IMG/VR virus record: IMGVR_UViG_3300020121_000321
Span: 1-28,588 of that record
Strand: one strand, 5' to 3'
Length of the DNA stretch: 28,588 bases
From: a virus
The notes below the pieces were generated by a model. The model was given only the letters and a program-made list of their open reading frames with translations, made no database searches and was not told where the DNA came from. Below, piece after piece: positions 1 through 28,588 of this stretch. Numbering within the stretch: position 1 is the stretch's first letter; each line of letters opens with the position of its first letter. The position numbers and the translations under genes were made by a program.

Positions 1-1
1 C

Positions 2-235
2 GACTACGTCCCGATGCCCGACGGGCGGCTCGACGTCGCCGGGGCCACCTGGGTCGACGCCATCGACCTGGCCGCCAACCACACGCCCGGCCTCGGGCAC
101 GAGCTGAACCACGTCCGCACCGGCACCGGCCACGCCGGCTGGTGCGTCGACTTCGAGCCCTGGCAGGAGCAGGTGCTCGGCTACGAGTCCCGCAGCTACC
201 TCGGCTGTCCCAACCCCCACGGAGGAACACCATGA
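2..235 (+). CDS. HExxH-motif protein, C-terminal part (gene cut by window edge)
   Basis: The reading frame is open to the left edge, so only the last 77 residues are seen. Visible residues 33-37 read HELNH, the HExxH signature in which two His bind zinc and Glu is catalytic in metallopeptidases. A Glu about 25 residues further on (in LGYESRSYLG) could be a third ligand, and aromatic residues surround it. The rest of the protein, and so its family, cannot be judged. The stop overlaps the ATG of the next gene (ATGA), so the two are translationally coupled in the early operon. A zinc peptidase-like role is inferred from the motif alone. A chance HExxH is possible. Confidence 0.6.
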   Translation, partial: DYVPMPDGRLDVAGATWVDAIDLAANHTPGLGHELNHVRTGTGHAGWCVDFEPWQEQVLGYESRSYLGCPNPHGGTP

Positions 236-465
236 AGCAGAACCAGAGCAAGCACACCCCGGGGCCGTGCGGACACGGCGACTTCTGGCAGCAGGCTTGC
301 GGCGCGTGTCTGACGGAAGCACTCGAAACGGTCCGGGCGCTCCTCGGCCCTGTCGAGTCCTTCTACATGACCCAGGACGGGCGCTCAGCCCACACCCGGA
401 ACGCACAGGCGGCAGTCGAACGCGCCCGCGCCCTCCTGGCCCGCGTCGATGGGGGTGGCAAGTGA
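232..465 (+). CDS. Small Cys/His protein, 77 aa, unknown function
   Basis: The start is the ATG overlapping the preceding stop. It has a strong GGAGG Shine-Dalgarno six bases upstream, so the longer frame beginning at 142 is not used. The N-terminal third holds a Cys-x-His pair followed by a Cys-x2-Cys pair (residues about 12-29), spaced like a small zinc-binding knuckle. The C-terminal half is a likely amphipathic helix rich in Ala and Arg. The frame ends with GTGA, overlapping the next gene. I do not recognise the family. The gene call rests on the ribosome site, coupled overlaps on both sides and the absence of a competing frame. Confidence 0.7.
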   Translation: MKQNQSKHTPGPCGHGDFWQQACGACLTEALETVRALLGPVESFYMTQDGRSAHTRNAQAAVERARALLARVDGGGK

Positions 466-635
466 GCGAGTCCATCGGCGACTACTACGACCGCAAGCGG
501 CGCGAGGGCAACGAGGCCTGGCACCGCTACCTGGAGCACCGAGCGCACTGCACCGAGTGCCGCGAGCTGCTCCATTGCCGCGAGGCGACGAAGCTGAAGA
601 CCCGCGCCATCGACGCGGGCAACACAGGAGACTGA
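462..635 (+). CDS. 57-aa protein with HxxxCxxC motif
   Basis: The start is GTG at the GTGA overlap with the previous stop. No other in-frame start fits the operon spacing. The protein is highly charged at its N-terminus and has His-x3-Cys-x2-Cys in its middle (HRAHCTEC), followed by two more Cys/His positions. This spacing is the one used by zinc-binding anti-sigma factors (ZAS domain), but those are longer and this protein is too short for confident assignment. It could equally be a simple zinc knuckle. An 87-base gap with a weak hairpin follows before the next gene. Confidence 0.65.
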   Translation: MSESIGDYYDRKRREGNEAWHRYLEHRAHCTECRELLHCREATKLKTRAIDAGNTGD

Positions 636-722
636 AGGACCCCGCCGGGGGAGTACCCGGCCCAGCCCGCCACTCACGCCCTTGGGCAAGGCTCAACCGA
701 AGCACATGCACGGAGGCAGCAC
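636..722 (+). other. Intergenic gap with weak hairpin and strong ribosome site
   Basis: This is the first non-overlapping junction of the left arm. Bases 644-661 form a six-pair GC stem (GCCGGG/CCCGGC) with a six-base loop and no T-run. A GGAGG site lies just before the next ATG. No recognisable promoter was seen. It may be a start point for the transcript carrying the DUF932 gene, but this is not shown by the sequence. Confidence 0.3.
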
Positions 723-1829
723 ATGAAGACCGGAAAGTCGTTGCAGGAGTTGGCAGTCGAGATTGAGCGTCAGGCGAACACCAAGCGGGACCTCGTCGCG
801 CCGGTGGAGAAGTTGCGGTTCATCGTTGAAGGCAAGGCGGTGAACGAGGACGAGGTCGAGCTGGCGGTGGCGAAGAAGGACGGCACCACCGACTACCTCG
901 GCATCAACCAGCTGGCGCACTCGCAGATCGCGGAGTACGTCGGCATCCCGCAGCCCTACTACAGGCGGCTCCTCGCCGAGGACCCGAGGCTGCTGGAGCA
1001 GAACGTGAACCGCTGGCTGCCGGCGGTGAAGGACGACCGCCGGCTGGTGAGGACGCTGGACGGCAAGGTCCGCGCGTTCCTCTCCGACAAGTACCGGCCC
1101 CTCGACAACGAGGAGCTGGCCGAGGCGGTGCTCCCGGTGCTGCTCGACCGGAAGCTGTCCATCCTCTCCTGCGAAATCACCGAGCGGCGCCTCTACATCA
1201 AGGCGGTCGACGAGCGGATCCTGCAGGACGTCCCGACGGGCAAGGCGCTCGGTGACGGCTCGCACCACTTCTTCGACACCATCAGCCCCGGCATCGTCAT
1301 CAGCAACAGCGAGGTCGGCTTCGGCGCGACGGACATCTCCGCCAGCGTCTTCACCCGGGCCTGCACCAACCTGGCGCTGCTCGGCACGCTCATCCGCAAG
1401 ACGCACGTCGGTGCTCGCATCCAGGCGGGCGACGACGCCTACGCGCTCTTCACCGACCACACCAAGGCGCTCACCGACAAGGCGGCGCTGAACCAGATCC
1501 GCGACGTGGTCGCCGCCGCGTTCGACGAGGCGCGCTTCGCCGCCCACGCCGACAAGCTGAAGGAGGCGGCCGGGGTGAAGTTCGAGGTCAAGGACGTCAC
1601 CGAGGTCGTCGAGCGGTTCGGCAAGAAGTACCAGCTCACCGATGGCACCAGGCAGGGCATCCTGACCCGGCTCATCGAGGGCGGCGACTTCACCAAGTAC
1701 GGGCTGCACGCCGCCGTAACCCGCCACAGCCAGGACGTCGAGGACTACGACACCGCGACGGAGCTGGAGCGCCTCGGCGGTCAGGTCATCGACCTCAAGG
1801 CCACGGAGTGGAAGGCGGTGGCGGCATGA
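723..1829 (+). CDS. DUF932 family phage protein
   Basis: This 368-residue protein has the length and layout of the DUF932 (phage/plasmid-like TIGR03299) family. It has an N-terminal helical region, then a central stretch including ALLDRKLSILS-type and FLSDKYRPLDNEEL segments, and a C-terminal helical half. FLSDKYRPLDN closely resembles the conserved family core. DUF932 proteins are common in phages and plasmids and are often near DNA-metabolism genes. Their biochemical function is not established. The start is ATG with GGAGG eight bases upstream. It is coupled to the next gene by an ATGA overlap. It is the largest gene of the left arm. Confidence 0.85.
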   Translation: MKTGKSLQELAVEIERQANTKRDLVAPVEKLRFIVEGKAVNEDEVELAVAKKDGTTDYLGINQLAHSQIAEYVGIPQPYYRRLLAEDPRLLEQNVNRWLPAVKDDRRLVRTLDGKVRAFLSDKYRPLDNEELAEAVLPVLLDRKLSILSCEITERRLYIKAVDERILQDVPTGKALGDGSHHFFDTISPGIVISNSEVGFGATDISASVFTRACTNLALLGTLIRKTHVGARIQAGDDAYALFTDHTKALTDKAALNQIRDVVAAAFDEARFAAHADKLKEAAGVKFEVKDVTEVVERFGKKYQLTDGTRQGILTRLIEGGDFTKYGLHAAVTRHSQDVEDYDTATELERLGGQVIDLKATEWKAVAA

Positions 1830-2044
1830 AGTCCTTCAAGTTCGAGGTGCAGACCCTCGGCGACGGGGAGCACTGGAGCAGCAACGGCCAGCGCTTCACG
1901 ACGAAGGAGGCGGCCGAAGTCTCCGCGCGGGACCTCCACTCCCGCTGGACGCTGGTCGTCGCCTGGCGCGTCGTCGACTCGGACGACGAGCCGAACCAGA
2001 CCGAGCCCACCATCAAGGGCGCGGGCCACCGGGTGAAGCTGTGA
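1826..2044 (+). CDS. Small conserved phage-type protein, 72 aa
   Basis: The start is the ATG overlapping the DUF932 stop. An in-frame ATG 18 bases upstream lies inside the DUF932 gene and has no ribosome site. The pattern W-x2-N-x3-F-x-T-x2-E-A, then L-x2-RW and WRVVDSDD, recurs in many small phage proteins that I know only as hypothetical, often in early operons. It is acidic at the C-terminus, probably a single small alpha/beta domain. No catalytic motif is visible. It is coupled to the following gene by GTGA. Function is unknown, and the context suggests a regulatory or DNA-metabolism accessory role. Confidence 0.75.
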   Translation: MKSFKFEVQTLGDGEHWSSNGQRFTTKEAAEVSARDLHSRWTLVVAWRVVDSDDEPNQTEPTIKGAGHRVKL

Positions 2045-2535
2045 GCCGCGATCCGGGCGACGAGTCGCTCAAGTGCCGCGTGCCGGGGTGCCGCAGGCGA
2101 GTCCTCTCGCCCGACACCCCGTGCATGCTCCACCGCAGCCACGACCTCGGCGACGACGACAAGCCGAAGCGCGGCTTCCCGCCGTCGTTCGACCAGCTGC
2201 GCGCGATGGGCAACACGCCGCCCGTCAAGCGCTCGATGCTGAAGGAGCAGACGGACGCGGTGGCCGAAGCGCTCGGCCGCAAGCGCACGCCGGACCCGGA
2301 GCGCGCCGCTGCTGGCATCGAGGCAGCGCGGGCGACGGTGCAGCAGCTGCAGGCGGTGGAGCGCTTTCACCGTCACGTCGAGCAGGCCGCCCTGGCCGCG
2401 TTCAGGGAGATGCTCGCGCAGCTCGGGCAGGACCACGACCTCCGGTTCTGCGAGCCGGACGGGATGCAGCAGCTGGCGGAGTCGGCCTGGAACTGGGGCC
2501 TCGTCTTCGCCGAAGCGCGCAAGCCGGAGAAGTAG
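2041..2535 (+). CDS. Protein with N-terminal Cys/His finger and helical tail, 164 aa
   Basis: The start is GTG at a GTGA overlap. Residues about 12-33 carry Cys-x4-Cys, then Cys-x2-His (CRVPGC and CMLH), a compact zinc-finger-like arrangement. A basic linker follows and then a long, mostly helical region rich in Ala, Gln and Glu (residues about 75-135) that could form a coiled coil. The final part contains WNWGLVFAEA. I do not recognise the family. The combination of a finger and a helical dimerisation-like region would suit a nucleic-acid-binding protein, which is inference. It ends in TAG, and a perfect inverted repeat begins 17 bases later. Confidence 0.7.
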   Translation: MSRDPGDESLKCRVPGCRRRVLSPDTPCMLHRSHDLGDDDKPKRGFPPSFDQLRAMGNTPPVKRSMLKEQTDAVAEALGRKRTPDPERAAAGIEAARATVQQLQAVERFHRHVEQAALAAFREMLAQLGQDHDLRFCEPDGMQQLAESAWNWGLVFAEARKPEK

Positions 2536-2551
2536 GCCGAACGTAGCAGGC

Positions 2552-2580
2552 CCGGGACAACCGTTTACTGGTTGTCCCGG
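2552..2580 (+). repeat. Perfect inverted repeat (dyad 1)
   Basis: An 11-base arm, CCGGGACAACC, is mirrored exactly by GGTTGTCCCGG around the seven-base loop GTTTACT. No T-run follows, so it is a poor fit for an intrinsic terminator. Its inner core GACAACC/GGTTGTC, and the GT directly after the left core, recur in the dyad at 3385-3414. It lies between the stop of one gene and the start of the two-gene cassette. It could be an operator, an RNA-binding hairpin or a weak terminator. Confidence 0.8.
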
Positions 2581-2615
2581 TGTCTGCGGCGCTCATGCCG
2601 CACGCAGCAACACGC

Positions 2616-2816
2616 ATGGCAAAGAAGCTGGAAGCCGAGGACCGGAAGCGCATCCTGATCGCGCTCCGCAGCTACTTCAGCACCGTCGAGAACATGCTGT
2701 ACCACGGCTCAGCGCCGGTTCAGATGCTGGGGCGGAAGGAGATTGAGGCAGGGGCCAAGCTGTACGCGCTCATCGACGGCGGGGGCAGCCTCCTCGTCGC
2801 GGCGAAGGGGGAATGA
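2616..2816 (+). CDS. 66-aa protein, first gene of dyad-bracketed cassette
   Basis: Three in-frame starts exist: GTG at 2580, ATG at 2595 and ATG at 2616. The last gives a protein starting MAKKLEAEDRKR and is preferred, because upstream codons overlap the dyad and look non-coding, but no start has a good Shine-Dalgarno. The protein is one charged N-terminal helix, a middle hydrophobic stretch (LRSYFSTVENML) and a second helix with a Gly-rich turn. I do not recognise the family. The stop overlaps the next ATG (ATGA), and a GGGGGA ribosome site for the next gene sits inside its last codons. Confidence 0.6.
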   Translation: MAKKLEAEDRKRILIALRSYFSTVENMLYHGSAPVQMLGRKEIEAGAKLYALIDGGGSLLVAAKGE

Positions 2817-3373
2817 CGATGCTGCTCGATTCGGGAATCGTGAACCCGGCAGTGGAGGAGCAGGCCCGCGAGGTGCTCAAGGAAATCAGGCCGGCGGCAG
2901 AGAACGTCCCCGGGCTGAACATCGAGCTGCTGCTGGAGACGCTGGCCTTCATCCAGGCGGAGCGCGGGCTGTGGGACCAGAGCAGCTACTACACGCGCAA
3001 GTACCTCGCTCCGGAGTGCCGCACCTCCTGCTGCTTCGCCGGGTGGGCGGTGGCGATTCATGAGGGGCGGGACCCGTACGACGACAACAGCGAGGAGCGG
3101 CGCCAAGCGCTGCATCTGAGCGGCGGCAAGGACCTCGTCCCCTGGCGAGCAATCGCGTACCTGGGCATCAACGAGAGGGAGGCAGCCGTCCTGTTCCGGG
3201 CGAGCAACAGCCTCCCGGTGATCCAGCAGGCGGTCGAAGCCATCGTCGAGGGGAAGTACCGGCGGGACCCGGTGCCGCTGACACCAGGGATGACGCAGCT
3301 CGACTGGGAGCGCCACATGGAGGACCTGGAGGCGACGTCCTTCTACGGCGCAAACATCAGCTTCCGCTACTGA
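2813..3373 (+). CDS. Phage protein with CxxxCCFAGWA motif, 186 aa
   Basis: The start is the ATG overlapping the previous stop. Residues 69-79 contain Cys-x3-Cys-Cys-Phe-Ala-Gly-Trp-Ala. A Cys-x3-Cys-[hydrophobic]-Ala-Gly-His/Trp-Ala signature is common in hypothetical proteins of actinophages and other GC-rich phages, usually preceded, as here, by a Trp-containing helix (LWDQSSYY). The function of that group is not known to me. The C-terminal half contains AIAYLGINEREAAVLF, a helical pattern typical for these proteins. Together with the 66-residue gene before it, this forms a cassette lying between two matching inverted repeats, which suggests an independently acquired or independently controlled unit. 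Confidence 0.75.
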   Translation: MTMLLDSGIVNPAVEEQAREVLKEIRPAAENVPGLNIELLLETLAFIQAERGLWDQSSYYTRKYLAPECRTSCCFAGWAVAIHEGRDPYDDNSEERRQALHLSGGKDLVPWRAIAYLGINEREAAVLFRASNSLPVIQQAVEAIVEGKYRRDPVPLTPGMTQLDWERHMEDLEATSFYGANISFRY

Positions 3374-3384
3374 CGTGACGCAGG

Positions 3385-3414
3385 CCTCTGACAACCGTCA
3401 CGGGTTGTCAGAGG
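3385..3414 (+). repeat. Perfect inverted repeat (dyad 2)
   Basis: A 12-base arm, CCTCTGACAACC, is mirrored exactly by GGTTGTCAGAGG around a six-base loop, GTCACG. The inner seven bases match dyad 1, while the outer bases differ yet stay paired. Structure, not sequence alone, is therefore kept. It starts 11 bases after a stop codon and ends 36 bases before the next ATG. There is no T-run, only TTCTGG. Confidence 0.8.
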
Positions 3415-3450
3415 TTCTGGGGCACTTTCAGTCCCCACGGAGGAACGCAC

Positions 3451-3975
3451 ATGAGTGGAACCGTAAACGGACCGCTGGCGAAAGCGGTGCGGAGGCCGCA
3501 GGGCAAGGGTGAGAAGCGGGACAAGTTCGTCCTCGACTTTCTGAGGGCGCACCCGGAGCAGCTGCCGCCGCTGAACGTCTTTGAAGAGCAGCTGCCCGGG
3601 GCGAAAATCGAGGTGCTACGCCAGGCCCTCATCACGGACGGCTGGGTCGAGAACCAGGAGTACGACAAGGCCCACCCGGAGCTGAAGCGCTCCAAGCTGC
3701 CGGCGCACTGCCTGCGCACGTCGCTCTGGCGGCTGTACAGGCGGGACCAGCTCCCGTCGCGACCGAAGGGGCGGCCCGCTGGCAAGGTGGTGGTGAAGTC
3801 GAAGCTGGCAGCGAAGAAGGTGTCTGTCTTCGACGTGGGCATCGCCGGCGGCAAGCTGAAGCTGTCGCCAGCCCACCCGGCGGACATCGACCGGCGGGCG
3901 CTCGTCATCGAGGCGGCACGCACCGGGCTGAAGGTTCGCATCCTGGTCGACGGCGTCATCGAGGTGCAGCCGTGA
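3451..3975 (+). CDS. Basic protein of unknown function, 174 aa
   Basis: The start is ATG with GGAGG seven bases upstream. The leader CCCCACGGAGGAAC is identical to that before the gene at 232. The N-terminal half (residues about 20-95) alternates helices and a strand and ends with a run of Arg/Tyr (LWRLYRRDQ), which could be a winged-helix-like DNA-binding fold, but no diagnostic motif is visible. A Lys-rich linker follows, then a C-terminal domain with an ILVDGVIEVQP ending. The protein is strongly basic. I do not recognise the family. It is the first gene of a second run of coupled genes (3451-6009). Confidence 0.7.
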   Translation: MSGTVNGPLAKAVRRPQGKGEKRDKFVLDFLRAHPEQLPPLNVFEEQLPGAKIEVLRQALITDGWVENQEYDKAHPELKRSKLPAHCLRTSLWRLYRRDQLPSRPKGRPAGKVVVKSKLAAKKVSVFDVGIAGGKLKLSPAHPADIDRRALVIEAARTGLKVRILVDGVIEVQP

Positions 3976-4445
3976 GGACGTACAGCCAGATCGGACCGCA
4001 GAAGCCCATCAAGGACGCGACGGAGGAGCTGACTCTCACCGTCGAGGAGAACATGCTGAAGCTGGGCAAGCCGAACGACCCGCTCCGGTGTGTCCTCGCC
4101 ATCGCCGCGCGAGCAGCGCTCCGGGACAAGAAGCTGCGCAGCGTGCAGGTGCTGCGCACCGTCAGCTACCTGGAGTTCCCGGACGAGGTGCGCCGGTACT
4201 TCAACGACCAGCTCACCACCGCGATGGTCACCGTCTACGACCTGAGCGGGCGCTTCACCGCCGGCGAGTACCGGCTCGTTCCCGTGCCGGCGTCCCACTC
4301 CGCCGAGGCGCTGGCGGAGCGGAAGAAGGAGAAGAAGAAGAACGGCGAGAAGAAGAAGCGGGCGAGCCGGTCCAAGCGGATGCGTCCGCGCGGCGAGCAC
4401 CGCGTGGCCTGGATGCAGTGCGCGCCCGAGGAGGAGAAGCCGTGA
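3972..4445 (+). CDS. Protein with Lys/Arg-rich C-terminal tail, 157 aa
   Basis: The start is GTG at a GTGA overlap with the previous stop. Residues 1-110 look like a folded alpha/beta domain. Residues about 115-140 are almost wholly Lys, Arg and Glu (KKEKKKNGEKKKRASRSKR), a typical unstructured nucleic-acid-binding tail, and the last 15 residues are mixed. No catalytic motif or known family is recognised. The tail could be a codon-composition effect, but the Lys codons are AAG throughout in a GC-rich genome, as expected for real coding. It is coupled to the next gene by GTGA. Confidence 0.7.
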   Translation: MRTYSQIGPQKPIKDATEELTLTVEENMLKLGKPNDPLRCVLAIAARAALRDKKLRSVQVLRTVSYLEFPDEVRRYFNDQLTTAMVTVYDLSGRFTAGEYRLVPVPASHSAEALAERKKEKKKNGEKKKRASRSKRMRPRGEHRVAWMQCAPEEEKP

Positions 4446-4645
4446 CCGACACCAAGGTGCTGCTCGTCTCCCCGTCAGAGTACGAGGTCATCCGGTTGGC
4501 GCTGCTCAACCTGCGCGTGTCGAACCACAGCTACGTGCAGAGCCTGAAGAACAAGGGCGGTGAGCTGCGGCTCGTCGCCGAGCAGCGCATCACCACCATC
4601 GACGAGCTGCTGGACAAGCTCGTGGTGCAGGGAGCCCGGCCATGA
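4442..4645 (+). CDS. Small helical protein, 67 aa
   Basis: The start is GTG at a GTGA overlap. A longer frame reaching back to 4088 overlaps the previous gene entirely and is a shadow. The protein has a short N-terminal strand (KVLLVSPSEYEVIRLALLNL), then two predicted amphipathic helices with regular Leu/Ile spacing. No Cys or catalytic motif is seen. Small helical dimers of this kind are common in phage early operons. I cannot assign a function. It ends with ATGA overlapping the next gene. Confidence 0.65.
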   Translation: MTDTKVLLVSPSEYEVIRLALLNLRVSNHSYVQSLKNKGGELRLVAEQRITTIDELLDKLVVQGARP

Positions 4646-4833
4646 AGGACACGCTGGAGAACCCTCTCAACTACGTCCACTGCTCCCACTGCCACGCCAC
4701 CGTTCCCCGCGACGAGTGCGCGCGGGTGGCGGGCACCCTCGACCGGTGGAAGTGCATCACCTGCATCGAGGAGGACGAGCAGAGCGGGCGTCAGTCCCAG
4801 GACGTAGAGGAAGAGGCGAGGAGGAAGCCATGA
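4642..4833 (+). CDS. Small zinc-ribbon-like protein, 63 aa
   Basis: The start is the ATG of an ATGA overlap. The protein has Cys-x2-Cys (residues about 14-17, CSHC) and a second Cys-x2-Cys about 24 residues later (CITC), the two knuckles of a zinc ribbon, with one extra Cys between (DECARV). The C-terminal 15 residues are a charged acidic/basic tail. Zinc ribbons of this size in phages bind nucleic acids or recruit partners. Which applies here cannot be told. It is coupled to the next gene, whose ribosome site GAGGAGGAAG is within its final codons. Confidence 0.7.
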   Translation: MKDTLENPLNYVHCSHCHATVPRDECARVAGTLDRWKCITCIEEDEQSGRQSQDVEEEARRKP

Positions 4834-5606
4834 GCACTGAGTCAGCACTCGCGGTGGTGTCTCCACCGGGAGAAGTCGAGAGGTACCAGTCGCAGCTGCG
4901 CGTCGCAGCGGCGGTGAAGCAGTTCGTCCTCGCGAAGCACCCGACGGGCAAATACAAGCACCTCACGCAGATCGGCAAGGGTCTGCACTGCAACATCGAG
5001 GTGTGGCGGGCCATCGCTGCCACCGCCGGCTACGCGCTCGGGGTGACGGAGGTCCGCCAGTGCGGCGACGGCTGGGAGGCCGACGGCGTCGTCCGGCGTG
5101 TCACCGACGGCGTGGTGGTCGGCTCGGGCAGCGGCTACTGCGATGCCCTGGAGCAGTTCGGCAAGGGGAAGGCCACCTACGCAATCCGTGGGATGGCTCA
5201 GACCCGAGCCCAGTCCAGGGCAGCGGCGGGCGTGTTCGGGCAGCTCGTGGTGTTCATCCACGAGGACCTGCGTGCAACGCCGGCCGAGGAGATGACCGAC
5301 CTCGCCGAGGCGCCGGTCAACCGGACGCCGCCGTCGCAGCTGCGCAGCCGGGTCGCGGAGGCGGTGGTCTCGGGACACAACACCAGTGCTCCGCAGCCGA
5401 AGCTGCCCAAGCCCATCGGGCAGCGGGCCCAGCTCGACCACGACGCGGTGACGGGCGAGGTCGTCGAGCCGAGCAGGGTGGTGGACGAGGAAGCGCTCCT
5501 CGCTGCCTACCGGCAGGCCCCCAACGCGACCGCGCGAGCACGGGTGCTTCAGAACGTCCCCTCAGACGTGGCGGAGCGAGTCCGCCGGGGAGGGAGCCGT
5601 GCATGA
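4830..5606 (+). CDS. MAQTRA-motif phage protein, possible DNA recombination/replication accessory
   Basis: This is a 258-residue protein starting at an ATGA overlap. Residues 46-155 form a conserved core: IGKGLHCNIEVWRAIA, then GWEADGVVRR, then GMAQTRAQSRAAAG (121-134) and ATPAEEM (149-155). I know this order (GWEA, MAQTRA, TPAEEM) from hypothetical proteins of actinophages and other GC-rich phages, often beside recombination or replication genes. A role in single-strand handling or annealing is a guess. Residues 165-258 are a variable, Pro/Ala-rich region ending in a helical segment. Immediate neighbours are a zinc-ribbon protein and another Cys-pair protein. Confidence 0.65.
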   Translation: MSTESALAVVSPPGEVERYQSQLRVAAAVKQFVLAKHPTGKYKHLTQIGKGLHCNIEVWRAIAATAGYALGVTEVRQCGDGWEADGVVRRVTDGVVVGSGSGYCDALEQFGKGKATYAIRGMAQTRAQSRAAAGVFGQLVVFIHEDLRATPAEEMTDLAEAPVNRTPPSQLRSRVAEAVVSGHNTSAPQPKLPKPIGQRAQLDHDAVTGEVVEPSRVVDEEALLAAYRQAPNATARARVLQNVPSDVAERVRRGGSRA

Positions 5607-5860
5607 AGCCAGTCCACAGACTGACCCGCTGCCCGGTGTGTATGAGGACGGTGACGGCGGAGCTGCTCCACGAGGACAACGGGAAGTGGACGTTCAAGCC
5701 GCACACGCTCAACGAGGTCGACCCGGAGTGGTGCGGCGCCGTCGACGGGCGGTGGAAGCTGCACAGTCAGTATCTCGGCGGAAGCGGGAGCTGGCACGAC
5801 GCGTGGGTGCGGACAAGCGGAAGCGACACGAAGGACCGCCCAGTCAGGTCGAAGGGCTGA
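5603..5860 (+). CDS. Cys-pair protein, 85 aa
   Basis: The start is ATG at an ATGA overlap, with GGGAGG upstream. A CPVC pair lies at residues about 9-12 and a single Cys near residue 46 (EWCGAV), with several His, so a zinc-binding fold is possible but incomplete. The C-terminus is polar and rich in Gly, Ser and Arg. The last 58 bases overlap the start region of the helix-turn-helix gene in another frame, which leaves some doubt about one of the two boundaries. The family is not recognised. Confidence 0.6.
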   Translation: MKPVHRLTRCPVCMRTVTAELLHEDNGKWTFKPHTLNEVDPEWCGAVDGRWKLHSQYLGGSGSWHDAWVRTSGSDTKDRPVRSKG

Positions 5861-6009
5861 CCTTCCCCGAGGCGATGGCGTACCTGGGCGTGAGCCGCAA
5901 CACGCTCTACGACTGGGTCCACCGGGGGCTCATCCCGTACCGCTGGGCCGGCGACCACTGGCGGCTCCGCTTCGACAAGGCGGAGCTGCAGCGGTGGTTG
6001 GACAGGTAG
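5803..6009 (+). CDS. Excisionase/MerR-type helix-turn-helix protein, 68 aa
   Basis: Residues about 19-67 match the HTH_17/excisionase-type winged helix: LTFPEAMAYLGVSRNTLYDW (helix-turn-helix), then RGLIPYRWAGDHWRLRF (wing) and ELQRWL (final helix). Proteins of this kind bind DNA as excisionases (recombination directionality factors) or small regulators. The start is uncertain. GTG at 5803 is chosen because no ATG precedes the domain without running deep into the previous gene, and it lacks a clear ribosome site. Its stop lies five bases before a strong terminator, so it closes the coupled operon. A regulator is at least as likely as a true excisionase, since no integrase is seen. Confidence 0.75.
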   Translation: MGADKRKRHEGPPSQVEGLTFPEAMAYLGVSRNTLYDWVHRGLIPYRWAGDHWRLRFDKAELQRWLDR

Positions 6010-6014
6010 CACCA

Positions 6015-6049
6015 AGGGCGGGCTCCTCCGGGGGCTCGCCCTTTTTTTT
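6015..6049 (+). terminator. Strong intrinsic terminator
   Basis: The GC-rich hairpin AGGGCGGGCTCC / GGGGCTCGCCCT is followed at once by eight T residues. This is a textbook rho-independent terminator on the + strand. It starts six bases after the stop of the helix-turn-helix gene. The endonuclease gene begins just 17 bases downstream, so its expression must come from readthrough or a promoter within or beyond the hairpin. Confidence 0.9.
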
Positions 6050-6065
6050 GGACCGGAGGTTTACG

Positions 6066-6383
6066 TTGTCACTTCTGATGCCGGGCGACCTGCCCACCGC
6101 AGCGACGCTGAAGAAGTACGGGTGGACCGAGAGCGACTACCGGTACCAGTGGAAGCTGCAGGACGGGCTCTGCGGGCTCTGCGGGCAGGAGCTGGAGGGC
6201 AAGCGGGTCAACATCGATCACGAGCATGTCCGGGGCTGGAAGCGGATGAGGCCCGAGCGGCGCCGCCTCTTCATCCGCTCGCTGCTGCACGCGCGCTGCA
6301 ACCGCTTTCTGCTCGGGCCCTGCTACTACGGCTTCCGGGCGGAGCACTTCCGCCTCGCTGCCGACTACCTGGACCGGTACTGA
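6066..6383 (+). CDS. Endonuclease VII-like (HNH-fold) nuclease, 105 aa
   Basis: The start is taken as TTG, because a perfect GGAGG lies six bases upstream. The next ATG, four codons later, would be too far (18 bases). Residues 36-39 are CGLC, 51-54 DHEH, and 71-79 RSLLHARCN. This is the order of recombination endonuclease VII (T4 gp49 type), CxxC, DHxH, LLCxxCN, with the usual ending AADYL. This family resolves branched DNA such as Holliday junctions during packaging or recombination. One of the four zinc Cys is replaced by His (His75). Some relatives are simple HNH homing-type nucleases, so the exact substrate is open. Confidence 0.8.
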   Translation: MSLLMPGDLPTAATLKKYGWTESDYRYQWKLQDGLCGLCGQELEGKRVNIDHEHVRGWKRMRPERRRLFIRSLLHARCNRFLLGPCYYGFRAEHFRLAADYLDRY

Positions 6384-6616
6384 ACGCGGGAGACGACGCC
6401 CCTTCCGGCCAACAGACCGGGCCACTCGGCGCACGGAGGCACGCCGGGACGCCGCTCCCGCACCAAGGGTTAGAGCACCCAGAGTCAGAGCCGTCGACAC
6501 CTGGCGAGCAGGCTGCTGCAACTTCTCCACAAGTTGCTCCTGCTTGTTTCCCACAGGCCTACAGGCGTACCTCCCGCGCGCCGTCATGGAGACGGCAGCA
6601 ACGGAGGAACCAAGTG
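6384..6616 (+). other. Non-coding gap with a small hairpin
   Basis: No plausible gene is seen in this 233-base stretch. Bases 6518-6537 form a seven-pair hairpin, GCAACTT / AAGTTGC, around CTCCAC, followed by a weakly T-rich TCCTGCTTGTTT, a possible modest terminator for the nuclease gene. Two sequences loosely like DnaA boxes (TTCTCCACA and TTTCCCACA) occur here, but each departs from consensus. A GGAGG site ends the gap. A promoter for the last + strand gene could lie here but is not recognisable. Confidence 0.4.
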
Positions 6617-6925
6617 ATGCCAGGAATCGACACGCAGTCCCCGCAGTTCCAGACGTTCGGCGATGTGCAGGGCGGCCAGAACCAGGGGGCGAGCTGGCTC
6701 CGGCAGGCGGAGCAGTTCGTCGGCGGCCTGCGGCAGCAGATCTACCAGCTGCATCAGGCGGTGAATCAGTTCCGCAACCCCGACAACCGCGAGACGGTGC
6801 GCTCGGCGGTGAACATCGCGGAGAACGCGCTCACGCAGATCGAGACCTGCCTGAGCGCCGAGAAGCAGTACGCAGGGACGCAGGAGACCGGCGAGCGCTA
6901 CCGCACGATGTCGCAGGGTAGGTAG
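6617..6925 (+). CDS. Gln-rich helical protein, 102 aa
   Basis: The start is ATG nine bases after GGAGG. An adjacent in-frame GTG three bases upstream is also possible. The protein has a polar N-terminus (residues 1-25, Gln/Gly-rich), then two long helices (about 26-60 and 68-95) with regular hydrophobic spacing. There is one Cys and no motif that I recognise. It stands alone after a 233-base gap and is the last gene of the + arm, facing the end of the late operon. It could be a virion or regulatory helper, and the sequence gives no basis to choose. Confidence 0.65.
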   Translation: MPGIDTQSPQFQTFGDVQGGQNQGASWLRQAEQFVGGLRQQIYQLHQAVNQFRNPDNRETVRSAVNIAENALTQIETCLSAEKQYAGTQETGERYRTMSQGR

Positions 6926-7012
6926 CCGGTCACGCGCAGCTCCGGCGGTCCTCGGTATCCGGGGGTCTGGTGCGGCCTCCGTGGTTCCTCGCCTGCCCGC
7001 CGGGGCTCGCGT

Positions 7013-7327
7013 TTAGTTGCACTCCTCGACCTCGCCGTTGATGACGCAGAACCCGCCGCAGTCGCCGAAGTCGAGGGCATGGACCCCGTTCGCCGCGCGG
7101 AGAGTGAGTCCTGCAACCCCTCCCCGGGACACCACCTCCGCCAGCGGACCGGGGCCCGTGATGGGCGGGTCCCCGTCGTAGGGGTTGAGGAAGCGGATGA
7201 CGTGCCGGTGCCGGCGGTCCGTCGGGCAGTCGAAGCTGATGCCGGTGTTGTAGCGGGGGCGCGGAGCGGGCAGCCACCGCACGTTCAGCGAGGTGAGCGG
7301 CCACCGCTGGGGCTTGGGGATGGGCAC
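7013..7327 (-). CDS. DUF6527-like small protein, 104 aa
   Basis: The start is GTG at 7327, two bases after the preceding stop and seven bases after GGAGG. A longer frame to 7348 begins inside the previous gene without a ribosome site. The pattern FDCP, then HVIRF, a loop, GLTLRA, and then DCGGFCVINGEVEEC resembles DUF6527 proteins, which carry a Cys pair, a His strand and a final HF-I-x-G-x-V strand. In other genomes these small proteins accompany phage or defence-like loci and their role is not known. Here it is the last gene of the late operon, next to the lysis genes. The family match is moderate because some usual Cys positions differ. Confidence 0.6.
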   Translation of the reverse strand: MPIPKPQRWPLTSLNVRWLPAPRPRYNTGISFDCPTDRRHRHVIRFLNPYDGDPPITGPGPLAEVVSRGGVAGLTLRAANGVHALDFGDCGGFCVINGEVEECN

Positions 7328-7328
7328 T

Positions 7329-7928
7329 TCACCACCTCCAAGACACACCCGCCCCGAGGAAGACTCCTCGCTCGCCGCCCAATGCCATGACCTGGACGCC
7401 GAACGGCCCGCCGCTCCATCCCACCTGCCCGCCGACCAGGAGGTCCCTGGACGTCACCCCGTACAGCGCAGCCGGCCCAGCGCTCCAGTGCCTCTCAGCG
7501 GCCCCAGGAGCGACGACGACGCTCGCCGAGGCCTCTGCCTCCACCCCGAGGTCGAACGTCGCGTCACCGGCCACCTGGCCGCTCAGGCGCACGTCCGGCA
7601 CGAGAATGGTGACCAGCTGGGGCTCGGCCACGCCGGCGTCGCCCGGCAGGTAGCGGATGGGCCCCGGCACTGTGACCGTAGACCAATGCTCGATGGTCGC
7701 CTGACACTCGGCACGGCTTGTCACACCTGCGTCCACCTGCAGCTGGACCCCGGCGTCAGCAACGCACTCCACCGGCAGGCCCCGGGCCTTGCGCCAGCCT
7801 TCCAGCGTGACGCCAGCGGTGACCCCGAGAGCGGTGGCTCCCAGGAGGGCGATGGCCAGGTGTTTGCCGGCCAGGCTCACCATGGAAGCGCACCCACGAC
7901 GGAGAGCCGCTGGCAGCTCACGCTTCAC
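7329..7928 (-). CDS. Membrane-anchored protein in lysis cassette, 199 aa
   Basis: The GTG start at 7928 overlaps the end of the transglycosylase gene by 11 bases. A later ATG at 7883 (MVSLAGKH) is possible. Residues about 23-42 form one hydrophobic membrane segment after a basic N-terminus, so the remaining 155 residues should lie in the periplasm. That part has alternating hydrophobic strands rich in Ala, Gly and Val, and ends in SWRW, recalling the aromatic end of outer-membrane strands. No lipobox or clear coiled coil is present, so it is not a typical Rz. Context suggests a role in envelope disruption, but function is unproven. Confidence 0.65.
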   Translation of the reverse strand: MKRELPAALRRGCASMVSLAGKHLAIALLGATALGVTAGVTLEGWRKARGLPVECVADAGVQLQVDAGVTSRAECQATIEHWSTVTVPGPIRYLPGDAGVAEPQLVTILVPDVRLSGQVAGDATFDLGVEAEASASVVVAPGAAERHWSAGPAALYGVTSRDLLVGGQVGWSGGPFGVQVMALGGERGVFLGAGVSWRW

Positions 7929-8394
7929 CCCCGAACTGCAGGCGGTGAATCCTCGCGAGGACGTCCGACACGTAGTTGCGTCCCGTCGTCAGGTCGTCGA
8001 GCTGCTGGATGCTCGGGTGCTCGCGCAGGATGATGAGTTTGCCCACCTTGTAGGCCCCGGCATTGTACGCGGCGCAGGCGCAGGCCACGTCGTCGGAGAA
8101 GCGGAGCATGTGCTTCTGCAGCAGCTCGGCGCCGAAGAGGATGTTGAGCAGCGGGTCCTGCCACTTCTCCGGGTCGCGGCAGAAGTCGGGGAAGGCGCGG
8201 TCGTCGATCTGCATCAGCCCGTGCCCGTGCCCGGCGTCGCCCTTGCCCTTCGGGCCGCGCGGCTTCAGCGCCATCCCCCCGAGGGACTCCCGGTCCATGA
8301 CGGCGCCAATCAGCTCCGGAGCGAGCTGGTACTTCTCTGCGGCGGTGTTCACCTCGACGCGCCATTGCTGCAGGCGCGGGGGCCAGCTCCTCAA
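7918..8394 (-). CDS. Endolysin: lytic transglycosylase (SLT/goose-type lysozyme fold)
   Basis: TTG at 8394 is preferred. It overlaps the previous stop as TTGA and follows GGAGG by four bases, whereas GTG at 8418 has no ribosome site. In the 158-residue product, Glu36 lies in VMDRES (catalytic Glu of this fold), GLMQID is at 59-64 and AYNAG at 109-113. These are the three classical motifs of family 1/SLT transglycosylases, which cut the MurNAc-GlcNAc bond of peptidoglycan. No signal peptide is seen, so export would rely on a holin. Neighbours on both sides are membrane proteins, forming the lysis cassette. Confidence 0.88.
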   Translation of the reverse strand: MRSWPPRLQQWRVEVNTAAEKYQLAPELIGAVMDRESLGGMALKPRGPKGKGDAGHGHGLMQIDDRAFPDFCRDPEKWQDPLLNILFGAELLQKHMLRFSDDVACACAAYNAGAYKVGKLIILREHPSIQQLDDLTTGRNYVSDVLARIHRLQFGGEA

Positions 8395-8762
8395 CGATCC
8401 TCCTCGTCCTCCGGCCACGGGTAGGGGGCAACCTTCGGCGGCTTCGGCCCCTTCAGCGGCTCATTCTGCGGGACGACGGTGACGCGCTCGGTGGGCGTCT
8501 GCCCCATCCGGAAGCTCCACTGGCTCTCGGTGGGGATGCGCTCGATGCGCCGCTGCGCTGCCTGCGTCCGGTCGTCGAGCGTGTTCATCTTGTCGATGAG
8601 CCCGATGAGCCGCTGCCCGGTGTCCTTCGCTCCTCGGGCGTGGTCCTGCTCCAGCGCCTTCATCCGGTCCGCCATCCGCGCCGACTTGTAGGCGCTCCAC
8701 GCGGTGAGGACCGTCGCCACGCCCCCAGCGACCGCAGCGATGACGGCGGCGGGGTCGGCCAT
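8391..8762 (-). CDS. Single-span membrane protein, holin or spanin candidate, 123 aa
   Basis: Residues about 4-24 form an Ala/Val/Gly-rich membrane helix right at the N-terminus. A charged helical region follows (about 28-75, heptad-like, DRMKALEQDHARG and onward), and then a Pro-rich, acidic C-terminus. ATG at 8762 begins three bases after the fibre stop, with only a weak ribosome site. The gene lies directly before the transglycosylase. Single-span proteins with a cytoplasmic or periplasmic coiled coil at this place are often holins or inner-membrane spanins. Which one, and which way it faces, cannot be decided from sequence alone. Confidence 0.7.
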   Translation of the reverse strand: MADPAAVIAAVAGGVATVLTAWSAYKSARMADRMKALEQDHARGAKDTGQRLIGLIDKMNTLDDRTQAAQRRIERIPTESQWSFRMGQTPTERVTVVPQNEPLKGPKPPKVAPYPWPEDEEDR

Positions 8763-8765
8763 GGC

Positions 8766-9692
8766 TCAGTTCACGATGACGAAGCTGAACTTGTCGCCGT
8801 TGGAGAAGGCGCTGCCGAAGGTGACGACGAAGGAGCCCGAGGCCGGTGCCATGAGCCAGGCCGGCTTCACCGAGGAGACGCCGAACTCCGGGGTGATGAG
8901 GACGATGCTGGAGGCGGTGCAGAAGTTGTTGGTCACCGTGACGACGGTGCCGCCGCTGTTCATCGTCACGCGCCCGCAGACGTTGTTCATCGTGACGCTG
9001 GTGCCCGTCTGCGCGCCGGCCGCCGCCTTCAGCGTGTCCTGCAGGGTGAGCCCATTGCTGCCGACGGTGCAGCGGGTCGAGCCGCCAATCTTCAGCAGGA
9101 CGTTGGCGGTGGCGTCCACCACCGTCACCCCGCCGCCGACGTCCTGGATGATGGTCGACCAGCTCGGGGCGCTCCCGTTGGTGCCGAGCACCTTGCCCGA
9201 GTTGCCGGACTGGTTGGGCAGCACCGCCGAGGCGAAGGTGACGCCGTCCACGGTGAGCCCGCCGGTCACGGTGGTGGCCTGCAGCGCCGTGGTGCCCGCC
9301 GACACGGTGAGCCCTCCGGCGGTGACAGTCAGTCCTCCGGCGGTGACGGTGAGTGTGCTGGAGGTGGTGAGCGTCCCGGTGATGCTCGTCCCAGTGACGA
9401 GCCACTTCTGGATGAGCGTGCTGGTGACGCCCATGCGCACGTCGCCGGCGGCTCCGAGGTAGAGCCCCGAGGCAGGGTCGCTGACGAACGTGAGCCCCGG
9501 CGCCGACACCGAGCCGGAGATGCTCTTGAACTGAGCACTCATGTTGCCGAGGCCCGAGCGCGAGAGGCTGTCCGACATCGCCGTGGCGAGGTCGTTCATC
9601 GTGTTGTTGAACGTGGTGCTGGAGATGGTGGTCCCCGTCACCACCGGGTTCCCAGCCGCCAGCGAGTAGTTGCCCGATGCGTCGCGACTCAT
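8766..9692 (-). CDS. Tail fibre protein, 308 aa
   Basis: The N-terminus (MSRDASGNYSLAAGNPVVTG, then SLSRSGLGNM and LTFVSDPASGLY) is a phage fibre opening seen in many short-tailed phages. Residues 112-132 hold three seven-residue repeats, LTVTAGG-like, encoded by 21-base units near 9307-9348. These are typical of a triple beta-stranded shaft. Residues 161-181 carry QSGNSGKVLGTNGSAPSWST, a common fibre linker. Residues about 233-308 form a C-terminal beta domain that is related to that of the fibre-like protein at 24499-25905. The ATG start overlaps the stop of the large internal protein. The expected role is receptor contact. Confidence 0.85.
   Translation of the reverse strand: MSRDASGNYSLAAGNPVVTGTTISSTTFNNTMNDLATAMSDSLSRSGLGNMSAQFKSISGSVSAPGLTFVSDPASGLYLGAAGDVRMGVTSTLIQKWLVTGTSITGTLTTSSTLTVTAGGLTVTAGGLTVSAGTTALQATTVTGGLTVDGVTFASAVLPNQSGNSGKVLGTNGSAPSWSTIIQDVGGGVTVVDATANVLLKIGGSTRCTVGSNGLTLQDTLKAAAGAQTGTSVTMNNVCGRVTMNSGGTVVTVTNNFCTASSIVLITPEFGVSSVKPAWLMAPASGSFVVTFGSAFSNGDKFSFVIVN
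9307..9348 (-). repeat. 21-base tandem repeat inside fibre gene
   Basis: Two adjacent 21-base units, with a degenerate further copy on each side, encode the repeated LTVTAGG shaft motif. The copies differ at a few bases. Such short in-frame repeats allow slip-strand length change of the fibre shaft. Confidence 0.6.
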
Positions 9693-11458
9693 TGCAGCTC
9701 CTCGTCCGTGTCGCCGGTATTCGACCGGGCAGCGTCTTCCTGCAGCTTCCGCTTCGCCGCTTCGATTTCCATCGCCCGCTTCAGCTGCGCCTGGTCGAGC
9801 TGCTCGACGTTCTTCTGGGCCTGGCCGGGCAGCGGCGGCAGCTCCACCGGCCGGCGCAGCGACTCGTAGACTCGCGGTCCCATCGTCGGGCCCGCCATCT
9901 CCGGCGCCATGCGCAGCAGCATTCTACCCTCGTCGCTGCCGGCGAGGTTCTGCACCTTGTTCGCCACCCAGCCGGCGGTGGTGTTCAGCTCGTTGCCGTA
10001 GAAGCGCCGGGCGAGCGCGATGGCCGCCGCCCCGCCCATGCCCTCGGCGCTGTGGCCGCCCGCGTGAGCGCCCCCGAGCGTCATCCAGCCGAAGAGCCCG
10101 AGCGGGTCCTTGCCGTGCTCCTGGGAGGCCGCCTTGCCCGCCACGCGCTCCCCGGTGCCCACCGCCGCCATGGTGCGGCGCAGGTCCCGGGCGCCGTCCG
10201 CGCCAGTGACGCCAGACTTCGCCAGGTTCTCGTCCTCGGCGCGGCGGAGCCCCCGGTGGACGGCCATGAAGTTTTCCTGCTGCTCCGAGGGCGCAACGTT
10301 CCTGCCCCGGACCGCCTCGTAGGCCTTGCTCGCGCCCCGCTGGATGCCCGAGCCGACCAGCGACTCCTGCAGCTGCGGCAGGGTGACCGACTCGAACGGC
10401 GTCTTCATGTTGGCGAGGTCGCCGAGCACCTGCGCATTCCCCTCGCGCGCCAGCTGCTCCATCTCGCTGAAGGGCCGCCCGTACTTCGGGCTCGCCCCGA
10501 GTGCGTGGAGCTTCAGCAGGTTCACCACGTTGTCGCGCATCTCCCGCGCCTGGGAGTTGTACGGGAAGAGGTGCCCGGCCTCCTCCTCCATCAGCCGCTC
10601 GACGTCGCTGATGCGAACCTTGAACCCTGACTCCCCTGCCTGCTGTCGGAGAGCACCGAGCCGCTGACCCAGGCGGTCCATCGCCTCGCCGTAGCTCTTC
10701 GCCACCTTCTCGCCCGACTGCCAGGGGCGCAGAATCTTCTCCCCGTAGAGGACATCGGCCAGGTCTCCCGGAGGCGCCTCGGTGGGGAACGCCCCGCGCA
10801 GCATCTCCATCCGGGTGGGCGTGTTGCCGCCGCTGCCCCGGAGCGCGAAGTGGTCGGCCATCTTCCCGGCCCGCTCGGGGATGCCCTTCGCCAGCTTGTA
10901 GCCGATGGCTCCGCCGGCCGCGCCGCCGGCCACGCCCTTCGCCACGTCGACCGCGCCCTGGACGTTCGTCCCCTCGCTGCCGACGACGTTCGGCGACTCG
11001 CCTGCGGCGTTCGCTCCGCCGATGGCAGCGCTTCCGCCGATCTGCCCGGCAGCGCTCTCCGGCAGCGCCATGTAGTACGGCAGCTCGCCCACCAGCCGCG
11101 TGGCGAACGACTGCCCGGGGTGGAACTGCCGCTCCGCCTGGCCCTCGCGCTCCACTGAGCGGGAGAGGTTCCGGTACGCCTCGGGGAAGCTGGTGTCCGG
11201 GTGAGCGAACTTCAGCGCCGCCGCACCGGCGAGCGCCGCCAGCTTCGGCGACAGGCCGCCCGAGATGCCTCGCTGCAGCTGATCCTGCGAGGTCGCCAGG
11301 TAGCCCGGGTCGGTGAGCGTCGGGTCCGGCGGAGCGGAGCGGAACTTCCCCTGCCGCTTCACCGCCTCGGTGGTGGCGGGAAACTCCACGGGAGGCACCT
11401 CCTCCCAGTGGTGCTCGTCGTTCAGCGGGACTTCGGCCCAGCCGTCAGAGGAGCCCAT
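9689..11458 (-). CDS. Large internal virion (ejection) protein, 589 aa
   Basis: The size and position, just before the fibre and after smaller internal virion proteins, match the gp15/gp16 place of T7-like phages, whose products are ejected to form a DNA channel across the envelope. Residues about 140-205 are Gly/Ala-rich with little charge, compatible with membrane insertion. The rest is mostly helical, with an acidic N-terminus (WEEVPPVEFP) and a charged coiled-coil-like C-terminus (about 540-589). No lysozyme motif is seen. ATG overlaps the previous stop region by 14 bases, with a weak ribosome site. Identity is inferred mainly from synteny. Confidence 0.65.
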   Translation of the reverse strand: MGSSDGWAEVPLNDEHHWEEVPPVEFPATTEAVKRQGKFRSAPPDPTLTDPGYLATSQDQLQRGISGGLSPKLAALAGAAALKFAHPDTSFPEAYRNLSRSVEREGQAERQFHPGQSFATRLVGELPYYMALPESAAGQIGGSAAIGGANAAGESPNVVGSEGTNVQGAVDVAKGVAGGAAGGAIGYKLAKGIPERAGKMADHFALRGSGGNTPTRMEMLRGAFPTEAPPGDLADVLYGEKILRPWQSGEKVAKSYGEAMDRLGQRLGALRQQAGESGFKVRISDVERLMEEEAGHLFPYNSQAREMRDNVVNLLKLHALGASPKYGRPFSEMEQLAREGNAQVLGDLANMKTPFESVTLPQLQESLVGSGIQRGASKAYEAVRGRNVAPSEQQENFMAVHRGLRRAEDENLAKSGVTGADGARDLRRTMAAVGTGERVAGKAASQEHGKDPLGLFGWMTLGGAHAGGHSAEGMGGAAAIALARRFYGNELNTTAGWVANKVQNLAGSDEGRMLLRMAPEMAGPTMGPRVYESLRRPVELPPLPGQAQKNVEQLDQAQLKRAMEIEAAKRKLQEDAARSNTGDTDEELQ

Positions 11459-12608
11459 CGAGGACCTGCTCGGTGCCGTCGGGGAGGAGGAGCTTCGTCT
11501 TGTTCAGCGCCTTGTTGTGGAACTTCCGCGTGCCGGGCGGGAAGTCCATCCGGGTCTGCGGCTGTGGCTGCGGCGCTGCGGTAGGCTGCGGCGCGGGCGG
11601 TGGTGCGGCCGACACCGGTCGTGGCCCCGGGCCGGGCCCAGCACGGGGCACCTGCGGCGGCGCCTGGACGGGCATGGACGTGGGGATGGGCGGAGCCCCG
11701 GCGTCGGGGGCGCCTCCCATCGGCGGCGCGGCCTGGGGCGCCTGGGGACGCTGCAGCTGGCGAGGAGCCGGAGGAGCGCCGAGGGGCGCGCCGAACAGCT
11801 GCTGATTGAGGTCGGACCAGCCGCCCATCACCTCTTCGGGCACGACGCCCATCGGGAAGCCGGCGTTCTTGGCGACGGCGTTCACCGACTCGGCCTGGTG
11901 AAGGCCCCAGCCGCTCACCGTCCGCAGCCACTGGTTCTTCAGGACTGGCGAGTCGTACCAGTGCGGCCGGCTGCGCCGGAAGCCGTTCACCGCCGACTCC
12001 GAGGCCGAACCGTGCGAGACGTTGCCCATCTCCTGCAGGAGGCCCTCGGTGATGGTGTCCCAGGTCTGCGAGGGGTCCTCGCCCGTGCCGAGCTGGCCCT
12101 GGATCTTCGCCTTCAGCATGTCGTCGCGGCCGAGCTGCGCGATGGGGTAGAGCTGCGCGACGAGCCCGGGGATGTTGCCCGGCTTGCCGAACTTCTCCAT
12201 CGCCGCGAGCGCGCGGGCCTGTCCGGTGGCGCCGCGTCCGGCAGCGCGCGTGTCTGCGTTCTGCTGGTCGATGGCGAGCTTGCCCTGGTCGTACTGGCTC
12301 TTCTGGTCGAGCTGCGCCCGCTGCAGACCCTCCAGGGCGGCGCGGTGCTCCATCTCCGCCTTCAGCTCCTGCTCCTGCACCTCGTGGCCGATGGTGCCGT
12401 GCGCGGCCTGCTGCAGCGACTGGTCGGCGAGCGCCGCCTCGGTGTCCATGGCGTTGCCCACGCCGCTGAAGACCGGGTCGCCCGACATCTGCATCGCGCG
12501 CGAGAGCAGCCGGGTGTTGGCGTTCTCCGCCTGGGCAGCGCGCTGCAGCGCACGCCGCGCCTCGATGGGGATGCCCCAGTAGTCAAACTCCGTGGGCGTC
12601 TCAGCCAC
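11445..12608 (-). CDS. Probable internal virion protein with Pro-rich segment, 387 aa
   Basis: GTG at 12608 has GGAGG at good spacing and overlaps the previous stop by eight bases. Residues 1-150 are helical with many Gln, Ala and Glu, like the coiled bodies of ejection proteins. Residues about 285-350 are a low-complexity Pro/Ala/Gln stretch (PQAPQAAPPMGGAP and similar). The last 35 residues are a compact basic end, with KFHNKALNKTKLLLPDG. I recognise no family. The position between a gp14-like and a gp15/16-like gene points to an ejected or virion-associated protein. Confidence 0.6.
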   Translation of the reverse strand: MAETPTEFDYWGIPIEARRALQRAAQAENANTRLLSRAMQMSGDPVFSGVGNAMDTEAALADQSLQQAAHGTIGHEVQEQELKAEMEHRAALEGLQRAQLDQKSQYDQGKLAIDQQNADTRAAGRGATGQARALAAMEKFGKPGNIPGLVAQLYPIAQLGRDDMLKAKIQGQLGTGEDPSQTWDTITEGLLQEMGNVSHGSASESAVNGFRRSRPHWYDSPVLKNQWLRTVSGWGLHQAESVNAVAKNAGFPMGVVPEEVMGGWSDLNQQLFGAPLGAPPAPRQLQRPQAPQAAPPMGGAPDAGAPPIPTSMPVQAPPQVPRAGPGPGPRPVSAAPPPAPQPTAAPQPQPQTRMDFPPGTRKFHNKALNKTKLLLPDGTEQVLDGLL

Positions 12609-13218
12609 CGCTGCCTCCGCCCTGCATCGCCGCGTAGGCGGCGAGGATGTCCTGCATCGTCATGCCCGGCGGCAGCTGCATACCCGGCGGCTGCGGCGTC
12701 ACCCCGCCGGGCCCCATCTGCGGCTGGGGCGGAGGGACGTCCTGGGTGAGCGGCGTGCCGGCCGCGCGCCCGGTGTCGATCTTCGCCTGGGGCTGCACGT
12801 CGGGCGGCTCCTCGTAGTCCGCCGCGCCCATCGCCTTGAGCGCCGCCGCGCCCACGCGCTCGCTGGCCTTGGCGAGGTCGCCCTCCTTGGTCGCCTGGGC
12901 ATCCTCGGCCCGCTTCTGCAGGATGGTGTCGGCCAGGTTGCTGGCGAAGTCGCTCACCGCCAGCGCCCCGCCACCTCGCTGCCCGTACTTGTCGCTGTGG
13001 TCTGCCGGGCGGAGGTTCTTGCCCCGGAGCGCGGCCACCGTCCCCTTCGCTCGCTCGACCTCCAGGTTCGGTCCGCGCAGCCCCAGCAGCGGGAGCAGCG
13101 CCTTGATGTCGAGGCGCTGCGGACCCTCGCCGAAGCCGCCACCGCCGAAGCTGCCGCTGCCGAACGATGCGAGCAGGCCCGGGTCCATCGCCAGGTTCAG
13201 GTAGTCGCGGTCAGCCAT
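12601..13218 (-). CDS. Probable virion-associated protein, 205 aa
   Basis: The start is ATG overlapping the previous gene by eight bases, with GAGG six bases upstream. The N-terminus has a Gly/Phe/Ser-rich stretch (residues about 18-31). The middle (75-135) is helical and charged, and the C-terminal 60 residues are Pro/Gly/Gln-rich and end in a run of Gly. It is probably an elongated or partly disordered structural component. No family is recognised. It lies between two internal virion protein candidates and shares their coupled expression. Function beyond that cannot be given. Confidence 0.6.
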   Translation of the reverse strand: MADRDYLNLAMDPGLLASFGSGSFGGGGFGEGPQRLDIKALLPLLGLRGPNLEVERAKGTVAALRGKNLRPADHSDKYGQRGGGALAVSDFASNLADTILQKRAEDAQATKEGDLAKASERVGAAALKAMGAADYEEPPDVQPQAKIDTGRAAGTPLTQDVPPPQPQMGPGGVTPQPPGMQLPPGMTMQDILAAYAAMQGGGSGG

Positions 13219-14446
13219 GACGCACCTCGTGCTTCACCACCGTCGGGTTCACGTCCTCGTCCCGCTCCGCCAGGACGTCCTCCAGCTTCCGGTTCACCAG
13301 CGCGAGCGCGGCGGTGAGCGTCCCGAGCCCGCGCCCGTAGTCGACCACCTTCTCCCCGCTGGGCCCGGTGGAGACCATCTCCCGGCCGAGCTGGGACTGC
13401 TCCAGCCGCTGCGCCATCGGCGAGACGTGCTCGCCCTCGCTGGCGAGTGGATGGTCCTTCCAGTCGTCCTTGTACTCGTAGGCGCTCCCCTCGGCGCTGT
13501 GGAGGAAGTCCTCCAGTTGCGAGTCGCCCGAGCCGACGACGTCCTTCGTCCTCTCGTCGGAGAGCTTCGCCAGCCCGCCTGCGGCTCCGAGCGCTCCGCC
13601 GATGATGTTGCCGGTCATCTGATTCTGGCTCGCGGCGGCCTGCGCCTGGGCCTGGTACTGCTGGTTCGCCGCGCCGAGCACGTCCGGCGTCTGCTGCGGC
13701 GAGGCGGTGCTGCCCGGCGTCGAGCCGAACTGCTGCTGACCGACCCCCATGCCGGAGATGAGCCGCTGCAGGTTGCCGAGGTTCCAGTTCGCCTGCTGCC
13801 CAGCCTCGCCGACCTGCTGCCCGCGCAGCTGGTTCTGGTAGTTCGCGCCCTGCAGGGACTGGCCGAAGCTCTGGTTGAAGACGTCGTTGCCGGCGCCGAT
13901 GGAGCTGTACAGCGCCTGGTTGTAGGCGTCGTTCTGGCCGCGCTGGAAGCTCTGCATCTCGGTGTCGAAGGTCGGGTTCCCCTCCTTCAGTCCCATCGCG
14001 TAGAGCTGGTTCCGCTTTTCGTCGGCGGCCTTCTGCCACTGCGGATCGAGCCGGCTCGTCGCCTGCCCGTAGGTGGCCTCCTGCTGCTGCGCGCGTGCCG
14101 CGTCGCTGCCGTCGGGCGCCTGGCCCCACTGGGTGAGGGTCCCCTGCTGCCAGGGGTTCACCTGCATGTCCTGCTGGATGCCGCCGAGCTGGTCCTGGGC
14201 GAGGCCCTGCAGTCCGGCCTGCGTGCCGAACTGACTGTTCAGCGCCTGCTGCTGCAGCGGGTTGAGCACCTGATTCTGGCTCCACTGCCCGGTGCTCGGG
14301 TCCTGGGCCCAGGTCGAGCTGCCCCACTGGCTGTACTGGTTGGGGCGGTTGTTCAGCGTGTTCGCCTGGTTTGCCAGCGTGTCGTACTGGTTCTGCTGCT
14401 GCGCGAGCGCCTGGTAGTCGGGCGCCGGCCCGGGACCCTTACCCAT
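13211..14446 (-). CDS. Internal virion protein with C-terminal S74-type chaperone domain, 411 aa
   Basis: Residues 1-280 are strongly Gln/Asn/Ala-rich helices, like gp14-type internal virion proteins of T7-like phages. Residues about 276-294 are a Gly/Ala-rich hydrophobic patch. From 296 the sequence is SDERTK, the SDxRxK signature of the S74 intramolecular chaperone, whose Ser and Lys form the self-cleavage dyad (Ser296, Lys301). It is followed by a YEYKDDW-type strand, PMAQRLEQ and DYGRGLGTLTAALALV, in canonical order. Cleavage would be expected before Ser296. A similar SDER ending is known in internal virion proteins of podoviruses, usually annotated as tail-fibre domain. ATG overlaps the acetyltransferase-like gene and follows GGAGG. 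Confidence 0.72.
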   Translation of the reverse strand: MGKGPGPAPDYQALAQQQNQYDTLANQANTLNNRPNQYSQWGSSTWAQDPSTGQWSQNQVLNPLQQQALNSQFGTQAGLQGLAQDQLGGIQQDMQVNPWQQGTLTQWGQAPDGSDAARAQQQEATYGQATSRLDPQWQKAADEKRNQLYAMGLKEGNPTFDTEMQSFQRGQNDAYNQALYSSIGAGNDVFNQSFGQSLQGANYQNQLRGQQVGEAGQQANWNLGNLQRLISGMGVGQQQFGSTPGSTASPQQTPDVLGAANQQYQAQAQAAASQNQMTGNIIGGALGAAGGLAKLSDERTKDVVGSGDSQLEDFLHSAEGSAYEYKDDWKDHPLASEGEHVSPMAQRLEQSQLGREMVSTGPSGEKVVDYGRGLGTLTAALALVNRKLEDVLAERDEDVNPTVVKHEVRHG

Positions 14447-14885
14447 GTACAGCAGCCTCCTTCTTCAGCATCCGCTGCCACATGGGGCAGCTCTCTGGGC
14501 GGCACTCCAGCACGACGAGGTCGTCGCCATGGAGACCACCGTTTACGATTGTCGCAACGTGCTGGTAGCCCAGCACCCGGTAGTGCCCCTCCAGCCACCG
14601 GGCGCGGCTGCTGTTCACGTAGCCGAGGACCGCCTTGAGCTTCAGCTGGCCGAAGACGTAGCGGAGCCCGTGGCGGAAGAGCGGCAGGAAGGCGTGGCTG
14701 TCCTGGATGGCGATGTGCGCCGAGCAGCTGCCACCCATCCAGGTGTTGAAGCCCAGCACGCCGAGCAGCTCGTCCTTGTCGTTACGCGCCTCAATCATCC
14801 GCAGGCAGGGGCCGACGTCGATGCCGAGGTTCTTGAAGAGGAAGACGGTGGCGTCGTGCGCCTGGCTGGCCTGGATGTGAATCAC
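14439..14885 (-). CDS. GNAT-fold protein, T7 gp13-like internal virion protein position
   Basis: In the 148-residue protein, the order of a strand with LLGVLGFNTW, then CSAHIAIQDSHAFLPLFRHGLRYVF and a strand LKAVLGYVNSSRARWLEGHYRVLGY follows the GNAT acetyltransferase fold: central strands, the CoA-binding helix and the final strand with the RVLGYQ pattern. In T7-like phages a gp13-type protein of this fold sits at the same place, before gp14. Whether it acetylates anything or has only a structural role is unknown. The GTG start overlaps the short upstream ORF as GTGA and follows GGAGG by six bases. Confidence 0.72.
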   Translation of the reverse strand: MIHIQASQAHDATVFLFKNLGIDVGPCLRMIEARNDKDELLGVLGFNTWMGGSCSAHIAIQDSHAFLPLFRHGLRYVFGQLKLKAVLGYVNSSRARWLEGHYRVLGYQHVATIVNGGLHGDDLVVLECRPESCPMWQRMLKKEAAVHG

Positions 14886-14980
14886 AGCAGGCCTCCGCTC
14901 TGCCAGGTGAAGTCGATGCTGTTGAGCGTCGACTGCGTGGTGGCGATGCCCTTCATGATGAGCGCGACGAGGCGCCCCAT
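14882..14980 (-). CDS. Short coupled ORF, 32 aa
   Basis: Between the nozzle stop (TAG at 14984-14986) and the GNAT gene, an ATG three bases after the stop opens a 32-residue frame (MGRLVALIMKGIATTQ then STLNSIDFTW). Its TGA overlaps the next GTG. The stop-start spacing on both sides is that of real neighbours in this operon, which supports translation. A hydrophobic N-terminal helix is likely. Ribosome-site quality is modest (AGGGG). It may be a genuine virion miniprotein or only a coupling leader. Confidence 0.5.
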   Translation of the reverse strand: MGRLVALIMKGIATTQSTLNSIDFTWQSGGLL

Positions 14981-14983
14981 CCC

Positions 14984-16786
14984 CTAGGGCCCGTTCACCG
15001 CCGAGCTGCGCACCGGGTCTCCGCCCCAGACCGCGTTGTCCCAGGTCGAGGTGTCCCAGATGGCGACCGTGCCCGGATTCGCCGTCACCGCAGTGGTGAG
15101 CGAGGTGAGGTCGTAGTCCCAGCGCAGCTGGGTAATCCAGTTCAGGTCGCTGTTGCTGGTGAGGAACTGCGGGCGGACGAAGGAGACGCGCTTGTTGTTG
15201 CTCTTGGAGTCGAGGCCCTGGAACGAGGTGAACATCAGGAAGCTGATGCCCGTGCCCGTCGTGGAGAAGACCGTCTCGTCGCGCCCGCCGCTCGCCTGGA
15301 AGAGGTAGCCGTCGGGCGTGCCGAAGTAGAGGTGGCTCTGGTAGATGCCCATCGACTGGGCACGCCGGCCCTCCAGCCGCGCCCAGCCCTTGGTCTGCAT
15401 GTTCATCGCGTACTGGACGAACGTGGTGCCATCGACCTGGGGGCAGCTGATGAGGATGGAGGTCTCGTCGGGCGACAGCTGCAGCGCCCAGTTGCGGTTG
15501 CTGGAGTTGCCCGTCACCTCGCCGGTGATGGCGTTGTCGATCTTCGCCGTCTCGTAGATGGAGCGGTCGGCGAGGCTCGCGCCCTGCAGCAGCTTCGACA
15601 GCGAGATGAGCCCGTAGTTGTTGAGGATGAGGACGTCACCGCCGGAGTCGAGCGTGAGGCGCCGCCCGGCCGGCAGCCCGGAGAAGCTCCACGTCCCGAC
15701 GAGGGTGAACTTCCCCACCGTGGACGGGTCGGTGCCGGTGTAGACCGAGATGTCCCCGGCGCTCGACAGCACGCAGAGGTTGTTCTCCACGCCCGCGCCA
15801 CCGTCCACGCTCCACCGCGCGTAGCAGCGCAGCTCTCCGCCTCGGCTCATGTTGTTGCCGAAGGGGAAGGACGTGGCCGCCCCGTAGATGAGCCCGGTGC
15901 CGAGGTACCAGCCGGTGCCCGACTGGGAGACGGTGAAGAAGAGCCGGTTCTGGAACGCGCAGACGGACGTGAAGGTGGCCGGGTCGACGCCGGAGACCTG
16001 CGTCGCGCCGCCGCCGAGCGTCACCTTCGTCCAGGTCGCCGTCGATTCGGTGTACGTGTAGTAGCCGTTCAGCTCGTCGCAGAGCGCCAGGAAGCTGCCG
16101 GCTGCAGTGGTGAACGAGGTGAAGCTGCAGTACCCGGCGACGCCGCCCGTGCTGCCCCAGCTGACGACCTTCGTCGCCGCGACGTTGAACGTCGAGCAGT
16201 CGTAGATGCCGTCGGAGGTGGCGACGAAGAGCCTGTCGTTCGCCCCGATGGCGCCGCTGTACGGGATGACGGAGCGCACCTCCATGTTCGCCGTCACGCC
16301 GCCGGTGAGAGTCGCCGCGCCCCAGCTCGCCCCGACGCCGCCCGAGGTGGTGGTGGTGATGGCGTTGCCCAGCGCCCCGGGCTGCTTGGAGGTGAAGGTG
16401 AGCGTCGTCGTCCCGGTCCAGGTGACGATGGCGGAGATGTCCGAGCGGGCGGCGAGCACCGCCTTGAAGCCGGTAATGGTGGTGGCTGCGTCGGTGTTGA
16501 AGACGCAGTTCGCCACCGGCAGCCCGCCGATGACGACCGCTGCCGTCCCCGAGGTTGGCGGAGTGAAGAGCCCCGTCGCCTGGGTAGAACCGATGTGGTA
16601 CGCCTGCGCGACGCTGCCGAGCCGAGTCTTCGCCCCGTAGGCGCTGGGGATGAGGTTGGTGAGCGCGATGCAGTTCGTCGGGTCCATCGCCGCGTACGGC
16701 GAGACCGTGTCGAGCCCTCCCACGGGCGACGGCATCTGCGTCACCTGCAGGGTCTGCTGACCCATGAGACGGGTCGGCGCGGGCAT
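14984..16786 (-). CDS. Tail nozzle protein (T7 gp12/P22 gp10-like position), 600 aa
   Basis: The N-terminus has PSPVGGLDTVSPYAAMDP, then ALTNLIPSAYGAKTRLGS. The pattern P-x-GG-x-N/D with ALxNLxP and R-x-G is a signature of the nozzle or packaged-DNA stabilisation proteins of short-tailed phages. The rest is a long run of beta strands and Gly/Ser/Thr turns (for example GANDRLFVATSDGIYD, NLCVLSSAGDISVYTG, MGIYQSHLYFGTPDGYLF), as in the beta-propeller core of such proteins. The ATG shares one base with the previous stop (TGATG). It follows the adaptor directly, as in T7 and P22 relatives. It would close the tail tube below the adaptor ring. Confidence 0.8.
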   Translation of the reverse strand: MPAPTRLMGQQTLQVTQMPSPVGGLDTVSPYAAMDPTNCIALTNLIPSAYGAKTRLGSVAQAYHIGSTQATGLFTPPTSGTAAVVIGGLPVANCVFNTDAATTITGFKAVLAARSDISAIVTWTGTTTLTFTSKQPGALGNAITTTTSGGVGASWGAATLTGGVTANMEVRSVIPYSGAIGANDRLFVATSDGIYDCSTFNVAATKVVSWGSTGGVAGYCSFTSFTTAAGSFLALCDELNGYYTYTESTATWTKVTLGGGATQVSGVDPATFTSVCAFQNRLFFTVSQSGTGWYLGTGLIYGAATSFPFGNNMSRGGELRCYARWSVDGGAGVENNLCVLSSAGDISVYTGTDPSTVGKFTLVGTWSFSGLPAGRRLTLDSGGDVLILNNYGLISLSKLLQGASLADRSIYETAKIDNAITGEVTGNSSNRNWALQLSPDETSILISCPQVDGTTFVQYAMNMQTKGWARLEGRRAQSMGIYQSHLYFGTPDGYLFQASGGRDETVFSTTGTGISFLMFTSFQGLDSKSNNKRVSFVRPQFLTSNSDLNWITQLRWDYDLTSLTTAVTANPGTVAIWDTSTWDNAVWGGDPVRSSAVNGP

Positions 16787-17616
16787 CAGCTACCGTACCC
16801 GGTGATGGGGACGTTCCAGGTCCCGTCGAGGTACCGGAAGCCGGTGCCGCTGCCGTTCAGCGACAGCTTCTCCATCGGCCGGTCGCTGCCCACGACGGCG
16901 TCCCACGCCGAATCGAAGTCGGCCTGGGCCCGGCTGGTGTCGAAGCCCTTCTCGGCGAGCCAGCGCAGCTTCAGCGCGCGGCTGAAGAGGAACGGGTCGA
17001 AGAGGATGAGGTCGGCGCTCGCCTGGTAGTAGGGGAACGCGGTGGTGCCGCCCCCGGCGTCGGCGAAGCCCGGGGTGTAGCGGCTGGCGACGGCGCTGGT
17101 TCCGGCCCGCTGGCACCAGTTCTTGCTCGTGTAGTCGAAGAAGAGGGTCTGGCTCGCGGGCGGCGGGTTCGGCCACACCAGGAACTGCCCCTGCTCGATG
17201 GCGAAGCCGAGGAAGAGCGTGACACTGTTGCCGACCCGTCCCACCAGCCACGTCCGCACCTGCGGCGAGATGGGCCCGGCGAAGGGCAGCTGGCTGGTGT
17301 AGTTCCACGCGGTCTGCGGCGTCAGCCGGAGGAAGTCCGCCGGCAGGTCGATGGCGTAGAACGGCGGCGGAGTCGTCGGCGTCCCCGGGCTCGCGGGCGT
17401 GGTGAAGTTGTACGTCGTCTGCATCAGCGCCCAGTTCCACTGGCGCATGAAGTCCTGCCCCACCTCCACGGAGAGCCGCACCAGCTGCTGCCAGAGCGGA
17501 TCCGTGGACGTGGTGGCGTCGGTCTGCACCCCGAGATTCAGCTCCATCCCGACACGGGCGATGAGGTCCGCAGCGGTGTTGTAGTGAGTGGTGAGGTACG
17601 AGACCGACGGTGGCAT
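16786..17616 (-). CDS. Head-to-tail adaptor (T7 gp11/P22 gp4-like), 276 aa
   Basis: The protein has an N-terminal helix (TAADLIARVGMELN), a long helix with LVRLSVEVGQDFMRQWNWALMQ, and a C-terminal helix pair with SRALKLRWLAEKGFDTSR and FDSAWDAVVG. This layout, with the short FYAIDLPADFLRL segment between, is common to adaptor or tail tubular A proteins. They form the ring that joins portal to nozzle. The position before the nozzle and after the capsid block supports it. The start is ATG with GGGGA nearby. The stop of the preceding gene is three bases upstream. Confidence 0.75.
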   Translation of the reverse strand: MPPSVSYLTTHYNTAADLIARVGMELNLGVQTDATTSTDPLWQQLVRLSVEVGQDFMRQWNWALMQTTYNFTTPASPGTPTTPPPFYAIDLPADFLRLTPQTAWNYTSQLPFAGPISPQVRTWLVGRVGNSVTLFLGFAIEQGQFLVWPNPPPASQTLFFDYTSKNWCQRAGTSAVASRYTPGFADAGGGTTAFPYYQASADLILFDPFLFSRALKLRWLAEKGFDTSRAQADFDSAWDAVVGSDRPMEKLSLNGSGTGFRYLDGTWNVPITGYGS

Positions 17617-17619
17617 TCG

Positions 17620-17934
17620 TTACTTCCCCTTGAGCAGGCGCTCTTCGAGCTGGGCGAGACGACGGTTCGCGTCCTCCAGCTGGCTCTTGACCTGATTCTT
17701 TTCCGCCTCGGCCTTGTCCTTTTCGGCGCGGAGCTGGCTCGCGGCGGCGTTCTTCGTCGCCACGTCGATCCACTGGCGCGCCCGGCGCTGCATGTCGCGG
17801 AGCCCCGGGTGCTTCGTCAGCACGTTGTCGTCGAGGGTGCAGAGCTGCTCCACGGTGTAGATGTGGAGGTAGCGCAGCCCCTCGGCGTCACCCCGGGTCA
17901 GCTCCGGCCACTTCTCGATGGGCGTGCCCGACAT
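17620..17934 (-). CDS. C-terminal half of a split virion-block protein, 104 aa
   Basis: It begins MSGTPIEKWPELT and contains YTVEQLCTLDDN and a coiled coil over residues about 60-104. In other short-tailed phages the GTPxExWP and TVEQL motifs belong to one longer protein whose first half has a VPGD segment, as in the gene next upstream (17977-18249). Here an in-frame TAA separates the halves. The frame upstream of this ATG is open back to that TAA, with no other start codon and no good ribosome site, so this half may be made by readthrough, by reinitiation, or not at all. Function of the full-length family is unknown. Confidence 0.65.
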   Translation of the reverse strand: MSGTPIEKWPELTRGDAEGLRYLHIYTVEQLCTLDDNVLTKHPGLRDMQRRARQWIDVATKNAAASQLRAEKDKAEAEKNQVKSQLEDANRRLAQLEERLLKGK

Positions 17935-17976
17935 CGCCTGCTTGGCGTTGTCGTCGTTCCTGCTCCGCCACTCGTC

Positions 17977-18249
17977 TTACAGCTGCTTGTAGCGGAGCCG
18001 GTGGATGTCGTTCACCGGGCAGTCGACGATGTTGTTCCTGTCGCCCGGCACGGTGATGCGGATGAACTCGATTTCGTCGAAGACCGGCCGCCCCTCCTTG
18101 GCGCTCCGGTCGGCGTTCGGGTGAGCCGCCCACTCCTTGCGGAACTCGACGTAGTTGCGCCCGTCCTGCTTCCAGGCCGAGTCGTCGCCGAACTGGCGGA
18201 CGGTGTCGGCGATGCTCTGGGAGTCGACGTCAGCGGTGTCCACCCTCAT
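17977..18249 (-). CDS. N-terminal half of the split protein, 90 aa
   Basis: ATG overlaps the preceding stop (ATGA). Residues about 33-85 read YVEFRKEWAAHPN, GRPVFDEIEF, RITVPGDRNNIVD and then HRLRYKQL, after which comes TAA. The PGD-x4-V and [hydrophobic]-D/E-R-P-V-type segment, followed by RF/RY and then a linker into GTPxExWP, is the arrangement I know from a single uninterrupted phage protein encoded between capsid and internal virion genes. After the TAA the same frame continues sensibly (DEWRSRNDD) into the next gene. This points to a nonsense change, a sequence error or programmed readthrough. Confidence 0.65.
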   Translation of the reverse strand: MRVDTADVDSQSIADTVRQFGDDSAWKQDGRNYVEFRKEWAAHPNADRSAKEGRPVFDEIEFIRITVPGDRNNIVDCPVNDIHRLRYKQL

Positions 18250-18491
18250 GACGCCACCTCCACCGTCTGCTCAGCAGCAGGAGCGGGAGGCGGCTTCGGC
18301 TGGCCCACCTTCAGCAGCTCGTGCTGGGGGAGCGAGGCGACTCCGAGGAACACGTCGGCCAGGACGAGGCTGTCGCGGCAGAGGAGCCGGAACTGGTCGT
18401 CGTTGAAGCCCTTCCCCTTCGGGAAGTGGATGTCCCAGATGTGCCCGAGGAGCTGCAGGGCGGCGGCGTTGCGGACCTTCTCAAGTGACAC
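18246..18491 (-). CDS. Small late protein, 81 aa
   Basis: GTG at 18491 is the only suitable start. The ribosome site is weak (GAGAG). The protein is a helical N-terminal part (RNAAALQLLGHIWDIHF) followed by a second helix (DSLVLADVFLGVASL) and a Pro/Ala-rich tail. I do not recognise the family. It is coupled through ATGA to the split protein, which suggests the two act together. It lies in the region between capsid decoration and adaptor, where short-tailed phages keep small virion or completion proteins. Confidence 0.6.
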   Translation of the reverse strand: MSLEKVRNAAALQLLGHIWDIHFPKGKGFNDDQFRLLCRDSLVLADVFLGVASLPQHELLKVGQPKPPPAPAAEQTVEVAS

Positions 18492-18527
18492 GGTGCACTC
18501 TCGATTCTGACTGCGGGTTAACGACTG

Positions 18528-18887
18528 TCACGGGGCCCCGTTGGCCTGGGTGCCCGAAGCGGTGAGGGCGATGCCGGCCACGTACCCAACGGCAGTGGCG
18601 GCGGCGACGGTGACGACGGCACCGTTCACGGTGATGGGGATGCCCGCCACGTAGGAGGCGATGGTGCCGCTCGCGGCGTAGATGAGCTTCCCGTTGCTGG
18701 TGTCGAAGGCGAGGCCGCCGATGTACCGGCGCGCCTGCGAAGCCTCCGCGACGATGCAGAGGTTGCCCGAGGCGTCGAGCTGGAAGCCGGGGCGGAAGGC
18801 GGAGTTTGTCGCGACGGCGCCCGCCGTCGAGCACTGGATGACGCCGGCATCGTCGATGGTCACGCCGTTGAGAATCCGGGTCGCCAC
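18528..18887 (-). CDS. Probable small virion protein, 119 aa
   Basis: GTG follows AAGGAGG by five bases, an excellent ribosome site. The protein is almost all beta-strand-like and Gly/Ala/Val-rich, with two YVAGI repeats (ASYVAGIPITVNG and GYVAGIALTASG), and the N-terminal part (VTIDDAGVIQ, FQLDASGNLCIV) has short-strand/turn patterns. It probably folds as a small beta domain in the virion, such as a head decoration or minor structural protein. No family assignment. A terminator lies just upstream of it, so it may have its own transcript or depend on partial readthrough. Confidence 0.6.
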   Translation of the reverse strand: MATRILNGVTIDDAGVIQCSTAGAVATNSAFRPGFQLDASGNLCIVAEASQARRYIGGLAFDTSNGKLIYAASGTIASYVAGIPITVNGAVVTVAAATAVGYVAGIALTASGTQANGAP

Positions 18888-18900
18888 GCAGGCCTCCTTG

Positions 18901-18937
18901 AAGAAAGACCCGAGGGAGCGCGCAGCTCCCCCGGGTC
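18901..18937 (-). terminator. Intrinsic terminator after capsid block
   Basis: Read on the - strand, GACCCGGGGGAGC pairs with GCTCCCTCGGGTC (12 of 13 positions) around TGCGC and is followed by TTTCTT. The stem is very strong and the T-run is short. It lies 21 bases after the stop of the probable decoration gene. A terminator here is typical of phages, where it lowers expression of genes after the capsid. Confidence 0.75.
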
Positions 18938-18958
18938 CAGTTCACTGCCCGAGGTCGA

Positions 18959-19501
18959 CTAGGCGGTCGCCAGTGCCGTCGCGGTGAAGCCGTTCATGAA
19001 CGGGTACGAGAGGCTGACCTGGGTGAACCCCGAGCTGGGGGTGTCCTGGGCCGCCTTACAGACCGCGTTCAGCACGTAGTAGGCGTGGTTCGCCCCGCCC
19101 ACCGTGCACTGACCCGGGGTGGCGGTCAGCTCCAGGCTGGCGTTCGCGGCGCCCGTGCCGGCAGCGGTGGTGCTCACCGGGGCCTGTCCCTGCACCATGT
19201 ACCAGCCGTACTGGCTGGCGACGTTGGCGGACATCGCCACCGCCACCTGCCCACGGCTGGCGATCACGGAGCGGGTGGTGGTGCCCGCCACGGGGTCGTA
19301 GACCACGAGGTCGCCGGCCGCAGTGGACGCGACGCCCTTGAGGTAGATGAACTGCGCCTGGCCGTAGCCGAGCGAGCCCGTGTCGACACCCTTGCAGATG
19401 GTGCCGAGCGCGAACTGCTTGGTGGTGCCGGTGTTCATGATGTTCGCGCCGATGAGGTCGACGGCGACGAAGGTGAGCTGAGCAGCAGTAGGAAATGCCA
19501 T
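18959..19501 (-). CDS. Probable head decoration/minor capsid protein, 180 aa
   Basis: This gene directly follows the major capsid gene and starts like it, with MAFP. The body is beta-rich (FIYLKGVASTAAGDLVVYD, GQVAVAMSANVASQYGWYMV, APVSTTAAGTG) with short helical turns, like small capsid-binding or stabilising proteins located at this position. The start ATG is eight bases after AAGGA, part of a repeated AGGAAAGGAAAGGA tract that promises high expression. The stop is TAG, and a strong terminator follows. I cannot name the exact family. A decoration role is inferred from place and strand content. Confidence 0.65.
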   Translation of the reverse strand: MAFPTAAQLTFVAVDLIGANIMNTGTTKQFALGTICKGVDTGSLGYGQAQFIYLKGVASTAAGDLVVYDPVAGTTTRSVIASRGQVAVAMSANVASQYGWYMVQGQAPVSTTAAGTGAANASLELTATPGQCTVGGANHAYYVLNAVCKAAQDTPSSGFTQVSLSYPFMNGFTATALATA

Positions 19502-19508
19502 GTTGTTT

Positions 19509-19525
19509 GTCCTTTCCTTTCCTTG
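19509..19525 (-). promoter_or_regulatory. Multiple Shine-Dalgarno tract before decoration gene
   Basis: Read on the - strand, AAGGAAAGGAAAGGA contains three overlapping AGGA elements before the ATG. This fits high translation of a virion protein. Its purine richness stands out from the GC-rich surroundings. Confidence 0.6.
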
Positions 19526-19528
19526 GGC

Positions 19529-20524
19529 TTAGGTCTTGCCGATGCGGCCCTGGAACTGGTTTCCGCCGCAGGTCAGGTTGCCGGCCCAGGCGAGGATGGT
19601 GACCTCTGCGTCCTGGTTGATCGCCTGGCGCGTGCGCGGGCTGAGCGGGACGAAGTTCCGCTCGCTGTGCGGACGCCACTTCAGGTACTTGGTGTTCAGG
19701 AACCACATGGTGTTCGCGGGCGCCTGTCCACCGATTCCGCCGTCAAGGATGACGTCGCAATCCATGAACTTCAAAGACACGAATCCGGCTTCACCTGTTG
19801 CGGCGGCGGTGAAGCGCTGGTTCGTCTGCAGCGACGCGAGGTAGGCGGTGTAGCCGTTCGAGTCGGTGAGGATGAGGTCCGGCCGGTCGCTTCCACGGAC
19901 CAGCTGCACCCAGAGGCTGTTCATGTCCGCCTGGCTGGTGGCGGAGGTGAACGTGGTGTCGCGCTGGTAGTACGGCCGCCAGAAGGTGCTGATGCTCGCG
20001 CTGCGGTCGATGCCGCCGTAGGTCCCGGTGGCGACGGCGCCGGTCGAGCCTGCGGTGGGAACCACCGCCTGCAGACCGACCACCTGCTTCCCGCCGTACC
20101 CGGTGCCATCCGAGTACAGGCCGGCGCTGATGAGGTTCGCCATCGAGGCCTCGGCGACCTGGATGCGGGCCTCAAGCAGGTCGATGACCTGCTCCTTCCC
20201 GGCGTTCTGCAGCTGCTCCAGCCCGCTGATGACCACCGGGCACGCGGCCTGGCAGATGTTGTACTGCGCCCAGCTGATCACGTCCTGCGCTGCGACCGGG
20301 AGCAGGTCGTAGCCGGAGTAGAAGCCGGCGTTGCCGTTGCTGGCGAACGACAGCTCGTGGGCGATGATGCTGCCTCCAGAGAACTTCTGGATGCGCTTGC
20401 CCTTCTTGAGCTGCGCCAGGACAGCGTTGTTCTGGGTGACGTTGTCGGCAATCTCGCCCGTGCGCGACTCGATGGTGGTCGCGACGATGTCGGTGATCGC
20501 CGTGGGGGTACCGGGAAATGCCAT
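19529..20524 (-). CDS. Major capsid protein, 331 aa
   Basis: The protein is 331 residues long and follows the scaffold in the usual place. Its N-terminal arm (AITDIVATTIESRTGEIADN) leads to SGGSIIAHELSF, a long helix (LEQLQNAGKEQVIDLLEARI), then LISAGLYSDGTGYGGKQVVGLQ, and a C-terminal strand-rich part (FMDCDVILDGGIGG, MWFLNTKYLKWRPH). This N-arm, spine-helix and peripheral-domain order is that of HK97-fold capsid proteins, and the GTGYGGKQ-x2-GL segment recurs in podovirus capsids. ATG follows a GAGGAG site. The stop is TAA, showing TAA is a normal stop in this genome. High expression is expected. Confidence 0.85.
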   Translation of the reverse strand: MAFPGTPTAITDIVATTIESRTGEIADNVTQNNAVLAQLKKGKRIQKFSGGSIIAHELSFASNGNAGFYSGYDLLPVAAQDVISWAQYNICQAACPVVISGLEQLQNAGKEQVIDLLEARIQVAEASMANLISAGLYSDGTGYGGKQVVGLQAVVPTAGSTGAVATGTYGGIDRSASISTFWRPYYQRDTTFTSATSQADMNSLWVQLVRGSDRPDLILTDSNGYTAYLASLQTNQRFTAAATGEAGFVSLKFMDCDVILDGGIGGQAPANTMWFLNTKYLKWRPHSERNFVPLSPRTRQAINQDAEVTILAWAGNLTCGGNQFQGRIGKT

Positions 20525-20546
20525 TGCGGAGACTCCTCGTGGGGGA

Positions 20547-20590
20547 TGACGCGGTCAGTGCCTGACTCCGCGTCACCGCCCCGAGGCGGT
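20547..20590 (-). other. Tandem hairpins in the scaffold-capsid gap
   Basis: Bases 20547-20575 form a long hairpin: TGACGCGG pairs with CCGCGTCA, and TCAG with CTGA inside, around TGC. Bases 20575-20590 form ACCGCC/GGCGGT around a four-base loop. Both are followed closely by the capsid Shine-Dalgarno on the - strand. No T-run is present. They could protect or process the capsid messenger, or act as an attenuator. The whole gap from 20525 to 20671 holds no gene. Confidence 0.6.
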
Positions 20591-20671
20591 CGCCGGTCCC
20601 CCTGGCGTCGGGGGTGCGACTCCCTCTGCACTCACCGAATCGTCCGGCCGAGGGCGGCCAGGTCCCGGGCG

Positions 20672-21844
20672 CTACCTGCCGTTGAACTGTTGCTCAAGGA
20701 GGGCGCGAACCGAATTGTCGTCGGACGCGGCCTGCGGTGCAACCCCGGAGCTTCGGAGCGTGGCTCCAGCGGCCACCCGAGCCCGGCCCACGGCGGCCGG
20801 AGAGGTGCGTGACACCTGTTCCCGCTGTCGCATGACGCCCTGCACTTCAGGACTCATGTTGCAGGCCAGCTGGTAGACCTCGTCCAGGGTGTACTTCTCC
20901 TTCCGGGCGTGCTTCAGGTCGACGATGTCGGCCATGAGGTGCCGGACGTCGTTGAAGAACTCCTTGCCCTGGCTGAACTCCGCCACCTCGCCCTGCGCGG
21001 CCTGGTGCTCCTGCACCACCGCCTGCTGGTGTTGCTGCTGGAGCGTGCGGAAGAGGTCGTCCACCCGTGGGTCCCGGAACTGCTGGGGCGGGGCGTTGCT
21101 GACGGTGGTGTTACCGGGTCCCCAGCCCTGCACGCCCGGCAGCGGCTTGCCGCCCCGGCGCGCGTCGATGGCAGCGGCCAGCAGCTGCTCGGGGATGCCG
21201 AAGCCGTCGAGCCACTCGGCGATCATCGAGGCCTTCACCGGCATCGGCGTCGAGGGGCTCTCCAAGGTGTTGCTGATGGAGGCCAGCCGGCCCAGCGTGG
21301 CGAAGACGTCGCGCCCGTTGAAGGCGTGGGGGTTGCCCTGCGCGATGCTCACCACGTTCTGCAGCGGCTCGGCGGCCTGCTTGCGGACGTTCTCCGCGTA
21401 GCTCAGCGCCTTCCGGGCGTTGATGAACTGGTTGTAGGCCTCCTCGCGCGCCTCGGGCGGCACCTTGCTCCAGGCCTCCCGGCCCTTCGGTCCCCAGTCT
21501 GGCGGGGCCTTGTCGAAGCGCCCAGGCGCCCCCTGCGGCGTCGTGGAGGTGGGGAGCTGGGTCTGGCCGATGGCGCCGTTCTTCGGCTGCCCTTGGGCCT
21601 CCTGGGCGGTCTCAGCGGCAGTCTTGGGGGCGAACCGTCCCTTCTCGTCGCGGACCGGGACGCCGACCTGCTCCGGGTCTGGGACAGACGTTTCCGTTTG
21701 TACCGGAGCAGCGGAAGTTTCCTTGTGATCGCTGGAATCCGGCGCCTCGGCGGCCTCGAAAGCCCCCTCCAGCGTGCTGCGCAGGCTGGTCTGCCCGGCG
21801 CTGTCGTTCGTCTCCTCGACTGCAGTCACCACTTCATCCGCCAT
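20672..21844 (-). CDS. Scaffolding protein, 390 aa
   Basis: This is a low-complexity, highly charged protein upstream of the capsid gene. The N-terminus is acidic and disordered-looking (residues 1-110, Glu/Ala/Thr/Pro-rich). A conserved APPDWGPKGREAWSKVPPEAR segment (about 112-135), common to podovirus scaffold-type proteins, is followed by helical parts and a C-terminal basic helix (about 340-390) ending QQFNGR, expected to bind capsid subunits. Scaffold proteins guide procapsid assembly and are then lost. ATG follows AGGAGG by four bases and overlaps the end of the 825-residue gene by 11 bases. Synteny (before capsid) supports the call. Confidence 0.75.
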   Translation of the reverse strand: MADEVVTAVEETNDSAGQTSLRSTLEGAFEAAEAPDSSDHKETSAAPVQTETSVPDPEQVGVPVRDEKGRFAPKTAAETAQEAQGQPKNGAIGQTQLPTSTTPQGAPGRFDKAPPDWGPKGREAWSKVPPEAREEAYNQFINARKALSYAENVRKQAAEPLQNVVSIAQGNPHAFNGRDVFATLGRLASISNTLESPSTPMPVKASMIAEWLDGFGIPEQLLAAAIDARRGGKPLPGVQGWGPGNTTVSNAPPQQFRDPRVDDLFRTLQQQHQQAVVQEHQAAQGEVAEFSQGKEFFNDVRHLMADIVDLKHARKEKYTLDEVYQLACNMSPEVQGVMRQREQVSRTSPAAVGRARVAAGATLRSSGVAPQAASDDNSVRALLEQQFNGR

Positions 21845-24311
21845 CGTTCCTCCTCGCCTGGTCGGCGAACACCATGCCGGCGACGACGGGTAGGCCCGAC
21901 TTCACCCAGTCCGCCTTCTTCCAGCCCTTGGTCATCTCCACGAGGCCCTTCGGCCCCTTCTCCATCAGCACGTCGCGCAGCTTCCGGACGTCGGCCCGGG
22001 GCGCGCCCGAGACTCCGCGCTCCATCGCGGCGTCCTCGGCGATGTTCAGTCCTCGCAGCCGGGTCGCCTCGATGTTCGAGTGGTTCTGCAGCCGCTCCGT
22101 CACCTGCGGCTCGGCGCGGAGCGCGTCCACCAGGCGCTGGGTGACGTTCCCCTGCCCCTGCGGCGAGGCCCACTCCTTCTCCAGGTCGATGTAGTTGCCC
22201 CGGTAGTTGCCCGGCTTCGTCTCCAGCTCCAGCCCGGGGACGTTGAGGTCCACGCCGGACATCCGCTGCTTGAAGTCCCGGGCCTTGCTGCCGCCGTACT
22301 CCGGCCCGGCGATGGTGAAGGTGCCGTCCCCGGTGTCGAGGAGGTTCAGTCCCTTCGCCTTGAGCGCGTCGCGGATGGCGATGGTGCGCACGTTGCCGAT
22401 TCCCATCGTGTCCGGAGCCATCGGGTGGCTGCCCGGATCGAGGTAGCGGACGCTCATCGCGTTCTGCTTGCCCTCGGGCACGCCTCGGGTCTTCACCATG
22501 TGGTACGGCACGCCCGCCTGGACGTCCGTCGCCCCGTGGTAGGTGGCGAGCGTGTCGAGGATGCGCCCTGCGGCGTCCTCCACGCCCGGCCCGCCGCCCT
22601 TCTCGAACGAGGCGAGCATCCGGCTGGTGAGATTCGGGTTGTACTCCGTCTCCCCGAGCGCGTTCTGAAACTCGCCGAGCCCGCGCCCCGTCGGCAGGTT
22701 CAGCGTCCCCGTCGCGTGCATGGGGATGTCCCGATGGAAGGGCTCCGCCTGCCGGGTGAACATCATCTTCTCGGAGAACGGCGCGTCCACCAGCCCGCTC
22801 ATGTGGCCCGAGACGCGCGCCGGAATCACCTCGCGGGTCATCTTCGCGGTGAGCTGCGGTACCTCGGTGTCGTAGCCGGTCGAGCTGTTCCGCAACGCCC
22901 GGGTCTGCGCCTCGGGGGACAGCTCGTCGAAGGGCTTGCTGCCGTACTCCTTGCCCTCCAGCTCGGTGCCGAGGCGTCCGCCGGTCCACAGCGCGGCCTG
23001 GCCCTGGCGCGGCTCGGTGAAGTCCTGCCCGAGCGGCCCCTTCACCCCCTCGTCTCGCAGCTCCTTGGTGAGCAGCTGCGTCTCGCCGCTGGCGTACCCG
23101 TGCTCGTGGGGCGCGAGCCCACGGGTCTCCTTGTCGCCGTACTGGCTCAGCCCGCGCCCGGTCCAGAGGTCGTTCGTCGGGTGGGCGCCTGGCCCCTTCT
23201 GCAGGTCGTTGACGAAGGCGCCGACCTTGATGCCGCCGGGAATCTGCTCCGAGCCCGCGCCGTGGCCCACGGTGTCGAGGAAGGTCTGCGCCTGCTGGCG
23301 CGTCTTCGGCGCGCCCTCCAGCGTCAGCGTCTTGGCCTCGGGGTCGACGAGCAGCTTGTTCCAGTTCGCCGCCGTCCAGCTCAGGTTCGTCCCTGGGTCG
23401 GCCTGGGGCGAGTAGGTGGCGATGCCCTTGGCGAGCGCGTCCTCGCGCCCCGGCGCCAGCTCATGGAGCATCTCCGACTGGCGGTCGTACCAGTCCATCC
23501 CGTGCGCGCCCTCGGTGGAGCGCTGCAGAGCGTGCTCGCGCGCGGCGTCCACCTCGTCGAGCGTGGTGACGCCCGGCGGCCCGCCGATGACCTCGCCCGT
23601 CGTGGGGTCGAGCTTCAGGTGCCTGCCTTCCAGCGCCGCCGCCTCGGCCTCTGGGGCAGTCATCTCCTTCCACGGCACCGATGCCACCTCGGCCCGTGCC
23701 GCCGCCCGCGCCTTGTTCATCGAGCCGCCGCCCTCGACGGTCTTGCGCAGCTCGGCGGCTAGCTTCGCCCCCACCGCCTCGCGGCGGATCGCCTTCAGCG
23801 CCTCCGGCCCCTCGACGTCGGCCAGCGTCTCCAGTCCGAGGAGGAGGCTGGGCGGCACGCCCATCGCGTAGGCCTTGTCCCCGAGCCGGTGCGGCAGCTC
23901 GGCAACCTGCCCGATGGCGTCCAGGTTGTTCTGCCCCTGCTCGGTCTGCGGATGGTAGGTGAGGTTCTCCTGCACCGCGTTCTGCCAGCGCTGCGCACGC
24001 GGGTAGGTGTCGTCGCCGTGGACGGCATCGACGAGCGCCCCGCCGAGTCCGGCCAGCCCGGCGACGGGCATGGAGAGCGCGCCGGTGTCGAGCGCCAGGC
24101 CCGTCTCGCCCGCGCCCACGACGTCACCCGCGAGGTCCGCGCCGCTGTAGCCGCGCAGCGCCCGGCCGAGCTTCGACTCCTTCGCCCTGTCCCAGAGCGT
24201 CTGCAGCGCCTCTACCGGCACCTCGGTCTCGTTCGCCACCGGCACGTCGTAGGGCGAGCGGACGAAGTTGCCGTTCGCCAGGTTGCGCAGCTGCTCGTCC
24301 TCGTCGCTCAT
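21834..24311 (-). CDS. Large protein of unknown function between fibre and scaffold, 825 aa
   Basis: The start is ATG at an ATGA overlap (MSDEDEQLRN). The longer open frame upstream overlaps two other genes and is a shadow. Residues about 60-100 are Gly/Ala/Val-rich with low charge, perhaps membrane-interacting. Residues about 290-395 (ATYSPQADPGTNL, then KTRQQAQTFLDTVG, GGIKVGAFVNDL and NDLWTGRG) loosely resemble the DUF7178-type region of other phages, which carries a conserved GpK-x2-F and a D-x-H/W block. No catalytic residues can be fixed. Its position between portal and scaffold is not usual for T7-like phages. An ejected virion protein or polyvalent protein is possible. Confidence 0.6.
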   Translation of the reverse strand: MSDEDEQLRNLANGNFVRSPYDVPVANETEVPVEALQTLWDRAKESKLGRALRGYSGADLAGDVVGAGETGLALDTGALSMPVAGLAGLGGALVDAVHGDDTYPRAQRWQNAVQENLTYHPQTEQGQNNLDAIGQVAELPHRLGDKAYAMGVPPSLLLGLETLADVEGPEALKAIRREAVGAKLAAELRKTVEGGGSMNKARAAARAEVASVPWKEMTAPEAEAAALEGRHLKLDPTTGEVIGGPPGVTTLDEVDAAREHALQRSTEGAHGMDWYDRQSEMLHELAPGREDALAKGIATYSPQADPGTNLSWTAANWNKLLVDPEAKTLTLEGAPKTRQQAQTFLDTVGHGAGSEQIPGGIKVGAFVNDLQKGPGAHPTNDLWTGRGLSQYGDKETRGLAPHEHGYASGETQLLTKELRDEGVKGPLGQDFTEPRQGQAALWTGGRLGTELEGKEYGSKPFDELSPEAQTRALRNSSTGYDTEVPQLTAKMTREVIPARVSGHMSGLVDAPFSEKMMFTRQAEPFHRDIPMHATGTLNLPTGRGLGEFQNALGETEYNPNLTSRMLASFEKGGGPGVEDAAGRILDTLATYHGATDVQAGVPYHMVKTRGVPEGKQNAMSVRYLDPGSHPMAPDTMGIGNVRTIAIRDALKAKGLNLLDTGDGTFTIAGPEYGGSKARDFKQRMSGVDLNVPGLELETKPGNYRGNYIDLEKEWASPQGQGNVTQRLVDALRAEPQVTERLQNHSNIEATRLRGLNIAEDAAMERGVSGAPRADVRKLRDVLMEKGPKGLVEMTKGWKKADWVKSGLPVVAGMVFADQARRNDGG

Positions 24312-24499
24312 CGCATCCTCATCCGTTCGAGCTTCGCCTGGGCCTGCCGAGCCTCCTCGGCCTCCTGCTGGAAGCGGAGCACCTCGACGTGCATCCGCAC
24401 CTGCACCGTGGCCGGCGGCTTCCGGAACCAGCGCCACACGCGCGTCCAGAAGCCGAGCTTCGCCGTGCCGCCGCCGTTGGTGCCGAGGAGGTAGCGCAT
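24308..24499 (-). CDS. Small basic coiled-coil protein, 63 aa
   Basis: ATG shares a base with the fibre-like gene's stop (TGATG), and the TGA overlaps the next ATG. The first 30 residues contain a Trp/Arg/Phe-rich cluster (FWTRVWRWFRKPP). Residues about 36-63 form one charged helix with Glu/Gln/Arg and heptad-like Leu positions. No hydrophobic segment long enough to cross a membrane is present, but the Trp cluster could sit on one. Family not recognised. Overlaps on both sides and expected length support a real gene. Confidence 0.65.
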   Translation of the reverse strand: MRYLLGTNGGGTAKLGFWTRVWRWFRKPPATVQVRMHVEVLRFQQEAEEARQAQAKLERMRMR

Positions 24500-25905
24500 C
24501 AGTTCCCGGCTCCCTGCAGAGCGAAGGAGATTTTGTCGCTCGCGTTCTGCGCGGTGGTGACGGTGATGACGAAGCTGCCGGCGCCCGGCGCCACCTTGTA
24601 GGTGCTCGCCGTGTTCTCAAACACGACCGTGATGATGCTGGTCGCGGTGCAGACGGTGTTGGTGACGGTGATGGTGGCAGCCGCGAGGAGCCCCGAGGCG
24701 CCGCAGGTCAGCCGCCCGAAGACGTTGCTGACGGTGGCGGTGGCCGCGCTGGTGGTGCCGGCGAGCGTCGCGGTGCCGACGGTGCCGCCGTAGAGCCCGG
24801 CCTGGCTGACGAAGGCCTTCTCGGTGGTGCTGTTCTGGAACGAGATGATCTTCGAGCCAGCCGTCGAGTACGCGACTCCCGTCCGGATGGTGACACCAAT
24901 GGCCGAGGCGCCGTTCGCCTGGTCGCCGGCGACGATGGTCGGGTTGCTGGCCGCGAGGCTGACGCGGGTGTTCGTGTTGCCCGTCCCCATCACCTGGGGC
25001 GTGTGGACGATGCCGGTGGAGTCGACCCAGGCCTTCTCCGTCCCGGCGTTCTGGAAGCTGACGATGCGCGCGGTGGAGGTGGCGAGCGAGGTCGCCGCGT
25101 TGATGATGACCGAGATGGCTGCCGCGCCGTCGGCGGTCCAGCCCTGCAGCGTCGGGCTGCTCGCCGAGACCGGCAGCGCCAGGTACGTGTGAGAGCTGTC
25201 GAGCGTGGCGTTGATGCTCGTGACGTTGGCGGTGTCGAACCAGCCGGCCAGCCAGCGGTTGCTGGAGCCACCGAGGGAGGCGCTGGCCGAGGTCGTCGGC
25301 TTCACGTCGCCGGTGGTGTTGACCGAGAGCTGCTCCGTGCCGCCCGTGCGGATGCTGAGCAGCTTCGCCCCGGCGTTGCTCCAGGCGGTCGAGGTGTCGA
25401 AGGCGTAGGCCACCGAGGTGGCGACGTCGGCCAGCGTCTGGCGGAAGCGCACCGGCAGCGGCGTCGGGCCACCGGAGTTGAAGTCGAAGATGCCGCTCGT
25501 GATGACGTCCGAGCCGATGGTGAGCAGCTGCCCGTTGGTCGAGGTGTTGTCGCCCCGGACGATGAGGCTGTCGAAGCTCCCCGAGGCGGTGGCCGACACC
25601 GAGAGCGCCACGAGACTGCCGGACCGGTCGACGTAGGCCTTCTCGGAGCCCGCCACCCGGAGGCTGAGCAGCTTGTCTCCCGAGGTGCTGAGCGCGTTGG
25701 TGTTGTCGATGATGACGGCGACGGCGGTGCCGCTCGTCACCACGCTGCCGGACAGGGTGAGGCTCGACGGCGGCGGCGCGGCGGTGATGTTGTTCGTCGA
25801 CAGCGAGATGGTGGTCCACGACGGGGTCGTCCCGTCCGTGGAGAGGTACTTGCCCGAGTTGCCGGTCTGGTCCGGCAGTGGCGTGGGGTACTGGGAGTAG
25901 CTCAC
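24499..25905 (-). CDS. Fibre- or spike-like protein with four 36-residue repeats, 468 aa
   Basis: GTG overlaps the previous stop (GTGA) and gives a 468-residue product. The region from residue 11 (PDQTGNSGKYLSTDGTTPSW) matches the linker of the fibre at 8766-9692. Four repeats of 36 residues occupy 61-96, 164-199, 263-298 and 335-370. Each ends in a pattern like GTEKAxVxxxG after a K-[LI]-[LI]-S strand, a motif known in phage fibre or appendage proteins. Residues about 394-468 form a beta C-terminal domain shared with the other fibre. The expected role is host contact or tail decoration. Confidence 0.75.
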   Translation of the reverse strand: MSYSQYPTPLPDQTGNSGKYLSTDGTTPSWTTISLSTNNITAAPPPSSLTLSGSVVTSGTAVAVIIDNTNALSTSGDKLLSLRVAGSEKAYVDRSGSLVALSVSATASGSFDSLIVRGDNTSTNGQLLTIGSDVITSGIFDFNSGGPTPLPVRFRQTLADVATSVAYAFDTSTAWSNAGAKLLSIRTGGTEQLSVNTTGDVKPTTSASASLGGSSNRWLAGWFDTANVTSINATLDSSHTYLALPVSASSPTLQGWTADGAAAISVIINAATSLATSTARIVSFQNAGTEKAWVDSTGIVHTPQVMGTGNTNTRVSLAASNPTIVAGDQANGASAIGVTIRTGVAYSTAGSKIISFQNSTTEKAFVSQAGLYGGTVGTATLAGTTSAATATVSNVFGRLTCGASGLLAAATITVTNTVCTATSIITVVFENTASTYKVAPGAGSFVITVTTAQNASDKISFALQGAGN

Positions 25906-26237
25906 TGCCCGAGGCTCTTGAAGTTGATCCAGGCGTCGAGCGAGCCCGTCCCGCCCGATGCGACATACCGGCAACGGATGTACGGGAAGCCCAGCTCAGC
26001 CAGGTTGATGAGGATGCTGCCCGCCGAGCCGCTCGCCACGGGGACGGGCGTCAGCACGAGGGCGTTCCAGTTGCTGTTGTCGATGGTGCCGTCGATGAAG
26101 AAGGTGCCCGTCGGCGTGCCGGTGAAGTTGAACTGGAAGGCGACGTTGTCGACCCAGCGGATGTCGATGGACGCAGACGTGACGGTGCCGGTCATCGTCG
26201 AAGCGGTGAGCAGCTGCGCTGCGCCCTGCGGTTTCAT
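25902..26237 (-). CDS. Small beta-sandwich virion protein, 111 aa
   Basis: This is a beta-rich protein with IRWVDNVAFQFNFTGTPTGTF, then WNALVLTP, then GFPYIRCRYVASGGTGSLDAWINFKSLGQ. The GTPxGTFxIDGT pattern and the final YIRxRYxxxxGxGxLxAxI strand recur in small phage proteins that bear a jelly-roll-like fold and lie beside fibre genes. The start is ATG at an ATGA overlap. Its place directly before the repeat-rich fibre-like gene suggests a head or tail attachment partner. Exact function is unknown. Confidence 0.65.
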   Translation of the reverse strand: MKPQGAAQLLTASTMTGTVTSASIDIRWVDNVAFQFNFTGTPTGTFFIDGTIDNSNWNALVLTPVPVASGSAGSILINLAELGFPYIRCRYVASGGTGSLDAWINFKSLGQ

Positions 26238-26575
26238 CCACGCCTCTTGAACGGAGCGTCGCGGTACTGCTCGGGCCGGTACGTGGTGAGCCGGTGGTAC
26301 AGCTCGCGCTTGCGCGCCACCGCCGCCGCGTCGTTCTTCACCTGCGAGACGTCACCGGCGGCGAGCCGGGCGATGCGCTCCTTCTCGGCGCCCTTCGCCC
26401 TCCACTTCTCGGCAAAGGTCTCCGGCGGGACGAGTCCCTCCTTGCGCATCTTCTCCAGCGTCTCGGTGCCGTAGCGGACGCCGCCGTTGATCCACTCGAT
26501 GGGCTCGGCCGTAATCTCCTCCGCCACCACCTCGCCCGTCTGCTCGTTCTTCCGGTACACCCAGGTCCGTCTCAC
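26234..26575 (-). CDS. Basic helical protein, 113 aa
   Basis: The start is taken as GTG at 26575, overlapping the miniprotein stop (GTGA) and lying five bases after GGAGG. The longer frame to 26626 overlaps the miniprotein. The N-terminus has strands (RTWVYRKNEQTGEVVAEEI), then a short conserved-looking part (PIEWINGGVRYGTETL) and a long basic helix (EKMRKEGLVPPETFAEKWRA and onward) ending basic. It directly follows the portal gene in transcription order, where other phages have small connector-type or putative tail proteins. I do not recognise a family. Confidence 0.65.
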   Translation of the reverse strand: MRRTWVYRKNEQTGEVVAEEITAEPIEWINGGVRYGTETLEKMRKEGLVPPETFAEKWRAKGAEKERIARLAAGDVSQVKNDAAAVARKRELYHRLTTYRPEQYRDAPFKRRG

Positions 26576-26655
26576 TTTGGCCTCCAGAACCAGCCCACCC
26601 AAAAGATGAGCGTGATGCCCACGCACATGACGAGCACCGCGAGGTCGTGGCTCAC
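26572..26655 (-). CDS. 27-aa single-span membrane miniprotein
   Basis: GTG overlaps the portal stop as GTGA, and the TGA overlaps the next gene's GTG, so this short frame is coupled on both sides. The product is MSHDLAVLVMCVGITLIFWV followed by GWFWRPK: one hydrophobic segment of about 20 residues with a His/Asp N-terminal cap and a Trp/Arg/Lys end, the pattern of a real membrane span. The next gene's GGAGG sits inside its last codons. A membrane function, such as holin-like or host-envelope-directed, is inferred from composition only. Confidence 0.6.
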   Translation of the reverse strand: MSHDLAVLVMCVGITLIFWVGWFWRPK

Positions 26656-28588
26656 TTCTTCCCGTTCCCCTTCGGCGGGCGCTGCAGCGGCGCGGACTGC
26701 TTCAGCCCGGCGAGGTGGAGCTGGTTCTGGTGGTCGGCGTCGCGCGCCACCGCGTTGGCGTGCGCCTCCATCGAGCCCTTGGCGATTTCCTCCTGGATGT
26801 TCCAGTGCGCCTGGGCTTCCTGCCGGGTGATGTCCGCCTGCAGCTCTGCCTGAATCTCCTGCAGCCGCTGGCTGTGGTCCTGCGCGGCCTGCTGCTGGTC
26901 GAGCTGGCTCTTCACCTGCTCCTTCTGCATGTCCGCCTGGGCCTTCATCTGCGTCGCGATGAGCTTCGGGTCCGGCGGCGGTCCCTGCTGGGCCTGCTGC
27001 TGCTGCGCCTGCGTCCAGGCCTGGATGCCGCCCTCGATGATGCCCTCCAGCTCCTTGCTCGCCTCGAATCCGGCCAGCGTCGCCTTCAGCAGCTGCATGC
27101 ACATGGGCGCGAGCGGCGGCGCCTGCTGCATCACCGGGCCGAAGCCGGTGAGGAACTGGCTGAGCGCCTCCAACAGCTGCACTCGCTCGGTCTTCACCGC
27201 GTCCATGTCGCGCAGCGAGACAGAGTTGGGCTTCACCGCGATTCGGTAGAACCAGAACTTGTCCTTCAGCAGCTGCAGCGCCTGGGGCACCTGCTGCGCG
27301 TCGGGCGTGTTCTGGATGTTGCTGCACTCGACGATGGTCTCCGGCGAGTAGTGCTTGACGATGATTTCCGCCTTCACCGCCAGCGCCTCGGAGGCGAAGC
27401 GCTCGAAACGCTTCTGCTTCGCCTTCAGCCGCACCGAGCCGAAGCGGACCTGGCTCCGAGTCTCGGTGGCGGTCTGCTCCTCGCCGACGGAGGCAGCAGC
27501 ACCGCGCATCACGTCGCCGTTGCCCGTCACCTCGTCGAGCAGCTGCTTCAGCTGCATCCGGTAGGCGAGCAGCTGCTCCAGCACCGTGGCGAGCATGTCG
27601 ATGGGGAGGAACTGGATGGCCCCGTCGATGCCGCCGTCCTTGGAGAACTGTCCCCAGTTCTCGTGGGGAATCATGTCCTGGTCGAAGGCCTCCTCCAGGA
27701 TGCGCCCGAGTACTTTGTTCTTTGCATCGAAGACGCCGCGAACCTTGATGGCTTCGGCGATGCGCCGCGCGCGGTACGAGACCTCGTCAAACTCCTGGTA
27801 CAGGTCCTGCGCGAGCGCGTAGTCGGGGCGAGGGAGGAAGCCCGACGTGGTGAGGTTCGCCATCAGCGGCTCGGGCATCGGGAAGAAGCCGTCGAGCTGG
27901 TACGGATCGTCGATGACCTTCAGCACCTCGGGATAGGTGTCCACCCACCAGAAGACGCGGCGGTGCTCCCGGGACCAAATCTCCCAGACCTCGACCCGCT
28001 TCCACGGGTCTTCCTTGAGCATGTCCTCCTGGCGCGCCTTGCCGTCTGCCTTGCTGGCGCCCTTGCTGAACGGCAGCTTCTTCGCCACGTCCTCGCCAAA
28101 GTTCTTCTTGGCGTCGTCCATGGTGAGGTAGGCCCGGAACGCGACCCAGCGGCAGTCGAGCCAGGTGCGCGACGGAGCCCAGAGGAAGTCGCGCCAGTGG
28201 ACGTAGTCGGCGGTGACGTGCTCGTTCTCCTTCACCTGCGCCGGCTCGCCCGCGTCGCCCTCGTCGGGCTCTCCGCCGGCCTCGTCGCTCTCCTGCTGCT
28301 GCGTCTCCACCTCCGCCTCGGCCTCGTCGCCGGACGCGCCGAAGGTGGCCTCGTAGCGCCAGCGCATCACGCCCGCGCCAGGCAGCTGGAAGTCGTCGAG
28401 CGCGTAGCCCAGGACGGGCTGGAAGGTGTCCTTGGGGTGCGTCAGGTCGTCGTTGAGCAGCCGCTCCAGCATTTCCCCGGCCACGCGCGCCTGCTCGTCG
28501 TTGGCGTCGTGGAAGCGGTTATCGACGGCGGCCTGCGGCTCCTCGCCGTAGAGCATCGCCCGCTGCGTCTGGACGTTGCCGGTGTAGA
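26652..28588 (-). CDS. Portal protein, C-terminal 644 aa (gene continues off the right edge)
   Basis: The frame is open to the window end, so the N-terminus is missing. The segment before the first visible ATG (YTGNVQTQRAMLYGEEPQ) is typical of podovirus portals. Further on it has DFLWAPSRTW, VAFRAYLTMDD, VWEIWSREHRRVFWWV and a QFDQDMIPHEN-like part, in the order known for this portal group. The C-terminal 150 residues are a long Gln/Glu-rich coiled coil, ending PPKGNGKK. Portals form the 12-subunit DNA gate at one capsid vertex. Coupling to the miniprotein is by GTGA. Confidence 0.85.
   Translation of the reverse strand, partial: YTGNVQTQRAMLYGEEPQAAVDNRFHDANDEQARVAGEMLERLLNDDLTHPKDTFQPVLGYALDDFQLPGAGVMRWRYEATFGASGDEAEAEVETQQQESDEAGGEPDEGDAGEPAQVKENEHVTADYVHWRDFLWAPSRTWLDCRWVAFRAYLTMDDAKKNFGEDVAKKLPFSKGASKADGKARQEDMLKEDPWKRVEVWEIWSREHRRVFWWVDTYPEVLKVIDDPYQLDGFFPMPEPLMANLTTSGFLPRPDYALAQDLYQEFDEVSYRARRIAEAIKVRGVFDAKNKVLGRILEEAFDQDMIPHENWGQFSKDGGIDGAIQFLPIDMLATVLEQLLAYRMQLKQLLDEVTGNGDVMRGAAASVGEEQTATETRSQVRFGSVRLKAKQKRFERFASEALAVKAEIIVKHYSPETIVECSNIQNTPDAQQVPQALQLLKDKFWFYRIAVKPNSVSLRDMDAVKTERVQLLEALSQFLTGFGPVMQQAPPLAPMCMQLLKATLAGFEASKELEGIIEGGIQAWTQAQQQQAQQGPPPDPKLIATQMKAQADMQKEQVKSQLDQQQAAQDHSQRLQEIQAELQADITRQEAQAHWNIQEEIAKGSMEAHANAVARDADHQNQLHLAGLKQSAPLQRPPKGNGKK

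What the first reader, a model, noticed from the sequence alone, without database searches (positions are those of the whole stretch)
2552..3414. Two-gene cassette bracketed by matching inverted repeats
Dyad 1 (2552-2580) and dyad 2 (3385-3414) share the inner core GACAACC/GGTTGTC but have different, still perfectly paired outer bases. They flank exactly the 66- and 186-residue gene pair. Covarying arms point to conserved structure. Neither is followed by a T-run, so simple intrinsic terminators are a poor fit. They could be operators for a phage repressor (stoperator-like), RNA-binding hairpins, or scars of cassette insertion (a moron).
Basis: seen in the sequence. Interest (0 to 1): 0.6.

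Follow-up and report, generated by a model that had tools for sequence, protein, structure and literature searches.

The report
Duplicated hairpin leader before phage genes
In a soil phage distantly related to Myxococcus phage Mx8, the two matching hairpins around a two-gene unit turn out to be parts of one longer control sequence of about 75 bases, present twice and running each time up to a gene's start codon; this looks like a little-studied kind of phage gene-start element, and here the paired changes suggest it works as folded RNA.

Summary
The dyads are real: 2552-2580 (11 bp, loop 7) and 3385-3414 (12 bp, loop 6), the only perfect stems of 10 bp or more in the window. The core pattern GACAACC-N-GGTTGTC is expected 0 times and found twice. 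Neighbouring coding sequence is not homologous. Within the hairpin, three adjacent pairs changed on both sides and still pair, while the core is unchanged. The early + strand operon has 4-nt overlaps at nearly every gene junction; only three junctions open into gaps (77-87 nt), two of them carry this element, and all three end in a CACGGAGG-type start leader. Best reading: a duplicated RNA leader/punctuation module that separates translationally coupled gene clusters. It resembles the SAS/ESAS elements of cluster K mycobacteriophages, but with RNA-type covariation that those lack. A rigid operator is disfavoured (arm spacing 7 versus 6); a U-tract is absent; acquisition by recombination cannot be tested, because no relative carrying the region was found. 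Moderate interest; function inferred, not shown.

The parts
2536..2618 (+). Copy 1 of the intergenic leader element (from after the stop codon of the 164-aa gene to the ATG of the 66-aa gene); homologous part begins at about 2546 (GCAGGCC)
   Evidence: aligns with 3374-3453 to the start codon
2552..2580 (+). Dyad/hairpin 1, 11 bp perfect stem, 7-nt loop
2601..2618 (+). Start-proximal segment CACGCAGCAACACGC-ATG, homologous to the leader at 3436 but with the GGAGG core changed to GCAGC
2616..2816 (+). 66-aa ORF, no family match
2813..3373 (+). 186-aa ORF, PHROG phrog_889 (unknown function), E 2.6e-14; overlaps the 66-aa ORF by 4 nt
3374..3453 (+). Copy 2 of the intergenic leader element (from after the stop codon of the 186-aa gene to the ATG of the 174-aa gene)
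3385..3414 (+). Dyad/hairpin 2, 12 bp perfect stem, 6-nt loop
3436..3453 (+). Start-associated segment CACGGAGGAACGCAC-ATG with intact Shine-Dalgarno core
218..234 (+). Further copy of the start-associated segment (CACGGAGGAAC, exact), ATG at 232; no hairpin
709..725 (+). Further start-associated segment (CACGGAGGCAG, 2 mismatches), ATG at 723, in the third intergenic gap; no significant fold
   Evidence: (z +0.93)
6600..6619 (+). Possible further start-associated segment (AACGGAGGAAC, 1 mismatch) before an ATG at 6617

Best explanation
The two dyads are the hairpin part of one duplicated intergenic leader element of about 75 nt in the early operon of an Mx8-like phage. Each copy lies just after the stop codon of one translationally coupled gene cluster and runs through an 11-12 bp hairpin, a short linker and a start-associated ribosome-binding segment to the ATG of the next cluster. 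The most likely action is in the transcript: the stable hairpin closes the upstream message (partial termination, 3'-end protection or a processing/binding site) and the leader starts the next cluster independently of translation from upstream. The unchanged upper stem plus similar loop, above a lower stem conserved only as pairs, suggests a protein or RNase that reads the top of the hairpin and only needs the bottom to be paired. Shown: homology of the two leaders, pairing, compensatory changes, position. Inferred: action as RNA and what it does. The element plus the two genes forms a unit that could have arisen, or could be lost, by recombination between the two leaders (inferred).
For: The intergenic regions are homologous up to the start codon and the adjacent ORFs show no clear similarity. 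Three consecutive lower-stem pairs are changed on both sides and all still pair, while 0 of 14 core positions changed. The two half-site spacings differ (7 versus 6 nt), which a hairpin loop tolerates. Among the listed + strand junctions from the ATG at 14 to the gene that starts at 5603, all but three are 4-nt overlaps; the three gaps are 87, 80 and 77 nt and all end in a CACGGAGG-type or related start segment, two of them with the hairpin. Fold z-scores are -3.5 and -3.6 for the whole leaders.
Against: Only two copies exist, so the covariation rests on one comparison; DNA-level correction of palindromes (one arm copied onto the other) can also keep arms matched without selection on RNA. The shuffle control with two sequences has no power. 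The first copy has lost the GGAGG core. No further copy or relative was found to test conservation. No transcript data.
Confidence: 0.5

Rival explanations
1. Transcription terminators that do not need a T-run: a strong hairpin plus a weak second inverted repeat ends or attenuates the upstream transcript.
For: They start within about 17 nt of the stop codon, are very stable, and weak second pairings follow. Hairpin clusters are reported to terminate with less reliance on poly-U (PMC8355165). Other viral contigs carry a GACAACC stem in T-tailed, terminator-like hairpins (L079, L115, L119, L089).
Against: The terminator scan does not report them; the same phage has an ordinary terminator with a T-run at 6014-6043. 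Full termination inside what looks like one operon would need a new promoter, and no sigma-70-type promoter was found in 1-9000. It does not explain homology through to the ATG.
Confidence: 0.22
2. DNA-binding sites (operator, stoperator or activator site) for a phage or host dimeric protein reading GACAACC...GGTTGTC.
For: Perfectly conserved symmetric core; the cluster K authors favour DNA binding for ESAS inverted repeats (PMC3203893).
Against: Spacing between half-sites differs by one base (7 versus 6); the lower stem keeps pairing, not sequence; no third complete site in the window.
Confidence: 0.15
3. Boundary of a mobile two-gene cassette (moron-like): leader plus two genes were added by recombination with a partner that carried the same leader, as with mobile regulatory cassettes.
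For: Direct repeats of about 75 nt flank exactly two ORFs, one without any family match; comparable gain or loss of single genes between short direct repeats is documented in cluster O mycobacteriophages (PMC4351075).
Against: No relative with an empty site was found, so insertion is not shown. It explains the origin, not why the arms stay paired. The two copies are diverged, so any duplication is not recent.
Confidence: 0.1

Closest known systems
Start Associated Sequences and Extended SAS (SAS/ESAS) of cluster K mycobacteriophages (PMC3203893); similar elements in cluster EF Microbacterium phages (PMC7302621)
   Same: Repeated short motif at the ribosome-binding position of some non-structural genes, in unusually large gaps, with an inverted repeat (spacer 4-13 bp) just upstream in about half the cases; here 5 candidate start segments, 2 with the dyad.
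   Different: Different sequences; far fewer copies; cluster K inverted repeats are imperfect 17-mers whose changes do not support RNA pairing, whereas here the arms are perfect and changes compensate. Mx8-like phage, not actinobacterial.
PeSLs (promoter early stem-loops) of T4-like phages
   Same: Repeated intergenic stem-loop cassette flanking small gene groups that can mediate shuffling (secondary mention in PMC4503421; original papers not held).
   Different: No promoter was detected here and the hairpin lacks a T-run; only two copies.
Cluster O 17-bp palindromic repeats of mycobacteriophages (PMC4351075)
   Same: Seven-base inverted arms; gene gain or loss between repeat copies.
   Different: Those are 34 copies with invariant arms and a fixed 3-bp centre, not tied to start codons.

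Membership tests
SAS/ESAS elements | Conserved short motif at the ribosome-binding position of several genes, flanks conserved beyond Shine-Dalgarno pairing | tested here: met
   CACGGAGGAAC or near variants before ATG at 232, 723, 2616, 3451, 6617; Mx8 has 1 such match, Mx9 0. Copy number is low, so weakly met.
SAS/ESAS elements | Inverted repeat upstream of a subset of these motifs, in gaps over 50 bp | tested here: met
   Two of the three gaps (80 and 77 nt)
SAS/ESAS elements | The cluster K consensus GGGATAGGAGCCC (or the cluster EF one) and many copies (11-19 per genome) | tested here: not met
   Different motif, at most 5 copies in this fragment
Intrinsic terminator | GC-rich hairpin followed by a T-run | tested here: not met
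   Hairpin yes, T-run no; not reported by the scan
Stoperator/operator set | Multiple sites of fixed spacing across the genome | tested here: not met
   Two sites only, spacing 7 and 6; the genome is incomplete
PeSL cassettes | Early promoter combined with stem-loop, repeated | tested here: not met
   No sigma-70-like promoter in 1-9000; a phage-specific promoter cannot be excluded
Known Rfam RNA families | Covariance-model match | tested here: not met
   No match at gathering score; only sub-threshold chance matches
Moron cassette | Empty site in a relative | tested here: inconclusive
   No relative with this region found

The most novel reading that the evidence does not exclude
A phage-specific family of RNA leader hairpins in which the upper stem and loop are read by a dedicated protein or RNase while the lower stem is free to vary as long as it pairs, so that the copies in one long transcript cannot mispair with each other; each copy marks the boundary of a translationally coupled gene cluster and serves as a recombination joint for swapping clusters.
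Probability: 0.12. Interest if true: 0.65.

Novelty: new variant of a known kind. Interest (0 to 1): 0.38.

Why it matters
Start-associated elements with inverted repeats have been described in actinobacterial phages with no known role, and RNA pairing was judged unlikely there. A similar layout in a Mx8-like phage, with compensatory changes that favour an RNA hairpin, makes the RNA-versus-DNA question testable and hints that such leaders are a wider way of punctuating phage operons and joining gene clusters.

Tried and rejected
Stricter patterns: 0 hits and 6 hits with no likeness outside the pattern. Similarity of copy 1 to the mox-p06 gap of Mx8: reached by 8% of random Mx8 stretches, rejected. 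A covariance model of the two copies found no convincing third copy in the window, Mx8, Mx9 or the portal relatives, apart from reverse-strand palindrome echoes. blastn of either leader against phages gave only 22-30 nt chance hits at E above 1. Protein searches to reach relatives of the region failed for the 186-, 174- and 258-aa proteins; the 368-aa protein found one viral contig, L123, without the element. Structure counts for the second small hairpin used misplaced columns and are ignored. Hairpin in the third gap (636-722): not significant.

Full report
Setting. The window is a whole IMG/VR virus record of 28,588 bases, linear and therefore probably a fragment. Its portal protein is 38-40% identical to those of Myxococcus phages Mx8 and Mx9 and its major head protein matches phrog_9953; L124, a 97% identical portal relative, covers only the other end. 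It is thus an Mx8-like phage; a myxobacterial host is an inference.

Observation. Both dyads are present at the stated coordinates. Pattern GACAACC-N(0-20)-GGTTGTC occurs twice, never in 100 shuffles. They are the only perfect stems of 10 bp or more in the window (expected 0.55 for 10 bp and 0.15 for 11 bp).

What is really repeated. Aligning the full gaps 2536-2618 and 3374-3453 shows homology from GCAGGCC on the 5' side of the dyad to the ATG. The part to the right of the dyads alone scores 40 against a maximum of 30 in 3000 random window stretches; the last 18 nt (ribosome-binding region and ATG) score 24 against a maximum of 18. The coding sequences upstream show no similarity and those downstream no clear one. 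So the unit is a leader that ends at a start codon, present twice, not a pair of free-standing dyads.

Pattern of change. Between copies the seven-base core arms are unchanged (0 of 14), the loop has 2 substitutions and one indel, and three adjacent lower-stem pairs have changed on both sides and still pair (CGG/CCG to TCT/AGA); the next pair out and GCAGGC are unchanged. This favours selection on pairing in the lower stem and on sequence in the upper stem. With two copies this is one comparison, and palindrome correction at the DNA level is an alternative source of matched arms.

Context. In the + strand early block, listed junctions are 4-nt overlaps except for three gaps of 87, 80 and 77 nt. 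The clusters that follow the gaps start with the 368-aa, 66-aa and 174-aa genes. Each gap ends in a CACG-AG-type start segment; CACGGAGGAAC is exact at 218 and 3436 and near at 709, 2601 and 6600, with ATG shortly after. The CAC and AAC flanks lie outside Shine-Dalgarno pairing (own knowledge of the anti-SD). Copy 1 has GCAGC in place of GGAGG, so the 66-aa gene may be poorly or conditionally translated. The 186-aa gene belongs to phrog_889 (unknown function, E 2.6e-14), with distant relatives in mycobacteriophages; the 66-aa gene has no match.

Mechanism. The favoured reading is an RNA leader and punctuation module; the operator reading suffers from the 7 versus 6 nt spacing and the absence of more sites; a classical terminator lacks the T-run, which this phage has elsewhere, at 6014-6043. 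Partial termination by hairpins alone remains possible (PMC8355165).

Known kinds. The layout is most like SAS/ESAS of cluster K mycobacteriophages: motif at the start, inverted repeat just upstream in about half the cases, in non-structural genes and large gaps (PMC3203893). There the authors found that changes in the arms do not support RNA pairing; here they do. Sequence and copy number differ, so this is filed as a variant of that kind, not a member. Gene gain or loss between short direct repeats is documented in cluster O phages.

Limits. No relative with this region was found in the collections searched, the genome is incomplete, and there are no expression data. Function is inferred.

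Noticed in passing
window 6014-6043 (+): A strong hairpin followed by TTTTTT directly after an ORF that ends at 6009: an ordinary intrinsic terminator, the only clear one in the first 9 kb.
   Followed up: partly
window 2601-2615: The Shine-Dalgarno core GGAGG of the leader is changed to GCAGC before the 66-aa gene, so this start may be weak or regulated.
   Followed up: no
L160 (Mx8) 2460-2486; L161 (Mx9) 12222-12245 and 15979-16004; L125 16722-16748: Strong hairpins without a T-run; those in Mx8 and Mx9 lie in annotated gaps between genes, so such hairpins may be common in this group.
   Followed up: partly
L079 3311, L115 2948, L119 5356, L089 5899: The same GACAACC/GGTTGTC stem occurs in T-tailed, terminator-like hairpins of other viral contigs.
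   Followed up: no
L103 13793 and L007 5546: Very long palindromes (18 and 17 bp arms) around the same core in other viral contigs.
   Followed up: no
window 723-1829: 368-aa protein (phrog_1362) has its best known-phage matches (38-42%) in Faecalibacterium phage Roos and gut phages, plus many weaker mycobacteriophage matches, and none in Mx8 or Mx9: the early block is mosaic relative to the structural block.
   Followed up: partly
L162 (JAQTUE010000041.1): A contig filed under a Paludibacter assembly encodes a major head protein 48% identical to this phage's; possibly a stray phage contig in that assembly.
   Followed up: no
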